Source: Deltaproteobacteria bacterium
GTDB taxonomy: Bacteria; Myxococcota_A; UBA796; GCA-2862545
Assembly: GCA_007693595.1 (NCBI GenBank)
Contig: REDI01000052.1
Location: 1 to 64,000 of the forward strand
Direction of reading: 5' to 3'
DNA length: 64,000 nt
Shown here piece by piece: positions 1 through 64,000 of this stretch; within the stretch, counting starts at the first letter, position 1; the number at the start of each line of letters is the position of its first letter. The notes below the pieces were generated by a model. The model did not search any database and was not told the origin of the DNA. It saw only the letters and a program-made list of their open reading frames with translations. A program made the translations under genes and the position numbers.

Positions 1-148
1 GGACCCCATCCCAGGTGGTGATGACCGGCTCCGGCAAGAGGTCCGTGTCGGTGTCCGTGTCCGTGTCAACCCGGCCATCCAGCGCCAAAATACTGGCCTC
101 GACGGGGCCACAGGCCGAGAGCAACACGACCAGTGAGAGTGTACGCAT
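1..148 (-). CDS. Lipoprotein, N-terminal part only (runs off the window)
   Basis: The first 49 residues of a secreted lipoprotein whose 3' end lies outside the window. The start ATG at 148 follows a clear GGAGGA Shine-Dalgarno. A short hydrophobic signal peptide ends in a lipobox (LLSAC, then GPVEAS), so the mature Cys should be lipid-modified and the protein exported. A short Asp-Thr repeat (DTDTDTDTD) follows, probably a linker off the membrane. The signal and lipobox region is nearly identical to that of the next gene (232-756), so the two are tandem paralogues. The function is unknown. Confidence 0.75.
   Translation of the reverse strand, partial: MRTLSLVVLLSACGPVEASILALDGRVDTDTDTDTDLLPEPVITTWDGV
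41..67. repeat. Short hexanucleotide tandem repeat coding Asp-Thr
   Basis: About four and a half copies of a GTCCGT-type hexamer (one copy is GTCGGT). Read on the minus strand it encodes the Asp-Thr run of the lipoprotein at the left edge. Changes in copy number would stay in frame, because the unit is 6 bases, and would alter only linker length. Confidence 0.7.
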
Positions 149-231
149 CGTTCCTCCAGGTCGTCAGCTTAGCCGATCCCAGACCCGGCGGCTGTCGTGC
201 TTGGTGGAGCCGCGAGAGAGCGGGGCAGCGC

Positions 232-756
232 TCAGTCGCTGCCGAGGACCGCTTCGCCGGTGATCGATACCGCGCCGAGGGAGTAGGAATAATCCAAAAG
301 GACCTGACCGGCCTCGCTCCGAACCTGAGCGTCCGACGCCAGCGCGCTGGCCTGCCAACCGCCCCCTTCGAGCGGCTCGATCGACCAGATCGTGGCCGTC
401 TCGCCGCTGACGGTGACACCACGCCAGGTCGGAGTGACCACGTCGAGGTTACAGATGCGGGCGGGAGAGACCTCGAGCTCAAAGACGTAGTCGCAGCCCG
501 TGCAGGCATCGGCCTGCTCACCAAACGTGTAGCGAACCCCCACCTCTTGGAGCACACCGGAGCATCGGCCTCGCTGCACCTCACGGGACCCGGTCCAGCT
601 TGAGATCGGGAGCCCCTCGGTGCTTCGGTCTTCGTCGGACGAAGAGAGCGAGTCTTCGGAGTCATCGTTAGGGGTGGACCGACCATCGACCGGGATGATC
701 GACGCTTCGACCGGCCCGCACGCGACGGCCAAGAGCAGCAAACAGAGCGTACGCAA
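232..756 (-). CDS. Hypothetical lipoprotein, paralogue of the gene at the left edge
   Basis: A 174-residue protein with a type II signal peptide (MRTLCLLLLAVACGPVEAS; the lipobox is LAVAC). The N-terminus repeats that of the 1-148 fragment, including CGPVEAS, so this is a tandem duplication. After the lipobox comes a Ser/Asp-rich linker of about 30 residues. A compact, Cys-containing, beta-rich domain with many Glu, Ser and Gly follows. I recognise no enzyme motif. It probably faces the periplasm or the cell surface. The gene stands 30 bases beyond the stop of the KAS III gene on the same strand and could share its transcript. Confidence 0.75.
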   Translation of the reverse strand: MRTLCLLLLAVACGPVEASIIPVDGRSTPNDDSEDSLSSSDEDRSTEGLPISSWTGSREVQRGRCSGVLQEVGVRYTFGEQADACTGCDYVFELEVSPARICNLDVVTPTWRGVTVSGETATIWSIEPLEGGGWQASALASDAQVRSEAGQVLLDYSYSLGAVSITGEAVLGSD

Positions 757-786
757 GGGGCCTCCAAGACGACAAGTATAGCAGGC

Positions 787-1812
787 TCACCAATCCATGA
801 GGGCTGCTCCCCAGGTGAAGCCGCTACCAAAGGCGGCCATACCCACCTTCATGCCCGGCTTCAGGATGCCCTCGCGCTCGGCTTCGGCCATGAGGATCGG
901 GATGGTCCCAGCGGTGGTGTTCCCGTAGCGCATGATGTTGTTGAACACCTTGTCGTCGGGAATGTTGAGCTGCTTTTGGATGTATTCGTTGATACGAAGG
1001 TTAGCTTGGTGAAAGAGGAAGAGGTCGACGTCCTTGATCTCGATCTTCTCCTGCCAGCAGACCGTCATGAGGCTGGTGATCATCTTCTCGACGGCATGTC
1101 GGAAGACCTGACGGCCGTCCATCTGGGCCCACATGAGCTCGGGCTCGACGAGGCCCTGACCCTCTTCGTTTTGGGGAATGAAGGGAAATCGCTGGATGTC
1201 CCACACCCGCTGCCAGAGGGTCTCGGCGAAGCGGCCGTCGGCGCCGAGGGTCCAGCGGCGGACGCCCCGATCTTCGTCGGTCGCGCTGACGATCACCGCC
1301 CCGGCTCCGTCGCCAAAGAGCGAGGCGACGGTGCGCCCGCGGGTGGACAGGTCGAGCGCGTGGCTGTGGCACTCAGCCCCGATCAACAGGACGTTCTTGT
1401 AGCCCCCGCCGCGCACCATCGAGGCCGCGGTGCCCAACCCATAGAGGAAGCCCGAGCACTGGTTGCGGATGTCGAGGCAAGGGACAAAGTTGTTGACGTC
1501 GGCGAAGCCGAGCTCGCGCTGAACGAAGACCCCGGTCCCTGGGAAGGTACACTCTGGAGAGAGCGTGCCTAGGACGATCATGTCGATGTCTTTGGTGGTG
1601 AGCCCCGCCGCTTCGATGGCCTGCTCGGCCGCGCGCGCCCCCATGAAGGCCGTGCCCATGCCATCGGGGGCAAAGCGCCGCTCTTCGATCCCCGTGCGCT
1701 TTCGGATCCACTCATCGTTCGTGTCGATGTTGAAGCGCTTGGCGAGCTCGTCGTTCGTGACGACATCGTCGGGGACGAAGTAGCCGGTTCCAGAGATGTA
1801 GGCGTTGGGCAC
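787..1812 (-). CDS. 3-oxoacyl-ACP synthase III family protein (KAS III, FabH-like)
   Basis: A thiolase-fold condensing enzyme of 341 residues. The catalytic triad is visible: Cys119 in RNQCSGF, His268 in FLFHQAN and Asn298 in YGNTTAG. The C-terminal GSGFTWGAAL glycine loop is also present. Enzymes of this family condense an acyl-CoA with malonyl-ACP to start fatty-acid synthesis, or make a related beta-ketoacyl product. It is slightly longer than usual FabH because of an extra segment near residues 198-225, so a specialised substrate is possible. I chose the GTG at 1812 because it follows AAGGAG with good spacing. The upstream ATG would add 21 residues without homology. Confidence 0.9.
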   Translation of the reverse strand: MPNAYISGTGYFVPDDVVTNDELAKRFNIDTNDEWIRKRTGIEERRFAPDGMGTAFMGARAAEQAIEAAGLTTKDIDMIVLGTLSPECTFPGTGVFVQRELGFADVNNFVPCLDIRNQCSGFLYGLGTAASMVRGGGYKNVLLIGAECHSHALDLSTRGRTVASLFGDGAGAVIVSATDEDRGVRRWTLGADGRFAETLWQRVWDIQRFPFIPQNEEGQGLVEPELMWAQMDGRQVFRHAVEKMITSLMTVCWQEKIEIKDVDLFLFHQANLRINEYIQKQLNIPDDKVFNNIMRYGNTTAGTIPILMAEAEREGILKPGMKVGMAAFGSGFTWGAALMDW

Positions 1813-1902
1813 GATCGCTCCTTGGCAGTCGGGATGTAGAGATCTGTCACACCTCGAAGCAGGATCGGCAAGCACGGTGCGCAGCTCAACGGCAGGCCGA
1901 GA

Positions 1903-2799
1903 TCAGGGATCGGCGACGACGACCGGCGCTTCGCGCGCGAAGGCTTCCCAATCTGAGAGCGAGACGTTCCCCAAGACGAAGGTCGCGGGTCCGACGGCGA
2001 GCCAGACGGCACCCAGCAAGAGAGAGGCGCGCTTGCGAAGACGAACGAGCGCGATGAGGCTCAGCAGCCCCACCACCCCGGCGAGCGAGACCGTGACCCA
2101 CTGAAGGGGGGTCAGCGGGTCGAGGGTGAACCCCAAACCATAGCGCACGCCCTCCATGCGAAGCTCGGGCTCCTCGAGGCTCACGAGCACCGGGAGGAGG
2201 AAGAACCAAGCGGGCGCGCGCGCGCACGCCTCGCAGATCCCCACCAGCGTGGCGAACGCCAGACCCGCCGAAGCCCCGGCCTCAGCGCTCGCACGCTCCT
2301 CGCCGCCTCCGTGGAGCATGGCAGGAAAGAGAAGGACGGCAAAAACGAGGTAGAACAGCGATCGCACCAGACCGAACGGGAACAGCCCGTTCCCTACGAT
2401 GGCGCCAAAGAGAGCCGGCGTGCCCGCGACCCCCAAGGCCAAGGCCAAGATCCCCAGCGCCATAGGAAAGGATCGGGGCTTGCGCCAGCCTCCGACGAAC
2501 GCGACGAGGATCGCGTGCACCAGGGCGGGTAAGGCGAGCAGGACCGGAGCCATCAATCCGATCCCCGCCGCGACGTATAGGGCCTCGGAGGCCTCATTGT
2601 AGAACCCTACCAGTCGGATCCCCGCCGCAAAGATCACGGCGAGGACTCCGAGCACGAGCCCCGACACGAGGGGGTGTAGCCGGGTCCCCGTCATGGTCTG
2701 AACGGCGACCACCACGGCACCCAGCGTGCCTACCAGCACGAGGATGAGCATCGCCACCCAAGGCAAGGCGTTAACCTCCAAGAACAGACTCTGATCCAC
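1903..2799 (-). CDS. Polytopic membrane protein of unknown function
   Basis: A 298-residue, very hydrophobic protein with about eight predicted membrane spans and almost no soluble part. Short loops carry isolated charged residues (for example GGWRKPRS near residue 105 and LRKRAS near 252). A hydrophilic patch around residues 165-175 (GGGEERASAEAG) may be a cytoplasmic loop. I recognise no family. Its neighbours, KAS III downstream and a secreted protein transcribed divergently, do not define a role. Confidence 0.75.
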   Translation of the reverse strand: MDQSLFLEVNALPWVAMLILVLVGTLGAVVVAVQTMTGTRLHPLVSGLVLGVLAVIFAAGIRLVGFYNEASEALYVAAGIGLMAPVLLALPALVHAILVAFVGGWRKPRSFPMALGILALALGVAGTPALFGAIVGNGLFPFGLVRSLFYLVFAVLLFPAMLHGGGEERASAEAGASAGLAFATLVGICEACARAPAWFFLLPVLVSLEEPELRMEGVRYGLGFTLDPLTPLQWVTVSLAGVVGLLSLIALVRLRKRASLLLGAVWLAVGPATFVLGNVSLSDWEAFAREAPVVVADP

Positions 2800-2825
2800 A
2801 CCACCTCCCGTCCCGACCCGCGCCT

Positions 2826-2862
2826 CGTACAGGCTGGCTCCGTCGCGCTATACTCTACCCGA
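2826..2862 (+). promoter_or_regulatory. Possible promoter giving a leaderless transcript
   Basis: A good -10 hexamer TATACT at 2849-2854 is followed by only seven bases before the ATG at 2862. A weak -35 candidate (CGTACA, 2826-2831) lies 17 bases upstream of it. There is no Shine-Dalgarno sequence in between. Transcription would therefore start at or beside the initiation codon, as in leaderless mRNAs. This is inference from spacing only. Confidence 0.35.
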
Positions 2863-3419
2863 TGATGACCCTCGCCTTACTCCTGACTTCGTCAGCCCAG
2901 GCTTTCGACCAGGACGACTTCAGCTTCGACGTCTCCGGGAGCATCTTTGTGCAGGGATTCGGCGCGCCCTATGTTCGGGATCGTCAGGAGGCTCGTGGGT
3001 TCTTGATCCCGTCGGCCCAAGCCGAGGGCGAAGTTCGCTATCGACAGACCGCCTTGCGAGCCCGGGTGGGGCTCGGTGCCTCGATCATCTCGACCAACCG
3101 GCCACTCAGCGTCGCCTTCGACAGCGGGCTGATGCTCCTGAGCTACCTCGACCGCCCCGAGCGCGACTGGACCCACTTTGGTGGGCTAGAGGTCGGCTTC
3201 GGTCACGCCTTTTCACATCCACGCCTCTACGCCGGCCCGGTCCTGGGAACGGGGACCCTGTGGGGGGATCAGTTCAGCTCGGGCAAGATCGCCTTCCGCG
3301 CCCACCTGAACCTGGCCTATGAGTTCGGAAGTCGCAACGATTGGACCACGCTGAGCCCAGGGCCCGCCATGGGGGTCCAAGGTGGCGTCGCGGTGGTGTT
3401 CTCGCCGACGGAGTTCTAG
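2862..3419 (+). CDS. Secreted, probably outer-membrane beta-barrel-like protein
   Basis: A 185-residue protein with a Sec signal peptide ending at AQA (about residue 14). Alternating hydrophobic and polar stretches and a Phe at the very C-terminus follow, as expected for a small outer-membrane beta-barrel. The Gly/aromatic-rich tail (residues 110-185) resembles beta-hairpins. I recognise no named family. There is no ribosome binding site before either ATG (2862 or 2865), which fits the leaderless promoter described separately. The gene ends two bases before the convergent ArsR gene. Confidence 0.75.
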   Translation: MMTLALLLTSSAQAFDQDDFSFDVSGSIFVQGFGAPYVRDRQEARGFLIPSAQAEGEVRYRQTALRARVGLGASIISTNRPLSVAFDSGLMLLSYLDRPERDWTHFGGLEVGFGHAFSHPRLYAGPVLGTGTLWGDQFSSGKIAFRAHLNLAYEFGSRNDWTTLSPGPAMGVQGGVAVVFSPTEF

Positions 3420-3421
3420 CG

Positions 3422-3706
3422 TCAGGGATCATGTACGAAGCGTCCACCGACCTCGAGCCAGGCTAGGAGCTCCGGCTCCACCAAGCGATAGAAGACGCGA
3501 CGGCCCTCGCGATGGGAGCTCACCAGACCGTGCGCCGCCAGCAGGCGCAGGTGTTGCGAGGTACGCGGCTGAGAGAGGCGCAGGCTGCTCGAGAGCGTCG
3601 AGACGTCGAGCTCCCCTTCGTCGAGGGCGAGCAAGATCCGCAGCCGGTCGTGGTGGCCCAACGCCCCCAGCAGATCAGCCATGGAAGTGGGGGAGAGGTG
3701 TCTCAT
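3422..3706 (-). CDS. ArsR/SmtB-family winged-helix repressor
   Basis: A 94-residue DNA-binding protein. The family's helix-turn-helix is clear: ALGHHDRLRILLAL, then the recognition helix around LRLSQPRTSQHLRLLAAHGLV, then the beta-wing SHREGRRVFYRL. I see no metal-binding Cys motif (ELCVCDL type) in the recognition helix, so the inducer may not be a metal. The start ATG at 3706 has GGAG 8 bases upstream. An earlier in-frame ATG at 3778 would put the palindromic operator inside the gene. The protein most likely represses itself and the adjacent membrane-protein gene, because matching operators precede both. Confidence 0.88.
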   Translation of the reverse strand: MRHLSPTSMADLLGALGHHDRLRILLALDEGELDVSTLSSSLRLSQPRTSQHLRLLAAHGLVSSHREGRRVFYRLVEPELLAWLEVGGRFVHDP

Positions 3707-3743
3707 GGCGAACGCTCCGGCCGGGATGAGGATGGGAGAGGAG

Positions 3744-3767
3744 ACATATTCACCTGTTCGAATATGT
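3744..3767. promoter_or_regulatory. Palindromic operator upstream of the ArsR-type gene
   Basis: A perfect inverted repeat ACATATTC-N8-GAATATGT, centred 50 bases upstream of the repressor's start. It is AT-rich in an otherwise GC-rich region. An almost identical element with the same 8-base spacer lies before the neighbouring membrane-protein gene (4739-4762). Two matched sites beside one small winged-helix gene strongly suggest the binding site of that protein. Confidence 0.75.
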
Positions 3768-3794
3768 TGAGGCGACAAGAAGCACGAGGTCTGC

Positions 3795-4715
3795 TCAGCG
3801 GCGCGACTCCTCGAAGGACGCGTGACGTAGATCCTTCGTCATGTGGGTGGACCAAGCCCAGGCCACACTCCCCAGGACCAGGACCAGCGAGAGCAGGACG
3901 AGTAGAGCCACGCTCTTGGAGCGCTCCCTGCGCCAGAGCATCGCGGGGCTCAAGGTAGCGGCCCCCAGCGCCATGCCAAAACCCAGGCTTGCCGAGAGCA
4001 CAAGGGTATCGACCGACGAAAAGTAGACGTCGAGCAGCGCCCGCTTCTCGAGCGGAGGCGCCTGAGCGATCGCGGAAAAATGGCCGAAGGTCAGCTCGGA
4101 GAGCACGACGAGATCGATGCCCACCACCGCCATGGGGGCCGCGATGGCCGCCACGGCACAGAGCTGTGTTCCCGGTCCGCGGAGGTGGGTGTTGCGCAAG
4201 GCTGCCACACAGAGCACGAACGTGAGCACGTACAGCGCCAGCCGAACCGCTCCGAGTGCCATCGGAAGCACCCCTAGCGCCGCGAGGGCGATCCCCAGCG
4301 CGCCTAAGCCCAAGAGCGAGGCATAGCCTGCGACGAGCCAGCGGGGACGCTCCCCTCGGACCGTCAGGTATACGGCGCCACCCAGCACGCTGAGCGAGAG
4401 CACGGCGGCGGCGATCCCCCCGGACCATTGGGTGAGGACCCCTCGAGAGAGCGCCGCGCCCTTCAGGGTCATGCGCGACCCGTAGTGAGAGACGGTGTCT
4501 GCCGCCGACATCGCAGAGGGAAACTGAAGGGTGACCGCCCACATGACGAGGGCGAGCGGGGCGGAGAGGGCGACGGCGAGGGGGATGAGCGGTACCGGAT
4601 CTCCACGATGAAGCCGAATCAAGCTCCAAGCCACGACCGCCCCTCCGAGCAGGAGCGAGAGGATCGCGAGGCCACCGTTGATCGGGCCAATCTCGAGCGC
4701 ATGGGCGAACGTCAT
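3795..4715 (-). CDS. Polytopic membrane protein under ArsR-type control
   Basis: A 306-residue integral membrane protein with about eight hydrophobic spans. There is a larger loop around residues 85-105 (SRMTLKGAALSRGVL) and a short basic C-terminal tail. I do not recognise the family and see no transporter signature. The ATG at 4715 follows GGAGG with a 4-base gap; a start further upstream would run through the operator. The gene lies just upstream of the ArsR-type repressor on the same strand and carries its own copy of the operator. It is therefore the likely regulated target, perhaps a stress or efflux function. Confidence 0.8.
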   Translation of the reverse strand: MTFAHALEIGPINGGLAILSLLLGGAVVAWSLIRLHRGDPVPLIPLAVALSAPLALVMWAVTLQFPSAMSAADTVSHYGSRMTLKGAALSRGVLTQWSGGIAAAVLSLSVLGGAVYLTVRGERPRWLVAGYASLLGLGALGIALAALGVLPMALGAVRLALYVLTFVLCVAALRNTHLRGPGTQLCAVAAIAAPMAVVGIDLVVLSELTFGHFSAIAQAPPLEKRALLDVYFSSVDTLVLSASLGFGMALGAATLSPAMLWRRERSKSVALLVLLSLVLVLGSVAWAWSTHMTKDLRHASFEESRR

Positions 4716-4738
4716 ACTGCCTCCAAGTCGTGAATCTA

Positions 4739-4762
4739 ATATATTCGTTTTTTTGAATATGT
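4739..4762. promoter_or_regulatory. Second ArsR-type operator, before the membrane-protein gene
   Basis: ATATATTC-N8-GAATATGT. The right arm is identical to the 3744-3767 site, and the left arm differs by one base. The spacer is also 8 bases, mostly T. It lies 24 bases upstream of the ATG at 4715, where RNA polymerase would bind. Binding here would block that gene. Confidence 0.75.
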
Positions 4763-4945
4763 CAATCCCTCTCCTTGCTGGATCGGAAAACATGAGTGAC
4801 CAAGACGATCCTTCAGCGCTTTCGGGAGCGCTCCTGGACCCGCGACGGCCCGATCGTGCTCTCCCTTCGGCCTCTCAGGCTCCTCAGCGGTCGAAGGGCA
4901 GCCGCCGACGCGGTAGGGGGAGCCCGCGGCGTGACGGAGGCCCCC

Positions 4946-6211
4946 ATGCCAGAGATCGACGTGACATGGTTGCTGCCTGGCGGCGGAGGGGGAGGCATGG
5001 GGCCCGACGGTCCCGTTCGCCTCCTCGGCGCGCTGCCCGGCGATCGGGTCCGCTACACCGAGCGGAGTCGCCAGGGTCGCACCGTGATCGGAGACGTAGA
5101 CGAGATCGTGGAGCCCAGCCCCGATCGGCGCGCCCCCCCTTGCCCCCTCACCGCTCGGTGCGGCGGGTGCGATCTCGACGCGCTGCGGCCTGAGGCTCAG
5201 CTTCGCGCGAAGGCCGCCCTCATTCAACACGCCCTGCGGCTCGATTCGCCGCCGGTCGTCCACCCCTCTCCCCGGCCCAGCGGCTACCGCGCCCGGATCA
5301 AGCTGGGGATCTCCGGCCGGAGCGCCGGATACTATGCGGCGAGATCCCACGAGCTGGTGCCCGTCCCTCACTGCGGGATCGCGCGCTCCGAGCTCAACGC
5401 GGCGCTTCCCCCCCTCACCCGCTGGCTAACCGAGACCGGCGCCGACGGACTGGCCGAGGTGGAGCTGCGCTCCGACGGGGAGCGTGTGGTCTACGTCTTC
5501 TCCTCCTCAGGGGACGTGCCCCGCGCGGTCCGCGACGCGATGAGCGCCCTCGGTGACGTCGCGCTGGACGGGCGCCGGATCGCTGGCGATCCCAGCCTGG
5601 AGCTTCGCCTGCCCGAGCTCACCCTGCGCGCCTCGCCCAAGGCCTTCTATCAGGTAAACCTCGAACTGAACGCCGCCTTGGTCCGCTTCGTGGTGGAGCG
5701 GATCGAACGGATCGAGCCGACTCGGATCCTGGACCTCTACGCGGGGATCGGCAACTTCGCCCTCCCCCTGGCCCACCAGACCGGCGTCCCGGTGCTCGCG
5801 GTCGAGAGCGAAGGCCAGGCCATCGAAGACCTCAAGCACAGCGCGGCGCGGGCTGGGCTGAGCGAGAAGGTCGCGGCCTTCAGTCTGCCGGTCGAGCGGC
5901 TCGACCCCTCCCGCGAGGCCTTCGACGCCGTCGTGCTCGATCCTCCCCGCGCCGGCGCGCCAGGCGTCGTCGACAAGCTCCTGCGCAACCGCCCCCGCCG
6001 ACTGATCTACATCGCATGCTACGCGCCTAGCGCAGCACGCGACCTTCGCCCCGCCTTGCAGGCCGGCTATGTCGTCTCCGAGGTCGTCGGCTTCGACCTC
6101 TTCCCCGACACCCACCACGTCGAGACGGTGGTCGTGCTCGATCGGGGCAAGCGCGGCCCCACCCCCCGCAAGCGATCACGCGAGCGTCGCAGACGAGGCC
6201 CACGCACCTAG
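4946..6211 (+). CDS. 23S rRNA/tRNA uracil-5-methyltransferase (RlmD/TrmA family)
   Basis: A 421-residue SAM-dependent methyltransferase that makes 5-methyluridine in RNA. An iron-sulfur cluster motif of the RlmD/RumA type is visible: Cys66, Cys72, Cys75 and Cys143. Family motifs follow: FYQVN, the SAM loop DLYAGIGNFALPLA, DPPRAGAP, and the nucleophile region YIACYAPS, where the Cys should attack C6 of the uracil. The C-terminal tail is strongly basic. The usual N-terminal TRAM domain is short here. The start at 4946 has GGAGG 5 bases upstream; the longer frame upstream lacks homology. Which uridine is the target cannot be told from the sequence. Confidence 0.88.
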   Translation: MPEIDVTWLLPGGGGGGMGPDGPVRLLGALPGDRVRYTERSRQGRTVIGDVDEIVEPSPDRRAPPCPLTARCGGCDLDALRPEAQLRAKAALIQHALRLDSPPVVHPSPRPSGYRARIKLGISGRSAGYYAARSHELVPVPHCGIARSELNAALPPLTRWLTETGADGLAEVELRSDGERVVYVFSSSGDVPRAVRDAMSALGDVALDGRRIAGDPSLELRLPELTLRASPKAFYQVNLELNAALVRFVVERIERIEPTRILDLYAGIGNFALPLAHQTGVPVLAVESEGQAIEDLKHSAARAGLSEKVAAFSLPVERLDPSREAFDAVVLDPPRAGAPGVVDKLLRNRPRRLIYIACYAPSAARDLRPALQAGYVVSEVVGFDLFPDTHHVETVVVLDRGKRGPTPRKRSRERRRRGPRT

Positions 6212-6395
6212 CGACCTGCCGGCAACCCTCCCGTGGCCTGCTTCGCCTCGGAACTCCTGGCCTCTGCCCCCGCCTGAGCGCGGAGCTCCCGCAAGCTCCT
6301 CCCTCCTCGGACACCGCGCGCGACGCGGCCACGAGCTCGGTCCCTACCCCCTCCGGCCAGCGAGAGGTTAGACCTGCCCCTGAACGGAGGTCTCC

Positions 6396-7352
6396 TTGCC
6401 GCACCCCTCGCCCTCACGCCGCGCCGTCGGACATGGGCTGATCACCGCGCGGGTCCTCCTCGAGACCCTCGGGCTGTTCCTAGCGCTCGGATCCTTGGCG
6501 GTGATGCTCCTTAACCGAGGCTCGTGGTTGTGGATCGTCCCGGTCCTCGCGCAGGGCTTCTGGCTCCAGCGCCTCTACGTCGTGGGCCACGAGGCCGCCC
6601 ATCGCAAGCTGCTCCCGAGCCAGCCCGCGCTGAACGACCTGCTCGGGCAGATCGCCCTGCTCCCTCTGGGCGTACCCATGCGCATCTTCCGTCAGATCCA
6701 TGCCTTTCATCACGGAAGCAACCGCCTCGACGAGTCCACCTCCAGTCTCGAGGTCTACGTCCTGCCGCCGGGGGCGGGCCCCCTTCGTCGGGCCATGTGC
6801 TGGGTCCTCTGGTACGTCGCCGTCTTTGGCGGCGGATGGTTCTTGCACAGCCTGGTGTCGATCGTGCTCTTCCTCTTTTTGCCGCTCTCGGTGGCCCGGC
6901 GCGTCTCGCCGGCCTTCAAGGGGTGGAGCCTGGGCGATCAGCTCGCCTCCCTCGGTTGGTTCGCGGTAGCCGTCGCGGCCCACATCGGGGTCGGCTTGTG
7001 GCTAGGCGTACAGGGCTGGGCTGTGGCGTTGGGCCTCCCCTTTCTGATCTTCGCCTGGGTCTACTCCGCGCAGCTCTACGTCTACCACTACCGCACCACC
7101 CTCGGCCCCGAGGTCCGCCACCATGTCCGCGCCCTCCGCGGTGGTCCGATCCTTCGGTGGTGGCTGTTGAACCTCAACCATCACGACGTGCATCACGGGG
7201 ATCCGAGCGTGCCCTGGTACGACCTGCCCCACCGTCTCGCGCCTCCTCCCCTCGATCGCGCCGAGCCCGGTGGACCCCAGACCTTCATCCAGGGGGTGCT
7301 GCACCAGCTCCGAGGGCCTCAGATCGTCACCTCGCACCCAGGTCGCCCGTGA
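6396..7352 (+). CDS. Fatty acid desaturase-like di-iron membrane enzyme
   Basis: A 318-residue membrane protein with the three His boxes of the desaturase/hydroxylase superfamily: HEAAH (65-69), HAFHH (102-106) and HHDVHH (about 262-267). Four or more hydrophobic spans separate them. Such enzymes use a non-haem di-iron centre and oxygen to desaturate or hydroxylate acyl chains or other lipids at the cytoplasmic membrane. The start is TTG at 6396, with GGAGG 5 bases upstream. The stop overlaps the GTG of the GNAT gene (GTGA), so the two are translationally coupled. The exact substrate is unknown. Confidence 0.85.
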   Translation: MPHPSPSRRAVGHGLITARVLLETLGLFLALGSLAVMLLNRGSWLWIVPVLAQGFWLQRLYVVGHEAAHRKLLPSQPALNDLLGQIALLPLGVPMRIFRQIHAFHHGSNRLDESTSSLEVYVLPPGAGPLRRAMCWVLWYVAVFGGGWFLHSLVSIVLFLFLPLSVARRVSPAFKGWSLGDQLASLGWFAVAVAAHIGVGLWLGVQGWAVALGLPFLIFAWVYSAQLYVYHYRTTLGPEVRHHVRALRGGPILRWWLLNLNHHDVHHGDPSVPWYDLPHRLAPPPLDRAEPGGPQTFIQGVLHQLRGPQIVTSHPGRP

Positions 7353-7984
7353 TCCTTCGACCCGCCACCCACGCCGACATCCCTGCCATGCTCGACCTCC
7401 GGGCCTCGCTGACCTTCGCGGAGCCGGAAGGCGCGACCTCGACCCGAGGAGGCTTCCTGCTCGGCACCGACGCCGACGGCTACGCGCAGCGCATCGCCGA
7501 AGCGACCAGCCTCGTCATGGACGAGGGCGGCACGGTCCAGGGCTTCGCCATCATCCTGCCCGATCCCGTCTTCCGCGCCTCCGAGATCTGGGCCCGCCGC
7601 GACGAGGTCCGCTGGACGTTGGATCCCGACGCCTTCCAGCACGCCTCGCTCTGCTACTTCGACCAGCTCGCGGTACGTCGCACGGGCTACCGCAGCCACC
7701 GCTTCGGCGCCGCCATGGCGCTCCGGGCGGTGCTCGACATCGTCCCAGACCACGACTACCTCGTCACCGCGACGGTGGTAGAGCCGGTGTGCAACCTCGC
7801 CGCCGTGCCGTACCTTCGCCGTGTCGGCGCGCGGATCGTCGGCCGCATCGACGAGACCTACCCCGTGATCGGCGATCTCAAGAGCGACGTCTGGCTCACA
7901 AGCCGGACCCAGATCCTTGAGCGGGTCGCCTCCCCGCGCTCCGCCGCAGAGGCCTGGGTGGTGGAGCGGGCGGGGGCGGCGTGA
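7349..7984 (+). CDS. GNAT-family N-acetyltransferase
   Basis: A 211-residue acetyltransferase. It begins with the typical ILRPATHADIPAMLDL. It continues through the acceptor strands to the acetyl-CoA region (YFDQLAVRRTGYRSHRFGAAM) and ends with a beta-bulge/helix region containing EPVCNLAAVPYLRRVGARIVG. The GTG start overlaps the desaturase stop, and its own stop overlaps the GTG of the lysine 2,3-aminomutase gene. Coupling to an aminomutase suggests, by analogy with AblA/AblB, that it may acetylate beta-lysine. That is inference, because AblB proteins are usually longer and no substrate motif is visible. Confidence 0.85.
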   Translation: MILRPATHADIPAMLDLRASLTFAEPEGATSTRGGFLLGTDADGYAQRIAEATSLVMDEGGTVQGFAIILPDPVFRASEIWARRDEVRWTLDPDAFQHASLCYFDQLAVRRTGYRSHRFGAAMALRAVLDIVPDHDYLVTATVVEPVCNLAAVPYLRRVGARIVGRIDETYPVIGDLKSDVWLTSRTQILERVASPRSAAEAWVVERAGAA

Positions 7985-9075
7985 CCCACCTCTTCGCGCA
8001 CGTCTCGCCGTCGGACTGGGCCGACTGGCGGTGGCAGCTCCGCCATCGCCTGCGCACCGCCGACGCCCTGGAGCAGATCGTCCCGCTCACCGACGACGAG
8101 CGTCGCGCCTGCGCGATCACCGCCGATCGCTTCAGGCTCGGCGTCACCCCCTACTATGCGAGCCTCATCGATCCCGACGATCCCGCATGCCCCATCCGCC
8201 GCCAAGCCATCCCGACGAGCGCCGAGGCCCTCATACACCCTGACGAGCGCGCGGATCCGCTGTCCGAAGAGCGCGACATGCCCGTGCCCGGGCTGACCCG
8301 CCGCTACCCCGATCGGGTGCTCCTCTACACCACCCACACCTGCGCGGTCTACTGCCGGCACTGCACCCGTCGGCGCAAGGTCTCCGATCCGGGCAGCGCC
8401 CCGCCCCGCCAGCACCTCGACGCCGCCATCGACTGGATCGCCGAGCACCCCGAGATCCGCGACGTGATCCTCTCGGGCGGCGATCCCCTCTCGCTGCCCG
8501 ACCGCACCCTGGATCGCCTGCTCGGCCGCCTCGCCGCGATCCCCCACGTGCAGATCGTGCGCATCGGTACCCGCAACCCCACCAGCCTGCCCCAGCGCAT
8601 CACCCCCGAGCTGTGTGAGATCTTCCGGAAGTACCCTCCCCTCTACCTCATGACCCACTTCAACCACGAGCGGGAGTGCACGCCGCAGGCCGCTCAAGCT
8701 GCCACCCGCCTCGCAGAGGCTGGCTGCGTGATGGCGAACCAGGCGGTGCTCCTGCGCGGGGTCAACGACTCCCCGGAGGCCCAGATCGCCCTGAGCCACG
8801 CCCTGCTCGCCATGCGGATCCGGCCCTATCGCCTCTACCAGTGCGATCTCTCGGAGGGGACCTCCCACTTTCGAACCTCGCTGCGTCGCGGGATCGAGAT
8901 CCTCGACGCCATGCGCGGGCGCACGAGCGGCCTGTCGATGCCCGAGCTCATCGTCGACCTGCCCGACGGGCACGGAAAGGTGCCGATCCACCCCGGTCAC
9001 GTCGTGGAGCGGGCCGCGGATCACTGGGTCCTGCGGAGCTACCAGGGGGAGCGGGTGGTGGTGCCCGAGGTCTGA
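7981..9075 (+). CDS. kamA: Lysine 2,3-aminomutase (radical SAM, PLP)
   Basis: A 364-residue radical SAM enzyme converting L-lysine to L-beta-lysine. The cluster motif CxxxCxxC is Cys121, Cys125 and Cys128. Glycine-rich ILSGGDPLSL (163-172) binds SAM. The PLP lysine is Lys333 in VDLPDGHGK. The residues that hold the substrate epsilon-amino group in the clostridial enzyme, Asp293 and Asp330, match Asp289 and Asp326 here. The spacings to each other (37) and to the PLP lysine (7) are exactly the same, which favours true lysine specificity over EpmB-type activity. It is the last gene of a tightly coupled operon (desaturase, GNAT, aminomutase). Beta-lysine could feed an acetylated osmolyte or another product. 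Confidence 0.9.
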   Translation: MTHLFAHVSPSDWADWRWQLRHRLRTADALEQIVPLTDDERRACAITADRFRLGVTPYYASLIDPDDPACPIRRQAIPTSAEALIHPDERADPLSEERDMPVPGLTRRYPDRVLLYTTHTCAVYCRHCTRRRKVSDPGSAPPRQHLDAAIDWIAEHPEIRDVILSGGDPLSLPDRTLDRLLGRLAAIPHVQIVRIGTRNPTSLPQRITPELCEIFRKYPPLYLMTHFNHERECTPQAAQAATRLAEAGCVMANQAVLLRGVNDSPEAQIALSHALLAMRIRPYRLYQCDLSEGTSHFRTSLRRGIEILDAMRGRTSGLSMPELIVDLPDGHGKVPIHPGHVVERAADHWVLRSYQGERVVVPEV

Positions 9076-9182
9076 GGGTCGACGGGCGCGTCGTTGTACC
9101 TTCCCTGCGATGAATCGAGGCAGCCAGAGTCACCTGCGAGCGGGTACGGAGTGGCCATCCCCCGAGCCCAAAGAGGATCCCC

Positions 9183-9211
9183 TTCGCCTCGGACGACACA
9201 TGGGGTAGGCT
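9183..9211 (+). promoter_or_regulatory. Possible sigma70-type promoter before the 697-residue orphan
   Basis: TTCGCC (9183-9188), 17 bases, TAGGCT (9206-9211). It lies in the 160-base gap after the aminomutase gene and 14 bases before a strong AGGAGGTGA ribosome binding site. The match to consensus is modest. Confidence 0.35.
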
Positions 9212-9235
9212 CGGTCGCGAGGGAGAGGAGGTGAG

Positions 9236-11329
9236 ATGTCGACTCCGCAGGTGGTTCAGCAGGCCTTCGAAGGCACGATCGTCGCAGACTTCCCCCCCAC
9301 CATGATCACGGGACTGAGCGCGCTCGGGAACACGCGACACCTGTATCTGGCCGATGATCCCGCCCTCATCCTGTACGACTCCGGCGGGGTCTTCGGGACT
9401 CCCACCACCTACGCGCTGCGCGATCAAGACCTCGGTACGGCGCTTCGTCTCGCCTGGATCGAGGGGGGGACTCACCTCTTGGGTCACGCCCGCTTCAAGG
9501 GCTTCACGGCAACCTTCCTGCTCGAAGCCGCCCTCGCGGAGCGCGCCCTCGACATCTTCCAGCGCGGGGGCGCCGCCCCGCCGCTGCTGGGCATGCGGAT
9601 CCAGTTCACCGCAGAGCGCGAGGCCCTGGTCGCCACCTTGGCGAAACGTCCCGACCCGACGCCCACGGCCGTGCGGGCCCTGTGCACCGCACCCCAGCCC
9701 CGGCCGGCACGGGCCATGCTGAGCACCATCTGGCAGCGCGCCTCCGAGCTGCCCGCCGCCGATCTCGCGCTCATCGAGCACCTGGCGTGCGGGGAGGTCT
9801 TCGCCCACGTCGAGCTCACCGAGGGGCGACTGTGGATCTCCAAGCAGAACAAGGCGGATCTGGCCGATGTCCCGCCAGGCCAGCTTCACGTCACCGACGG
9901 AACCCTCGAAGGCAGCTTCATGGTCGCAGGTGCGGCGGTCCGCCGGATCGACCTGCCCGCCCACCGCGCGCAGGCCCTCGACGCTCTCCGACGCGCGGCG
10001 GGCGAGACCCCGAGCGGCCCGCGGGGCGCCACCGATCGCGCCACCCTCCAAGGGGGGCCGGAGAGCCAGGTCGATCTTGTGCTGACCGAGGATCACCTCG
10101 AAGTGAGAGCCCGCAGCGGAGCCCTCCTCCACGCCTTTGACCTCCGCCGGTGCGCGGTTCAAGGAAGCACGACCGACTTCCTGGTGGTCGACGCGGACGC
10201 AGGCCCGTACCGACTCCAACCGGCCACGCCCCGCTTTCAGGATCTCCTGGTCTCGCACGCCCGGGTGGCCGAGGCCGCGGAGCGCGCGACGCGCGAGGGC
10301 CCCTTCCTGGGTCTGGGTGCCAACGAGGTGCCCATCGCGGTCTTTTCGGGGCCTCCCCTTCGGATCCGAGGGGCCGACGAGCCGGGAAGGGAGCGACTTC
10401 AGATCGAGCGGAGCGAGGATGGTAGCCAGCTCAGCGTCGGGGCGTGGACCTTCGCCGCCGCCGAGCCCGTGGTCGAAGCGGTCGCCAACCTACTCGCCGC
10501 TCGACGGGCCGCCGACCCCGCCTTGCTCGAGGCGGAGCTGCCCGCGCTCGAGCGCGATTGGGTTCTGTACGCCGTCCTGGGCCCCCTCGCCGAGACGCAT
10601 CGGATCCTCAGCGAGACCCTAGGTGATCCCCTGCGCTACCCCACCGACGCCACCGAGCGCCTCACCCTCCTCACCCTCCTGGCGGAGCGCACCCCCTGGC
10701 TGCGCCGCCACAGCATCCGCGCCAGGCTGGAGCTAGCCACCTTCGTGCACCTCGCCGATCGCCGACTCGCCGAGGCCAGCGGATGCGCCGCCCCACCCCT
10801 CAACTGGGACCTCGACCTGCTCTCGGACATGACGGAGGCCCTCGACCGCATCGAGCGAGAGCTGGCCCAGCTCGACTGGCTTCGCAAGGCGCTGACCGCC
10901 ACCGCTCCCGGCTACGGACGACTCGCCGCCAACCTGGGATTGTCCATCATCAACCCCCTCCGGCTCATCGGCACGGGGGCGGAGGCCGTCCGCATCGCGG
11001 CGATCCAGCGCATGACGGCCTCGGTCGAGGCCGAGGGATCCGAGCGCGCCGCCGCCGCCTGCCTCGATGACTGGATGCACCTGATACGGGTGGTGGTACC
11101 AGCCCTTGGACACCGGCTGATCCAGGCCTACGAGCCTCGACGCGCCTGGGCCTCGGAGCTCGCGGCCGTGACCGATCCTGGAGGCCGCGCCGCGATCGCC
11201 CTGCGCTTTGCCCGGCTCGCCAACTTCGCCCGCTTCGCGGACGCTCGCGAAGGGCTGCCCCGCGCCCACGCCATCCAGATCATCCACGGCTGGCTCGACC
11301 ACGTCCCGGACGGCTGGTCGAAGCTCTAG
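9236..11329 (+). CDS. Large protein of unknown function, possibly repeated PH-like modules
   Basis: A 697-residue soluble protein with no signal peptide or membrane span. The ATG follows a near-perfect AGGAGGTGA. The first 430 residues look like several units, each a set of short beta strands followed by one amphipathic helix (roughly 30-115, 185-255, 278-350 and 365-425). This is the pattern of PH-like or GRAM-like folds. The last 260 residues are mainly helical, with few motifs. I recognise no family and no catalytic signature. It follows the lysine aminomutase operon but probably has its own promoter. Confidence 0.7.
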   Translation: MSTPQVVQQAFEGTIVADFPPTMITGLSALGNTRHLYLADDPALILYDSGGVFGTPTTYALRDQDLGTALRLAWIEGGTHLLGHARFKGFTATFLLEAALAERALDIFQRGGAAPPLLGMRIQFTAEREALVATLAKRPDPTPTAVRALCTAPQPRPARAMLSTIWQRASELPAADLALIEHLACGEVFAHVELTEGRLWISKQNKADLADVPPGQLHVTDGTLEGSFMVAGAAVRRIDLPAHRAQALDALRRAAGETPSGPRGATDRATLQGGPESQVDLVLTEDHLEVRARSGALLHAFDLRRCAVQGSTTDFLVVDADAGPYRLQPATPRFQDLLVSHARVAEAAERATREGPFLGLGANEVPIAVFSGPPLRIRGADEPGRERLQIERSEDGSQLSVGAWTFAAAEPVVEAVANLLAARRAADPALLEAELPALERDWVLYAVLGPLAETHRILSETLGDPLRYPTDATERLTLLTLLAERTPWLRRHSIRARLELATFVHLADRRLAEASGCAAPPLNWDLDLLSDMTEALDRIERELAQLDWLRKALTATAPGYGRLAANLGLSIINPLRLIGTGAEAVRIAAIQRMTASVEAEGSERAAAACLDDWMHLIRVVVPALGHRLIQAYEPRRAWASELAAVTDPGGRAAIALRFARLANFARFADAREGLPRAHAIQIIHGWLDHVPDGWSKL

Positions 11330-11366
11330 CGATCGGTCGGGAGGCCTCCGGGTTCCCGAAGGTGCG

Positions 11367-12503
11367 CTACAAGGCGCTCAGGGGCAGGGACCCGAAGTAT
11401 CCCTCTCCTCCCGCCACAAAGAGGTGTTCGTCGACGATCTGACAGCGGTGGAGGGTCGCGACCGCCTGACCGCCCCTGGTCGGACTGCGCTCCTCCCAGG
11501 TCTGCCCGCCGTCGGTCGACAGGAAGAGCAGCGCGCGCCCTCGTTGGGAGTAGTCGCCCACGACGACGAGCAGCTCCCCATCACGGCAGGCCCCGTAGAG
11601 CCGGGTCGTGCTCCCGCCCGAGGCCAAGGGAGCCAGGTCGTTCAAAATCCAGCTCGAAGGCTCGGTCGGATCTCCGACCGAATACCACGCGACCGCCGAG
11701 TTCGTCGCCTGATTGACGCCCGCGATCAGCATGTCGCCTTGGGCGTCGATCGCGAGGTCCCACGCCTCGCCGTAGAAGGAACCCGCGCCCTCAGGCGAGA
11801 GTCGAATCGCGCCCATACGGAGTGTCTCGCCCGCTGAATCGACCTCGTCGTAGTAGAAGTAAGGCGGATCGCTGAGGGTCGAGCCCGTGGCGTAGAAGCG
11901 ACCATCGTAGGTCTCGGCGCTCAGGAACTTCCCATGGGAGACCGCGCCTTCCCACCAGCCCGCACCGTTGATGGGCGGCTCGTTGACGTCGGGCCAATAC
12001 AGGACATCATCCCCCGTCCAAGATGAGGCCAGGGCACGACCTTGGCCGTCGACCCGAAAGGCCCCCACCAGGAAGGTCTGCCAATAGGCAGGACGGCTCT
12101 CGGGCACGAGGTAGAACGATCCGACCTCGCCGTCTACCAGGGTGAGGACCCGCGCCCCGCCAGAGCCCGTGCCCGAGATGTAGAGCGTACCTTGCGGCGA
12201 CCGCCACAGGTCCACCACCCGCATGGTCTCGAGGACTCCACCCGGCGACGCGGGGATGCTCCAGGTGCGCCCCCCATCGGTCGTGTGGTAAAGCCCCTCA
12301 CCGCTCGCCCCGGTGCCGCAGCCCACGAAGGCCTGGTCCCGAGAGTCGACCCACATGGCCTGCGTGTGGTACGCGACACAGGGATGCGCGTAGCCGGTAA
12401 AGTCATCGAGGTCTGAGACGATCCCGGTGGGCTCAGAGGAGACATCGAGCTCCTCGCATCCGGGCAGGACGAGCAGCGAGAGGACGGCGAGGCGATGGCG
12501 CAT
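11367..12503 (-). CDS. Lipoprotein with BNR/sialidase-type beta-propeller repeats
   Basis: A 378-residue exported lipoprotein. The signal peptide ends in the lipobox LVLPGC (about residue 16). Asp-box (BNR) repeats are seen: YHTTDGGRTW near residue 77 and FLSTDGGQTW near 336, with weaker copies between. The whole mature part should fold as a beta-propeller on the cell surface. Sialidase catalytic residues cannot be assigned, so binding or structural roles are equally likely. The ATG at 12503 has AGAGGAG 5 bases upstream; the longer upstream frame is non-coding. Confidence 0.75.
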   Translation of the reverse strand: MRHRLAVLSLLVLPGCEELDVSSEPTGIVSDLDDFTGYAHPCVAYHTQAMWVDSRDQAFVGCGTGASGEGLYHTTDGGRTWSIPASPGGVLETMRVVDLWRSPQGTLYISGTGSGGARVLTLVDGEVGSFYLVPESRPAYWQTFLVGAFRVDGQGRALASSWTGDDVLYWPDVNEPPINGAGWWEGAVSHGKFLSAETYDGRFYATGSTLSDPPYFYYDEVDSAGETLRMGAIRLSPEGAGSFYGEAWDLAIDAQGDMLIAGVNQATNSAVAWYSVGDPTEPSSWILNDLAPLASGGSTTRLYGACRDGELLVVVGDYSQRGRALLFLSTDGGQTWEERSPTRGGQAVATLHRCQIVDEHLFVAGGEGYFGSLPLSAL

Positions 12504-12704
12504 AGGACTCCTCTGGAGGGCCACGCAGACGCCGCCCTCGGTGTAGCCTATCACCCGCGACACACCTCGAACAAGGCGTGCCATCCTGGGTCCACAGGAC
12601 CAGCCAGGCCCTAGGTCGTGCGGTGCCCAGCCCTCGTCCGCGACTGGGGAAGAGAGCGGCGGGGCTCCGACGAGGCTAGGCTGCCCCCTCGGAGTTGTCC
12701 CACC

Positions 12705-13355
12705 ATGAAGACCCTCGCCCCTGGGCTGCACGTCCACGAGACCCACCAGCGATTCTACGGCCTCGAGGTCGGCGCCCGCATGACGGTGCTCGAGCTTCGA
12801 GGAGGGCTGCTCATCCACTCACCCATCGGCGTCGACCCCGCCTCGGTCCAAGCCTTGGGTCCGCTGCGCTGGGTGCTGGCCCCCAACCTGCTCCACCACC
12901 TCTACGCAGGCCCTTGGATCGACGCCGGCGCCGAAGGTTGGGCTGCTCCCGGTCTCCCCCAGAAACGCCCCGACCTGAGCTTCACCGGGGTGATCGGCGA
13001 GGCTCCCTCGCCCTTCGGAGACGAGGTCGAGCTTCTACCGCTCCGGAGCTTCCCGATCGCCAACGAGGTGGCCCTCCTCCATCGTGCGAGCCGAACCCTG
13101 GTGCTGACCGATCTCGTGTTCAACTTCCAGCCGACGGCCCCCCTCCTGACGCGGGCCGCCATGTTCTGCCTGTGCGGCTACCCAGGTTGCCGCACCACCC
13201 TGCTGGAGCGGGCGACCATGAAGCGCGCCCTCGCACGCGAGGAGCTCACCACGCTCCTGTCTTGGGACTTTGACCGCCTGATCATGGCCCATGGCCAGAT
13301 CATCGAGCAAGACGGGCGGCGAGCCTTGGAACGCGCCTACGCCTGGCTTCTCTAG
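12705..13355 (+). CDS. DUF4336 family protein (metallo-hydrolase-like fold)
   Basis: A 216-residue cytoplasmic protein. The start APGLHVHETHQRFYGLEVGARMTV, and the sequences LLIHSPIGVD, WVLAPNLLHHLYAG, VLTDLVFNF and WDFDRLIMAHGQII, match DUF4336 as I know it. That family looks like a degenerate metallo-beta-lactamase fold. The His cluster (LLHHL and the final MAHG) might bind metal, but the full HxHxDH motif is absent. The ATG at 12705 follows GGAG at a somewhat long distance (10 bases). No biochemical role is established to my knowledge. Confidence 0.75.
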   Translation: MKTLAPGLHVHETHQRFYGLEVGARMTVLELRGGLLIHSPIGVDPASVQALGPLRWVLAPNLLHHLYAGPWIDAGAEGWAAPGLPQKRPDLSFTGVIGEAPSPFGDEVELLPLRSFPIANEVALLHRASRTLVLTDLVFNFQPTAPLLTRAAMFCLCGYPGCRTTLLERATMKRALAREELTTLLSWDFDRLIMAHGQIIEQDGRRALERAYAWLL

Positions 13356-13398
13356 ACTCGGTGCCGAGCCCAGCGACGCGGCGCCCTCCAGCCATGAG

Positions 13399-14445
13399 CT
13401 AGAGATCAAGCGCCTGGATCATCTCTTCGATCGCGTCCCTCCGGCCCTCGAACCGACCGACCTCCCCCGCTGCCTCGAGGATCGCGATGCGACGCCCCAG
13501 CGGTAGGAAGGTGATCTGGTAGGTCCAGTCTTCGTCGCCGAGAGGGGCCTGGAGCTCGAGCCGTCCGCCCTCAAGTCGACCGATCTGCACCCCTTCGTCG
13601 CGAAGGACGCGGTAGCCGGCGGCCAGCATGCGCTCACGCACCGCCTCGCGCCAGAAGGCGACGCTCGCGCGTGGATCATGCTTGACCCCCCTGGCGCGCA
13701 GCAGGACGCCATCGGGCGAGGCAGCCCGAAAGCGACGAGCCCTGCGCCAGGTCGAGAAGCCCTCAGGAGCGTCTTGAAGGCGGAAGCCTCGGGTCTTCCA
13801 AGACGGACGTGCGTCGCGGAGCCCCTCACGCACCTCTTGCACGTTGAGGGTGTTGAGCCAGTCGAAGGGAGAGTCCCCCGTCGGGACAGGCGCGGCCCGG
13901 TCGCGAAAGCGAAAGGTGATGTCGACGCGCGCGTAACGGGCGCGATGCTTGAGGACCCGAAGCCGGCCCTCGAGCTCCTCGATGAGGTTGATCTGGCGAA
14001 GGACGCGGGCCTGCACCGCGTAAACCGAGGTCTTGTCCGCGGTCTCGAGCACCTCGAAGTAGCGTTGAAGCCCCTCTCTTCGGGTGCGAAGCTGGCCCTC
14101 GACCTCGACCATCTCACGGGTGAGATCCGTGCGCTGGACCGCGCGGTCCACGATGCGCCCCATCGAGGCCGCCGCCGAGAGCAGCGCGTCGACGCGCTCG
14201 ACCGGCACACGCAGCTCGAGGCGGTCTTGCGTACGTACCTGAAACCAGCCCTCGAGATCCCGAGCTTGCGCGATCAGGGGATCCGCGGCCTGGGTCGGCT
14301 CGCTCACCTGAAGCACGAAGCGAGCCGTGACCGCCGTGTGAGCCTGGACCGGACTCGAGGTCCGGTTCGGCGCCGAGGAGGTTGGGTCCATCGCGAACGC
14401 GGTCCCAGGACCCAGCAAGAGGAAGAGGAAGAGAAGGCGGCTCAC
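13399..14445 (-). CDS. DUF4349 family secreted protein
   Basis: 348 residues with a signal peptide ending AFA (about residue 17). The core shows the DUF4349 pattern: a strand-helix-strand with VRVPVERVDALLSAAASMGRIVDR, then TDLTREMVEVEGQLRTRREGL and a paired helix/coiled coil with RQINLIEELEGRLRVLKHR. The last 120 residues form a separate small domain. The GTG start overlaps the TGA of the upstream DUF4349 lipoprotein gene, so the two are coupled paralogues. They probably work as a pair in the periplasm. The function is unknown. Confidence 0.8.
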   Translation of the reverse strand: MSRLLFLFLLLGPGTAFAMDPTSSAPNRTSSPVQAHTAVTARFVLQVSEPTQAADPLIAQARDLEGWFQVRTQDRLELRVPVERVDALLSAAASMGRIVDRAVQRTDLTREMVEVEGQLRTRREGLQRYFEVLETADKTSVYAVQARVLRQINLIEELEGRLRVLKHRARYARVDITFRFRDRAAPVPTGDSPFDWLNTLNVQEVREGLRDARPSWKTRGFRLQDAPEGFSTWRRARRFRAASPDGVLLRARGVKHDPRASVAFWREAVRERMLAAGYRVLRDEGVQIGRLEGGRLELQAPLGDEDWTYQITFLPLGRRIAILEAAGEVGRFEGRRDAIEEMIQALDL

Positions 14446-15626
14446 AGCGCACCTCCGGCCAGGGCCGCGTCGATGGCGGCGCCGTAGCGCTCGATCTGCT
14501 TGTCGCCAGGAAAGTACGCCTGCGCGATGTGCAGGTGGCGCCCTTGGGGCCGCAGACAGATCCGCCACTCATACGGCTCTTCGGCGGCTGGACGGAGCGC
14601 GAGACAGGACCACGACCCCACTTCGATCGAGCGCGTCTGCTCAAAGTCGTCGCCGATGCGCTCCTCGATGGCTTGGATCCAGAAGGCTCCTTCCCCGACG
14701 GGGTCATTGGGCTGGCGGAGGGTCCACAGGCTCACGCCATCGGCGCTCTCGGCGCGAAAGGGGCCCCGCTTGTCGAGCACGACCATGCCTTCAGGCTCGG
14801 GGAGGTCCACCCGGCGCACATCGTCGAAGGGAGCCCGATGGAAGGGGGCGAGCCGACGGATCCACGCGAAGCCCGCCAGCTCGGGGCTGCGGCTGCCCTG
14901 AAAGGCCTCCCGAGGCACGACCTTCACGCTGATCCGCGCGAAGCCCGCAAGATCCGAGAGGGTTCGGAGCTGGCGCTCGAGCCGGTCGAGCTCATCGGTC
15001 ACCCGCTGGAGCTGGTGGATGAGTCGGAGTCGCTCGGACTCGGCGAGCTCGCCTTCGAGGAGCTGGATCAGCTTGTCACGGGTGGTGCGGTGGGTGCGGA
15101 CCCGCAGATCGATCGCCAAGAACTGCTCGGTGATGTCCTCGGCGCGCACGCTCTGGTCGAGCACGTCGCCGAGCTGGAGCACACCCTGCCAGATCTCGTC
15201 GAAGGAGGCGCCCGGCACTCGAATGGAGACCTCGGTGCGAGAGAGCCGCTCAACTCGACCTTCGGCCTGCTCGGCCAGCGCAGCGATGGCATCGAGGGCC
15301 TCGTCCACGCGGGTCGCCCGGATCCGCGCGAACCCATCGTAGTGCACCATGCGTGGCTCTAGGGTCGCATCCCTGGGAAGGTCCGAGGCGTCGAAGTCTT
15401 CTTCCACCTCCGCCTCCGCAGGCCCGGCCCCCCCGGAGGCCGAGGAGACAGGAGACGAACGCTCCTTTCGCATCTCGCCGACCCGAGAGACCTCGGGCTC
15501 CGCAAAGAAAACCCCGTCTCCAACCTGATCGGCGCGATGCGCCGGGCCGGACCAGCCGCCGGTGTCCGGCTTGCTTCGACAGCCCAACGTCAGCGCAACG
15601 AGAGAGACCAAGAAGGGGAACCGCAA
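14442..15626 (-). CDS. DUF4349 family lipoprotein
   Basis: A 394-residue lipoprotein with lipobox LTLGC at about residue 16 and a long, acidic Ser/Gly-rich linker (20-95). It has the same DUF4349 core as its downstream neighbour: ATRVDEALDAIAALAEQAEG, the paired helices ITEQFLAIDLRVRTHR and LIHQLQRVTDELDRLERQL, and ISVKVVPREAF. The C-terminal domain of about 150 residues parallels that of the partner gene. This suggests an old duplication in which one copy kept the lipid anchor and the other became a soluble secreted form. The function is unknown. Confidence 0.8.
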   Translation of the reverse strand: MRFPFLVSLVALTLGCRSKPDTGGWSGPAHRADQVGDGVFFAEPEVSRVGEMRKERSSPVSSASGGAGPAEAEVEEDFDASDLPRDATLEPRMVHYDGFARIRATRVDEALDAIAALAEQAEGRVERLSRTEVSIRVPGASFDEIWQGVLQLGDVLDQSVRAEDITEQFLAIDLRVRTHRTTRDKLIQLLEGELAESERLRLIHQLQRVTDELDRLERQLRTLSDLAGFARISVKVVPREAFQGSRSPELAGFAWIRRLAPFHRAPFDDVRRVDLPEPEGMVVLDKRGPFRAESADGVSLWTLRQPNDPVGEGAFWIQAIEERIGDDFEQTRSIEVGSWSCLALRPAAEEPYEWRICLRPQGRHLHIAQAYFPGDKQIERYGAAIDAALAGGAL

Positions 15627-15756
15627 GTCGACCTCCGAGATCGAAGGCCGCCGACCCGGCGACCTCTCCGACGTCTAACGTAGAGAGGGGGCGAGGAGCG
15701 TACATCCCGGTCACGAATAGGAGCGGTAACGATGGGAGCGTCGAGGCCCCTAGTTC

Positions 15757-15771
15757 TTGTCAAGTAGACAA
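15757..15771. repeat. Inverted repeat TTGTC-N5-GACAA, possible operator
   Basis: A perfect 5-base-arm palindrome with spacer AAGTA, in the 161-base gap between the M1 aminopeptidase stop and the DUF4349 lipoprotein start. The local sequence is AT-richer than its surroundings. No T-tract follows on either strand, so it is not an obvious terminator. Confidence 0.35.
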
Positions 15772-15787
15772 TAACTCGGATGGATCG

Positions 15788-18334
15788 CTACTCGCCCTCG
15801 ATCCGCTCGAGCTTGTCGAGTCGGCTGCGGAGCTTGGCGTTCTCTTCGGTGAGCTTCTCGACCTGGGAGCGCAGGCTCTGGAGGGCCTCTTCGCTGGTGC
15901 GACCCTTGCGCAGGGTGTAGAGCGCTTCGTAGGCCATGCGCTTGGTGCGCCCGTCGGCCGCCATGGCCTTGAGCCGGCTCAAGGCCGGGATCGCGCGCTG
16001 ATCACCGAGCACGGCCAGCGCGTTCACCGCAGCGAGCTGAGGGCGAAACCCAGGCTCGGTCAGCATCTCGATGAGGCGCTCCCGGCAGGCGGAGCGCACC
16101 GACTCCACCTCGTCGCCGAGCCGACCGAGGGCGACCGCCGCCCCCATGCGCACATGTGGAGGGTAGGCTGCGCGCGTGCGCGCCAAGAGATCGTCTAGGG
16201 CCGTCGGATCGCGGGTCGCAGCGAGCCCCTTAAGCGCGCCGGCCGAGACCAACCCAGCCCAGCCGCCCCCGTCGATCTGAGCCCGGAGCGCCTCAACGGC
16301 ACGCGGGTCTCGGGTCTTGCCCAGCGACTCGAGGGCGGCGCCGCGCAGGTGCCAGGTACCGAGCTCCTCGCGCGAGACCTCCTCGAGCAGCGCGGTGGCC
16401 ACTTCGGCGTCGTGGAAGCTCCCCAGCGCGGTCACGAGGATACGGCGGACGCGCAGATCCTCTTCGTCGGACAGCCGCGCGAGGAGGGCTTCGCGCACCT
16501 CGGGGCCCCCCAGCTTCGCGAGCTCTTCGGCGAGGGCGCCGCGGACCTGCCACAGCTCATGATCGGCGAGCGCTCCGATCACCGCTCGCAACGAGGCAGG
16601 CGAACCCTGCTTGATCAGCGCGCGCGCCGCGCGTACCGAGAGCACGGGGCACGCATCGCGTAGGAGCTGGGTGAGCCAGGACCGCGAGGCGCTCAGCTCG
16701 ATGGTCGAGAGGAGGTTGAAGCCTGGATCGACCCGAATGAGCGCCACCTCGCCCGCCATAGGCATGGCGAAGGCACGCTTGCGATCGCGCACCGGCAGCC
16801 GGACGTCAGAGGTCGAGCCATCGGCCATGACGATCTGGATCGGGAGGGTGAAGTGGAAGGCCTCGGCGGTCTGCTCCCCGCTCTGGGTCTGCTCGACCGA
16901 GACGATCAGCAGGTCCTCCTCGGTGCGGAGCCCCACCTTGAGGGCCGGATGCCCCGCCCCTTCAATCCACTGGTGGAAGAAGCGGTCGAGGTTTCGCCCG
17001 GTGGCGTCTTCCATCGCCCGCTGAAAGTGACGAGAGTGCACGGTACGATGCCGATGCCGCTCGAGATAGAGCCGCGCGCCACGCCAGAAGGCCTCGGGGC
17101 CGAGCTCGGTCCGCAGGGTGTTGAGGACACAAGCTCCCTTCTCGTAGATGTGGCGGTCGAAGACATCGATGGGCTCACGAAAGGTGTAGCTGACGATCGG
17201 GCGACGGTAACGGCCCGAGTCCTCGCTGAGGTAGCCCTTCGCCTGCCCATAGCGGTACCACGCCGCGTCGGCTTCGGAGCGGTCCGCCTCCCACCACACG
17301 ACCTCCATAAAGGTCGCCCAGGACTCGTTGAGCCAGGCCTGGGACCAGTCCTGGCAGGTGAGCAGATCACCGAACCATTGGTGCGCGAGCTCATGGGCGA
17401 CGAGGCGATCCGGGTCCCACTCCACCGCCGCGAGCTCATCGACGAGCAGGAGATCGGTCATGACCGTACAGGCCACGTTCTCCATACCTCCGAAGATGAA
17501 GTCGTGGACCACGACCTGATCGTAGCGAGGCCAAGGGTAGGCTACTCCCGTGATATGGCTGAAGTGTTCGAGCATCAGGGGCGTCTTGCCGAAGGCCAAC
17601 AGCACGGACTCGTCCTGGCCCTCGGGCACCAGGTAGCGCACGGGTCGATCCTTCCAGAGGGTCTCTTCGCAGACGAGCTCGGCGGCGATCATGACCAGGA
17701 GGTAGGCGGGCATGGGGTCGTTCTGCTCAAAGACGGCGAACGCTCCACGCTCGTCTTCGCCCTGCTCGACCTCGAGGCCGTTCGAGATCAGCGTGTAGCC
17801 CGCCGGCCCTCGCAGTCGGATGGTCCAGGCGTGTTTCTGGCTCGGGTGATCATGGCAGGGGAACACGAAGTGCGCGTCTTCGTCTTGGAGTTGGGTCCAC
17901 GCCATCGGACGACGGTCGGACGCCCAGAGCTCCGGGCCGGTGAAGTAGAGCCCGCGGGTCGGTCGCTCGCCGTGCCAGCGCACGACGACCGCGCCTTCGG
18001 GTGCCGCGCCTGAGATGCGCAAGACCTCGCCTTCGTGGGTGTAGTCGACGGGCTCGCCGTCGGACCGGGTGACCCCATCGACCTCGACATCGTCAAGGTC
18101 CAGGAAGAATGTACCCTTGAAGGACGGCATCGCGCGGTAGTGAACCGTAGCCTCGCCCGTGAACCGGCGCCCTTCCAGGTCGAGGTCGAGGGAGAGGTCG
18201 ATGTGCTCGATCTTCACCTTGCGCGATGGGGCGTAGTGAGGCTCGACCCCGGGCTCAGCGAAGGGCATGGACGCGCCGTCGAGGCGCGCGAGCCCCATGG
18301 TGGCGAGCTCGGAACGAAAGACGTGGCAGGGCAT
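15788..18334 (-). CDS. M1 family zinc aminopeptidase with HEAT-repeat and coiled-coil tail
   Basis: 848 residues. The N-terminal beta domain is followed by the M1 catalytic domain, with the exopeptidase motif GGMEN (282-286), the zinc site HELAH (314-318) and the third ligand Glu337, exactly 19 residues after the last His. From about residue 545 the usual helical domain is replaced by regular PBS-lyase-type HEAT repeats (for example LRVRRILVTALGSF and VRMGAAVALGRLGD). The last 40 residues are a heptad coiled coil (SLRSQVEKLTEENAKLRSRL). No signal peptide is seen, so it is probably cytoplasmic. It follows the fbp gene by 15 bases and likely shares its transcript. Confidence 0.9.
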   Translation of the reverse strand: MPCHVFRSELATMGLARLDGASMPFAEPGVEPHYAPSRKVKIEHIDLSLDLDLEGRRFTGEATVHYRAMPSFKGTFFLDLDDVEVDGVTRSDGEPVDYTHEGEVLRISGAAPEGAVVVRWHGERPTRGLYFTGPELWASDRRPMAWTQLQDEDAHFVFPCHDHPSQKHAWTIRLRGPAGYTLISNGLEVEQGEDERGAFAVFEQNDPMPAYLLVMIAAELVCEETLWKDRPVRYLVPEGQDESVLLAFGKTPLMLEHFSHITGVAYPWPRYDQVVVHDFIFGGMENVACTVMTDLLLVDELAAVEWDPDRLVAHELAHQWFGDLLTCQDWSQAWLNESWATFMEVVWWEADRSEADAAWYRYGQAKGYLSEDSGRYRRPIVSYTFREPIDVFDRHIYEKGACVLNTLRTELGPEAFWRGARLYLERHRHRTVHSRHFQRAMEDATGRNLDRFFHQWIEGAGHPALKVGLRTEEDLLIVSVEQTQSGEQTAEAFHFTLPIQIVMADGSTSDVRLPVRDRKRAFAMPMAGEVALIRVDPGFNLLSTIELSASRSWLTQLLRDACPVLSVRAARALIKQGSPASLRAVIGALADHELWQVRGALAEELAKLGGPEVREALLARLSDEEDLRVRRILVTALGSFHDAEVATALLEEVSREELGTWHLRGAALESLGKTRDPRAVEALRAQIDGGGWAGLVSAGALKGLAATRDPTALDDLLARTRAAYPPHVRMGAAVALGRLGDEVESVRSACRERLIEMLTEPGFRPQLAAVNALAVLGDQRAIPALSRLKAMAADGRTKRMAYEALYTLRKGRTSEEALQSLRSQVEKLTEENAKLRSRLDKLERIEGE

Positions 18335-18349
18335 GGAGGCTCCGGGAGA

Positions 18350-19354
18350 CTAGGACGCGGCGGTGTTTTCCCGGGTCGCGCGGGCGACCTCGTCGGCATC
18401 ACCGATGAAGAGGGGGGTTCGGTCATGGATGTCGCCGGCGCTGCGGTCGAGTAGCCGTCGCTCCCCATCCGTGGCGGCCCCGCCTGCGCGCTCGATCACG
18501 TACGCCAAGGGGAAGGCTTCGTAGAGCAGGCGCAGCTTGCCTTGGGGAGCATCGGTGGTGGCGGGGTACAAGAAGATCCCGCCCTTGAGGAGGGTGCGGT
18601 GCACGTCCGCGACCAAGGAGCCTACGTACCGCGCCTTCCAGGGCTCGGAGCGCTCCTTGAGAGCCTCGACGTAGGAGGCCACCCCCGAGGACCAGCGACG
18701 GGCGTGGCCCTCGTTGACGCTGTAGGTACTGCCCTTGGGGATCTTCAAGTTGGGATGCGACAAGAAAAACTCACCCACCGTCGGGTCGAGGGTGAATCCG
18801 AACACCCCCGCCTCGGTGGCGAGGACGAGCAGGGTGCCCGAGCCAAAGATGAGGTAGCCCGAGGCCACGATCTCGTCGCCGGCGCGGCAGGCGTCGCGCA
18901 GCTCGGCGGGCTCGCCCTCGGGGGTGAGCCGACGGAAGATGCAGAAGATCGATCCGATCGTAATGTTGCAGTCGATGTTCGAGGAACCATCCAGTGGATC
19001 GAAGGTGACCACGTACTCGCCGGAGCGGTAGCGGCTCGGGACGAGCACCGGCCCACCTTCTTCTTCACTGACGATCATGCAGGTATGACCGCCGTGCTCC
19101 AGCGCATGCTTGAAGGCTTCGTTGGCGTAGAGATCGAGACGCTGAACGTACTCCCCGTGCACGTTGGTCGAGCCGACCGCTCCGAGCATGCCGAGCAGCC
19201 CTGCCCTGTTGACCCGAGCGGCGATGAGCTTTCCCGCGAGCGAGATCGACTGCATGAGGTTCACGAACTGCCCGGTCGCGTGCGGGTAGTCTCGCATGGT
19301 GTCCATAAGGAATCGATCGAGGGTGGTCCCTTCCTCGAACTGCGGTGTGGCCAT
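18350..19354 (-). CDS. fbp: Fructose-1,6-bisphosphatase class I
   Basis: A 334-residue enzyme that removes the 1-phosphate of fructose-1,6-bisphosphate in gluconeogenesis. Motifs include SEEEG, the metal site TFDPLDGSSNIDCN, IFGSGTLLVL, SVNEGHARRW, RYVGSLVADVHRTLLKGGIFLYP and a C-terminal LLYEAFPLAYVIERAGG. The start ATG at 19354 has AGGAGG close upstream; the longer upstream frame is non-coding. The gene is first in a probable two-gene unit with the M1 aminopeptidase. Confidence 0.95.
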   Translation of the reverse strand: MATPQFEEGTTLDRFLMDTMRDYPHATGQFVNLMQSISLAGKLIAARVNRAGLLGMLGAVGSTNVHGEYVQRLDLYANEAFKHALEHGGHTCMIVSEEEGGPVLVPSRYRSGEYVVTFDPLDGSSNIDCNITIGSIFCIFRRLTPEGEPAELRDACRAGDEIVASGYLIFGSGTLLVLATEAGVFGFTLDPTVGEFFLSHPNLKIPKGSTYSVNEGHARRWSSGVASYVEALKERSEPWKARYVGSLVADVHRTLLKGGIFLYPATTDAPQGKLRLLYEAFPLAYVIERAGGAATDGERRLLDRSAGDIHDRTPLFIGDADEVARATRENTAAS

Positions 19355-19416
19355 AGGGCCTCCTGAGCGGGAGGCCCCCCTAACCCGATCGCGCCCCGAT
19401 GGGCCGGAACGCCGGC

Positions 19417-20784
19417 TCAGGGCCAGGAGCGTTCGATGAGATCGGGTGGTTCCTGGGGTCCTTGGCTCATGACGAAGCGCAACCGCCCGATCACCCGGCC
19501 GTCTTCGGTCTCGACCGAGACCCGCCACGGAGCCGGACGAAGGCTGCGCCGCTTGCAGGTAAAGTGCATCGAGCCTCGCTCGCGCCCGCCGGTGGCCTGG
19601 ACCCAGGTGCCGGTGTCGCCGGTCCAGACCCAGGCTCGCTTCTCGTCGTCCCAGAACTCCCACCGATGGTAGAGCCGGGGCGAGATCCGGCGAGGGGCGT
19701 AGACGGGGGCGAAGACGCAGACCCGATCGTTCGCTCGAAGGCGAAAGCGGCGATCATCCCGATCGAAAGGGCGCCACCAGGGCGGCCGCTCGTGCGAGAG
19801 CGTGGCCTCTTGGCCCCGCAGTCGGACCTCGCGGTAGACCCCCATGTGGAGGGTCGAGAGCGGGACCGGGGGGATCACGCCCACGAGGTCTAGCGTGAGC
19901 AGCAGGAGGAGCAGCCCCCCCCACGAGGCGGCGTAGCTCGAGTAGCGAACGGCAGGGGCGAGCTGCCAGAACACCCTGGCAACCGGATCGCGACGGAGAC
20001 GGTCGCGCACGGGATCCGGCTCGCCCGGACCTTCTTGGGGCTGTGGCTCCGCGCGGGGCCACAACCCACGCCAACGCGCCGTGGCCTCCTCCCGGATCTG
20101 CCGAAGGATCAGGTCGAGGCGCCGCGGGAGTGGCTGACCGATCCGATCGCTCACCCCGATCAGGCCACCCCAGGCCCGCCCAAGGGCGACCGCCGTCCCC
20201 CGAGGGCTCCACTCCATCAACAACAGGGCCGACGCGGTCATGACCAGCGCCCCCATCCCCGCGAGCACCCCGACCCCGCGTCCCATCCAGCCCGTGGCGA
20301 CCGGGATCCAGAACAGAAAGAAGCTGAAGGAGCAGAGCAGATACAGCGCCAGCCTCAGCCCCGCGGTGCCGATCAACCTGGAGAGAAACTCATTGGCTAG
20401 GAGCAAGAGCCCGATCGCGACGAGCCAGAGGGTCGACAGCCAGGTCGCGGCGCTCTGGAGGTAGTAGATCGCATACGCCGAGAGCAACCCTCCCAGAAAG
20501 AAGTGCACCGCGAGCCGGGTGAGGGGCCGAGCCTTGCGCAGCGGTCGGGGGAGCTTGTTGTGCACCGCTCGGTGATCGAGCACGATCGCCGCCCCGAGCC
20601 CCAGGAGGTAGGCGGCGTAGATCAGGTTGTCGAGCCAGTAGTCAATCCGGCCCAAGGTGAAGGCATCCCAGGTGATGCCGGCGATGAACACGACGACGGT
20701 CGCGAGCAAGTAGAGCCAGCGCGCCGCGGCCTGCGCCCACGGCGGCAGCCCCGTCCAGACAGCGATCATCAGGGTACGCCACAC
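19417..20784 (-). CDS. Membrane protein with C-terminal DUF2914 domain
   Basis: 455 residues. The N-terminal half has about seven membrane spans. A cytoplasmic Pro/Arg-rich loop covers about 215-265, and one more span lies near 280-300. The remaining 150 residues match the DUF2914 pattern: RVCVFAPVYAP, LYHRWEFWDDE, a Gly/Ser turn, and WRVSVETEDGRVIGRLRFVM. DUF2914 is found in membrane-linked bacterial proteins of unknown role. The start is uncertain: GTG at 20784 or ATG at 20769, neither with a good ribosome binding site. It lies downstream of fbp on the left and is divergent from a small membrane protein on the right. Confidence 0.8.
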   Translation of the reverse strand: MWRTLMIAVWTGLPPWAQAAARWLYLLATVVVFIAGITWDAFTLGRIDYWLDNLIYAAYLLGLGAAIVLDHRAVHNKLPRPLRKARPLTRLAVHFFLGGLLSAYAIYYLQSAATWLSTLWLVAIGLLLLANEFLSRLIGTAGLRLALYLLCSFSFFLFWIPVATGWMGRGVGVLAGMGALVMTASALLLMEWSPRGTAVALGRAWGGLIGVSDRIGQPLPRRLDLILRQIREEATARWRGLWPRAEPQPQEGPGEPDPVRDRLRRDPVARVFWQLAPAVRYSSYAASWGGLLLLLLTLDLVGVIPPVPLSTLHMGVYREVRLRGQEATLSHERPPWWRPFDRDDRRFRLRANDRVCVFAPVYAPRRISPRLYHRWEFWDDEKRAWVWTGDTGTWVQATGGRERGSMHFTCKRRSLRPAPWRVSVETEDGRVIGRLRFVMSQGPQEPPDLIERSWP

Positions 20785-20904
20785 GCACCGCGGTAACCGG
20801 AACGTCTCGCTCCAGGGAGGCGATCACGACGTTCGGCGCAAGGATGGGCCACCGACTGTGCAGATCCCCTTGCTCGATCCCGCTGGATGGGTTCTAGCGG
20901 GCGC

Positions 20905-21453
20905 ATGACCACCCCGTCTCCTCCATCGCCGTTCCTCGGTGCACTGCTGGCCGCATGGGGCGTGTTCGGAGTGCTGGCCCTCCTCGCAAAGGCCTTGCTG
21001 GGACTCACCCCGATCGCCCTCGAGGCCCTGACCTCCAGCGAGCTTCAGTGGTGGCACTGGCTCGTCACCGCCGCCTGGATCGCCTTCATGGCCTATAGTG
21101 AAGGCTATAAGGGTTTCCAAAAACGGTTCTCCCCCTTTGTCGCGGCGAGAGCCCTGGAACTCCGAGAGAACCCCTCATGGGTGCGCGGCCTGCTCGCCCC
21201 CGCCTTCTGCATGGGGCTCTTCCAAGCCACCCGTCGTCGCCTGATGGTGTCGTGGGGGATCCTGATCGGTGTGACCCTATTGGTGGTGGTCGTGCGTCTG
21301 CTCGACCAACCCTGGCGAGGAATCGTCGACGCTGGCGTGGTGGTTGGGCTAGGGTGGGGGGCGGCATCCTTGCTCGCTTCTGTCGCCAAGGGGGCCTTTA
21401 CGGGGCAGGCCAGCGCCGATCCCGAGCTCCCTGTCGCGCCGACCCCTTCCTAG
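20905..21453 (+). CDS. Small membrane protein of unknown function
   Basis: About 182 residues with three or four membrane spans (near 11-35, 50-65, 115-132 and 140-165) and a basic central loop (YSEGYKGFQKRF, then RALELRENPSW). The protein resembles uncharacterised bacterial proteins with an aromatic WWHWLV turn. The ATG at 20905 is preferred, and another in-frame ATG lies at 20887; neither has a strong ribosome binding site. The next gene begins 17 bases downstream with its own AGGAG, so the two may be one unit. Confidence 0.65.
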   Translation: MTTPSPPSPFLGALLAAWGVFGVLALLAKALLGLTPIALEALTSSELQWWHWLVTAAWIAFMAYSEGYKGFQKRFSPFVAARALELRENPSWVRGLLAPAFCMGLFQATRRRLMVSWGILIGVTLLVVVVRLLDQPWRGIVDAGVVVGLGWGAASLLASVAKGAFTGQASADPELPVAPTPS

Positions 21454-21470
21454 AAGGCCAGGAGTATCTG

Positions 21471-22019
21471 TTGCGTGCCTTGCTCTTTCCCCTGTTGGTC
21501 GCTTGTGCGCCGTCGGCTCCCCAGCCCGCACCCGAGCCTCCTTCCGAGCCCGAGCCCCTGCCCCGTCGCGCGATCGCGTCGGTCACGGCCAGCTCTTCTC
21601 TCGACGGCGAGCGCGAGAGCTTCCCCGCCGCTCATGCGGTCGACGGCGACGACCAGACCGCGTGGTGTGAGGGCGCCGACGGCCTGGGCTTGGGCGAGAC
21701 CCTCACGATCGCGCTGCGCGAGCGCACCGAGCTCTCCAAGATCGCCATCGACGGCGGCTTCTTCCGAGATGACCGCACACTCAGGAACAATGGGCGCCCC
21801 CGCATGATCCGGGTCGAGAGCGACGAAGGTTGGGCCCACGACGTGCGCTTCGGACGCGTCCCCGAGCGCAAACATAAGGCGGACAAGGTTCGGGTTCGAC
21901 CCATGCCTCTGGAGCAGCCCGGCGCCGCCAAGGTGCTCACCTTCACCCTGGTCGAGGCCGACGCGGGTCAGTTCACCGAGGATGTATGCATCTCGCGAAT
22001 CGCGCTGTACGGATCATGA
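21471..22019 (+). CDS. Lipoprotein with discoidin/NADase-type glycan-binding-like domain
   Basis: 182 residues. The TTG start at 21471 has AGGAG 6 bases upstream and gives a signal peptide with lipobox LLVAC. A Pro/Glu linker follows. The domain that comes next fits the galactose-binding-like family often labelled NADase-type glycan-binding: an Ala-Ser-rich start, AVDGDDQTAWCEG, GLGETLTI, IDGGFFRDDRTLRNNGRPRM. It should bind carbohydrate or another surface ligand. No catalytic domain is attached. The stop overlaps the start of the nuclease-like lipoprotein (ATGA), so the two are coupled. Confidence 0.75.
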   Translation: MRALLFPLLVACAPSAPQPAPEPPSEPEPLPRRAIASVTASSSLDGERESFPAAHAVDGDDQTAWCEGADGLGLGETLTIALRERTELSKIAIDGGFFRDDRTLRNNGRPRMIRVESDEGWAHDVRFGRVPERKHKADKVRVRPMPLEQPGAAKVLTFTLVEADAGQFTEDVCISRIALYGS

Positions 22020-23017
22020 GGCTACAGGTCCTCCTTGGCGTCGCGCTCGCGATCGGCTGCGCCCCGATCGAGCCGGGCAGCAGCGCCTCGGCCTCGTCGA
22101 GTCAGTCCACCGAGAGCGTCGATGTTCGGGTCCACGTCCGAGTCGTCACCTGGAACGTCGCCCTCCTCGACGAGCCGGGCACCGAGCCCTACCAAGCGCT
22201 CGTCGACGTCCTGCGCCGCCTCGATGGCGACGTCGTCGCCATCAACGAGATCGCCGAAGAAGAGCGCCAGACCTTCTACGATCTCGCCGATGATCTCGGC
22301 TACGACACCGCCTTCCTCCCCGAGACCAACCCCTTCGGAAACTGGCGGAACGCGGTGCTCTCCCGCCTGCCCGTGGTGAGCCTGGACGCCCCCACCTCGG
22401 CCGAGCTCTCCGGGGATCCCGACGCCACCGACGTGACCCGCCTACCGATCGTGACCACCGTCGAGATCCCCCAGACGCATGTCGAGCTCCGCATCGTGGG
22501 GCAACACCTCAAGGCCGGCCCGGAAGACGCCGATCGCTTCCGCCGCGCGGTCGACGCGCAGCGCACGAGCCAGGCGGCGCAGGGGAGCCAGTCCTTGATC
22601 GTACTGGGCGACATGAACGCGGATCTGGCCCTCATGCCGCAGGACCCCCCGATCTGGACCCGCCCCCCCTCAGGGATCCCCGGTCACTATCGCCTCGGCT
22701 CAGACCTCGGGGCACGCCTTCAAGGCCAAGGCCTCCCCAACGACGCCTTCGCGCCCTTTCTGGACTTGGGCCTCCACCCGCTCGACGCGAAGCAGCTCGA
22801 TGGACGCGTCGAGACCCGCCCGGTCTCCGGGCGCCGGATCGACTGGATCCTCCTGAGCGAGGACCTGCTGGACCGCGCGGAATACGAGGTCTACAATAGC
22901 CTCAACGAGCAGATGGGGGGGCTCCCCAAGGCCGGCAACCCGCCGGCCCGGGCCTCTTCAGAGCTCGCGAGCGATCACTTGCCGGTCTTCGTCGATCTCG
23001 ACTTTCCCGCCCACTGA
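22016..23017 (+). CDS. Lipoprotein of the endonuclease/exonuclease/phosphatase family
   Basis: A 333-residue lipoprotein. The lipobox is LAIGC (about residue 15), then a Ser-rich linker. The EEP fold motifs are intact: VVTWNVALL, VVAINEIAEEE (metal-binding Glu), RIVGQHLKAG, LIVLGDMNADL (Asp and Asn), RRIDWILLSED and ASDHLPVFVDLD (final Asp-His). It should therefore be an active Mg-dependent nuclease or phosphodiesterase facing the periplasm or the outside. It is translationally coupled to the sugar-binding-like lipoprotein before it, which suggests one surface complex, perhaps for use of extracellular DNA or phosphate. That role is inferred. Confidence 0.82.
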   Translation: MRLQVLLGVALAIGCAPIEPGSSASASSSQSTESVDVRVHVRVVTWNVALLDEPGTEPYQALVDVLRRLDGDVVAINEIAEEERQTFYDLADDLGYDTAFLPETNPFGNWRNAVLSRLPVVSLDAPTSAELSGDPDATDVTRLPIVTTVEIPQTHVELRIVGQHLKAGPEDADRFRRAVDAQRTSQAAQGSQSLIVLGDMNADLALMPQDPPIWTRPPSGIPGHYRLGSDLGARLQGQGLPNDAFAPFLDLGLHPLDAKQLDGRVETRPVSGRRIDWILLSEDLLDRAEYEVYNSLNEQMGGLPKAGNPPARASSELASDHLPVFVDLDFPAH

Positions 23018-23023
23018 GGCCCC

Positions 23024-23629
23024 ATGATCCCACTGCTCGCCTCCCTCGCCTTCGCCTCCTCCACCGATGACCTAGCAAACCCGACTCGACCCGAGCGAGA
23101 GGCGGGCCTGATCCACGAGCTCGAAGAGACCTTCGATGCCAAGAAGATCCGCCGGGCCAAGCAGCTTCGAACCGGGGGGGTGGCGGCCGCCATCGCGGGC
23201 CCTCCCACCGCGGCGTTGGGGCTGGGTTTCATCCTCGCCGGGGCTCTCGGCGGCAACCCGGGAATGGTCCCCCCAGGCGTCACGCTGGGGATCGTCGGCG
23301 CGAGCGCGACCCTGGTGGGCACGCCCCTGGTCCTCGGCGGTGGCGCCATGGCGGGATCGACCGTGTCACCTGAAGCACCCCGAGGCCTGGCGCTGAGGGC
23401 GGTGGGCGGCACCCTCTTCGGCCTGGCGATCGTCGGCACCGTCGTCTCCCCCTCCCTCGATGGCGTCGCCCCGATGGCCCTGATCGGCCCACTGTACGCG
23501 GGCGCAGTCATCACGAGCTGGATCGGGGCGAACCAGGCGATCCAGGCTGGGTCCGATGGACGATCCTTCGCGATCGCCCCAACGGTCTCACCCCATGGCG
23601 CGGGCCTCACCGTGGTCGTGGTGCGCTGA
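23024..23629 (+). CDS. Hypothetical membrane protein with signal peptide
   Basis: 201 residues. A short signal sequence (MIPLLASLAFAS) precedes a charged helix (REAGLIHELEETFDAKKIRRAKQLRTGG). Several Gly/Ala/Pro-rich hydrophobic spans follow (about 50-75, 82-105 and 120-165). The pattern, a charged helix before Gly-rich membrane segments, is common in uncharacterised proteins of these bacteria. I recognise no family. It starts 6 bases after the nuclease lipoprotein and is probably the last gene of that operon. Confidence 0.65.
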   Translation: MIPLLASLAFASSTDDLANPTRPEREAGLIHELEETFDAKKIRRAKQLRTGGVAAAIAGPPTAALGLGFILAGALGGNPGMVPPGVTLGIVGASATLVGTPLVLGGGAMAGSTVSPEAPRGLALRAVGGTLFGLAIVGTVVSPSLDGVAPMALIGPLYAGAVITSWIGANQAIQAGSDGRSFAIAPTVSPHGAGLTVVVVR

Positions 23630-23668
23630 GCCTCGGGATCGGCCCGCCCGACCCCGTGGAGGGGATCG

Positions 23669-24769
23669 CTAGGGCGTCACGCCGCTCAGACCGAGCCAGA
23701 GCCCGGTGAGCATCGCCCCTACGGCCAATCCAAACACCACCAGTCCCACGACGATCCAGCGGCGCGTGCGGCCCGAGGATCCAGCCGGCTCCCCAGGAGG
23801 CGGCGTGGTCGTCGCCGCCTTGCTCTCGACGGCTGGCGACAGCTTGGCCAAGCGGCTGGGGGGGGCGCTCGAGCCCCGGTCGTCGAGCGAGAGCAGGGCA
23901 GCGGGCGAGCGAAGCTGGCGCTCGAAGGGCTCCGAGAGGTCGGGGTAGTCGACCAGGAGGTCACGGGCGAAGGCGGCGACATCCTGGAAGCGGTCCTCGC
24001 GATCCTTGGCGAGGGCGCGCGCGATCGCCCCACGAACCGAGGTGGGGACCCCCTGGACCAAGTCATCGACGGGGCGGATGGTACCCTGGAGTGTGGAGCG
24101 AGCCGTGACCTCTCCCTGGTTGTTCGCGAAGGCTCGCCGGCCGGTGAGCAGCTCGTACAAGATGGCGCCGAGGGCAAAGACGTCCGTGCGCACATCGACG
24201 GACTTGGCGTCGAGGACCTGCTCGGGAGCCATGTACCCCGGCGTGCCGAGCGAGATCCCCTCGCGCGTGTGGCTGTCGACGCCCTCCGCCACCACCTTGG
24301 CGATGCCAAAGTCGGTCACCTTGGGAACGAGGCCTTGGGGAGTGCGGGAGAGCAGGATGTTCGAGGGCTTGAGGTCGCGGTGCAAGACCCCCGCTTGGTG
24401 AGCCGCATGAACGCCCGCGAGGATCGGGGTGAAGAGCTCCAACGCGACGTCGACATGCAGACGACCTCGACGATCGAGCAGCTCCTCGAGGCTGAAGTGA
24501 TCGACGTACTCCATCAGCAGCCCCATCTGCCCCTCGTGCCGCACCACATCGGTGACCCCCACCACGTTGGGGTGGCGGAGTTGGGCCTGGATCCGCCCCT
24601 CGAGCAGGAGACGTTCCGCGAGGAGGGGGTGCTGATAGGTGAGCAGCTTGAGCGCCATCACGTTGCCCAGCTCAGCGTGGCGCACCCGGTAGACCTGGGC
24701 CAAGCCACCTTGCCCGATCATCGCCTCGACGACATACCGTCCATCGATGCGCTGGCCTTCGTCGAGCAT
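23669..24769 (-). CDS. Serine/threonine protein kinase (PknB type), membrane anchored
   Basis: 366 residues. An intact kinase domain fills the first 275: glycine loop IGQGGLAQVY, Lys41 in ALKLL, HRDLKPSNILL (130-140), DFGIAK (153-158), GTPGYMAPEQ (175-184) and the Asp-rich helix F (TDVFALGAILYELLTG). A Pro/Ser-rich juxtamembrane linker and one membrane span near residues 340-360 follow, so the C-terminus is a very short outer tail without PASTA repeats. It should phosphorylate cytoplasmic proteins at the membrane. No substrate gene is adjacent; the 2-TM gene upstream could be a partner. Confidence 0.92.
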   Translation of the reverse strand: MLDEGQRIDGRYVVEAMIGQGGLAQVYRVRHAELGNVMALKLLTYQHPLLAERLLLEGRIQAQLRHPNVVGVTDVVRHEGQMGLLMEYVDHFSLEELLDRRGRLHVDVALELFTPILAGVHAAHQAGVLHRDLKPSNILLSRTPQGLVPKVTDFGIAKVVAEGVDSHTREGISLGTPGYMAPEQVLDAKSVDVRTDVFALGAILYELLTGRRAFANNQGEVTARSTLQGTIRPVDDLVQGVPTSVRGAIARALAKDREDRFQDVAAFARDLLVDYPDLSEPFERQLRSPAALLSLDDRGSSAPPSRLAKLSPAVESKAATTTPPPGEPAGSSGRTRRWIVVGLVVFGLAVGAMLTGLWLGLSGVTP

Positions 24770-24862
24770 CGGTCTACGCTCCCTGGTGCCACTAGACGTG
24801 GCGATCGATCGTCCCGCAGCCCCTCCGATCCAGATAGCCCGGCGCCCAGACCGCGTCGCACG

Positions 24863-25183
24863 CTACTGGCGCCGGTAGCGCTCGATGTACATGCCCCCCG
24901 CCGCGAGCACGAGGGTGAAGGTGAGCACGAACAGCGCCCCGAAGACCGTCACCCCAAAGGCGCGCCAGCCAGGGAGGAACCCCAGCATCAACACACGCTC
25001 TGCGCCGATGATGAGCGAGACGAGCAGCGGGATCAGATACCAAGGCGATCGGCCCAGCAAGTGGTCGGCTCCCGGGCGCTGTGGAGGCGGCGGCCGCCTG
25101 GACTCCGGAGGCGGAGGCTCCTGCGGCCCGAGATCGAGCGGCTCGATGTCGAGGGAGAAATCCTGCTCGAGATCACGGTCCAT
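24863..25183 (-). CDS. Small two-span membrane protein
   Basis: 106 residues. An acidic, then Pro-rich, cytoplasmic N-terminus (1-45) leads to two membrane spans (about 48-62 and 75-98) and a basic end (YIERYRRQ). GGAGGGG lies just before the ATG. No family is recognised. It sits directly upstream of the Ser/Thr kinase gene on the same strand, 93 bases away. Confidence 0.65.
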   Translation of the reverse strand: MDRDLEQDFSLDIEPLDLGPQEPPPPESRRPPPPQRPGADHLLGRSPWYLIPLLVSLIIGAERVLMLGFLPGWRAFGVTVFGALFVLTFTLVLAAGGMYIERYRRQ

Positions 25184-25327
25184 GGCCCCTCCTAAGAGCC
25201 CCTAGTCTGCCAGCTCGTCGCCTCTTCGTCCAGAGCCACGCGTGCGAGTTGGCTCACAACCTTGCGCGAAAAGCAACGGCTCTCGCCAGCCTCCGAAGAG
25301 CCTCCCCGCTGCGCCGTCGCGTCGAGT

Positions 25328-26692
25328 TCAGCCGACCGCGAACCCACCCCTTCGATGCGTTGAGACGAGCCGAAGAAGCAGGAGGACGGCGACGGTCGCC
25401 AGCGCCGACGCCAGGCCGAGCCAGACCCCGACCGCTCCAAGCCCGACCCCGAAGGCGAGCGCGGCCCCCAGCGGTAGGCCGAGGAGGTAATAGCCGACCA
25501 CGTTCGCCGCCGCGGGGACGGCGGTGTCCCCGACGCCGCGCAGGACCCCGAAGGTCACCACCTGAACCGCGTCGAAGAAGGCGAAGCCCGCCGCCACCGG
25601 GAGCAGCGAGGCCACCACCAGGATGACGGCGCCCTCCGCCGTGAACAGCGAGGCGAGGAGCGTCGGGAACGTGGCGAAGGGCACCACGAACACCGCCATA
25701 GAGCACGCTCCCAAGGCGACCGCGACCGCCGCGGCCCTTCCCCAGGGATGCCCAGCCCCCAGCAGGTTGCCCACCCGAGCCGAGGCTGCCGCAGAGATCC
25801 CAAGGGGGACCATGAACGCAAGCGAGGCGAGGGTCAGGGCGATCGCGTGGGCCGCCAAGGCCGTCTCGCCGAGCCACCCCATGAGCACCGTGGCGACGCT
25901 GAAGCCCCAGGACTCGAGGGCAACCTGTGCGCTGACCGGCAGCGCGAGCCCCATCGCGCGGACCAGGCCCTTCCGATCCCTCACCGCCGACCAGCGCGGC
26001 CGCACGACCGCGAAGAGGTCCCCCGAGAGCAGGACCAGGGCCAGAAACATCACGGCCGTCGCCGCCACCGAGGCCCACGCGACCCCGACCGGCCCCAAGA
26101 CCGGCGCGCCGAACCAGCCGAAGAGCAGGGCGCCGTTGAAGAGCACGTTCACCCCGTTTCCCAGCAGGATGGCGATGGCACCAGGCATCATCTGGCCGCG
26201 CGCCTGGAGCAGTCCTCGCATCAGCATCAAGCCCGCGAACAGAGGCACCGACAACGTGCGAACGAAGGCATACTGGCCCCCGATCGCCGCCGCCTCCTCG
26301 GGCTGACCGACCGTGAGCAGCAAGGGCTCCGCTCCGAGGTGCAGGCCCATGATCGGCAGACACATCAAGCCGAGCAGCGCTCCGCCTCGGGCCAGCGCCT
26401 CGCCAGCACGATCGGGTCGCCGCGCCCCGATCGCCTGCGAGAAGAGCGGGTCCAGGCCCACCGCAGCGCCAAGCAACAAGGCCTGAAGCGAGAAGGCGAA
26501 CGTGTGGCCAAGCATGACCCCCGCGAGCGCCCCTTCCCCGAGTTGACCTACCATCAAGACATCCACGACGCCGAGCATCATGAAGCCGAGCTGAGCCACC
26601 GCCACGGGCCAAGCCAGCTCGACGAGCCTCGAGACCTCGGCCCCGACGCTCGTTGTCGGCGCCCCGACCCTCTCCTCGCTTCGCTCGGACAT
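25328..26692 (-). CDS. MATE family efflux transporter
   Basis: 454 residues with about 12 membrane spans in two homologous halves. It begins with the MATE signature region (LAWPVAVAQLGFMMLGVVDVLMVGQLG) and repeats a similar block in the second half (LPVSAQVALESWGFSVATVLMGWLG). It should export cationic compounds or metabolites in exchange for Na+ or H+. The ATG at 26692 has GGGAGG upstream. No regulator is adjacent. Confidence 0.92.
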   Translation of the reverse strand: MSERSEERVGAPTTSVGAEVSRLVELAWPVAVAQLGFMMLGVVDVLMVGQLGEGALAGVMLGHTFAFSLQALLLGAAVGLDPLFSQAIGARRPDRAGEALARGGALLGLMCLPIMGLHLGAEPLLLTVGQPEEAAAIGGQYAFVRTLSVPLFAGLMLMRGLLQARGQMMPGAIAILLGNGVNVLFNGALLFGWFGAPVLGPVGVAWASVAATAVMFLALVLLSGDLFAVVRPRWSAVRDRKGLVRAMGLALPVSAQVALESWGFSVATVLMGWLGETALAAHAIALTLASLAFMVPLGISAAASARVGNLLGAGHPWGRAAAVAVALGACSMAVFVVPFATFPTLLASLFTAEGAVILVVASLLPVAAGFAFFDAVQVVTFGVLRGVGDTAVPAAANVVGYYLLGLPLGAALAFGVGLGAVGVWLGLASALATVAVLLLLRLVSTHRRGGFAVG

Positions 26693-26802
26693 CGGCCTCC
26701 CTCAGCCCATCCCCGGAGCTGTGCGGCCCGGCTAACCGCCAGGACGGTCGCGTCGGCGCACGACAACGCACCGAGGGGCCGGGCAAGGAGGATGCGTGCT
26801 CG

Positions 26803-27597
26803 CTACTCCTCGGGTTGCTCGGGCACGACAAGCCTGATGCCATCGGGGGCGTCGAGGGGGACGAGCAGGAGCGCGGGGATCTGGATCTGCGCCGTCGCGC
26901 TGATGGGGACGTAGACCCCTGAGGGGATGAAGTAGGCGTCGACCACCTGAGGACGGCCGTCGGAGTCGAGGGCTGGAAGCTCAAAAGGCTCCAGCACGAG
27001 ATCGGGGGAGCCGTTAGCGCTCAGATCGAGCATCCACTGGTGCGGCACATCGGGCGTGATCGAGAAGTGGCTCGAGGCGCGTCCGTACAGGAGCGAGGCG
27101 AGGCTGGTGTGACTGTCGTCGAGCACGCCGACGAAGGGAAGATCGAAGGTGACGTGAACGGCCCGAACCAGGATCTCGCCGGGCTCCCCCACGAGGTTGG
27201 TGGGCAAGGCCATGGAGCGCGGCTCCCCCGCGTGCCCGTACACAGCCAGGGTCACCCCCGTACCGGGCTCGACCTCGACAGGGTCGACCTCGGCGACGAT
27301 GTCGCCGTCTTGGTAGGCCTGAAAGCTCGCGATGTCGACCTGGCCGAGCGGGAGGTAGGGCGTAGCTCCACCCGCAGGGACGTCGGAGGCCATGCGGATC
27401 CCGGTGTCGTTGAACGAGAGATCGACGTCGCCCAGATCGAAGCGCAGATGCGCCGCTCGAACGAAGCGGGGCGGCGGGCGCTCGGGCCCGTGGGTCCCCT
27501 CGAGATCGACCACCACCGGGGGAAGCCCAGCTCCGGGCTCTGGTTCTTCGCCCGGGGCGCACCCGACGAGCAAGGACACTAGCGCAAGGATCCGCAT
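26803..27597 (-). CDS. Lipoprotein with DUF4397-like domains
   Basis: 264 residues. The signal peptide has the lipobox SLLVGC (residue 13). The mature part looks like DUF4397: FVRAAHLRFDLGDVDLSFNDTG, a short loop with Pro/Gly, PYLPLGQVDIASFQAYQDG, then a second related unit (VRAVHVTFDLPFVGVLDD). DUF4397 proteins are beta-rich surface or secreted proteins of unknown role. GGAGG precedes the ATG. The gene begins 44 bases after the stop of the M28-like gene on the same strand. Confidence 0.7.
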   Translation of the reverse strand: MRILALVSLLVGCAPGEEPEPGAGLPPVVVDLEGTHGPERPPPRFVRAAHLRFDLGDVDLSFNDTGIRMASDVPAGGATPYLPLGQVDIASFQAYQDGDIVAEVDPVEVEPGTGVTLAVYGHAGEPRSMALPTNLVGEPGEILVRAVHVTFDLPFVGVLDDSHTSLASLLYGRASSHFSITPDVPHQWMLDLSANGSPDLVLEPFELPALDSDGRPQVVDAYFIPSGVYVPISATAQIQIPALLLVPLDAPDGIRLVVPEQPEE

Positions 27598-27641
27598 GAC
27601 AACCTCCGTGCTCGGATCATACCAGAGGCGAGCGATAGACG

Positions 27642-29045
27642 TCAGTCTTGGGCTCGGGATCCCTGCGCCGTAGGAGGCGCCCCCTCAGACCCACTCGGAT
27701 CGCTGGGCTGGAGCTCCAGGGGGTCGGGAGCCTCGGAGGCGCCTTGGCTCTCTCCGGGCCTCGATGAAGGGGACTCGTCGGAGACTTCATCGACTTCACC
27801 GGAAGAAGGCGAGGGGTCCGACTCGCGCGCGCCACTCCTGGAGCTTCGGGAGAACTGCGAAAGGCGACGAAAGCTGCGACGCTGCTTCGCCTCCGCGCGC
27901 ATCTCTTCGAGGGCCTGGGCGACCCCTTGAAGTCGGCTTCGATCCGAGTCGACCTCGGCGACGTCTGCTGCGAACCAGCGGACCAGGACCTCGACCAGAT
28001 CGGCCGCGCGCCTGGCGGCATCGGCCGAGGGCGGACCATCGCCCCCCGAGAGCGCGAGGCTGCGGTAGCCGCGCACCATGGCGGCGCGCGCATCGGTCGC
28101 GCCATAGAGCCGGACTTCGGAGAGATCGATCCCCGCCCACCGGAGGCGCTCGACCAGAGCGGGCCCCGTCGCCCGGTGAGCCTGGGAGAAAACAGGACCC
28201 TCACGGGTCACCGCATGAAGGGGGGATCGCTCCGGCTCGTCGAGGGCCACCACGAGCACCGGGTCGCTCAGGCTGTCGCGGTGCAGCTCCAAGAACTGGG
28301 TGATCCCGCCCTGAAAGGTATGGGCGCAGCCTGTAAAGGCGATCCAGACCTCGACGCCGTTGACCGGCTCGGCGCCGAAGCGCTCCATCAGCTCTAGGAG
28401 GACGGCGGCCCCCCCGGCTGCGTTGGTGCCCACCTTGTCGCGACGCAGGCTGATGCTCCGAAACAGCGCGGTAACCACCAAGATACCGAGCGCGGTCAGA
28501 TAGACGTCGAGGGTCGCGGGGCCCAGGGGCTCACCGATGGCGCGGACGACCATGAAGAGGGTCACCCCCATCGCGGCCCAAAACATAGCCTGCCAAGCGC
28601 GATCTGCGAGACGCAGACCCGAGCGCCGCTGACGCTGCCAGCGCGAGACGTCCAGGGGGCTGGCGATCACCACCGCGCCCTTGGGGGCAGGTCTAGCGTC
28701 GCGCGCGACGAGGTTGTAGCTCGCCGACTTGAGCAGTACTCGCCGCAAAATCGAGAACTGCCCCGTCGCCTCGCCGATGAGGCTCAAGGTGATCAGGAGA
28801 GCGAAGAGCGAGGCCCAGCCAGGCCACCACACCCCGACGATGCCGATCCCGACCAGGAGCGCGACATGGACCGCCGTGACCCGATCCGGCCGCACGTGCG
28901 AGACAAACCCTTCGCTGCGCACAAGCCAGCCATCCGGGAGCCGTTTGCGCACGGCGTGCAGCATCGCGCGCTCCCCTTCGCTACCCGCGAAGCGCCCCGT
29001 GATGCCTGAGAGGGCCTCCATGTCCTCGCCGATCCGATCCACCAT
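27642..29045 (-). CDS. M28-like membrane protein lacking peptidase catalytic residues
   Basis: About 467 residues. The N-terminus matches M28 peptidases (ITGRFAGSEGERAMLHAVRKRL). The central region keeps the fold order: NLVAR, VVIASPLDVS, GTNAAGGAAVLLELMERF, VEVWIAFTG. In active M28 enzymes these positions read HxD, a metal Asp in GxxDNASG, and a Glu-Glu pair. Here they read SPLD (129-132), Asn208 and GCAH (239-242), so most zinc ligands are lost. About four membrane spans sit at 58-72, 78-92, 150-168 and 178-196. A Ser/Glu-rich tail of about 70 residues ends the protein. It is probably a pseudoenzyme. The start could also be GTG at 29060. Confidence 0.75.
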   Translation of the reverse strand: MVDRIGEDMEALSGITGRFAGSEGERAMLHAVRKRLPDGWLVRSEGFVSHVRPDRVTAVHVALLVGIGIVGVWWPGWASLFALLITLSLIGEATGQFSILRRVLLKSASYNLVARDARPAPKGAVVIASPLDVSRWQRQRRSGLRLADRAWQAMFWAAMGVTLFMVVRAIGEPLGPATLDVYLTALGILVVTALFRSISLRRDKVGTNAAGGAAVLLELMERFGAEPVNGVEVWIAFTGCAHTFQGGITQFLELHRDSLSDPVLVVALDEPERSPLHAVTREGPVFSQAHRATGPALVERLRWAGIDLSEVRLYGATDARAAMVRGYRSLALSGGDGPPSADAARRAADLVEVLVRWFAADVAEVDSDRSRLQGVAQALEEMRAEAKQRRSFRRLSQFSRSSRSGARESDPSPSSGEVDEVSDESPSSRPGESQGASEAPDPLELQPSDPSGSEGAPPTAQGSRAQD

Positions 29046-29124
29046 GCGCCTCCGGCTCACCGTCCCCTATCGCGTCGAGCGCGACGTGCGAACCCGTCCT
29101 TCGCTCCATCCCCAGCAAGGGGGC

Positions 29125-29153
29125 TTGCCCTCTGGCCCTGCACACCGTAGAGT
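29125..29153 (+). promoter_or_regulatory. Probable promoter of the subtilisin-like gene
   Basis: TTGCCC (29125-29130), 17 bases, TAGAGT (29148-29153). A transcript would start near 29160, just before the GGAGG ribosome binding site at 29162-29166 and the ATG at 29174. The hexamer TTGCCC also serves as the -35 candidate at 40267. Confidence 0.45.
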
Positions 29154-29173
29154 GCGGCGTCGGAGGGCATCAC

Positions 29174-29935
29174 ATGAGATTCATGGGCCGCGAGTTCACG
29201 GGCAAAGGCGTCACGATCGCCATCGTGGACTCCGGGATCAACCGAGACGACCCACGCTTGGCTGGTGTCGAGATCGAAGGCTGGAGCATCACCCTGGGCG
29301 CGACGGGCCACGCCATGCTGTCCGCCGACTCGCACGACGAGAACGGCCACGGCACCGAGATCGCTGCGGCGGTTCACGCCCTCGCCCCCGACGCCAAGCT
29401 CTTGGCGGTCAAGATCATGGGTGCCCGACTGCGCACGTCTGCCGAGCTGATGGCCGCGGGGATCGAGACCTCCGCCCGCAACGGCGCGCGAGTGATCAAC
29501 CTCTCGCTCGGGACCCCGAATATGGGCAAGGCTCTGCTGCTTCGCGACTGCTGCGCCAACGCCGTCGAGGCGGGCAGTATCGTACTCGCCGCCGCCCACC
29601 CCAAGGGTGAGCGCGCCTATCCTGCCGACCTGCCCGAGACCGTCGGCGTCGCCGCGCACCCCGACTGCCCGATCGACAAGTACTTCTACTTCCACCCGCG
29701 GCGGTTCCCTCGAAAAGAGTGGGGCGTGCTCTCCGATAAGTTCCTGACCCACGGCTACAGCACTCCCCCCGAGGGTCAGTCCGCCCGGTACCGTGGCAGC
29801 GGCGTCGCCACCGCCTACCTCTCAGCGACGACCGCCTGTATCGCCGAAGCCCTCCAGGGTCGCGACGCCGAGCAGCTCCTGAAGAGCCTTCGGCGTAGCG
29901 CCCTCGTACCTAGCCCCGAGATCGGATACTCCTAA
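29174..29935 (+). CDS. Subtilisin-like (S8) protein without the catalytic serine
   Basis: 253 residues with no signal peptide. The subtilase fold is clear: IAIVDSGIN with Asp19, DENGHGTEIAAAV with His59, then the central beta-alpha core (VINLSLGTPNMG). The oxyanion Asn region reads LAAAHPKG (His142 instead of Asn). The nucleophile motif GTSxA is replaced by GSGVATA (208-214), so Gly210 stands where Ser should be. It is likely a catalytically dead peptide-binding subtilase, unless Ser209 substitutes. It is transcribed divergently from the M28-like pseudo-peptidase. Confidence 0.8.
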   Translation: MRFMGREFTGKGVTIAIVDSGINRDDPRLAGVEIEGWSITLGATGHAMLSADSHDENGHGTEIAAAVHALAPDAKLLAVKIMGARLRTSAELMAAGIETSARNGARVINLSLGTPNMGKALLLRDCCANAVEAGSIVLAAAHPKGERAYPADLPETVGVAAHPDCPIDKYFYFHPRRFPRKEWGVLSDKFLTHGYSTPPEGQSARYRGSGVATAYLSATTACIAEALQGRDAEQLLKSLRRSALVPSPEIGYS

Positions 29936-29990
29936 CCGCCTGCTAGTCGTTCGATAGTTTCCACCGACTCTTTCCCGCAAGGAGCTGAGC

Positions 29991-31451
29991 GTGATTCCGC
30001 TGCTGTCGCTGCTCAGCGCTGTCGCGTACGGAAACACCCCCGACATGTTCGGGCAAGGCGCCCAGAATATGGGGTCGGGAGGAGGGGGGGTGGCGATGGT
30101 CCAAGACGGCACCGCGGCTTGGCTCAACCCCGCTGGCCTCGGGCGGATCCGACGCCCAAGCGCCAAGCTCGGCTACGTCATCGGCTTCGATAACTTTCGC
30201 CCAGTGCCCGACCTCTACTGGGACACGAACCGCGACGGCTCGCTCGATGGCCGCGACCCTCCCCTGCCCTGGGACGTGGGTATCGAGCGGATCCACGGCA
30301 TGCAGATCAGCGTCGGGCGACAGATCGGCGGTAAGTTCGGCCTGGGCGCCACCGCGTGGTTCCCTGCCCAGCGGCTCTACCGCTTGTCGACCATCGAGCC
30401 CGACCTGCCGCATTACGTGATGTACCAGAACCGCCCGCAGCGCTACTCGATGAACATCGGGATCGGGGGTGAGGTGGTCAAGGGCGTAAACTTAGGGATC
30501 GCGATGGATCTCCACTCCCGCGCCGCCTTCGATCTGTACGGCACCCTTCACCTCACCGCCAGCGGTGCCGAGAACCCCGACGCGCCGGGGCTCGACGGTC
30601 TGATCCAAGACGTCGTGGTCGACGTGCACGAGCTCACGCTGGACCTGCGCTACGCCGCCCTCCCGATCTTCGGCGTGCAGCTCGAGCTGGGCAAGTGGGC
30701 CGAAGAGCTCGACGGCCTGGTGATCGGAGCCTCCTACCGCCCAGGCATGAACATCGCGATCAACGCCGATCTCGACATCCAGGCCAACATCGAGGTCCGC
30801 GACGTGGGCGATCTGGACCCCTACCTGCTGGCGGCGCTCGTCAAGGGGCGCGCCAACCTCTTCGATCACACCGTTCCCGGGCGCTTGAACCTCGGGGTTG
30901 CCTGGCGCACCGACGATGTCTTCAGCGCCTACCTCGACGCCACCTGGTCGGACTGGCGCAGCGGCCGCTTCAACGTCACGCAGCTACAGTCCGCCGAGAT
31001 CACCTCGCCGCTGGTGGACCTCGACGACGCCGTCTCCGATGGCAACGCCTACACGGTCGACCTTCGGACCACCTGGAGCCTTCGGACGGGCATGGATCTG
31101 AAGCTCCCGCCCATTGAGCTCGACAACAAACTCCGCTACATGCGCTTCGCGGTGCGCGGCGGCTTCGCCTGGAACCCGACCCCCCTGCGAGCCCAAGGAT
31201 CGAACAGCGCCTTTCTCGACTCCGATCGGATCACCTTCACCCTGGGCGGCGGGCTCGAGGTCTACGATCCCTTCGATCTGGTCGACGGTCCGGTTCGGCT
31301 CGACCTCTTCGGGCAGCTTCACCGGATCGGCAACGGCGCCCTGCCTCGCAGCACCGACGTCCCTCGCGCCGGCTTCCCGGTCGAAGGCACCAGCATCCCG
31401 ATCGGCGGGCAGATCGTCATGATCGGTGCCCAGTGGGGCTTTGACTATTGA
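29991..31451 (+). CDS. Outer-membrane protein, OmpP1/FadL/TodX-like
   Basis: 486 residues with a short signal peptide (AVAYG). The N-terminal hatch region has the FadL-like pattern: a Gly/Ser run followed by AMVQDGTAAWLNPAGLGRI. Long amphipathic beta strands run to the C-terminus, which ends in a beta-barrel-like QWGFDY. It should form a pore for hydrophobic compounds such as fatty acids. GGAG precedes the GTG start with 7-base spacing. The stop overlaps the TTG start of gluQRS by 4 bases, an odd coupling of an envelope and a tRNA-modification gene. Confidence 0.82.
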   Translation: MIPLLSLLSAVAYGNTPDMFGQGAQNMGSGGGGVAMVQDGTAAWLNPAGLGRIRRPSAKLGYVIGFDNFRPVPDLYWDTNRDGSLDGRDPPLPWDVGIERIHGMQISVGRQIGGKFGLGATAWFPAQRLYRLSTIEPDLPHYVMYQNRPQRYSMNIGIGGEVVKGVNLGIAMDLHSRAAFDLYGTLHLTASGAENPDAPGLDGLIQDVVVDVHELTLDLRYAALPIFGVQLELGKWAEELDGLVIGASYRPGMNIAINADLDIQANIEVRDVGDLDPYLLAALVKGRANLFDHTVPGRLNLGVAWRTDDVFSAYLDATWSDWRSGRFNVTQLQSAEITSPLVDLDDAVSDGNAYTVDLRTTWSLRTGMDLKLPPIELDNKLRYMRFAVRGGFAWNPTPLRAQGSNSAFLDSDRITFTLGGGLEVYDPFDLVDGPVRLDLFGQLHRIGNGALPRSTDVPRAGFPVEGTSIPIGGQIVMIGAQWGFDY

Positions 31452-32302
31452 CGGGACACGCGGTCGTCGGCCGCCTGGCGCCCACCCCGTCCGGCCACCT
31501 CCACCTGGGCAACGTGCTCGCCTTCGGAGCCGCCTGGCTGTCGGTTCGACAAGCGGGTGGGCGACTGCTCCTCCGGGTAGAGGATGTCGACATCCAGCGG
31601 GCCTCGCGCGAGATCGAGGACGGACAGAAGCGCGACCTGGAGTGGCTCGGGATCACCTGGGACCGCGAGGTGCGCCGCCAGTCCGAGCGGGACTACACCC
31701 CGACGCTGCACGCCCTTCATGAACACACCTACCGCTGCGTGTGCACCCGCCGACAGATCCGAGAGGCCGGAGGGATCTACCCCGGCACCTGTCGCGACGT
31801 CGGACACGCCCGAGGCTCGACGCGGTTTCGCCTCCCGAAAGGAGCGATCACCTTCGAGGACCGCAGGCTGGGTCCGCGGCGCGTACCGCTGATGAGCCTG
31901 GGCGACCCCGTGCTACGTCGGCGAGACGGGGTCTTCGCCTATCCCCTGGCCGTCGTCGCGGACGACCTCGCCGACGGAGTGACCGAGGTGGTTCGAGGAG
32001 CGGACCTCGTCGATGTCACCGCCGCTCAGCTCGCGATCTGGCGGGCCTTGGGGGCTCGCCCGCCGTCCTACCTGCACAGCCCCCTCGTGCTCGGCCCTGA
32101 CGGCAAGAAGCTCTCGAAGTCGCATGGGAGCGCCCACGTAGGGCACTGGAGGTCCCGAGGCGCCGAGCCCGAGCAGGTCTGGCGCACCGTCCTTCCTTGG
32201 CTCGGGCTACCCCACGATCACCTCGACCAAGCCATCCGAGACTTCGATCCCACCGCCGGCCCTCTCGGGCCCATCATCGCCGAGACCGACGGCTCCCTCT
32301 GA
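31448..32302 (+). CDS. gluQRS: Glutamyl-Q tRNA(Asp) synthetase
   Basis: A 284-residue truncated glutamyl-tRNA synthetase paralogue that charges glutamate onto queuosine of tRNA-Asp. The HIGH motif is HLHLGN (17-22) in the GRLAPTPSGHLHLGN block. A Cys-rich zinc site lies at CVCTRRQ ... YPGTC (about 98-118). LLRVEDVD and the KMSKS-like KKLSKSHGS (about 218-226) follow. No anticodon-binding domain is present, as expected. The TTG start at 31448 overlaps the stop of the porin gene. Confidence 0.92.
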   Translation: MTGHAVVGRLAPTPSGHLHLGNVLAFGAAWLSVRQAGGRLLLRVEDVDIQRASREIEDGQKRDLEWLGITWDREVRRQSERDYTPTLHALHEHTYRCVCTRRQIREAGGIYPGTCRDVGHARGSTRFRLPKGAITFEDRRLGPRRVPLMSLGDPVLRRRDGVFAYPLAVVADDLADGVTEVVRGADLVDVTAAQLAIWRALGARPPSYLHSPLVLGPDGKKLSKSHGSAHVGHWRSRGAEPEQVWRTVLPWLGLPHDHLDQAIRDFDPTAGPLGPIIAETDGSL

Positions 32303-32316
32303 CCCCCGAGGACACC

Positions 32317-34365
32317 ATGGATGTTCACTTTCTAGGCGCCGCTGGCAGCGTGACCGGCTCTCGAACGCTGGTCAGCGTCGAAGGCACCCACCTGCTCGTC
32401 GACTGTGGCTTGTTCCAAGGGTTCAAGGCGCTTCGGGCCCGCAACTGGCGCCCCCTCCCCTTCGACGCAAGAAAGCTCGACGCCGTCTTGCTCACCCACG
32501 CACACATCGATCACTCAGGCTACCTTCCACGTTTGGTCAAAGAAGGTTTTCGAGGTCCAGTCTGGTGCACCCAAGCCACCGCCGACCTCTGTGGGCTCCT
32601 CCTTCCCGACAGCGGACACCTCCAAGAAGAAGACGCCCGCTACGCCAACAAGCGAGGATTCTCCAAACACAACCCGGCTCAACCCCTGTACACCGAGCAG
32701 GAAGCGAGGACGGCGCTCGCCTCTCTCGCCCCGGTTCCCTGGGGGGAAGAGGTACGAATCGGACCGATCAGCGCCACGTTTCTTCCCGCAGGTCACATCC
32801 TGGGCGCCTCGATGGTCCACCTGGACGGACCCGATGGCAGCGCCCTGTTCACCGGCGACCTCGGGCGGTTGCGCGACCCGCTCATGAACCCTCCCGCCGC
32901 CCTCGATCTCGCCCCCGATCTCCTGATCCTCGAGTCCACCTATGGAGATCGCGCCCACTCTGAACAGGACCCCCTCGATCAGCTCGAGGCGGTCGTCACT
33001 CGGACCATCGAGCGCGACGGGGTCGTCCTGATCCCAGCCTTCGCCATCGGTCGTGCCCAGGCCGTGCTCCTGGGTCTTCATCGACTGATCGCCCAAGGGA
33101 GGCTGCCCGCGAGCCTCCCCATCTACCTGAATAGCCCCATGGCCGTCGATGCCACCGAGCTCTACCTGCGCCATGCCGCCGACCATCGCCTCTCCGCAGC
33201 CGAGACCCGCGCGATGATCGCGACAGCGAAGCTCATCCGCACGGTGCAAGAGAGCGAGCGACTCAACCAGCACAAGGGCCCCGCCGTCATCCTGAGCGCG
33301 AGCGGTATGCTCACCGGCGGTCGCGTGCTCCACCACCTCAAGGCCTTCGCCCCCGACCCAAAGAATACGTTGTTGCTCGCCGGCTTCCAAGCGGCGGGAA
33401 CGCGCGGCGCATCGATCGCAGCGGGCGCCGAATCCGTGCGGATCCACGGAGAAGAGGTCCCCATCGCCTGCGAGGTGGCACGCATCGATGCCTGGTCCGC
33501 CCATGCCGACGCCAACGAGATCCTGACCTGGCTCGGGCGGGCCTCGAAGGCGCCCGGCCAGATCGTGCTCAACCACGGAGAGCCCCAGGCCAGCGATGCC
33601 CTCCGCCAGCGGATCGAGCGGGAGCTCGGCTGGCACACCTCGGTGGCGGAGCTCGGGCAACTCGTGACGCTGGGGCGAAAGAGCGACGCCCCCCTCGTGG
33701 TCGATCCAGATCCCCCGAGCCCGTCGACGTCCTCGGTCCCGGCCCCGATGGACCGCAGCGTAGACTCCCTCGGGGCGCGCGCCAGCCTCGTGGTCATCGG
33801 AGGTCAAGACCTGCCCGATCTCGCTCGGGCGGAGCGTGATCACACCCGCCTGTCGGTCGCGCTGGCGGAGCGACCTGATGATCAGCGCGCCCGGCGCGCC
33901 CTGGGCATCGCGGAGCGAGCCTTGGCCCACGCGCGCTGGCGTCAACAGCTCCCCCTGCTCGCCCAGCGCGCCAAAGCGCTCGGAGGTCTCGCGATCCTCA
34001 CCCTCGAAGGCGACGGGCTACCCAAGGAGCTGACCGCTGCCTGTCGCCAGATCGAACAACCCATCGTCCCGATCGACGAGCTCGCGCTGCGCGCCGGCGA
34101 ACTCCCCTCGCACTGTGCCGCCGTGATGGTTTTCCCGGGAGGGCTGCGCACCCTCGCGACGCTCTACGCGCTCCTCGAGTCCAGCCATGCCCGCCGATGC
34201 CCCTTCGTCTTGATCGGCCGACGCTTCTGGCACGACGTGGCAGGCATCGACCAGCTCGTGAGCGAGGGCATGCTCGCCGAAGACGCGACCCCCGTGCTCC
34301 ACGCCGAGGACGTCGAGCAGGCTTGGGCCATGCTCGAGACTCGGCTGAAGCGTCAGCTCGGCTGA
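32317..34365 (+). CDS. Metallo-beta-lactamase/beta-CASP nuclease fused to a LOG-like domain
   Basis: 682 residues. Residues 1-455 form an RNA nuclease of the CPSF73-like beta-CASP group. The zinc motif HAHIDH is 61-66, followed by His160, Asp181 (FTGDLG), ESTYGDR (206-212), His395 (SAHAD) and His420 (LNHGE). A Pro/Ser linker (461-485) leads to a second domain of about 195 residues. That domain carries VMVFPGGLRTLATLYALLE, which resembles the PGGxGTxxE motif of LOG-type nucleotide phosphoribohydrolases, and a typical closing part (CPFVLIGRRFWHD, then EGML). The LOG-like motif is imperfect. The ATG at 32317 has GAGGA upstream. The end overlaps the convergent uracil-DNA glycosylase gene by 13 bases. 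Confidence 0.85.
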   Translation: MDVHFLGAAGSVTGSRTLVSVEGTHLLVDCGLFQGFKALRARNWRPLPFDARKLDAVLLTHAHIDHSGYLPRLVKEGFRGPVWCTQATADLCGLLLPDSGHLQEEDARYANKRGFSKHNPAQPLYTEQEARTALASLAPVPWGEEVRIGPISATFLPAGHILGASMVHLDGPDGSALFTGDLGRLRDPLMNPPAALDLAPDLLILESTYGDRAHSEQDPLDQLEAVVTRTIERDGVVLIPAFAIGRAQAVLLGLHRLIAQGRLPASLPIYLNSPMAVDATELYLRHAADHRLSAAETRAMIATAKLIRTVQESERLNQHKGPAVILSASGMLTGGRVLHHLKAFAPDPKNTLLLAGFQAAGTRGASIAAGAESVRIHGEEVPIACEVARIDAWSAHADANEILTWLGRASKAPGQIVLNHGEPQASDALRQRIERELGWHTSVAELGQLVTLGRKSDAPLVVDPDPPSPSTSSVPAPMDRSVDSLGARASLVVIGGQDLPDLARAERDHTRLSVALAERPDDQRARRALGIAERALAHARWRQQLPLLAQRAKALGGLAILTLEGDGLPKELTAACRQIEQPIVPIDELALRAGELPSHCAAVMVFPGGLRTLATLYALLESSHARRCPFVLIGRRFWHDVAGIDQLVSEGMLAEDATPVLHAEDVEQAWAMLETRLKRQLG

Positions 34366-35066
34366 TCGCCTCGAAGCCGGGCGGCGACCGCCTGGAGATC
34401 GTGGAGCGCCAGGCGCTTGTCTTGGGGTTTTCGCAGCAGGTAGGCGGGATGAAAGGTCGGCATCGTCGGGACGCCGTCGACCGTGAACCACCGGCCGCGC
34501 GCACGGGTGATCCCCTGGGAGGTTTGAAGGAGGCTCTGAAACGCGACCCGCCCGAGCACCAGCAGCACCTTGGGTCGGACCGCTCGGATCTGGCGCTGAA
34601 GGAAGGGCAGACAGGTCGCCACCTCGTCGGGCAGAGGATCGCGGTTCTTCGGAGGCCTGCACTTGACGACGTTGGCGATATAGACCTGCTCCCGCGGCAA
34701 TCCAATGACACGCTCGAGCATCTTGTCGAGCATCTCGCCCGCCGCACCGACGAAGGGCTCGCCCCGGAGATCTTCCTCTTTACCAGGAGCTTCACCGATC
34801 ACCATCAACGGAGCCGAGGTGTCGCCAGCACCAAAGACCAGGTTCGTGCGCTGCGCGCAGAGCCCACAGCGGCGGCAGTCCCCGAGATCGTCGCGGATCT
34901 GCGTGAGGGTGGCCGGTGCGTCGACCGAGGACTGCACGGCATCAGCTGGGAGTTCGGCGCGTGTCGAGCCGATCGGATCTTGGACGTGGCCTGCGGCGAG
35001 CTGGGCTTGGACGACAGCGCGCACGTCGGCCACCAGCGCTGCGAGCTCTTCGTCGATCGTGCTCAA
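34353..35066 (-). CDS. Uracil-DNA glycosylase, family 4 (iron-sulfur type)
   Basis: 237 residues. The DNA-repair enzyme removes uracil from DNA. Family 4 features are present: the cluster cysteines (RRCGLC, then VVKC and ATC), the catalytic region MVIGEAPGKEEDLRGEPFVG, and the DNA-intercalation motif FHPAYLLR. An N-terminal helix of about 60 residues precedes the domain. The TTG start at 35066 follows GGAGG and overlaps the maf stop (TTGA), so it is coupled to maf. The longer frame upstream reads through maf. Confidence 0.92.
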   Translation of the reverse strand: MSTIDEELAALVADVRAVVQAQLAAGHVQDPIGSTRAELPADAVQSSVDAPATLTQIRDDLGDCRRCGLCAQRTNLVFGAGDTSAPLMVIGEAPGKEEDLRGEPFVGAAGEMLDKMLERVIGLPREQVYIANVVKCRPPKNRDPLPDEVATCLPFLQRQIRAVRPKVLLVLGRVAFQSLLQTSQGITRARGRWFTVDGVPTMPTFHPAYLLRKPQDKRLALHDLQAVAARLRGDQPS

Positions 35067-35662
35067 GGGCCCTCCGAAGCCACAGGGTAACGCCATCCGA
35101 GTTCGCGCAGCGCCGTGATGACGTCGAGCAGCGGGAGGCCGAGCACGTTGAAGTAGTCCCCCTTAACCTCCTCGAAGAGCCAGCCGCCCAAACCCTCGAT
35201 GGCGTAGCCCCCCGCGCAGTCGGTGCCCTCCCCGGTCGCGACATAGGCTCGCAGCTCGTCATCGCTAAGGTCTGACCTGACCTTCAGCGTGGTTCGCGCC
35301 AGCCCTTCCCGCACGAGATCGGCGCCTTCGTACAAGCACCACCCCGTGAGGAGATCGTGGCACTGCCCACGGAGCGACTGGAGCCGCCGGACGTGATCGC
35401 CAGGATCCGAGGGCTTGCCGATCACCTCGCGGCCGTCCCAGAGGACCTGATCAGCGCCGAGCACGAGCCCGTCGACCCGCGCGGCGACCTCGGCGGCCTT
35501 GGCACGGGCGAGGCGCGACGCGACTTCGCTGGCCGTGGCGCGACCGATCGCTCGCTGCACCGCGCGTTCGTCTACCCGGGGGGGCACCACCTCGACCGAT
35601 AATCCGACCGCCAGGACCAGGGCCCGGCGATAGGAGGAGCGACTTGCCAGAGTTAGTTTCAT
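35063..35662 (-). CDS. Maf family nucleotide pyrophosphatase
   Basis: 199 residues. Maf proteins hydrolyse dTTP, UTP, m7GTP or modified nucleotides ('house-cleaning'). The N-terminal ASRSSYRR motif (Arg/Ser), the DER turn (VPPRVDERA), GADQVLWDGREVIGKP (catalytic Asp) and the C-terminal GKx-type segment CAGGYAIEGLGGWLFEEVKGDYFNVLGLP are all present. It fits the m7GTP/YceF or dTTP/YhdE groups, but the sequence does not separate them with certainty. It heads a two-gene unit with uracil-DNA glycosylase. Confidence 0.93.
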   Translation of the reverse strand: MKLTLASRSSYRRALVLAVGLSVEVVPPRVDERAVQRAIGRATASEVASRLARAKAAEVAARVDGLVLGADQVLWDGREVIGKPSDPGDHVRRLQSLRGQCHDLLTGWCLYEGADLVREGLARTTLKVRSDLSDDELRAYVATGEGTDCAGGYAIEGLGGWLFEEVKGDYFNVLGLPLLDVITALRELGWRYPVASEGP

Positions 35663-35750
35663 TGCGTTGAAGCCCCTTTACCGAACCAGGTCCAGGGTGC
35701 ATGCGTCGTCTGGAGAGTCGACCCCTCCGCACCACCCTGCGCTGCGAGCA

Positions 35751-35778
35751 TTGTGCGCTGTATCAGAGTTGCTACACT
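35751..35778 (+). promoter_or_regulatory. Possible promoter of the Hsp70 cassette
   Basis: TTGTGC (35751-35756), 16 bases, TACACT (35773-35778). It lies in the 174-base gap between maf and the Hsp70-VWA gene and is the best hexamer pair I see there. I found no CIRCE-type or sigma32-type heat-shock element. Confidence 0.3.
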
Positions 35779-35836
35779 GTCGTCGCGAAGGAATCGCCGC
35801 TGGGCGGTATCCCAACCAAGGCGTGGAGGCCATGCC

Positions 35837-37834
35837 ATGACAGGTGCCGTCGGAATCGACCTCGGGACCACTTTTTCCGCTATCGCTGCCGTCAACAAGT
35901 TCGGCGATGCCGAGGTCCTCAACAACGTCGAGGGCGACCGCATCACGCCATCTGTGATCCTCTTCGAAGGTTCCGAGCCGATCGTAGGTAGCTATGCACA
36001 GCAGGCGGCGGTGGTCTACCCCGAGCAGGTGGTCGAGTTCGTCAAGCGCCACATGGGGGAATCCGATTATCGCTTCACCTACGAGGGCCGCTCGTACACT
36101 CCCGAAGACCTCTCCAGCTTCATCCTTCAGAAACTCAAGCACGACGCGGAGCTGCGCCTAGGGCATCGGGTCGAGCACGCGGTCATCACGGTCCCCGCCT
36201 ACTTCAACGATCACCAGCGTCGCGCCACCCTGCGTGCTGGTGAGAAAGCTGGCCTGAACGTCCTCAAGCTGCTCAACGAGCCCACGGCGGCTGCCTTCGC
36301 CTATGGGCTCGCCAAAGCCGGCACCGAGCAGCGCGTGCTCGTCTACGACCTAGGCGGCGGCACCTTCGACGTAACCCTCGTCGACATCACGCCTTCCGAC
36401 GTCACGGTGCTCGCGACCTCCGGCGACAATCACCTCGGCGGCAAGGACTTCGACGACGCCCTGATTCAGCATGTCGCCGAGGCCTTCAAAGAAAAGCACG
36501 GCCTCGACCCCACCTCGGACCTCCACAGCTACCACGATCTCCGGCAGAAGTGCGTCTCGGCCAAGCTCAGCCTCAGCCGCATGCCCAAGACCAACATCTT
36601 CCACGACTTCCAAGGCCGCGTGATGCGGCTGGCGGTCACGCGAGACACCTTCGAAGACCTGGCCCGCGACCTCATGGACCGCTGCGAGGCCCTGACCCTC
36701 GACGTCCTCCAGGAAGCTGGAGTGCAGGCCGATACCGTCGACACCGTACTCCTGGCTGGGGGCTCGACCCGCATGCCGATGGTGCGCAAGCAGCTCGAGC
36801 GACTCTTCGCCAAGGCTCCCGCGACCGACGTCAACCCCGACGAGGCGATCGCGAAGGGGGCGGCGGTCGCGGCCTCGATCGAGTACGCCCGCATCTCGGG
36901 CGAGGCCTCTCCGGTCGACCTCAAGACCCACGACGTCACCAGCCACTCACTCGGCATGGTGGTCTACCGCGACAAGTCGCTCTTCAACTCCAGGATCATC
37001 CGGCGGAACACCCGGATCCCCGCCGAGCAGACGCGCGATAGCTACACGACGACCCACGACAACCAGACCACCATGGATCTCTGGCTCGTCCAGGGCGAAC
37101 AAGAAGATCCCCTCGACTGCACCGTGCTCGGGCACTTCGAGTTCTACGGGATCCCCCCTCGGGCGGCCGAAGAGTCGCAGCTCGCCGTCACGTTCCGGTA
37201 CAACGCCGACGGCATCGTCGAGGTCGAGGCCATGGACCTGATCACGGGCCAGATCCTCCCGCACCGTATGGCGAGCGGCCAGATCAGCCTGCATGACCTC
37301 GCCCTCAACCGGGCCCCCATGCAGGTGGCGCTCCTCATGGACTGCTCGGGCTCGATGTACGGTCAGAACATGGACAACGCCAAGGCCGCCGCCAAGGCCT
37401 TCGCCGAGCGAACCCTGGCCGTACCCAACCGCCAGATCGCGGTCATCGCCTTCCCTGGGGGGGTGCGTTCCACGGCCACCAGCGACCTCGACCGCATCAC
37501 CCGAGCCCTCGACAGCCTGAGCCCCATCGGGTCGACCCCCCTCTCCGATGGGCTCCACGATGCCCGCGACCTGCTCCGACCTCGCGCCGGAGTCCAGCGC
37601 GTCTTCGTGGTCATGACCGACGGACACCCCGACGACCCCGAAGAGACCGGCGTCGAGGTCCATCGCCTCAAGGCCTCGGGAGCGCGCCTGATCGCGATCG
37701 GAGTCGGCGATCAGGTCGACCAGGACTACCTCCGTAGTCTGGCGTCTCAGCCCGACGACTACCACTTCTGTAGTGAGTCCCTGGAACTCCAGGGCACCTT
37801 CATCAACCTCGCGACCGAGCTGTCCGGGAGCTGA
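35837..37834 (+). CDS. Hsp70-family protein with a C-terminal von Willebrand A domain
   Basis: 665 residues. The Hsp70 ATPase domain (1-355) is intact: IDLGTTFSA (7-15), VPAYFND, NEPTAAAFAYG, DLGGGTFDVT (171-180) and LAGGSTRMP (307-315). A linker (KTHDVTSHSLGM) and a beta-type substrate domain (about 366-490) follow. Instead of the helical lid, a VWA domain fills 495-665, with a complete MIDAS: Asp502-x-Ser504-x-Ser506, Thr567 and Asp595. It should bind Mg and a protein ligand. The ATG at 35837 is used because the nearer ATG at 35832 is closed by an immediate stop. The next gene is GrpE-like. The combination suggests a dedicated chaperone with adhesive or scaffold function. Confidence 0.92.
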   Translation: MTGAVGIDLGTTFSAIAAVNKFGDAEVLNNVEGDRITPSVILFEGSEPIVGSYAQQAAVVYPEQVVEFVKRHMGESDYRFTYEGRSYTPEDLSSFILQKLKHDAELRLGHRVEHAVITVPAYFNDHQRRATLRAGEKAGLNVLKLLNEPTAAAFAYGLAKAGTEQRVLVYDLGGGTFDVTLVDITPSDVTVLATSGDNHLGGKDFDDALIQHVAEAFKEKHGLDPTSDLHSYHDLRQKCVSAKLSLSRMPKTNIFHDFQGRVMRLAVTRDTFEDLARDLMDRCEALTLDVLQEAGVQADTVDTVLLAGGSTRMPMVRKQLERLFAKAPATDVNPDEAIAKGAAVAASIEYARISGEASPVDLKTHDVTSHSLGMVVYRDKSLFNSRIIRRNTRIPAEQTRDSYTTTHDNQTTMDLWLVQGEQEDPLDCTVLGHFEFYGIPPRAAEESQLAVTFRYNADGIVEVEAMDLITGQILPHRMASGQISLHDLALNRAPMQVALLMDCSGSMYGQNMDNAKAAAKAFAERTLAVPNRQIAVIAFPGGVRSTATSDLDRITRALDSLSPIGSTPLSDGLHDARDLLRPRAGVQRVFVVMTDGHPDDPEETGVEVHRLKASGARLIAIGVGDQVDQDYLRSLASQPDDYHFCSESLELQGTFINLATELSGS

Positions 37835-37860
37835 ACTCCCGTCAGCCCAGGGGTAACCCC

Positions 37861-38376
37861 GTGGCCCAAGACGACACCGCCAAAGCTGTTCAGCAACTCC
37901 GCGACGAGCTCCGCTCCCTCGCGGGCACGCTTAAGGATCGCGCCCAAGGCGACGCGGAGCTCAAGCAACACGCCTTCGACCAGCTCTACGAAGAGCTGAA
38001 GTCCTACAAGAACGACTGGCAATACCAGGCCGAGAAACCACTGCTCCTCGATCTGCTCTTGTTCTACGACAGCCTGAACTGGTTCCAAGAGAGCCTGATC
38101 AAAAAAGAGATGTCCCGCGACGTGGTGGCCGACAGCTTTCAGTACCTCATCGACGAGTTCTTGGAGTTGCTCTACCGCCGCGATGTCGTCCCGCTTGCGA
38201 CCAACGATAGCTTCGACCGAACGAACCAGAAGGCGGTCCAGGTGCTCGACACGGACGACCCCGAGCTCGACCAACAGGTCAAGCAGGTCCTCAAACGCGG
38301 CTTTCAGCGAGGGGAACGGATCCTTCGTGCCGAAGAGGTCGTGGTCCATCGCTACCGCGAGGGAGGTAAGGGGTGA
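37861..38376 (+). CDS. GrpE-like nucleotide exchange factor
   Basis: 171 residues. GrpE exchanges ADP for ATP on Hsp70. The long N-terminal helix is shorter than in canonical GrpE. The four-helix and beta-wing part is clear: YNDWQYQAEK-like block (45-60), LLLFYDSLNWFQESL (65-80), FDRTNQKAVQVLDTDDPEL (117-135), and the closing VLKRGFQRGERILRAEEVVV. The start is GTG with AGGGG upstream. The stop overlaps the GTG of the next Hsp70 gene, so the two are coupled. It is probably the exchange factor of the two Hsp70s in this cassette rather than of housekeeping DnaK. Confidence 0.85.
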   Translation: MAQDDTAKAVQQLRDELRSLAGTLKDRAQGDAELKQHAFDQLYEELKSYKNDWQYQAEKPLLLDLLLFYDSLNWFQESLIKKEMSRDVVADSFQYLIDEFLELLYRRDVVPLATNDSFDRTNQKAVQVLDTDDPELDQQVKQVLKRGFQRGERILRAEEVVVHRYREGGKG

Positions 38377-40154
38377 GCGGTTCGGGCGGCATCGTCCTGG
38401 GCATCGACCTCGGCACCACCTACTCGGCGGTCGCCCACGTAAACCGATTCGGCAAGCCCGAGATCCTCGCCAACGCCGAGGGGCAGCCTACGACCCCCTC
38501 CGTCGTCTACTTTTACGACCAGGACGGGGTCGTGGTAGGCGAAGAGGCGATCAAGATGTGCGTGATGGAACCCGAGAACGTCGTGCGCTTCATCAAGCGG
38601 TCGATGGGCGAGGACGGCTTCGCACTCGAGTTCTTCGGACATGCCTACACCCCCCAGGAGATCAGCGCGCTGATCCTGCGCAAGCTCAAAGAGGACGCTG
38701 AAGCTCTCACCGGCGAAGAGATCCACGACGCGGTGATCACCGTCCCCGCGTACTTCAACACCTCCCAGCGGGGCGCGACGGTCGAGGCCGGCTCCATCGC
38801 CGGACTCAACGTGCTCTCGGTCATCAACGAGCCCACCGCGGCTGCGATCGCCTACGGCATCGACAAGCTCGGCGGGGAACGAACCCTGCTCGTCTTCGAT
38901 CTGGGAGGCGGCACCTTCGATGTCACGGTCATGAAGGTCGAGGGCCACAAGCTGCGCACCCTGGCCTCCGATGGCAACGCCGAGCTGGGCGGCAAGGACT
39001 GGGACGACCGCCTCGTCAACCATGTCGCGGAGCAGTTCGTCGAGTCCCACGGATCCGACCCTCGCGATGAGCCGAGCCCCTTCCAGGAGCTCTATGAGCG
39101 CTGTCTCGCAGCGAAGATCACCCTCTCCGCAAAAGAGCAGGCGATGATCCCGGTTAACTATAAGGGCCGCCGGGCGGGTGTGCGCGTGAGCCGCGACGAG
39201 TTCGAAGACATGACCCGCGATCTGGTGCAGCAGTGCATCGAGACCACCCAGCTCGTCCTTGAGAAGGCCGGTCTGGACCAGTCCGAGGTGAGCGACCTGC
39301 TGCTGGTCGGGGGGGCGACGCGCATGCCGATGATCCGCGAAGCCTTAGAGCGGGCCTTCGGTCGACCGCCCATCGCCGACCTAAACCCAGACGAATGCGT
39401 AGCCCTCGGAGCCTCCCTGGCGGGCGTGATCAGGTATCGGCCCGACCATCCCGCCTTCTCGCAGGCCGACGAGCCCCCTCCCCCCGCGCCGGTCGATCGT
39501 CGAACCCCCTCGCCCTCCCCTGCGCCCCGGCGAGCCCCCAACCCGTCCGCGAGCGCAGCCGCGATCGGCCTCGCCGACGGCGGGAGCTTCGCGGTGCGAT
39601 CGGGGCCCCCGAGCATCCCTCCCACCACCGAGGTCGCGCCCGAGCCCGGCTCCGATCCCGATCACCCCGTGTTCGCCCTCCCAGGCGATGTCCAGATCGA
39701 AGACGCCACGACGCACCCCCTCGGCATCATCGTGCTCGACCGAAACCGGCAGGAGCGCGTAGTGGAGCTGATCCCCGAGGGCACCCCCCTGCCCCATGAG
39801 TTCCACGGACGGTTCACCTACGCCTACGAGAACATGCGAGCCGTGCGCGTCGAAGTCACCGAGGGACACGGCACATACCGCGACGAGGTCTCGGTCATGG
39901 CCAAGGTCGAGCTCAGGGGCCTACCCCCGCGCCCCAAGGGCACTCCGATCGACGTCATCTACCGCTATAGCGTCGACCAGATCCTCTCCGTTCAAGTCAT
40001 CGATGTCGAGACCGGCCAGTCCCGCGAGGTCAAGCTTCATTTCGCGGGGACGCTCGGTGATACCGAGTCAGGAGCCCCTCCTGTAGGCGGTGGAGCCAGC
40101 GGCTCCCTTCGTGCGGCCAAGGACCGAAACCGCAACATTCGAGTGCGAGGCTAG
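38373..40154 (+). CDS. Hsp70-family chaperone without lid, with Pro-rich insert
   Basis: 593 residues. The ATPase domain (about 5-350) is intact: IDLGTTYSA, VPAYFNT, NEPTAAAIAYG, DLGGGTFDVT, LLVGGATRMP. In DnaK the short conserved linker comes next. Here about 85 residues of Pro/Ser/Ala (355-440) come first, and only then the linker-like VQIEDATTHPLGI and a beta substrate domain (about 440-560). No helical lid follows; the protein ends with a basic tail (KDRNRNIRVRG). It is coupled to the GrpE-like gene. It differs from the VWA-bearing Hsp70 upstream, so the cassette has two specialised Hsp70s. Confidence 0.92.
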   Translation: MSGSGGIVLGIDLGTTYSAVAHVNRFGKPEILANAEGQPTTPSVVYFYDQDGVVVGEEAIKMCVMEPENVVRFIKRSMGEDGFALEFFGHAYTPQEISALILRKLKEDAEALTGEEIHDAVITVPAYFNTSQRGATVEAGSIAGLNVLSVINEPTAAAIAYGIDKLGGERTLLVFDLGGGTFDVTVMKVEGHKLRTLASDGNAELGGKDWDDRLVNHVAEQFVESHGSDPRDEPSPFQELYERCLAAKITLSAKEQAMIPVNYKGRRAGVRVSRDEFEDMTRDLVQQCIETTQLVLEKAGLDQSEVSDLLLVGGATRMPMIREALERAFGRPPIADLNPDECVALGASLAGVIRYRPDHPAFSQADEPPPPAPVDRRTPSPSPAPRRAPNPSASAAAIGLADGGSFAVRSGPPSIPPTTEVAPEPGSDPDHPVFALPGDVQIEDATTHPLGIIVLDRNRQERVVELIPEGTPLPHEFHGRFTYAYENMRAVRVEVTEGHGTYRDEVSVMAKVELRGLPPRPKGTPIDVIYRYSVDQILSVQVIDVETGQSREVKLHFAGTLGDTESGAPPVGGGASGSLRAAKDRNRNIRVRG

Positions 40155-40266
40155 CTGTCGGTGGGCCACCTCCCTGCGCTTCACTGGCCCGCACAATGCC
40201 TGGGATCGATGTACGCGTATGGCTCGTATCTCCCACAGGCCAAGACAGAGAACCATCCCGAGGTCG

Positions 40267-40295
40267 TTGCCCTACGCGCGCTGAGGCGGTAAAAC
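40267..40295 (+). promoter_or_regulatory. Probable internal promoter before the J-like membrane-protein gene
   Basis: TTGCCC (40267-40272), 17 bases, TAAAAC (40290-40295), about 25 bases before the ATG at 40320. It lies in the only sizeable gap (165 bases) inside the Hsp70 cassette. The last two genes may therefore also be transcribed separately. Confidence 0.45.
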
Positions 40296-40319
40296 AAACG
40301 TCAGGGACGTCGGAGCGCC

Positions 40320-42047
40320 ATGACCACGCGAAACCTCGACAAGGCCGCCGAGTTCTGCCTTGATGTGGAGGCGGATCATCTCTTTGGCTATCTGAAGATC
40401 GACGAAGACAGCTCCTCCGAGGATCTCGTCGAGGCGATCAAGGCGCGTCGAAAGTGGGCCCAAGCCCAACAGAACAACCCCAAATACAAGCGCGAAGCCA
40501 AGAAGTTCATCAGCGCCTACGAAGCGTTGATCCAGGTCGCCTCAGACCCCCAACAGCACCTCGAGCACCAGCAGAAGCGGCGGGAAGACAAGAACCTGCC
40601 CTCACTTCAGATGGCGATCGACGCGATCCTCTCGGGAGGAGCAAACCCGAGCCTCGAGCAGCTCAGCTTCCTTGAGGGCAAGGCCGACGAGCTAAACATC
40701 GCGCGCGAGACCCTCTATCAGATCCTCAAGGAGAGCGGGCGGTCCATCTCAAATCCACCGAGCCCACAACGCTCCCATAGCGGAGACTCCGGTTCGATCG
40801 ACCATGAAGCGACCACGGCGGATCGTCCTCCGCTGATCACGTCTAGCTCGATTATTCAGCGTCCTCCCTCACCGATGGCTTCAACAGGCCGCTCCCGCAC
40901 GCCCTCGCTCGGTACGCCAGTCGGACCTCCGGCCACGCCCGGCCCCTCCACCCGCAGCACCTCGACCGCCTCAGGGCCTCCTCGCCGGCACAGCGCCGAC
41001 GCGACCGCTCCTCCGGTTCGCCGAGTCAACGCACCCAACACGTTCTCGAACCAGCCCACCCAGCCGCCGGTCGTCGACGCCCCGACCTCGGGCCGAAGCA
41101 AGGGCCTGATCGAGCCTGCAGGCCAGCACCACTTCGAAGAGATCATTCACGGCCGCCCGAGGACCCTCACCGGCCTCAAGGTTCGCTTCATGGGCGCCCT
41201 CCCCCTCGATGCCCAGATAAGCAGCGACGTGGAGTGGATCACCGTCGAGCCCAGCGCGATCAAGCCCCTCGACACCCAGCCCGAGGTCACCCCATCGGGA
41301 AAGAAAGTTCGTATCATCCCCTTCTCTGCGACCTTAAACCCCTCTCAGATGCCCGATAAGCAGGCCACGGGTAGGGTCACGGTCTTCAACAGCGCTGGCG
41401 ACCACGCGACCTTCCGCTTCGACGTGACCCGCACGTTCAACTGGATTGGCCTGCTCAAAGGCGGGCTCATCGCCCTGGTCACGGTGGTCCTGCTCGCTGG
41501 GTTCGCCTTCCTAGTCAACGAGATCCTAACGCCACGACACGGCAAGATCCTCGTCATTCGGCTCGACCCCTCCGCCGAGGTCGTCATGCTCGACAACCAA
41601 GTGATCGGTAGCGGGAGCATCGTGCGCCACTCCTCCCCCCTCGCGGGCGACCGCAAGCTCACCGTGGTCCAGCCCAACTTCCAGACCGTCGAGAAGATGA
41701 TCCGGATCCGCCCCCAAGAAGAAGAGGAGGTCGTGGTCGAGCTCAACCTGTCGAGCAAGCTCGACTATACGCCTGGCCCCGATGAGAAACGGGCCAACAT
41801 CGCGCCCGCGGCAACCAAGCAGGCGGAGTCTGCCATCGCTCCATGCCTGACAGACTTGGAGGCCCCCCTCCGTGGCGAGGTCCACCTCAACGTGCTCAAG
41901 AACGGCACCGTCGGTTCGATTCGCTTCAAGGGGGATTTCCCCGAGATCGTCTCGACCTGCGCGACCCGGCGCCTCGCCGCCCTTCGGTTCGACTCCCTCC
42001 CGACAGGGGACTACGCTCAGCTGATCGCCAAGGTTCAGCACCCATGA
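40320..42047 (+). CDS. Membrane protein with J-like (no HPD), PEGA-like and AgmX-like domains
   Basis: 575 residues. Residues 15-90 have the helical order of a J domain (HLFGYLKIDEDSSSEDLVEAI, KKFISAYEALIQ), but the HPD tripeptide that activates Hsp70 is missing (AQAQQNNP stands there). A Pro/Ser/Thr-rich region (145-260) and a beta domain (268-370) follow. One membrane span lies at 376-400 (LLKGGLIALVTVVLLAGFAFL). Beyond it comes a PEGA-like domain (408-475) and a C-terminal unit with IAPCLTDL ... GTVGSIRF ... CATRRLAALRF, like the AgmX/TonB-type domains of myxobacteria. It could tie the Hsp70s to the envelope. The stop overlaps the next start. Confidence 0.8.
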   Translation: MTTRNLDKAAEFCLDVEADHLFGYLKIDEDSSSEDLVEAIKARRKWAQAQQNNPKYKREAKKFISAYEALIQVASDPQQHLEHQQKRREDKNLPSLQMAIDAILSGGANPSLEQLSFLEGKADELNIARETLYQILKESGRSISNPPSPQRSHSGDSGSIDHEATTADRPPLITSSSIIQRPPSPMASTGRSRTPSLGTPVGPPATPGPSTRSTSTASGPPRRHSADATAPPVRRVNAPNTFSNQPTQPPVVDAPTSGRSKGLIEPAGQHHFEEIIHGRPRTLTGLKVRFMGALPLDAQISSDVEWITVEPSAIKPLDTQPEVTPSGKKVRIIPFSATLNPSQMPDKQATGRVTVFNSAGDHATFRFDVTRTFNWIGLLKGGLIALVTVVLLAGFAFLVNEILTPRHGKILVIRLDPSAEVVMLDNQVIGSGSIVRHSSPLAGDRKLTVVQPNFQTVEKMIRIRPQEEEEVVVELNLSSKLDYTPGPDEKRANIAPAATKQAESAIAPCLTDLEAPLRGEVHLNVLKNGTVGSIRFKGDFPEIVSTCATRRLAALRFDSLPTGDYAQLIAKVQHP

Positions 42048-42877
42048 GCCAGACCTCCTCCTTCGACGACCCGCGTTTCGATGAGGCTCTCGACGAGGCC
42101 GAGTCGATCCTGGATCAAGGGGACCCCGCGGGCGCGCTCGAGCGCTGTGAGCACATCTTGAGCCGAGCGCCCGATCACCCGGGTGCCCTGTACCTCTCGG
42201 CCGAGGCCCTCCACGAGTTGGGCGAGCTCGATGAAGCCACGGCGCGCTATCGTCGCTGCACCGCGCTGGTACCCGACCACCCTCTATCTTGGAGCGGACT
42301 GGCGGCGTGCCTCTTCGACCAGCTCGCCTTCGAGGAGTGCAATCGCATCGTGCATCGCGCGCTTCGTACCGACGACGCCAACGGCGAGGCCTACTACGTT
42401 CGCGCCCTCCTTCGAGAGCGTCGTGGCGACGCGATGGGCGCCGCCCGAGATTACCGTCGCGCCTGGCGGCTGGAGCCCGAGCGCTTCCCCGCCCCCGTGA
42501 CCCTCGACGACGCCACGATTGAGGCCGTCGTCGTCGAGGCGCTACGAGCCTGTCCCCCCGCTGTGCGAGACGCCATTCGCAACGTGCCGATCCTCCTCGA
42601 AGAGCTCCCGAGCGACGAGGTCTGCCGAGCCTTCGATCCACCCCGATCTCCCATCGACATCGTGGGGCTGTTCTCGGGGCCGAGCCTGCTCGAGCGATCG
42701 CTCGAAGATCCATGGTCCGCCATTCCGAGCACGATCACCCTGTACCGCAAGAACCTGGAGCGCCTCGCATGGAGTCGGGAGCGTCTCCTCGAGGAGGTTC
42801 GGATCACCCTCCTGCACGAGGTCGGGCACTACCTGGGCCTAACCGAGGCGGACCTGGAGGCCCGAGGCCTCGACTGA
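42044..42877 (+). CDS. TPR protein with a minimal zincin (metallopeptidase) domain
   Basis: 277 residues. Three TPR repeats cover about 13-140 (for example GALYLSAEALHELGELDEATARY). A small C-terminal metalloprotease-like domain of the MMP-like/DUF1025 type follows, ending in LLHEVGHYLGLTEADLEARG with HEVGH at 258-262. Proteins of this type are found beside many bacterial gene clusters and are thought to be zinc peptidases; the substrate is unknown. The ATG overlaps the stop of the J-like protein (ATGA), placing it in the Hsp70 cassette. TPRs often bind the C-terminus of Hsp70, so it may act on chaperone-bound proteins. That is inferred. Confidence 0.85.
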   Translation: MSQTSSFDDPRFDEALDEAESILDQGDPAGALERCEHILSRAPDHPGALYLSAEALHELGELDEATARYRRCTALVPDHPLSWSGLAACLFDQLAFEECNRIVHRALRTDDANGEAYYVRALLRERRGDAMGAARDYRRAWRLEPERFPAPVTLDDATIEAVVVEALRACPPAVRDAIRNVPILLEELPSDEVCRAFDPPRSPIDIVGLFSGPSLLERSLEDPWSAIPSTITLYRKNLERLAWSRERLLEEVRITLLHEVGHYLGLTEADLEARGLD

Positions 42878-42895
42878 CCCGCGCACCTCCCGCCC

Positions 42896-42923
42896 TTGAC
42901 GCCCCCCCTGGCGGCGTTAGATA
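42896..42923 (+). promoter_or_regulatory. Promoter of the tRNA-Ala(CGC) gene
   Basis: TTGACG (42896-42901), 16 bases, TAGATA (42918-42923), then a GC-rich discriminator (GCGCCCA). A transcript would start near 42930, a few bases before the tRNA. The GC-rich discriminator is typical of promoters under stringent control. Confidence 0.6.
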
Positions 42924-42935
42924 GCGCCCACCCTC

Positions 42936-43011
42936 GGGGGATTAGCTCAGCTGGGAGAGCGCAGCGTTCGCAACGCTGAGGTCACGGGTTCGAGCCCCGT
43001 ATCCTCCACCA
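42936..43011 (+). tRNA. tRNA-Ala (anticodon CGC), CCA encoded
   Basis: A 76-base cloverleaf. The acceptor stem GGGGGAT pairs with ATCCTCC and carries the G3-U70 pair that marks alanine tRNAs. The anticodon loop is TTCGCAA, giving anticodon CGC (codon GCG). The T arm is ACGGG-TTCGAGC-CCCGT. The 3' CCA is encoded. Confidence 0.95.
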
Positions 43012-43018
43012 CCCACCG

Positions 43019-43050
43019 CGGCCGCTCCTGACTACAGGGGCGGCCGTCTT
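43019..43050 (+). terminator. Hairpin terminator after tRNA-Ala(CGC)
   Basis: A 12-bp stem (CGGCCGCTCCTG with CAGGGGCGGCCG, one G-U pair), loop ACTA, then TCTT. The U-tract is short, but the stem is strong and lies 8 bases after the tRNA. Confidence 0.6.
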
Positions 43051-43071
43051 GATCGCGGGAGATGTCGTTCC

Positions 43072-43962
43072 ATGGAAGAGCTGCACGCCAGCTATATCCT
43101 GACGGACGACGGAGAGCAGATCTACGTGCACGCGGTCGGCGAGGGTACACCCCTCATCTGTTGCAACGGGGCCGGGGTCTCGACCTTCTTCTGGTCCTAT
43201 CTGGTCGATCACTTCAAGCGCGACCACAGGGTCATCCTCTGGGACTACAGGGGCCACGGACGCTCCTCCCTCCCCCAGGATCCCCCGTCTGCCGATCTCT
43301 CGATCGAGCGCTTCGCCTCCGACCTTCGGCTCGTCATCGAAGCCCTCGAACTTGCGGAGCCTGTCATCCTGGTCGGCCACTCCATGGGTTGCCAGGTCAT
43401 TCTCGAGTACGCAGCTCGACACCCCAACGAAGTTCGCGCCTTGGTTCCTATGCTCGGCACCTACGCGCGCCCTCTCGACACCCTCCTCGACAGCCCGCTG
43501 AGCAAACCCATCTTCGATCTCGTCAAGCGCACCGGCATCGCGATGGGCAAGGGGGGTCGTCGTTGGTTTCGACCGCTGGTCGGGGCGCCTTGGGCTTTCG
43601 ACCTCGCGCGACGGGCCGGCTTGGTCGATCGGCACTACGCCAACCGGCAGGATCTTGAGATGTACCTCGACCACCTCAACCAGATGGACCCCGAGGTGCT
43701 CTTCCGCACTATCGAGCTCATCGCCGAGCACGACCTGACGGATCGACTGCCCAGCATTCAGGTCCCCACCTTGGTCGTCGCGGCCGAGAACGACCTGTTC
43801 ACCCCCATGCAGTGCTCCGAGAAGATGGTCGAGCTGCTCCCTGATGCCGAGCTCTTCGTCCTCGCACAGGGCAGCCACGCTGCGCTGGTGGAACACCCCG
43901 AGACCATACACCTCCGACTTGAACGCTTCTTCGCCGAGGCCCTTCAGCGCCCCAAAGACTGA
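43072..43962 (+). CDS. Alpha/beta-fold hydrolase
   Basis: 296 residues. The alpha/beta hydrolase motifs are present: the oxyanion region CCNGAGVSTFFW, WDYRGHGRSSLP, the nucleophile elbow VGHSMGCQ (Ser), VVAAENDLFTPMQ (acid), and GSHAALVEHPE (His). No signal peptide is seen. The substrate cannot be deduced; relatives include esterases and epoxide or ester hydrolases. The end overlaps the convergent thioesterase gene by 19 bases. Confidence 0.88.
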   Translation: MEELHASYILTDDGEQIYVHAVGEGTPLICCNGAGVSTFFWSYLVDHFKRDHRVILWDYRGHGRSSLPQDPPSADLSIERFASDLRLVIEALELAEPVILVGHSMGCQVILEYAARHPNEVRALVPMLGTYARPLDTLLDSPLSKPIFDLVKRTGIAMGKGGRRWFRPLVGAPWAFDLARRAGLVDRHYANRQDLEMYLDHLNQMDPEVLFRTIELIAEHDLTDRLPSIQVPTLVVAAENDLFTPMQCSEKMVELLPDAELFVLAQGSHAALVEHPETIHLRLERFFAEALQRPKD

Positions 43963-44393
43963 TCTCGAAGCGCCTGGGTGAGCCGCGCAGGGAGGCGTGT
44001 TGGACGACCCGAAGGGGTCACACAGCCGAGCCGCGCCGCCCCCTCTGCGAGGAGCTGATCACGCTCGACATGCACGATCTGGTGCGCCACGAGCAACGTG
44101 GCGTGATGGAGCTCGTGCACCCAGCTCTGCACCTCGATCTCGTCGTCGTATCGGGCTGAAGCGACATACCTGCACCAACTCTCGACCACCGGCAGGTAGG
44201 CCCCCCGCTCGACAAGCTCGTGGTAGGGCAGCCCATGCGCCCGCATCAGCTCAGCGCGGCCCGCCTCGAACCACCGAAGATAGTTGGCGTAATACACGAT
44301 CCCCGCCGCGTCGGTATCGCCGAAGCGAACCCGCTCGGTGTGTCTGTGGGGCGCGACGTGATCGGGCCTGATCAGACGGGGAGTCCGGAGCAT
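43944..44393 (-). CDS. Acyl-CoA thioesterase (4HBT/YbgC family)
   Basis: 149 residues with a hot-dog fold. The motif RFGDTDAAGIVYYANYLRWFEAGR contains the catalytic Asp, with Tyr nearby. It continues with the typical VVESWCRYVASARYDDEIEVQSWV. It should hydrolyse acyl-CoA or acyl-ACP esters. Its start overlaps the stop of the RecG-like gene (TGATG), so it is translated from the same message as greA and the RecG-like protein. Confidence 0.9.
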   Translation of the reverse strand: MLRTPRLIRPDHVAPHRHTERVRFGDTDAAGIVYYANYLRWFEAGRAELMRAHGLPYHELVERGAYLPVVESWCRYVASARYDDEIEVQSWVHELHHATLLVAHQIVHVERDQLLAEGAARLGCVTPSGRPTRLPARLTQALRDQSLGR

Positions 44394-47044
44394 CAGCGAC
44401 GCCTCCGCCGGCGCCGACGTCGACCCCCGCCTGCGTGGACCTGGATCGGACAGGGGCTAGGCAGCAGATCGGGCCAGCGAGCCCGCAGGTAGCGAGCGAT
44501 CTCGACCGAGCCTCCCCGCCGAAGCGCGCTGTCGTCTTCGAGGATCGCGCGCGCATCCGCCCTCGCGGCGAGCAAGCTGTCGAGGTCACCCAGAGGATCC
44601 AGCCAGGAGAACCGGACGGGCTCACCCGGCTCCCCCGCCACCATCGCCCCCAGCCCGCGCTGCTCGAGCTCCTGCACCGCCACCTGAAAGCCGTGGGTAC
44701 TCTCTGCGAACCGCCGAACCCGAAGAACGCCAGGCTCATCGGGCTCTTCGCCGGTGATCAGGAGACACTGGGGCGGAGCATCGGCCACGGCGATGTGACC
44801 GCGGACGCGATGCAGCCTGGACAGGCTCATTCGATCCGCCTGCTCTACGATGACCAGCCTGGCCCCGCAGACAGCAGGTCCGGCCTCGAAGTGGGTGGTC
44901 GTCAGCAAGACGTCGATGCTGCGGTCCCGGAAGGCCGCCCAGGTCTGATAGCGGTCCTCGCGGCTCATGCCTCCATGAAAGAGCCTCACCCGGTGCTCGG
45001 GGAAGATGCGGCTCTGGAGGGTGGCGACGATGCGCATAGCCTCGGGAGCGTCGATGGCATCGGCACCCCGGCGCATCGGAAAGACGATGATCACCTGCCC
45101 GCCCTCGCGAACCACCGCGCTGGCGCGATCGTAGGCCGTCTCGCGCTCCGACGGCTCGATGACCTCGCAGGGAACGGGCGCACCCGGATAGTGGCGCAGA
45201 ACGGTAAGGTCGAAGGTTGGGTACGCTTCGAGGAGGACGGGCGATGGGATCGGCGTCGATGTGATCACCAGGAGGTCCGGGGAGGGGCTCCGGAGAGCGT
45301 GTACCTTGGCAGGGATCGACCCAAAGGTGTCGCGCTCGCCGGCCACCACCAAGCCCAGACGCCGAAACTCGATGGCGGGATCGAGCAGGTCGGAGGTTCC
45401 ATACAGCACATGGACCTCACCCCGCTTGATGGCGTCGAGCTGGGAGCGCGAGGGAGGCTCGACGTACAGCCGCGCCACCAATCCCAGCTCTCGCAGCAGG
45501 GGCTCGGAGAAGGCGTAGCGCTGCTCAGCCGTCGCCCGATCCGGCGCGACCACCAAGACCTGATGCTTGTTCTCGGCCACGATGAGGGTGCTGAGGAGCG
45601 CCACGAGCCCCTTGCCGGCGCCCACCTCCCCCGTCAGGACCCGGCGCATGGGCGCGCTGCCCCGAAGGTCGCGCTTGATGTCTTCGAGGGCGAGCTGCTG
45701 CTCGTCGGTGAGCTCGACCGAGGCTTGTTGATCGGCGGTGCCGATGAGCCGATGGAGGATCCCGTGGGAGAGCCCTCGCTCGCGCGTGCCTTGAAAGCGG
45801 GACCACAAGAGCCCAAGGTGGACGAGGAGCGACTCGTCGTAGGCTAGGCGCTCGGAGCCTGCGCGGCTGCGGTCGCCGCGTTGATGGGCCTGATGAAGGG
45901 CCTCCCCCAGGCCCACGAGGCCCCGCCGCTCGCGGAGCGCAGGGGGCAGCGGGTCGATCAGCTTGTCGGCATCTTCGAGGCACTGTGCGATTAAGGCACG
46001 GACCTCGACATCGTCGACCCCCTCGATCCCGTACTTGGCCAGTCGCGCAGCGTGCTTGCCGTCGTCGAAGCTGAGCTCCGGCTCATGCAGGACCGCCATC
46101 CCTCCTTCGTCTATCTGGACGTCGCCCACCAGGACGACGCGCTGCCCGACCTCGAGCCGATCCATGAGCCACTCGGGCACGCCCCCCGTCCAGCGAGCCG
46201 AGGTGGGGCCCGCTCCGTGAAGGACCACCTCGCCGAGGCGAGAGCCATCGGGTCGAAGCCGCGTCGAGCGACGGCGCACGCGGCCGCCGACCGCCTGCCG
46301 CCCCGAAGACTGGATCCGCCCCGCTCCCAAGATCGGATGGACGACCTCGAAGTGGATGGGTCGACGCCCAAGGAGCTGGCCGGTTCGGGTGATTCCTTGT
46401 GCGACGAGGGCCTGCAGGACCGTGTCGGGGGCGTCGAGATCCATGATGTCGCCTCCCCCAAAGCTGTCGTCACTCCAGCGCACGCTGGGTGGCTCGGACG
46501 CGGGGGCGCTCTGGCTTGGAGCGGGCGCGCTCTTGGCGGTCCTGCGCTTCTTCTTGGAGGAGGACTTGCGGCGCCCCCTGCGACCGGACTTGCCACGTCG
46601 CGAAGTCCGCTCTGGCGGCCGCTCCGACTCCCGCTCCGGATCGGGGGCGGGCTTCGCGCGCTCCATGGGCAGGGGCAACCCCAGCAGGCGATCCAGTGCG
46701 CTGAGACTCGCGTGGATCTCGGCGAGACGAGCTTGCTGCTGGTCCTCGGGGAGGGTGTCGAAGTCTTGAACCGACCGCCGCATCTGCTCTAGGTACTCGG
46801 ACGCAACCGGGGGACACGGCGAGGACGAGGCGAGATCGATCCACCGCGAGGTGACGATCCCGAGGTATCGGACCGCCGACGGGCCTCGTCTCAGAGCGAA
46901 GGCCACCACCCGCCGAACCGGCGAGAGGGCCGCGTCGAGAGCGACCGGGTCCTCGCGCTCGGGCTCAGGGGACAACGCTTCGGGCGTCTGCATGGGCGCT
47001 CCATCGGGCGGGGCGACGAACCAGCGAGGGATCCCCCGTGGCAT
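44393..47044 (-). CDS. RecG-family helicase-like protein with degraded ATPase motifs
   Basis: 883 residues. The order of a RecG helicase is visible: an Arg/Lys-rich N-terminus, an OB-type wedge (FEVVHPILGAGRIQSS, VGQRVVLVGDV), LTDEQQLALEDIKRDL, the Walker A position (GEVGAGKG, about 468-475), TSTPIP (motif III), and FHGGMSREDRYQTWAAF with LLTTTHFEAG. Key residues are changed: the Thr after the Walker Lys is Gly; the DExH box reads GERD; motif V reads EAGPAVCGA; and motif VI, normally QLRGRVGR, reads RVRGHIAVA. ATP hydrolysis is doubtful. The last nine residues are all Arg. It lies 12 bases after greA. Confidence 0.8.
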   Translation of the reverse strand: MPRGIPRWFVAPPDGAPMQTPEALSPEPEREDPVALDAALSPVRRVVAFALRRGPSAVRYLGIVTSRWIDLASSSPCPPVASEYLEQMRRSVQDFDTLPEDQQQARLAEIHASLSALDRLLGLPLPMERAKPAPDPERESERPPERTSRRGKSGRRGRRKSSSKKKRRTAKSAPAPSQSAPASEPPSVRWSDDSFGGGDIMDLDAPDTVLQALVAQGITRTGQLLGRRPIHFEVVHPILGAGRIQSSGRQAVGGRVRRRSTRLRPDGSRLGEVVLHGAGPTSARWTGGVPEWLMDRLEVGQRVVLVGDVQIDEGGMAVLHEPELSFDDGKHAARLAKYGIEGVDDVEVRALIAQCLEDADKLIDPLPPALRERRGLVGLGEALHQAHQRGDRSRAGSERLAYDESLLVHLGLLWSRFQGTRERGLSHGILHRLIGTADQQASVELTDEQQLALEDIKRDLRGSAPMRRVLTGEVGAGKGLVALLSTLIVAENKHQVLVVAPDRATAEQRYAFSEPLLRELGLVARLYVEPPSRSQLDAIKRGEVHVLYGTSDLLDPAIEFRRLGLVVAGERDTFGSIPAKVHALRSPSPDLLVITSTPIPSPVLLEAYPTFDLTVLRHYPGAPVPCEVIEPSERETAYDRASAVVREGGQVIIVFPMRRGADAIDAPEAMRIVATLQSRIFPEHRVRLFHGGMSREDRYQTWAAFRDRSIDVLLTTTHFEAGPAVCGARLVIVEQADRMSLSRLHRVRGHIAVADAPPQCLLITGEEPDEPGVLRVRRFAESTHGFQVAVQELEQRGLGAMVAGEPGEPVRFSWLDPLGDLDSLLAARADARAILEDDSALRRGGSVEIARYLRARWPDLLPSPCPIQVHAGGGRRRRRRRRR

Positions 47045-47056
47045 CGCTCACCTGGG

Positions 47057-47533
47057 CTATTCGTATCGGACCTCGATGATCTCCCAGCGCTGCTGACCGC
47101 CGGGGGTGGGCACGACGACCTCATCGCCCTCGCTTCGGCCGATGACGGCCTTGGCGACCGGGGCCTTGTAGCTGATGAGGCCTTCGTTGACGTTGGATTC
47201 GTGTTCCCCGACGATCCGCCAGGTTCGTTCTTCACCACTGTCGGTGTTCTCGATGACCACCGTGGTGCCAAAGACCACCCGATCGGTCTTGGGCAGCTCG
47301 CGCACGTCGATGACCTGCGCGGACGCGAGCAGGTGCTCGAGACGCCGGATCCGACCTTCGAGGAGAGACTGGCGCTCCTTGGCATCGTCGTACTCGGAGT
47401 TCTCGCTCAGGTCACCGTGCGCGCGCGCTTCTTCGATGTCGCGCACGATCGCGGGCCGCTCGACCGACTTGGCGTGCTTGAGCTCGGCCTCGAGGGCCTT
47501 GTACCCTTCGGGAGTGATGGGGTTCTGCTCCAT
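47057..47533 (-). CDS. greA: Transcription elongation factor GreA
   Basis: 158 residues. The N-terminal coiled coil (1-75) holds the catalytic acidic tip ARAHGDLSENSEYDDAKERQ. The C-terminal FKBP-like domain ends with ISYKAPVAKAVIGRSEGDEVVVPTPGG. GreA rescues backtracked RNA polymerase by stimulating transcript cleavage. AGGTGA lies before the ATG. It is the first gene of a unit with the RecG-like protein and the thioesterase. Confidence 0.96.
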   Translation of the reverse strand: MEQNPITPEGYKALEAELKHAKSVERPAIVRDIEEARAHGDLSENSEYDDAKERQSLLEGRIRRLEHLLASAQVIDVRELPKTDRVVFGTTVVIENTDSGEERTWRIVGEHESNVNEGLISYKAPVAKAVIGRSEGDEVVVPTPGGQQRWEIIEVRYE

Positions 47534-47879
47534 GGAATCACCTCGACAGTCAGACTTGGGGAACCGTGGCCCCAGGGTGATGTGCGGATGGCTCGCCCTG
47601 CATACCCGAGGGTAGAGCCTGTCCGACGCGAGGGCGACAGGGGACTCTTCGGGACTTGCTACGAGCTCCGCCCATCCTGCGCTCCGGTGACCCCAAGGGA
47701 CGCGCGCTGAGGCGCACCCGCTCCGGATCCATCTTAGAAAACGCAGGAAGGCTCGTTGCGCAGGGACGTCCCCTCGCGCTCACCTGTCGCCCTAACCGCC
47801 CGGGCGCTCCCAGCCACCCCAATCCCGCGGATGCTGCCGCCGATTCCGCTCGCCTTAGGCCCGGGCCATGGGCGGGTCG
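47534..47879. other. 346-base region without a recognised gene
   Basis: Between the greA start and the stop of the next minus-strand gene. Open frames here are short, carry no ribosome binding site and have no recognisable product. It should hold the greA promoter, but I see no convincing hexamer pair. At its right end lie a GGCCCGGGCC palindrome and a GGGCGG/CCGCCC pair around the stop codon, which could end transcription without a U-tract. Confidence 0.6.
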
Positions 47880-48350
47880 CTAGAACCGCCCGTCGTGATC
47901 CAACCGGGCGTGCGAGGAGAAGGGCAGCGAGACGGCGCCGGCCAGGGGGAGTTCGAGGTGGGCTTCCCAGTCGCAACGGACCTCTCGCCCCCCATCGGGC
48001 TCAAGCTGAAAAGCACAGTGTTCTTCACTCACCGACAGGTTGATCCGCTGATGATCCAGTTCGTACTGCAAGCGCTGTCGCGCGGCCGCATCGCCGAAGT
48101 CTCGCCAGTCCAGCACGACCGCGAGCACGATCCAGTCCATTCGCGCGTCATCGATCAGGGGGGGGCCGACGATCCAACCCGCAGTAAGCCCCAAGCCGGC
48201 GACGAGCACCGCCAGACCGAGCGCTGCGCCCTGCATGGCCGCGCGGAGCCACCCGCGGGAAGCCCCGGCCTGCTGTGGCTCCAGATCGGATGGGACCGGA
48301 GCGGACTGCACCGAAGCGACGCGACGAGGTCCTTGCTCTTCGACGTGCAC
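47880..48350 (-). CDS. Hypothetical single-span membrane protein
   Basis: About 156 residues. A polar N-terminus of about 40 residues is followed by one strong membrane span (AALGLAVLVAGLGLTAGWIV) and an outer domain with two Cys (EEHCAFQL and EVRCDWEA) that could form a disulfide. I recognise no family. The start is unsure: GTG at 48350 has GGAG 8 bases upstream. Longer frames would enter the 3' end of lepA. Confidence 0.6.
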   Translation of the reverse strand: MHVEEQGPRRVASVQSAPVPSDLEPQQAGASRGWLRAAMQGAALGLAVLVAGLGLTAGWIVGPPLIDDARMDWIVLAVVLDWRDFGDAAARQRLQYELDHQRINLSVSEEHCAFQLEPDGGREVRCDWEAHLELPLAGAVSLPFSSHARLDHDGRF

Positions 48351-48426
48351 CGTGGCCAACTCCGTACTCCGACCCTCGGAGAGAACTGAGTCTACCCTAG
48401 TCGGTGGCGAAGCGCGAGGCCACCCA

Positions 48427-50232
48427 TCAGCCTCGCTCGACCGAGAGCACGGCCAGGAAGGCCTTTTGGGGGACTTCGACACTCCCCACGGCCTTCATGC
48501 GTTTCTTGCCCTCTTTCTGGCGCTCTAGGAGCTTGCGCTTGCGGCTGATGTCGCCGCCGTAACACTTGGCGGTGACGTTCTTTCGGTAGGCCTTGACGGT
48601 AGACCGGGCCACGACTCGAGTTCCGATAGCCGCCTGAATCGGAATATCGAACATCTGTCGTGGGATATGTTCCTTAAGTTTCTTGGTCATACCCGAGCCC
48701 TTGTAGTGGGCGTCGTCGCGGTGGCAGATGAGCGAGAGCGCGTCGACCGACTCCCCGTTGATCAGGATGTCGAGCCGGACCAGATCGTCGGGCTGCCAGC
48801 GGACGATGTCGTAATCCATCGAGGCGTAGCCTCGGGTCGCGCTCTTGAGCTTGTCGAAGAAGTCGAAGACGACCTCGGCATAAGGAAGATCGTAGACGAG
48901 CACAGCCCGCGTCTCGGAGCTGTAGGAGAGGTCGACCTGTTGGCCACGGCGCTCGGTACAGAGCTTGAAGACCGCGCCGAGGTGCTCGGCGGGCACATGG
49001 ATCGTGACCCGGGCTATCGGCTCGGCGATGTGCTCGATCTCGCCCAGCGAAGGCAAGTGGGAGGGGCTGCGGATCTCGAGCAGCTCGTCGGTCTTGCACA
49101 AGACTTGATAGACGACGCTCGGCGCGGTCGTGATCAGGTCGAGATCGTACTCGCGCTCCAGGCGCTCCTGGACGATCTCCATGTGCAGGAGCCCGAGAAA
49201 GCCAACTCGAAAGCCAAGCCCCAAGGCGTCGCTGCTCTCGGGCTCCGTCGTGATGGCCGCGTCGTTGAGCTTGAGCTTCTCGAGCGCATCTCGGAGGTCT
49301 TCGTAATCAGCGCTTTCGACCGGATAAACCCCAGAGAAGACCATGGGTTTCGTCTCTTGAAAGCCGGGGAGAGGCTCGGCGGCACCCCGCAGGCTCAGCG
49401 TGACGGTATCGCCCACCCTCGCGTCGCGAAGGTCTTTGATGCTGGCGATGATAAAGCCGACATCGCCCGAGGCCAAGACATCTCGCTCCACGGCGACCGG
49501 CGTAAAGACTCCGAGCTTCTGCGCATCATAGACGGCTCCGGTCGCCATAAGCTTGATGCCATCGCCCTTGCGCAAGATCCCGTCGAAGACCCGCACGAGC
49601 ACGATCACCCCGACGTACTTGTCGAACCAGGAGTCGATGATCAGCGCTCGGAGCGGTTCGGACTCGTGGTCGTCGGGGGGTGGGATCTGCTGGACGATGG
49701 CCTCGAGGAGTTCGTCGATGCCCAGCCCGGTCTTGGCCGAGGTCAACACCGCGCCGGAGCAGTCGAGGCCGATACCGTCTTCGACCTCACCCACGACGCG
49801 ATCAGGGTCCGCGCTGGGCAGGTCGATCTTGTTGATCACAGGAACGAGGGCCAGATCTTGCTCGATGGCCAGGTAGACGTTGGCGAGGGTCTGGGCTTCG
49901 ACCCCCTGGGCCGCGTCGACCACGAGCAGGGCCCCTTCGCAGGCGGCGAGGGAGCGGCTGACCTCGTAGCTGAAGTCGACGTGACCGGGCGTGTCGATGA
50001 GGTTGAGCTGGTACTCGACGCCATCGCGAGCGCGGTACAGCATGGAGGCCGTCTGGGCCTTGATGGTGATTCCCCGCTCCCGCTCGATGTCCATGGAGTC
50101 GAGGAGCTGGGCCTTCATGTCGCGGTCGGCCACCGCTCCAGTTCGCTGGAGCATGCGATCGGCGAGCGTGGACTTGCCGTGATCGATGTGGGCGATGATG
50201 GCGAAGTTGCGAATGCGCGAGATACGGTCCAA
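48427..50232 (-). CDS. lepA: Elongation factor 4 (LepA)
   Basis: A 601-residue translational GTPase that acts on stalled or early ribosomes. G motifs: [10 protein letters not shown], the switch I region [17 protein letters not shown] and NKIDLPSAD. The LepA-specific C-terminal domain follows, with [24 protein letters not shown]. The TTG start at 50232 has GGAGGA 5 bases upstream and matches the usual N-terminus ([19 protein letters not shown]). The longer frame adds 22 unrelated residues. Confidence 0.97.
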
Positions 50233-50299
50233 GCAGATCCTCCGACGGTCGGCGGGCATAACCGACCGTAGCGAACGTGTCTGGCCAAGCGCGACCACC

Positions 50300-50326
50300 T
50301 TGACACCCGTGGTGCGCGGGTTAGCT
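50300..50326 (+). promoter_or_regulatory. Possible promoter of rpsT
   Basis: A perfect -35 hexamer TTGACA (50300-50305). The best -10 is TTAGCT (50321-50326) at a short 15-base spacing. It lies in the gap between the divergent lepA and rpsT genes, about 120 bases before the rpsT start. Confidence 0.35.
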
Positions 50327-50446
50327 GCGCGGGTCGCTGGACCTGAGGCTCAGCCGCCCACGCGGTGGCCTCCCCGTCAGGGGACCCCGGGACCAATCAC
50401 CCTTCGCGCCGAGCGCGACCCACGAATCATCGCCTGGAGATCTGCC

Positions 50447-50719
50447 GTGCCCCACCACAAGGACGCCATCAAGCGGCTCAAGCAAAACGAGAAGCGCCGC
50501 GCCCGCAACCGCCACTTCCGCAGCCGTATGCGCAACCAGATCAAGAAGCTCCGCGCCACGATCAGCGAGGGCGACGTCGAGCAGGCGCAGTCCGAGCTGC
50601 GCACGACCATGAGCACGATCCATCGGGTCGCGAGCAAGGGCGTCATCCACAAGAATCAAGCGGCTCGCAAGATCAGCCGCTTAAACAAGGCCGTCAAGAA
50701 GCTCGCCCTGGGCGCCTGA
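50447..50719 (+). CDS. rpsT: 30S ribosomal protein S20
   Basis: A 90-residue, very basic helical protein that binds 16S rRNA. The typical N-terminus (MPHHKDAIKRLKQNEKRRAR), FRSRMRNQIKKL, and the C-terminal VIHKNQAARKISRLNKAVKK are all present. The start is GTG with GGAG 8 bases upstream. It is followed by a hairpin terminator. Confidence 0.97.
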   Translation: MPHHKDAIKRLKQNEKRRARNRHFRSRMRNQIKKLRATISEGDVEQAQSELRTTMSTIHRVASKGVIHKNQAARKISRLNKAVKKLALGA

Positions 50720-50749
50720 GACCCTCGCATTCCTGAGCGGCACCCGTTC

Positions 50750-50786
50750 GGCCCGCCTCCTCCCCTGGAGCGCGGGCCCGGTTTCG
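50750..50786 (+). terminator. Hairpin terminator after rpsT
   Basis: GGCCCGC-CTCC, loop TCCCCT, GGAG-C-GCGGGCC: an 11-bp stem with one bulge, followed by CGGTTTCG. It may serve rpsT on the plus strand and, because it is nearly symmetrical, the convergent holA gene. Confidence 0.55.
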
Positions 50787-50803
50787 TTGGGGCCAAGCTC
50801 CGC

Positions 50804-51802
50804 TCAAGTGGTCATCTCGACCACCAGCGCCTCGAGGACTCGCGCGGAGCCCGCGCGATGGCTGTTCATCTCACGGTTCGCGCGCAGCACCCGCTCCAAC
50901 ATCTCGACCGGAGGAGGCGCGGAGTCCGCCAGGGCCCGAATGCGTCCTACGTCGGCGGCCCGAAGTCGGAGCTGTCGACCAATGACCCCATCGGACGCGC
51001 CACGCTGAACCAGCTGGACCGCAGCAGCGACCTTGCGGAGCTGCATGACCACCATCGCGAGCAGATAGTGGGGCTCCTTGGCGTCTGCCAGGAGCCGGTG
51101 GAGAGCCCGGAGCGCCAGGGCAGGGTCCCGCTGGGCCAGCCCCGTCGTCAGCTCCCAGACCTCCTCCTCGGCGAGGGCGGAGCACACGGCCCGGAGGTCT
51201 TCGGCGCGAACGGGCCCCTCGCCCACGTAGACCGCGAGCTTGTCCACCTCGAGAGCGAGCGCTCCGAGATCCTCCCCCACGAGCTCGACCAAGAGCGCGG
51301 CGTCTCGGGCGGCTAGCGAAAGCCCCTGGTCCGCCGCACGCTGCGCGACGAACCGGGCACGGTGTACCCCGGAGCTTGAGAACTTTTGTACGTACCCCGC
51401 CTTCTTGAAGGCATTGACCAGGCGCGTGCCCCAAGCTTTCTGCCCCTTGCGTGGCTTGCCAAAAGGACCCGCGACCGCGATCAACAAGGTGCTCGGCGAC
51501 GGATCGGAGAGATAATCGACCAAGGCCTCGTGAAAACCATCCTGGGCCCGCTCGAGATCGCGGACCACCACGACGCGCAGGTCCGACATCATCGGCACGG
51601 TGCGCGCCGCGCTCAGCGCGGTGTCGGCGCCTGGATCATCACCTCTCCACCGGCCAAAGTTGAAGGACGGTAGACCACAGCGCTGCTTGGCCCAGATCTC
51701 GGCCTCGTCCGCGGCTGCGTCGAGGAGGAGCGGGGGCTCCCCGTACAAATAGATCGCCCGAACTCCCTGCTCCAGCGCGTCGGTCAGCGGGGAGGACGAC
51801 AT
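50804..51802 (-). CDS. holA: DNA polymerase III subunit delta
   Basis: A 332-residue clamp-loader subunit. It shows the HolA order: an N-terminal AAA-like region (YLYGEPPLLLDAAADEAE), VVVVRDLERAQD, VAGPFGKPRKGQKAWG, DAALLVELVGEDLGALALEVDKLAVYVGEGPVRAEDLRAVC, and a helical collar domain with ALRALHRLLADAKEPHYLLAMVVMQLRK. The delta subunit opens the beta clamp. The start ATG has CGGAG upstream. The first 19 bases overlap the end of the lptE-like gene, the common order in proteobacteria. Confidence 0.93.
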   Translation of the reverse strand: MSSSPLTDALEQGVRAIYLYGEPPLLLDAAADEAEIWAKQRCGLPSFNFGRWRGDDPGADTALSAARTVPMMSDLRVVVVRDLERAQDGFHEALVDYLSDPSPSTLLIAVAGPFGKPRKGQKAWGTRLVNAFKKAGYVQKFSSSGVHRARFVAQRAADQGLSLAARDAALLVELVGEDLGALALEVDKLAVYVGEGPVRAEDLRAVCSALAEEEVWELTTGLAQRDPALALRALHRLLADAKEPHYLLAMVVMQLRKVAAAVQLVQRGASDGVIGRQLRLRAADVGRIRALADSAPPPVEMLERVLRANREMNSHRAGSARVLEALVVEMTT

Positions 51803-52251
51803 GAGGGCTCCGCGGCGAGGGCGTCGACGAGGCGAGCGGCGATCCGCTGGCTCAGACGCTCTAGCGCATCGGCACGACGATGCACCATGGACTCTGGACC
51901 GGGACCGACGCTCCAGCTGTCGCTCCCGCTCACCTCGACCACACAGGCGGGGCGGGATCGGATCTCGGCGCGGACGAGGAGCCGCGCCCTCCACACCTCA
52001 GCGGAGCCCCCCTCGGCCGCACCCACGGGATCGTGGACCACCTCTCTGATCTCGATCGAGAGCGGCGGCCCGCGGTGGTCCACCCCTCCCCGCAGCAAGG
52101 CTCGCTCCACCTCGCCGCGGAGAGCCGCCGAGAGACCCGGCTCGACCGTCACACCGCGAGGAGGCTCGACCGCGATCGAGCCCAGGGGGAGCCTTCCAGC
52201 AGAGAGCCCACAAGCAGCGAGGAAGAGCAGCGTGGCTGGTCGTGCGTTCAC
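51784..52251 (-). CDS. LptE-like LPS-assembly lipoprotein
   Basis: 155 residues with a lipobox LAACG near residue 14. The mature part is a beta-alpha sandwich with the LptE pattern (SIAVEPPRGVTVEPGLSAALRGEVERALL) and ends in helices. LptE plugs the LptD barrel that places LPS in the outer membrane. Sequence similarity is weak, so the call rests largely on the lipobox, the length and the position directly upstream of holA. The start is GTG. Confidence 0.65.
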   Translation of the reverse strand: MNARPATLLFLAACGLSAGRLPLGSIAVEPPRGVTVEPGLSAALRGEVERALLRGGVDHRGPPLSIEIREVVHDPVGAAEGGSAEVWRARLLVRAEIRSRPACVVEVSGSDSWSVGPGPESMVHRRADALERLSQRIAARLVDALAAEPSCRPPR

Positions 52252-52279
52252 AGGTCGCGTCCCCTCCGGCAGTCCGACA

Positions 52280-52292
52280 GGCTAGACTAGCC
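52280..52292. promoter_or_regulatory. Palindrome GGCTAGACTAGCC, possible divergent -10 region
   Basis: A perfect palindrome about a single central base in the 128-base gap between the divergent lptE-like and outer-membrane-protein genes. It gives a -10-like hexamer on each strand (TAGACT forward, TAGTCT reverse). It may be a shared promoter core or an operator. Confidence 0.35.
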
Positions 52293-52379
52293 TCAGCGCA
52301 CCGCGTAGACCACCGCGAAGCCGCGACCTCATCGAGTCCTTGCAACCCTTTGTCCCTATCTTTCGACGCGGAGCAGACT

Positions 52380-53168
52380 GTGAGAACCCTCACCCTCGGA
52401 CTGCTGAGCCTGTGCTTCAGCACCACAGCGATCGCCGAAGCACCCACCTCCAGCCTCGCCGAGCCCGAGCCCAGCGCCGGGGCCTCGTCAGAGTCCTCGG
52501 AGCCCGAGGGGCGCAACTTCGACATGGAGCTCGGCTTCCGCGGCCGAACCTTGGGTGTACCGCGCTCGATCCTCGACATCTGGTTCTGGGACGACGACGC
52601 ACCGGGCTGGATCCACTCCGAGCCGCGGCCTGGTGTGAACGCCTACAGCGGCGGGCTCGAGTTCATCGTCAAGAGCAAGCGCGATCCCGACGCGAACAGC
52701 AGCCAGAACGGCATCTTCTATGTCCAATGGATCGCCAACAACACCCCCGAAGGCTACTGGGATGATCGCGAAGATCCGCCTATCCACACCGACGGCGACT
52801 ACATCGTGCCCTCGTCGAACCTCGGCTTGGTCGCCCTGGGAGCGAACTACGCCTACGAGGTTCACCTCGTGAAGATGGCGCACACAAACGGAAACTTCGG
52901 GCTATCTTTGCTTTTTGGTGGGGGCCTCGGTGTCGCCTTCCTGGTTGGAGAGCTCGAATACTGGAACGCTCAAGGTGGCTCCACCGCCATCGAGCGTCAC
53001 CGAGCGGGAGCCCCCTCGGCTGGCACCAAGCCGATCCCCCCAGTCCTGCCTCTGGTCGACATCAACGCTGGGGTTCGATTCAACTTCGGCGACCGCGTGG
53101 TGCTGAGAATCGAAGGTGGCTTGCAGACCATGCTCTACGCCGGAGGAAGCCTGGGTCTGATGTTCTGA
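52380..53168 (+). CDS. Secreted outer-membrane-type beta protein of unknown function
   Basis: 262 residues. The GTG start at 52380 has GGAG 6 bases upstream and gives a signal peptide ending AIAEA. A Glu/Ser/Pro linker follows. The mature part alternates aromatic and Gly residues in long strands (DMELGFRGRTLG, GIFYVQWIANN, NFGLSLLFGGGLGVAFLVG) and ends in VLRIEGGLQTML ... GLMF with a terminal Phe, as in outer-membrane barrels. I recognise no named family. Confidence 0.75.
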   Translation: MRTLTLGLLSLCFSTTAIAEAPTSSLAEPEPSAGASSESSEPEGRNFDMELGFRGRTLGVPRSILDIWFWDDDAPGWIHSEPRPGVNAYSGGLEFIVKSKRDPDANSSQNGIFYVQWIANNTPEGYWDDREDPPIHTDGDYIVPSSNLGLVALGANYAYEVHLVKMAHTNGNFGLSLLFGGGLGVAFLVGELEYWNAQGGSTAIERHRAGAPSAGTKPIPPVLPLVDINAGVRFNFGDRVVLRIEGGLQTMLYAGGSLGLMF

Positions 53169-53356
53169 GCGGGTGCGCACGCACCGGCCCCGACCTTGCG
53201 CGGACGCTCCCAGCGCAATACTTGCCCTCCAAGCAGCGTCGACGAGCATCCGCCCGGCGCGAGCCCCTCAAAGGTGGCGCTCCCCGCTACGTGGTGCTAT
53301 ACGCCGTGGCGCTCTCTGGAGCCCTCGGGTCCCCTACACTTCCTTGGAGTTCGATT

Positions 53357-53587
53357 TTGATCTTGGTCACAGTCCGCGATAACGAGCCTTTCGAGAAGGC
53401 CCTTCGCCGTTTCCGTCGCAAGGTGGAGCGCGAGGGCATCCGCAAAGACATCAAGAAGAACAGCTTCTACCTGAAGCCTGGCGAGAAGCGCCGCCTCAAG
53501 CAACGCCTGGCTGAGAAGCGTCGTCGCAAGGCCCTCCGACGCGCCGCGCGTCGCGCAGCTCGCAGCAGCCGCTCCCCCAGGGGCTAA
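53357..53587 (+). CDS. rpsU: 30S ribosomal protein S21
   Basis: A 76-residue basic protein. It begins VTVRDNEPFEKALRRFRRKVEREGI and ends with an Arg/Lys/Ala-rich helix (EKRRRKALRRAARRAARS), as S21 does. The TTG start at 53357 has GGAG 7 bases upstream; another TTG at 53363 is possible. S21 helps mRNA recruitment to the 30S subunit. Two hairpins follow the gene. Confidence 0.95.
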   Translation: MILVTVRDNEPFEKALRRFRRKVEREGIRKDIKKNSFYLKPGEKRRLKQRLAEKRRRKALRRAARRAARSSRSPRG

Positions 53588-53598
53588 GATCCGCTCCA

Positions 53599-53670
53599 CG
53601 CTGCGGGCCCGACCGCAGCGTCACGACCCGAGAGAGCCCCGCCGCCCTTCGTTGGCCGCGGGGCTCTTGT
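53599..53670 (+). terminator. Two tandem hairpins after rpsU
   Basis: The first hairpin has an 8-bp stem (CGCTGCGG/CCGCAGCG, loop GCCCGA). The second has a 10-bp stem (AGAGCCCCGC/GCGGGGCTCT at 53633-53667) followed by TGT. The U-tracts are weak, but the stems are strong. Confidence 0.5.
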
Positions 53671-53691
53671 CGTGTGCCGAAACCCCTACGA

Positions 53692-54444
53692 TCATGGGGG
53701 TAGTCGCGCGATCGATCCCCCGTCGCGGGGCGCATTCTCGCGCGCACGGGTCCGAGCCTGCCGCGCGAGGACGCTCCTCTCGCGGGGGTCAAGCTCACCG
53801 TAGAGGATCAAGTCCACCTGAAGGGCTAGGTCCCAGCTACGCTGCTCAGCCAGCGCCAACAGCTCTCCGTGGCCTCTCGGATCCGGGCTTCGGCTCCGTA
53901 GGCGAAAGAGCGCTCGAGCCCAGCCCCCGTTGTCGCCCTGAGCGCGATCGGTGAGGGCCCGCAGGGCCGGCTCGTCCAAGCTCATGGCACGGGGATCCGC
54001 TGCGATCCACCAGCGCACCCACGCCCAGGCGAGCTGATCCGCGCAGGGCGTCCGCGCGGAGGTCAACACGGAGAGGGCGCTGCTCCAGCCCATGGCCTCG
54101 CGTCTACGTCGAAAGATCGGATCCCCGTCGAGGCAGCGGACGCCCTCTTCGCGAGCCTGAGAGAACTTATCGCGAGCTTCGATCGGATCGGTCGTAGCCA
54201 GGCCCTCAGCGACCAGGAGTCGGACGTGACGCCAGATCACCTGGGGATCGTCGGGGCGCGAGCGGATCAAGGGCACCATGGTCGCCCGCGCGCCCGCCTC
54301 GAAGCCCGCGACCTCGGGGCGCCAGGCCGCGTCAGCCCTCGCCAGTCCGTCGTCGCGTTCCGCCCGGTCCCGACCGCGCGAGGCACAGCTCAACGCCAGC
54401 GCGATCACACACGCGAGCCTTGCGCTTCGTGACCCAACGCCCAT
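53692..54444 (-). CDS. Lipoprotein of unknown function, helical-repeat type
   Basis: A 250-residue lipoprotein with lipobox LALSC near residue 20. The mature part is helical and Arg/Asp-rich, with a TPR-like spacing of Trp/Ala positions (GARATMVPLIRSRPDDPQVIWRHVRLLVAEG, LALAEQRSWDLALQVDLILYGE). No catalytic motif is seen. The ATG at 54444 has GGAGG 4 bases upstream. It is divergent from the membrane-protein gene at 54479, with only 34 bases between the starts. Confidence 0.68.
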   Translation of the reverse strand: MGVGSRSARLACVIALALSCASRGRDRAERDDGLARADAAWRPEVAGFEAGARATMVPLIRSRPDDPQVIWRHVRLLVAEGLATTDPIEARDKFSQAREEGVRCLDGDPIFRRRREAMGWSSALSVLTSARTPCADQLAWAWVRWWIAADPRAMSLDEPALRALTDRAQGDNGGWARALFRLRSRSPDPRGHGELLALAEQRSWDLALQVDLILYGELDPRERSVLARQARTRARENAPRDGGSIARLPP

Positions 54445-54478
54445 GCCACCTCCCGGCGGAGCATGATACCCGCTCTTC

Positions 54479-55180
54479 GTGTCACACGAATCGATCCTCA
54501 AGAGCGCGCGTGGCGGCTGGACCTTCCTTCGCGACGATCCAGTCGGCACGCTCCTGCCTGGCGCGGTGGTGCTCGGTCTGCAAGCTGCGGGCCTGGCCGC
54601 CATCCAGTGGACCTGGAGGGACCTCACCCCCCTGTGGCTGATCTTGCTCATGGTAGGACTGGTCGCTGCGCGCACCCTGATCGGGGCTCCCTTCCGGGCG
54701 CTGTACCTCTCCAGCGCCGCGAAGCGGGTCGAGCGACCCTTCTCTCCTTGGCGGCGCGCCCCATCGCTGGCCGTGGTCTGGTTGATCAGCGCTCTGGCCG
54801 AGGGGGTGCTCGTGGGCGCTTTGCTCATCGCGACCCTCGGGCCCGCCTGGTGGCTCCTGTCGCGAGGGACCTACTGGGGCGCAATACTTCTCGCGACCCT
54901 GACCACTGTTCCTGTCTTGATCTTTGGAGTAGGGTCCCGAGTCCTGTTCGCCTACGCGAGCATCGAAGCCACCGCAGGCCAGCGACCGGCCTTTCAGGCC
55001 TTGGAGCATGGAATGCGCGGCGCTCTGAACGACGCGCCCGCGGTCTTCGGGATCTTGCTCGGTGGCGAGGCGCTGACCGCCATCGGGGGCCTCCTCTGTG
55101 GCGCCGGTGCGCTGCCGGGCTCGATCTACGCCGACCTCACCCTCCTCCACCGCTGGTCCAGCCGACCCGAGGCCTCATGA
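54479..55180 (+). CDS. Membrane protein of unknown function
   Basis: 233 residues with about five membrane spans (near 22-40, 50-68, 95-118, 124-145 and 185-205). It opens with an amphipathic helix (SILKSARGGWTFLRDDP). The layout resembles uncharacterised bacterial YciC/DUF-type membrane proteins, with a repeated Ala/Arg helix (YASIEATAGQRPAFQALEHG). The start is GTG. The stop overlaps the ATG of the thioredoxin-like gene (ATGA), so the two are coupled. Confidence 0.7.
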   Translation: MSHESILKSARGGWTFLRDDPVGTLLPGAVVLGLQAAGLAAIQWTWRDLTPLWLILLMVGLVAARTLIGAPFRALYLSSAAKRVERPFSPWRRAPSLAVVWLISALAEGVLVGALLIATLGPAWWLLSRGTYWGAILLATLTTVPVLIFGVGSRVLFAYASIEATAGQRPAFQALEHGMRGALNDAPAVFGILLGGEALTAIGGLLCGAGALPGSIYADLTLLHRWSSRPEAS

Positions 55181-55719
55181 CCCTTCGACCTGCCCTGCTG
55201 CTCCTGCTCGCCTCATGCACCCCCTCGCCCCTCGATCCCGAAGCCTCCGCAACAGGCGCCCAGGACCCCGCGTCCTCCGCGCCGGCCTCCACGACCACGC
55301 GGGAAGAGCCCTCCATCGAGCGCCTCGACGCCGAGGCGCTCCGAGATCGACTCGCCTCCCCTGCGGACAAGGTGCGCGTCGTGAACTTCTGGGCGATGTG
55401 GTGCGCACCCTGCAAGGCCGAGATGCCTGCGCTGACCCGCTTCGCCTCCGCCCGACCCGACATTGAGCTGATCTTCGTGAACCTCGACCACCCCAGGGCC
55501 CCCGAGAAGCGATTGTACCGCTACTTGCAGGAGCAGTCGCTCGTCCCCTACGCCCACCTCCGACCCGCCGAAGGAGAGAACGACCTCACCTCCAAGCTCG
55601 ACGAGTGGCCCGACGTCCTGCCCGTGACCTGGATCCTCGCCCAGGACGGCACCACGCGCGCTCGCCTCCTCGGAGCGATCGACGAGCAGACCCTCACCAC
55701 AGCGGTCGGCGTTGAGTAA
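55177..55719 (+). CDS. TlpA-like thioredoxin-fold lipoprotein
   Basis: A 180-residue lipoprotein (lipobox LLLASC near residue 14), with a Ser/Ala linker and then a thioredoxin domain. The active site is FWAMWCAPCKAEMPAL (CxxC), with the cis-Pro loop at VLPVTWIL. TlpA/ResA-type proteins reduce disulfides outside the membrane, often for cytochrome c maturation. A palindrome (CGGGG with GCAA, 55737-55757) just after the stop may fold in the transcript before the tRNA-Leu. Confidence 0.85.
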   Translation: MTLRPALLLLLASCTPSPLDPEASATGAQDPASSAPASTTTREEPSIERLDAEALRDRLASPADKVRVVNFWAMWCAPCKAEMPALTRFASARPDIELIFVNLDHPRAPEKRLYRYLQEQSLVPYAHLRPAEGENDLTSKLDEWPDVLPVTWILAQDGTTRARLLGAIDEQTLTTAVGVE

Positions 55720-55805
55720 GAAATAACCCATGTCTTCGGGGCGCAAGTTGCTCCCCGCTGCTCCGGCGTGGCACCGCCCCCTGCACCAAGGTAGGAGACG
55801 GGTCC

Positions 55806-55889
55806 GCCCGGATGGCGAAACTGGCAGACGCAGGGGACTTAAAATCCCCTTCCCGAAAGGGAGTGCGGGTTCGAGCCCCGCTCCGGGCA
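55806..55889 (+). tRNA. tRNA-Leu (anticodon TAA), CCA not encoded
   Basis: An 84-base class II tRNA. The acceptor stem GCCCGGA pairs with TCCGGGC, and the discriminator is A. The anticodon loop CTTAAAA gives TAA (codon TTA). A long variable arm (TTCCCGAAAGGGAG region) and a T arm GCGGG-TTCGAGC-CCCGC are present. The following bases are CGC, so the CCA must be added by an enzyme. Confidence 0.95.
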
Positions 55890-55904
55890 CGCGCTGGAGA
55901 CCTC

Positions 55905-56216
55905 ATGCCCTCAGATGACCCGACAGAAGTACCGATCCCTGAGGTCTTGACCACCCTCGCGCGCCGCGTCACCCAACGAGGCCGGCGGCAGTTCGGAAAG
56001 GTCGCCAAGGTAGGGCGCCAGCAGCTTGAGCTCCGGCAGGCCAGGGCCGACCTCGATGACTTCTGGAGCCGCATGGGCAAGACGGCCTTCAGGCTCAACC
56101 AGGCAGGCGAGATCTCCCACCCCGCGCTCGACCGCGCCCAAGCCCGGATCGAGCGGCTCTTACAGCGTATCGACGAGCTTCAGACCCGTCCTTCAGACCT
56201 CGACGACGAGGACTAA
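55905..56216 (+). CDS. Small coiled-coil protein of unknown function
   Basis: 103 residues starting 15 bases after the tRNA-Leu. GGAG lies 6 bases before the ATG. An amphipathic helix (RRVTQRGRRQFGKVAKVGRQQLELRQARADLDDFWSRMG) and a second acidic coiled coil (ALDRAQARIERLLQRIDELQ) fill it. No family is recognised. It may be read through from the tRNA-Leu promoter. Confidence 0.65.
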   Translation: MPSDDPTEVPIPEVLTTLARRVTQRGRRQFGKVAKVGRQQLELRQARADLDDFWSRMGKTAFRLNQAGEISHPALDRAQARIERLLQRIDELQTRPSDLDDED

Positions 56217-56240
56217 CTTCGGCCTTGTCGTAGCACGCTC

Positions 56241-56273
56241 AGAGAAAAGGCCGACCGGACATCCGGTCGGCCT
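56241..56273 (-). terminator. Intrinsic terminator of tRNA-Ala(GGC)
   Basis: On the minus strand, an 11-bp perfect stem (AGGCCGACCGG/CCGGTCGGCCT, loop ATGT) is followed by TTTTCTCT. This is the best rho-independent terminator in the window. It stands 9 bases after the tRNA. Confidence 0.8.
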
Positions 56274-56281
56274 CTTCGAAG

Positions 56282-56357
56282 TGGTGGAGCCGATGGGGAT
56301 CGAACCCACGACCTCTAGAATGCCATTCTAGCGCTCTCCCAGCTGAGCTACGGCCCC
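56282..56357 (-). tRNA. tRNA-Ala (anticodon GGC), CCA encoded
   Basis: A 76-base cloverleaf. The acceptor stem GGGGCCG pairs with CGGCTCC and has the alanine-specific G3-U70 pair. The anticodon loop ATGGCAT gives GGC (codons GCC/GCT). The T arm and encoded CCA are present. It is the second alanine isoacceptor in this window. Confidence 0.96.
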
Positions 56358-56360
56358 AGT

Positions 56361-56376
56361 CGATGGTCTACCATCG
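56361..56376. repeat. Perfect inverted repeat just upstream of tRNA-Ala(GGC)
   Basis: CGATGGT-CT-ACCATCG, arms of 7 bases, beginning 4 bases from the tRNA 5' end. In the precursor RNA it would form a stem in the leader, next to the RNase P site; in DNA it could be an operator. Confidence 0.5.
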
Positions 56377-56476
56377 AGCCCCCGCCCGATAACGAACCCC
56401 TCAACACCCCGCAAGCACGTCCCTCACACTTGCGTTCATGTTCCCTCGAAGTGCCCTTGCTTGGCTGGATGGGCGC

Positions 56477-57010
56477 TCACTCGTTCACGCGGGACGAGTC
56501 GACCAGGGGCTCAAGCTTCGGCCGGAGCGGTTGGGCGACGTCTTGATCGATGAGCTCCGCCAGTCTTGCGGTCGTCTCGCGCTGCCTGGCCGCCAAGAGT
56601 CGTGCCATCTGATAGACAAGCTTATAAGCACCGAGACTCTCATCATCCAGCAAGCGATCAAAGGCCCCCTTCTGAAAGCGGAAGACGGTCGACGGACGCG
56701 CGGCCCTCACGGTGGCGGACCGGCGAGACCCGTCGAGGATCGCCATCTCTCCGATGCAAGCGCGCGTGGACAGGAAGGTGATGGAGCGCTGCTGAATGCC
56801 CGCGTCCTTGAGGACCTCGACCTCTCCTTCGTAGAGCACATACCAAGAGTCCCCCCGATCCCCCTCGCGGAAGAGGATCTGCCCATCGCGCAGGCGCTGC
56901 ACCTGCATGATGGGCACGATCTCAGAGAGTTCCTCGGGCTCGAGATCGCGGAACATCGGGGTATCGACCAAGAAATCCAGCATCGAAGCCAACGTGATGG
57001 TCGAAGACAT
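56477..57010 (-). CDS. Cyclic-nucleotide-binding domain protein
   Basis: 177 residues. The cNMP-binding beta-roll covers about 15-135, with ILFREGDRGDSWYVLYEGEVEVL and the phosphate-binding cassette CIGEMAILDGSRRSATVRA, whose Glu and Arg contact the ligand. The C-terminal helices carry no helix-turn-helix, so it is not a CRP-type regulator; it may sense cAMP/cGMP and act on a partner. A strong AGGAGGTGA lies before the ATG. It is divergent from the Trypco1-like operon, which could be its target. Confidence 0.85.
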   Translation of the reverse strand: MSSTITLASMLDFLVDTPMFRDLEPEELSEIVPIMQVQRLRDGQILFREGDRGDSWYVLYEGEVEVLKDAGIQQRSITFLSTRACIGEMAILDGSRRSATVRAARPSTVFRFQKGAFDRLLDDESLGAYKLVYQMARLLAARQRETTARLAELIDQDVAQPLRPKLEPLVDSSRVNE

Positions 57011-57105
57011 GGGCTCACCTCCTAGGCGGCCTGTTCTACCATGCTTTCCTGTTGCGCCGTGCTGGCGTACAGTCTCCCATCACAGAGAGCCCCTTGGAGG
57101 TCCTT

Positions 57106-57426
57106 ATGTTCTACGAGGTCAACTACGACGAAGAGACGAGAGTTCTGCTCGAAGGGCAGGCTTCCGGCGCGCTCTCGAAGGGAGGCAGCAGCGGACCTTC
57201 CTTCATCCCCGACGAGGCCCTCAACAACTCGATCAAGCTGATCAAGCAGGTCGCGCAAAAGGTCACCTCCGAGATCGCGCCGGTGGTCGACGGCACCTAC
57301 TGCGCCATGGACATCACCTTCTCGGTCCGCGCCGACGGCAACGGCACCGTCATGATCGCTCAGGACCCCAGCCTCGGGCAGTTCCAGGTCACGATCAAGC
57401 GGCCCATCCTCAAGCGTTCTTCCTAG
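57106..57426 (+). CDS. Trypco1-like small protein (CU044_2847-type)
   Basis: 106 residues. A short N-terminal strand, a Gly/Ser turn, one long helix (ALNNSIKLIKQVAQKVTSEI) and a closing sheet (DITFSVRADGNGTVMIAQDP ... FQVTIKR) match the layout of trypsin-co-occurring domain 1 proteins. Those are small partners of trypsin-like or NLR-like conflict systems. The sequence match is moderate, and no protease is adjacent. GGAGG is 5 bases before the ATG. The pseudokinase-like gene follows 16 bases later. Confidence 0.6.
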   Translation: MFYEVNYDEETRVLLEGQASGALSKGGSSGPSFIPDEALNNSIKLIKQVAQKVTSEIAPVVDGTYCAMDITFSVRADGNGTVMIAQDPSLGQFQVTIKRPILKRSS

Positions 57427-57442
57427 CAACTCAGGTAGGCCC

Positions 57443-58972
57443 ATGGAGATCGGAGAGACCGTCGAAGAGTGGCGCGTCGAGGCCCATCAGCCCAGCTCAC
57501 CCAGCGTGGGACGCGCGCTGGGCCGCAACGCCGAAGGCCAAGCCGTCGAGTTGCTCTGGCCCACCCCCGCCTCCTCAGACAACCTGACCTTCTTCCGCAG
57601 CGTTCATACATCGAGCCGAGCGGGCCACCCCACCACGACCGTCCTGGGGCCAGCCAGCCGCCCCGTGGCGGTCCGTCCCAAGCTCGCCGCGCCGACCTTC
57701 GAGCAGCTCCGCCCTCCCTTCGAGCCGTCCGTCGTGGCGGCCATCGGCAGGGAGCTCGCGCCGGCCGTCCTTCAGCCCGGGCTCCCCGATGGACTCGGTC
57801 TGACGGACTTCGGGATCGACGAGTCCGGGCGCCCGGTCTTCGCCCCCCTGGGCGGCCCCTCCCCTGGCCTCAAGCATCCCCCTCACGTCGTGCTCGCCTC
57901 GGTGCTGTTCTGGCTTCTCACCGGCGAGCGCGGCCCCCCCACCAAGGTCGGCATGGACCGTGCGGCCCTCGTCCCAGAGCTCCGCGACCCTATCGAGCGC
58001 CTCCTCTCCGGCGACACACTCGACATCCATCGAGCGCTCGAGGCCGCGTCGGGCAGCCTTCCCGATCTACGAGAACACGCCGATGTGCCAGACGTCGCAG
58101 CCCCCAAGGCCAGCGTCTCGAGCGACTCACGCTTGGGCGAGGTCAAGCTGACGACCGGCGACGCCTCGAAGGTTCGCCGCGCCCGCCGCGACGCTCCGCA
58201 CGACCTCATCGTGCTCTCCCCCGATGCCGCCAGGGCCCTCGGTCCCGGAGAACGTAGCCGAATCGCGGGGGAGCTCCGAATCGACAAGGCGGTGATCGAC
58301 CAGGCCATCGCCCAGGGCGCTGCGCTCCCCCTGCCCGACTCGGTCGCCATACGCGGCCTAGAGGGCGCCTCGATCCTAAAGAAACCAGGGCTCTTGCTCA
58401 CGATGGTGGGGGTCGTGGCCCTGTTGGGTGCCGCCGCGATCTTCGTGATCGGGCTCCTCGCGATGCTACCCCTCGGACTGATCGTCGGGGGGTTCCTGGT
58501 CGCCCTATCGCTCGTGGTCGGGGTGGTTGGGCTCGTTCCTCTCGGTGCCGCCATCGTAAAGGGCATGAGCTACCAGCGGAGTGTGAAGGACTGGCACAAG
58601 CTCGCCGATGCCCGCCAGCCTCATGATCTCACAGATCCCCTGCGCGAGACCCTCTACGAAGCACGCCGTGCCCTCGGCACGTCGGAGCTCCCCGATCTCG
58701 CCGTGCAAGACCTCCGCGCCTCCCTGGACCAGATCGAAGAGATCCTCCCCGAGCTTGAACGAAGCTATGACAACGAGGAGTCCGAGCGCAACGCGCTGCG
58801 CGGTCAGGTGTCGGAGCTCCGCGCCGGCGCGGCCGAAATCGTCCAGGCCGCCACCCAGCCAGCCAACCTCGAGGCGGAACACACCCTCGACCATGCGCGC
58901 ACGGCGCTCTCGCACGCGCGGCGCTCACTCGGCGCGTTGAAGTCGAGCCAGGGCGCCCTCTCAGGCCGATGA
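57443..58972 (+). CDS. Membrane protein with a degenerate kinase-like region and coiled coil
   Basis: 509 residues. Residues 80-200 recall the C-lobe of a Ser/Thr kinase (LTDFGI at 120-125; VLASVLFWLLTGERGP at 150-164; then a helix like the end of PknB domains). The HRD catalytic loop, the Lys/Glu pair and APE are missing, and the N-lobe is not recognisable, so it would be inactive. Two membrane spans lie at about 314-372. A coiled coil fills about 410-500. It follows the Trypco1-like gene and may be its membrane partner. The kinase relation is inferred from pattern only. Confidence 0.6.
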   Translation: MEIGETVEEWRVEAHQPSSPSVGRALGRNAEGQAVELLWPTPASSDNLTFFRSVHTSSRAGHPTTTVLGPASRPVAVRPKLAAPTFEQLRPPFEPSVVAAIGRELAPAVLQPGLPDGLGLTDFGIDESGRPVFAPLGGPSPGLKHPPHVVLASVLFWLLTGERGPPTKVGMDRAALVPELRDPIERLLSGDTLDIHRALEAASGSLPDLREHADVPDVAAPKASVSSDSRLGEVKLTTGDASKVRRARRDAPHDLIVLSPDAARALGPGERSRIAGELRIDKAVIDQAIAQGAALPLPDSVAIRGLEGASILKKPGLLLTMVGVVALLGAAAIFVIGLLAMLPLGLIVGGFLVALSLVVGVVGLVPLGAAIVKGMSYQRSVKDWHKLADARQPHDLTDPLRETLYEARRALGTSELPDLAVQDLRASLDQIEEILPELERSYDNEESERNALRGQVSELRAGAAEIVQAATQPANLEAEHTLDHARTALSHARRSLGALKSSQGALSGR

Positions 58973-58985
58973 GCAGGGCGGGCCG

Positions 58986-59606
58986 ATGAGTCGACGCGGG
59001 CAAGCCAGGACCGATCGGATCCTCTCGCTGATCCCCCCCTCGACCCTGGTCATCGACGTGGGTGCCGATCACGGCTACGTCGCGGCCGCCGTCGGCGCGA
59101 TCGCTACGGAGCGGCAGCCCCACCGACGAGGCTCCGTCCCCGTCCGATGGGTGATCGCCGACGGACTCAGCCCCTTCCGCGAGGTGGAGTGCGCCGTGAT
59201 CGCGGGCATGGGAGCGCTGAGCATCCAGCGGATCCTCGACCAGGGACCACGACCCTCCATCGCCATCCTCCACGCCCCGGATGATCCCCAACGCCTCCGC
59301 CGCACGCTCGCCGAGTCAGGCTACCGGATCGACGCCGAGTGCCTCGCCCCCGAAGGCAACCGCTACGCCGAGATCCTTCGCGTCGTCGAGGGCCGAGAAC
59401 ACGCCCGAGGGCTGTGGTTGGAGTACGGCCCCCTCCTCCTCCAGAGCGATGACCCCTTCCTTCGCGCGCACCTGGAGCATCACCGCAGCTACCACGAGTC
59501 GATCGCCAAGAAGCTCAGGCAGCACGCCCCGGAGCGGGCTGAGGACAGCCAGCGGAGGGTCGAGTTCCTTCGCGACCGCCTTGAGAGCTTAAATCCTCCT
59601 CCCTGA
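58986..59606 (+). CDS. TrmK/COG2384-like methyltransferase with shortened SAM domain
   Basis: 206 residues. It resembles tRNA (adenine-22-N1)-methyltransferase TrmK. It has the motif I region VIDVGADHGYVAAAVG, then IADGLSPF, the family's AVIAGMGALSIQRIL, ILHAPDDPQRLRRTLAESGYRID and a helical tail (HHRSYHESIAKKL). The segment after motif I, which normally holds the acidic SAM ribose loop and a helix, is replaced by about 20 basic residues (ATERQPHRRGSVP). SAM binding may be altered or lost. It is 13 bases after the preceding gene. Confidence 0.75.
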   Translation: MSRRGQARTDRILSLIPPSTLVIDVGADHGYVAAAVGAIATERQPHRRGSVPVRWVIADGLSPFREVECAVIAGMGALSIQRILDQGPRPSIAILHAPDDPQRLRRTLAESGYRIDAECLAPEGNRYAEILRVVEGREHARGLWLEYGPLLLQSDDPFLRAHLEHHRSYHESIAKKLRQHAPERAEDSQRRVEFLRDRLESLNPPP

Positions 59607-59655
59607 GCGACCCGGCCTCGGTGTAGACTAGAGACGGACTCACCCCGAGGCTCCC

Positions 59656-61377
59656 ATGCTGCTCTTCCTCTCCGTGCTCTTCACCTCTTCGGCGTGGGCC
59701 GAGCGGCCGCCCGGGGAACGCATCGCGGATGCGCTGGTGATCGACGTCACCGAAGACGGCTTCGAAGGCCTCGGGGCCGGCCTGCCCGGCGTCGTGCCCA
59801 CGGAGCTGGATCTGCCCGACGTCGGGCGGTCGGGCACGGTGCTCTTCGACTGGAACCTGGACGTCACAGGCCTCTTCGCGACCCTCGCCCTCGACCGACT
59901 CCAGATGAGGCCCGGCGACGGGGAGCTTGACATCCAGGCCGACGCGACCTTGGCCGTTAGCAACGAGACGAGCCCCGCCCGGGTCACGCTGGTCTACCAC
60001 AGCTGGCCGTGGCCGGTTACGTTGGTAGACTGCAATATCTACCTTCGCCCTGTCAACTTGGACGCGGCCACGAGCGCCACGATCTGGGCCGAGGACGATG
60101 GGGAGGGCGGCAGGCACTTCGAGGCCTCGGTCGCCCCCATGACCTGGGACTGGAGCCTGACGGGGAGCGATATCCGCGTCGAGAACTGCCTTATCGGGGA
60201 CATCAACGAAGTCCTCGAGCTGATCGACGTCTCGCTCTTCGACCTCTTGATCGACCCCCTGGAGCGCGAGATCGACCGTGAGATCCAAGGCCTGGTCGAC
60301 GGGCTCGGCGATGAGCTGGCCACAGCTCTGAACGGCTTTTCCCTCGACGAGACGCTCGACTTCAACGGGGCTCAGCTCGAGCTCCTGCTTGAGCCGGAAG
60401 ACGTCCAGATCACGCCCGACGGGATGAGGCTGATCCTGGCAGGACGCACCTACGCCGAGGAGCATCCCTGTGTCCGAGAACACGGCGTCACGGGTTCGCG
60501 CCGCGCCGGCGTGGCGCCCCCCCCTATCCACCACTCCAGCAGCGCCGCGACGCGGCACCACCTCGGCCTGCTGGGGCACTCTGACTTCTTCGATCAGACC
60601 TTGTTCGCCGTCTACCAGAGTGGCGCCATGTGCTTCGACATCGAGGGGAACCAGGGGGGCGTCAACCTGACCACGAACGTCCTTGGTCTGCTGGCCCCCA
60701 ACGCCTTCGACGACTTCTTCCCCCAGGCCAAGCCCATCAAGATTGAGCTCCGACCTACCCGCCCTCCAGTGCTCGCTCCTGTAGGTTCCCACGACATCAC
60801 CGTGGACGCGTCAGATCTCAAACTCGACATCTACGCCGAGCTCGACGGTCGACAGACCGCGTTGATCGGGGTCGATCTCGACCTCGAAGCGGGGGTCGAC
60901 CTGGTCTTCAGCGGGGACACCGGCAGCCTCGACATCGATCTGACCCTGGGTGGCGACAGCCTCCGCGCTACGTCACGTCCCAACGAGCTCGCGCCCGGCA
61001 CCGAGCAGGTCATCGGAGAGCGGATCGGCGGCCTCTTCGACACCCTCGCGGCCCCCATGTTGGGGGGCGCGCTCGAAGGGCTCTCGTTTCAGGTGCCAGC
61101 CTTCGGAGGCTTCGGTCTAGCGAACCTGGAGGTCGAGGAGGCGGCCCAGGGCGGGAGCTGGCTCGGGGTCTATGCCCACGCCAGCGCAGTACCCTATGGA
61201 GGGGGAGGCGGCTGCGACGAGTCCGGTGGCTGCGACAGCGGCGCCGAGGGCTGTGCCGAGGGCTGCTCCCCGCTGAGCGGCGGGGGGCGGGGCCTGACTC
61301 TGCTCGCCATCCCCCTCGCGGTCACGTTGATGCGCCGACGCCGCTCACAGACCTTGCAGGCCCGCCAGGACGCCTAG
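59656..61377 (+). CDS. Surface protein with lipid-binding-like repeats and MYXO-CTERM-like tail
   Basis: 573 residues. The signal peptide ends AWA. Two beta-rich halves follow; the second contains APNAFDDFFPQAKPIKIELRP, reminiscent of BPI/LBP-type lipid-binding proteins. The C-terminus is a Gly/Cys-rich stretch (GGGGGCDESGGCDSG), then a hydrophobic helix (GLTLLAIPLAVTLM) and RRRR. This matches the layout of MYXO-CTERM/GlyGly-CTERM sorting tails, which are cut and replaced by an anchor at the cell surface. The ligand is unknown. The gene ends 33 bases into the convergent lipoprotein gene. Confidence 0.7.
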   Translation: MLLFLSVLFTSSAWAERPPGERIADALVIDVTEDGFEGLGAGLPGVVPTELDLPDVGRSGTVLFDWNLDVTGLFATLALDRLQMRPGDGELDIQADATLAVSNETSPARVTLVYHSWPWPVTLVDCNIYLRPVNLDAATSATIWAEDDGEGGRHFEASVAPMTWDWSLTGSDIRVENCLIGDINEVLELIDVSLFDLLIDPLEREIDREIQGLVDGLGDELATALNGFSLDETLDFNGAQLELLLEPEDVQITPDGMRLILAGRTYAEEHPCVREHGVTGSRRAGVAPPPIHHSSSAATRHHLGLLGHSDFFDQTLFAVYQSGAMCFDIEGNQGGVNLTTNVLGLLAPNAFDDFFPQAKPIKIELRPTRPPVLAPVGSHDITVDASDLKLDIYAELDGRQTALIGVDLDLEAGVDLVFSGDTGSLDIDLTLGGDSLRATSRPNELAPGTEQVIGERIGGLFDTLAAPMLGGALEGLSFQVPAFGGFGLANLEVEEAAQGGSWLGVYAHASAVPYGGGGGCDESGGCDSGAEGCAEGCSPLSGGGRGLTLLAIPLAVTLMRRRRSQTLQARQDA

Positions 61378-61869
61378 GACCTCATCTCGGCCGTCCACCC
61401 ACTCCCCGGGGGCTAGGTGGGCCTCGAGGTGGATGGGCTGCGCGTCGACCACGGCCAGCCAGGCGAGGATCTTGGAGCCATCCGACTCGATCGGCGCACA
61501 CGTCGCCAGGGTCGCCTGGCCGAGCGCCGGGGCGTCGAGGACTCGTCCGATCCGATCGATCGAGATCCAGGCACAGGTCTCGTGCTCTCGGGGATCCAGG
61601 CTCTTGGCCGTCAGGAAGAGGATCTCGACCCCCTCACGAAGGAAGAGGCGCAGGACGACGGGATCCGCCTCGCCACGCCATGCCTCCCAACCGGGCGGGA
61701 CCTCGACCCGAAGGGGGAAGCTCGCCGGATCTGACCACTGGCCCGGCCCAACGAAGATGGGGGCTGGAGGCGGCGTCTGGTCTACCTCGACGGGATCCGG
61801 GGGCCGTGGCGGTGCACGACGACAGGCGAGGGCGAAGAGAGCCAGGACAAAGACCTGCGAGGTCCTCAT
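61345..61869 (-). CDS. Lipoprotein of unknown function
   Basis: A 174-residue lipoprotein with lipobox FALAC at residue 16. A Pro-rich linker (APPRPPDPVEVDQTPPPAP) leads to a small alpha/beta domain with two Cys (CAWIS and LATCAP) that could pair. I recognise no family. The ATG overlaps the stop of the enoyl-CoA hydratase gene (ATGA), so the two are coupled. Confidence 0.68.
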   Translation of the reverse strand: MRTSQVFVLALFALACRRAPPRPPDPVEVDQTPPPAPIFVGPGQWSDPASFPLRVEVPPGWEAWRGEADPVVLRLFLREGVEILFLTAKSLDPREHETCAWISIDRIGRVLDAPALGQATLATCAPIESDGSKILAWLAVVDAQPIHLEAHLAPGEWVDGRDEVLGVLAGLQGL

Positions 61870-62669
61870 GAGGGCAGCCCGAGGGCGCGGCGGTGCGCCG
61901 CGCTCCCCCAGACCTCCAGGAAGGCCTCGGCTTGGGACGAGGGGTCGTCGGGCTTGGCGATCTGAGCTTTGAGGGCCCGGATCGCAGCGGGCTCATGCGA
62001 AAGGCCCGGCCCGAGGAGCGCCTCCACCATCGCTGTGGCGTCGCCGCGGGCGAGCTGATCGATCACGCCGAGCTCGAGCGCCTGAGAGGCGGTGACCGGC
62101 TCGGAACGGAGCAGGAATCGAAGCGCGGCAGAAGGTCCGAGGCGCCGAACGAGCCGACCAGCGCCCCCCCAACCCGCCGCGACGCCGAGCCGAACCTGCG
62201 CGGGATCGAAGCGGGCGTCCGGGGAGGCCACGCAGAGATCGCACGCGGACACGAGCTCAACACCACCTCCTACGGCCGGACCTCGTACCACCGCGACGGT
62301 CACCATGGGCGCGGCGGACCACGCGTTGAGGAGGAGGGTCATAGCCCTGGACATCCTGCGACCTGCCTGGGGATCGAGCAGGCTATCGCGGACCTGGCCC
62401 AGGTGACCACCAGAGCAGAAGCTCGCCCCACTGCCCGAGGCGAGGACCGCGACCGCGACACGCTCCTGCACGAGCCGTGCGTAAGCCTCGGCGAGCTGAC
62501 GCATCATCCGGACCGTCAGGGCGTTGTGAGCGTCTGGATTGTCGAGCAGCAGCCACGCCGTCGTTCCGCGCCGCTCCAGGCGGACCTCGCCCGGTCGCGG
62601 TCGGACGTTGGCTTCAAGCTCCACGAGCGACTCCACCGAGAAACGGAGGGTTCGTTGAAGCTCCATCAT
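61866..62669 (-). CDS. Enoyl-CoA hydratase/isomerase family protein
   Basis: 267 residues with the crotonase fold: WLLLDNPDAHNALTVRMM, SGASFCSGGHL, AVVRGPAVGGGVELVSACDLCVAS and GVAAGWGGAGRL. The oxyanion Gly positions are present. One catalytic Glu is found in GGGVELV; the second site (usually E or D in the Gly loop) is W/G here, so the reaction type is unclear. ATG at 62669 follows AAGGAGG. It is coupled to the downstream lipoprotein gene, an odd pairing. Confidence 0.88.
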   Translation of the reverse strand: MMELQRTLRFSVESLVELEANVRPRPGEVRLERRGTTAWLLLDNPDAHNALTVRMMRQLAEAYARLVQERVAVAVLASGSGASFCSGGHLGQVRDSLLDPQAGRRMSRAMTLLLNAWSAAPMVTVAVVRGPAVGGGVELVSACDLCVASPDARFDPAQVRLGVAAGWGGAGRLVRRLGPSAALRFLLRSEPVTASQALELGVIDQLARGDATAMVEALLGPGLSHEPAAIRALKAQIAKPDDPSSQAEAFLEVWGSAAHRRALGLPS

Positions 62670-62820
62670 GCTCGTCCTCCTTGACGCGCTGCGCGAGCTT
62701 TGCACCCATCAGACGGCTAGCCGACCCGCGCCTCAGGCCATAGGATAGCGCGTCAGGCCTCGAGAGGGCCGCCGCCCCGCGCCCCTCCTTCACCTGACCA
62801 TCGACCTCACCGGAGCTCCG

Positions 62821-63336
62821 ATGTCCATTCGCAACCTTTGGATCCTGTTCACCCTGTCCGCCTGCGGAGGGGACGGCTCGGCCGACCTCCAAGTCGACCT
62901 CGATGGCATGGACTTCGACGGACGGATCTCGGTCTACCACGGCGGTCGACACATCGTCATCATCGATCGCGCCTTTGACTGCCGCGACATCGGCTGGATC
63001 CGAACCAACTACTTCGGGACCCCGAACCCCGCCTCCAGCTCGACCCCCTTCGCAGCCCTCCAGTTCACCTTCGATGGCGTCGACGGAGCGATCACCGAAG
63101 GAACCTTCGCCCTCGAAGGCGCGAACAGCCCAACCACGGGCTGGATCCTTGACAACCTCGACGTTCCCGCGAGCGGGAGCCCACCGCCGCTCGATGCTCA
63201 GCGGGCTCGAACGGCGAGCCTCCTCGACATCGACGAGGTGAACGATCGCCGAGTTCAAGGTTCTTTCGAAGCATTCTTCGGCCAAGGCACCGCCTCGGGA
63301 ACCTTTCGGACGACCTACTGCAGGAACCTCCTGTAG
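62821..63336 (+). CDS. Lipoprotein of unknown function
   Basis: 171 residues. The signal peptide has the lipobox TLSAC at about residue 15. The mature part is beta-rich with two later Cys (FDCRDI and TYCRNLL), likely a disulfide, and patterns such as LQFTFDGVDGAITEGTFALEG and VQGSFEAFFGQGTASGTFRTTYC that are common in beta-sandwich surface lipoproteins of these bacteria. GGAG lies before the ATG. It converges on rsmD with a 13-base gap. Confidence 0.7.
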   Translation: MSIRNLWILFTLSACGGDGSADLQVDLDGMDFDGRISVYHGGRHIVIIDRAFDCRDIGWIRTNYFGTPNPASSSTPFAALQFTFDGVDGAITEGTFALEGANSPTTGWILDNLDVPASGSPPPLDAQRARTASLLDIDEVNDRRVQGSFEAFFGQGTASGTFRTTYCRNLL

Positions 63337-63349
63337 GAGCGCTGCGCAC

Positions 63350-63883
63350 TCAACAGACCGGCCCAGCATTCCGGTAGACCCATAGACTCGTGGCTCCATA
63401 GACCCGATGCCGGTCCAGCGGGAGCTCACCTGCCCTCTCCGGCGCCTGCCTCCCGCGCTCGCACTCCAAGACGAGCCAGCGCTTGGCGAGGGGGGCGAGC
63501 CGCTCGACCGCCTGCACCGGATCGTGAGCGTATGGTGGGTCGAGAAAGACCCCATCAAAACACGAAAGCCTGCGGGCCCGCTGATAGATGTCCCCGCGAA
63601 GCAGGGTCCAGGTCGCTCCGACCTGCTCGCCCCTGGCACGGATGTCGACCAGGGCGGCGCGATCCTGCTCCACCAAGGTCACGACGGCACCTCTCGACCA
63701 GCACTCCAGCCCGACGAGGCCCGCCCCTCCGAAGGCGTCGAGCACCGTCTGGCCGGTGAGGTCTTGGCCGAGTATCGAGAAGAGCGCCTCCCGGACGCGC
63801 TCGGTGGTAGGTCGGACCCCGCTTCGAACGGCTCCTCGCAGGGCTCGCCCTCGGGCCCTTCCCCCGGTGAGGCGAAGCGCCAA
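63350..63883 (-). CDS. rsmD: 16S rRNA guanine-966-N2 methyltransferase
   Basis: A 177-residue methyltransferase. RPTTERVREALFSILG, the SAM loop VLDAFGGAGLVGLECWSRGA and the catalytic FLDPPYAHD are all present. RsmD methylates N2 of G966 in 16S rRNA. The TTG start at 63883 follows GGAG that lies in the end of the upstream gene; only three bases separate them. Confidence 0.93.
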   Translation of the reverse strand: MALRLTGGRARGRALRGAVRSGVRPTTERVREALFSILGQDLTGQTVLDAFGGAGLVGLECWSRGAVVTLVEQDRAALVDIRARGEQVGATWTLLRGDIYQRARRLSCFDGVFLDPPYAHDPVQAVERLAPLAKRWLVLECERGRQAPERAGELPLDRHRVYGATSLWVYRNAGPVC

Positions 63884-63886
63884 GAC

Positions 63887-64000
63887 CTACTCCGGCCTAT
63901 CGATGGTCGGGCCCTCGGGCGCCTCGACGGAGTCCTTGAGGCTCCACCTACAGCGGCCCTCGACGCATCCGCAGGTGTCGAGCACCGCGAAGCAGGGCAA
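63887..64000 (-). CDS. C-terminal end of an unidentified gene (runs off the window)
   Basis: The last 37 codons of a minus-strand frame that continues beyond the right edge. The visible part has four Cys in its first half (PCFAVLDTCGCVEGRC) and an acidic, Pro-rich tail ending at TAG. The Cys cluster may bind metal. It ends three bases before the rsmD start, so the two probably share a transcript. The family cannot be judged from this stretch. Confidence 0.5.
   Translation of the reverse strand: MPCFAVLDTCGCVEGRCRWSLKDSVEAPEGPTIDRPE

Follow-up and report, generated by a model that had tools for sequence, protein, structure and literature searches.

A RecG ortholog with degenerate motor motifs and a poly-arginine tail, possibly kept as a non-motor scaffold across a bacterial order

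Results

The locus and its RecG ortholog

The window, by which we mean the whole 64,000-nucleotide stretch of DNA analysed here, carries on its minus strand a gene for an 883-residue RecG relative (44393..47044) that is the sole RecG of its genome and that we call pseudo-RecG. Its frame begins with an ATG at 47044, is translated through 883 codons to 44393 and lies 12 bp downstream of the stop of greA (47057..47533, minus strand), the ancestral upstream neighbour. At the other end, the ATG of a YbgC/FadM-family thioesterase ORF (43944..44393, minus strand) overlaps the recG stop; this gene is a neighbour of recG in the window and not generally across the family. The window also holds, at 47880-50298 on the minus strand, lepA (recognised by eye) and then a short ORF resembling a conserved small membrane protein that two other loci (L090 and L094) encode between lepB and pyrR. 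A pyrR-pyrB-pyrC block, which precedes greA-recG in other families, is absent from the window. Two further, putative, open frames of the window (plus strand 4795-6208 and minus strand 34179-34941, as strand offsets) have Arg/Lys-rich ends, KRSRERRRRGPRT and RRARRDRGR.

Pseudo-RecG is a RecG by descent, as judged from full-length profile homology combined with the orthologous position next to greA. The RecG model NF008168 matches residues 81-859 (E 1e-105, 354 bits vs a cut-off of 718) and TIGR00643 also matches (E 3e-82, 277 bits vs 659), so that coverage is nearly end to end with both scores below half of the curated cut-offs. The NCBIfam RecG equivalog cut-off is passed by no RecG of the order; taken alone this is a weak test, since sister families f8 and f9 have intact RecGs that, at 564-628 bits, likewise fall short of the TIGR00643 cut-off. 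Alignment to intact RecG profiles with hhalign gave a probability of 100 across 771 columns, and the best solved relative is Thermotoga maritima RecG (1gm5). Mfd models match only the SF2 core (residues 440-802), and the RNAP-interaction and UvrB-like modules of Mfd were not found in the protein. The window protein is thus a positional, vertical ortholog of RecG.

Predicted structure

The AlphaFold model is confident (mean pLDDT 83, pTM 0.72) and, together with the profile comparison, bears out the claim of a preliminary description of this DNA that the RecG fold is traceable end to end. All features of the gene given from here on lie on the minus strand. The model begins with an N-terminal helical domain (residues 33-121, 46682..46948; pLDDT about 84-96) that hhalign aligns with the N-terminal region of intact RecG profiles. 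This is followed by a disordered basic linker, SRRGKSGRRGRRKSSSKKKRRTAK (residues 127-191, 46472..46666; pLDDT below 50), and by a wedge-like OB fold (residues 231-337, 46034..46354) in which T286 replaces the junction-contacting Phe (E. coli F97); the model then continues through two helicase lobes and a C-terminal helix to a tail of low confidence. Basic stretches occur in the linker region of many but not all orthologs, and in some intact outgroup proteins too. The OB fold is that modelled by AlphaFold, Pfam RecG_wedge having no match in the window protein; that Pfam model matched only one of 25 scanned members, by inference the intact control L119. Foldseek returned 1gm5 as the top PDB match to the model and Mfd after it, with low whole-chain TM-scores (0.38/0.44) that would be expected if the domains were arranged differently. 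Near the C-terminus, R856-W857 (44474..44479) looks by eye like the localisation motif of E. coli RecG, R682 W683 (PMC4027168), and a C-terminal Arg-Trp is visible by eye in many members of the order.

Loss of motor and wedge residues

Motif comparison, the count of nine terminal arginines and recurrence across the order all agree with the earlier proposal that this protein has lost helicase motifs and gained an Arg9 tail. Motif I (Walker A) reads GEVGAGKG (45608..45631; E. coli GDVGSGKT), with T changed to G, and in motif Ia (45518..45547) E. coli T326 has become D502. Motif II is GERD (45329..45340) where active RecG has DEQH; motif V is TTHFEAGPAVC (44867..44899; E. coli TTVIEVGVDVP), and motif VI is RLHRVRGHIAVA (44783..44818; E. 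coli QLHQLRGRVGRG), with both Arg fingers gone and new conserved R743 and R746 in the region. The features of an active helicase (Walker A GKT, DExH, Arg fingers, wedge Phe and TRG) were not found in the window protein.

The order-wide comparison uses a single MAFFT alignment that was later extended by 16 rows. Six ATPase positions were scored (Walker A K and T, Walker B D and E, and two Arg fingers), and in the 44 orthologs with all six readable between one and four survive, usually two. Of the 50 aligned rows of the order, none keeps the Walker B Asp, two keep the motif VI Arg finger R584 and four have T or S following the Walker A lysine, while intact outgroup RecGs retain the ATPase positions, G019 excepted. 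The motif Ia Thr, motif III Arg, motif V Asp, TRG Gln and wedge Phe are mostly gone as well. The wedge Phe, which contacts the fork in RecG (PMC7889586), is present in 3/36 proteins of the order vs 14/14 intact RecGs; in the TRG motif, E. coli Q640 and G642 are lost and R609 and R630 partly kept. HD2 has gained conserved basic positions in the order: those of E. coli G542, E543, Q577 and Q580 are all mostly R there.

Given these substitutions, catalysis has very probably been lost in the RecG of the whole order. Because the Walker A Lys (36/50 rows) and Walker B Glu (41/50) are often kept, the proteins may still bind nucleotide or, in some lineages, hydrolyse it slowly. One could imagine an unusual helicase that is still active, its drifted motifs replaced by other residues: the fold and many core residues are retained, and changes of D to E or T to S are, on their own, tolerable in some ATPases. 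We regard this as very unlikely, as the Walker A Thr, the Walker B Asp and both Arg fingers are mostly lost together across the order, along with the motif Ia, III and V, TRG and wedge residues named above, and as some members of families f1 and f2 lack even the Walker lysine. A related idea is that ATP or another nucleotide is bound without turnover through the Walker lysine and Glu and toggles a conformation or a partner. The frequent retention of these two residues, and of the Q-motif Gln (29/36), fits such a switch; however, in f1, to which the window belongs, some members have lost the lysine or the loop and yet keep the tail (APSETQQM, GRPGDDRD, GSTDAGVD), and f2 includes ADAGAGAH with the tail still present, so that we consider a switch unlikely, if less so than an active helicase.

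Copy number and distribution

The genome (4.9 Mb, 98.4% complete) yields two strong TIGR00643 matches, pseudo-RecG and a separate Mfd that is intact (GDVGFGKT, DEEH, RGRVGRG); it also encodes PriA, RuvB and an SSB with the canonical DDDIPF acidic tip. A search for a second, intact recG, as had been suggested, found none in this genome or in the members of the order searched. With a profile of the degenerate RecG, the protein was detected in 60 of the order's 63 genomes, spread over six families (a hand count from the search table, with Mfd matches set aside), and no RecG of the order came near an intact score among 19 relatives and then 40 genomes of the class. The relatives named here are nearly all MAGs. 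Among the degenerate members is that of L098, the UBA796 MAG DBIS01; UBA796 is listed as a GTDB order of Myxococcota (PMC11821767). The order of the window, an uncultured one of myxobacteria-like bacteria, is therefore probably UBA796. Four MAG records of the order (L100, L106, L107 and L117) are titled 'Klebsiella pneumoniae' or 'Bifidobacterium breve' and are apparently mislabelled. A plasmid search gave only ordinary RecG-like matches at about 30% identity, and we found no published account of a degenerate RecG in the open-licence papers searched. Assembly or sequencing error is ruled out as a source of the altered RecG, the pattern recurring in dozens of MAGs.

The poly-Arg tail and selection

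The protein ends in exactly nine Arg (residues 875-883, 44396..44422). A C-terminal basic run, nearly all Arg, stands at or near the end of 45/45 complete ORFs from the six families, a count that leaves out five further ORFs interrupted by contig ends; this recurrence argues that the tail and altered motifs of the window are not due to chance. The longest unbroken basic run is 5-11 residues in 44 of these ORFs and 3 in one (G025, RRRSRRTRSR), and the tail is the best conserved segment of the protein (mean column identity 0.81 vs 0.57 in HD2). Expansion of a simple repeat is ruled out by the mixed codons (CGA CGT CGG CGC CGG CGG AGG CGT CGC). A general preference of the order for Arg tails is likewise ruled out within the sampled loci, where such ends occur in 62 of 1044 distinct long frames and most of these are recG.

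Pairwise dN/dS was estimated by the Nei-Gojobori method for 13 pairs, of which one samples the same two genomes again; some dS values approach saturation. At 0.10-0.41, the ratios show that the gene is under purifying selection. It does evolve faster than greA (about 52% vs 77% identity, window vs G001), and RecG has been lost elsewhere in the phylum, both of which might be expected of a decaying, functionless pseudogene. With long ORFs intact in dozens of genomes, these dN/dS values and a tail conserved in every complete ORF, we find that explanation scarcely credible.

Origin

The order RecGs form one clade (SH-aLRT 100; this and the tree below are quick trees with SH-aLRT support). RecG is intact and tail-less in f8 and f9, sister families that belong to the same class. 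Adjacency of greA and recG is seen on both sides of this split and in some more distant classes, and several members of the order, like sister lineages, have pyrimidine genes upstream of greA-recG (by eye). As intact and degenerate recG both follow greA, RecG was altered in place, and the adjacency predates the degeneration. The preliminary description had taken the coupling with greA as a hint of a link to stalled transcription; an ancestral adjacency, shared with the intact recG loci of sister families and of other classes, does not bear this out.

A second degenerate RecG (ADPRAGAF, HEGE) was noted at L058 (G019, the one genome of family f7), in a 1559-residue open frame (3467-8143, minus strand) that lacks the C-terminal Arg tail and whose N-terminal part contains long low-complexity stretches, both acidic and basic. 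A second quick tree places f7 with the order at a support of 96 and gives it a very long branch. It is possible, though we are unsure, that the motif loss is slightly older.

By our own count, half of the near-complete genomes surveyed in other classes of the phylum (23 of 46) yield Mfd alone and no match to RecG, which suggests repeated RecG losses within the phylum. RecG activity therefore appears to be dispensable there. The preliminary description allowed that absence of any other RecG, in a genome that needs one, would count against loss of the motor; with RecG missing from half of these genomes, this objection lacks force.

Discussion

A plausible scenario is that, in the ancestor of the order, the ATPase and translocation machinery of the ancestral RecG was inactivated. 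The Walker B Asp would have become Glu, the Arg finger R584 His and the motif Ia Thr Asp, the Walker A Thr would have given way to Gly or some other residue, and GVDVP in motif V would have been altered; the protein would also have gained a flexible C-terminal extension finishing in a poly-Arg run. Motor function would then be gone, with the RecG domain framework kept as a scaffold independent of ATP hydrolysis, and the basic tail, joined in many members by the basic N-terminal linker, would hold a polyanion, either nucleic acid or the acidic tip of SSB. Since RecG activity seems dispensable in the phylum and the protein is nevertheless retained here, something besides translocation is selected. 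We favor this scenario, in which an inactivated RecG is retained as a non-motor scaffold with a poly-Arg contact tail, and on the comparative evidence think it probable. That the whole order has turned its only RecG into a poly-Arg-tailed, non-motor architectural protein with a new, non-junction role, and lives without RecG activity, is a broader proposal to which we give even chances.

As to what the scaffold may contact, the newly conserved Arg of lobe 2, like the Arg tail, suggest a polyanionic partner. The tail may contact nucleic acid or another polyanion; nucleic acid and the SSB acidic tip are the most evident candidates. The residues of the E. coli RecG pocket for SSB-Ct are not conserved in the order; they are uninformative on SSB binding because the intact outgroup RecGs used here vary there too. 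The preliminary description had suggested a DNA- or RNA-binding scaffold. A scaffold is probable, but a form of it that binds DNA junctions is weakened by the loss of the wedge Phe and TRG Gln.

Poly-Arg binds both DNA and RNA, and an RNA- or ribosome-associated pseudohelicase, holding RNA by its tail, is another reading of the same features. The loss of the wedge junction residue and of the DNA-tracking motif Ia would suit it, as would greA and lepA as neighbour genes in the window. Nevertheless, the greA neighbourhood is common to active RecG lineages, and a domain scan detected no RNA-binding domain in the window protein; we hold this reading to be improbable, somewhat more so than a nucleotide switch.

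RecG is present in nearly all bacteria (PMC3542137) and is studied as a fork-remodelling motor. An order with a motor-dead RecG as its only copy separates the catalytic role of RecG from any structural role, and its some 60 divergent orthologs are a natural set for learning what the scaffold alone does. There is also a practical side, in that homology-based annotation may label the dead protein an 'ATP-dependent DNA helicase'. That a sole RecG without motor parts is kept, with a new tail, suggests that it has been turned into something other than a helicase.

The closest known system is the RecG translocase itself (TIGR00643 / PRK10917; T. maritima 1gm5 and E. coli RecG), with which pseudo-RecG shares domain order, fold, a full-length profile match and a greA-recG locus like that of related phylum members; it differs in lacking the ATPase, translocation and wedge-junction residues and in having the C-terminal poly-Arg tail. 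Mfd has a related SF2 core, but the genome has its separate intact Mfd and the window protein has the architecture and locus of RecG. Yeast Utp25, a pseudohelicase of the SSU processome (PMC9539457), is alike by description only, as a helicase-like protein called a pseudohelicase, and is a eukaryotic ribosome assembly factor. There is precedent for inactivated helicase domains in RecC and AddB, where the fold persists without most or all motifs and has a binding role in DNA repair (PMC4824097). The window protein likewise keeps a motif-poor helicase fold; however, the RecC and AddB domains belong to SF1 and work in complex with an active motor, whereas pseudo-RecG belongs to SF2 and is encoded alone, and so gives this small group of inactivated helicases a bacterial example from SF2.
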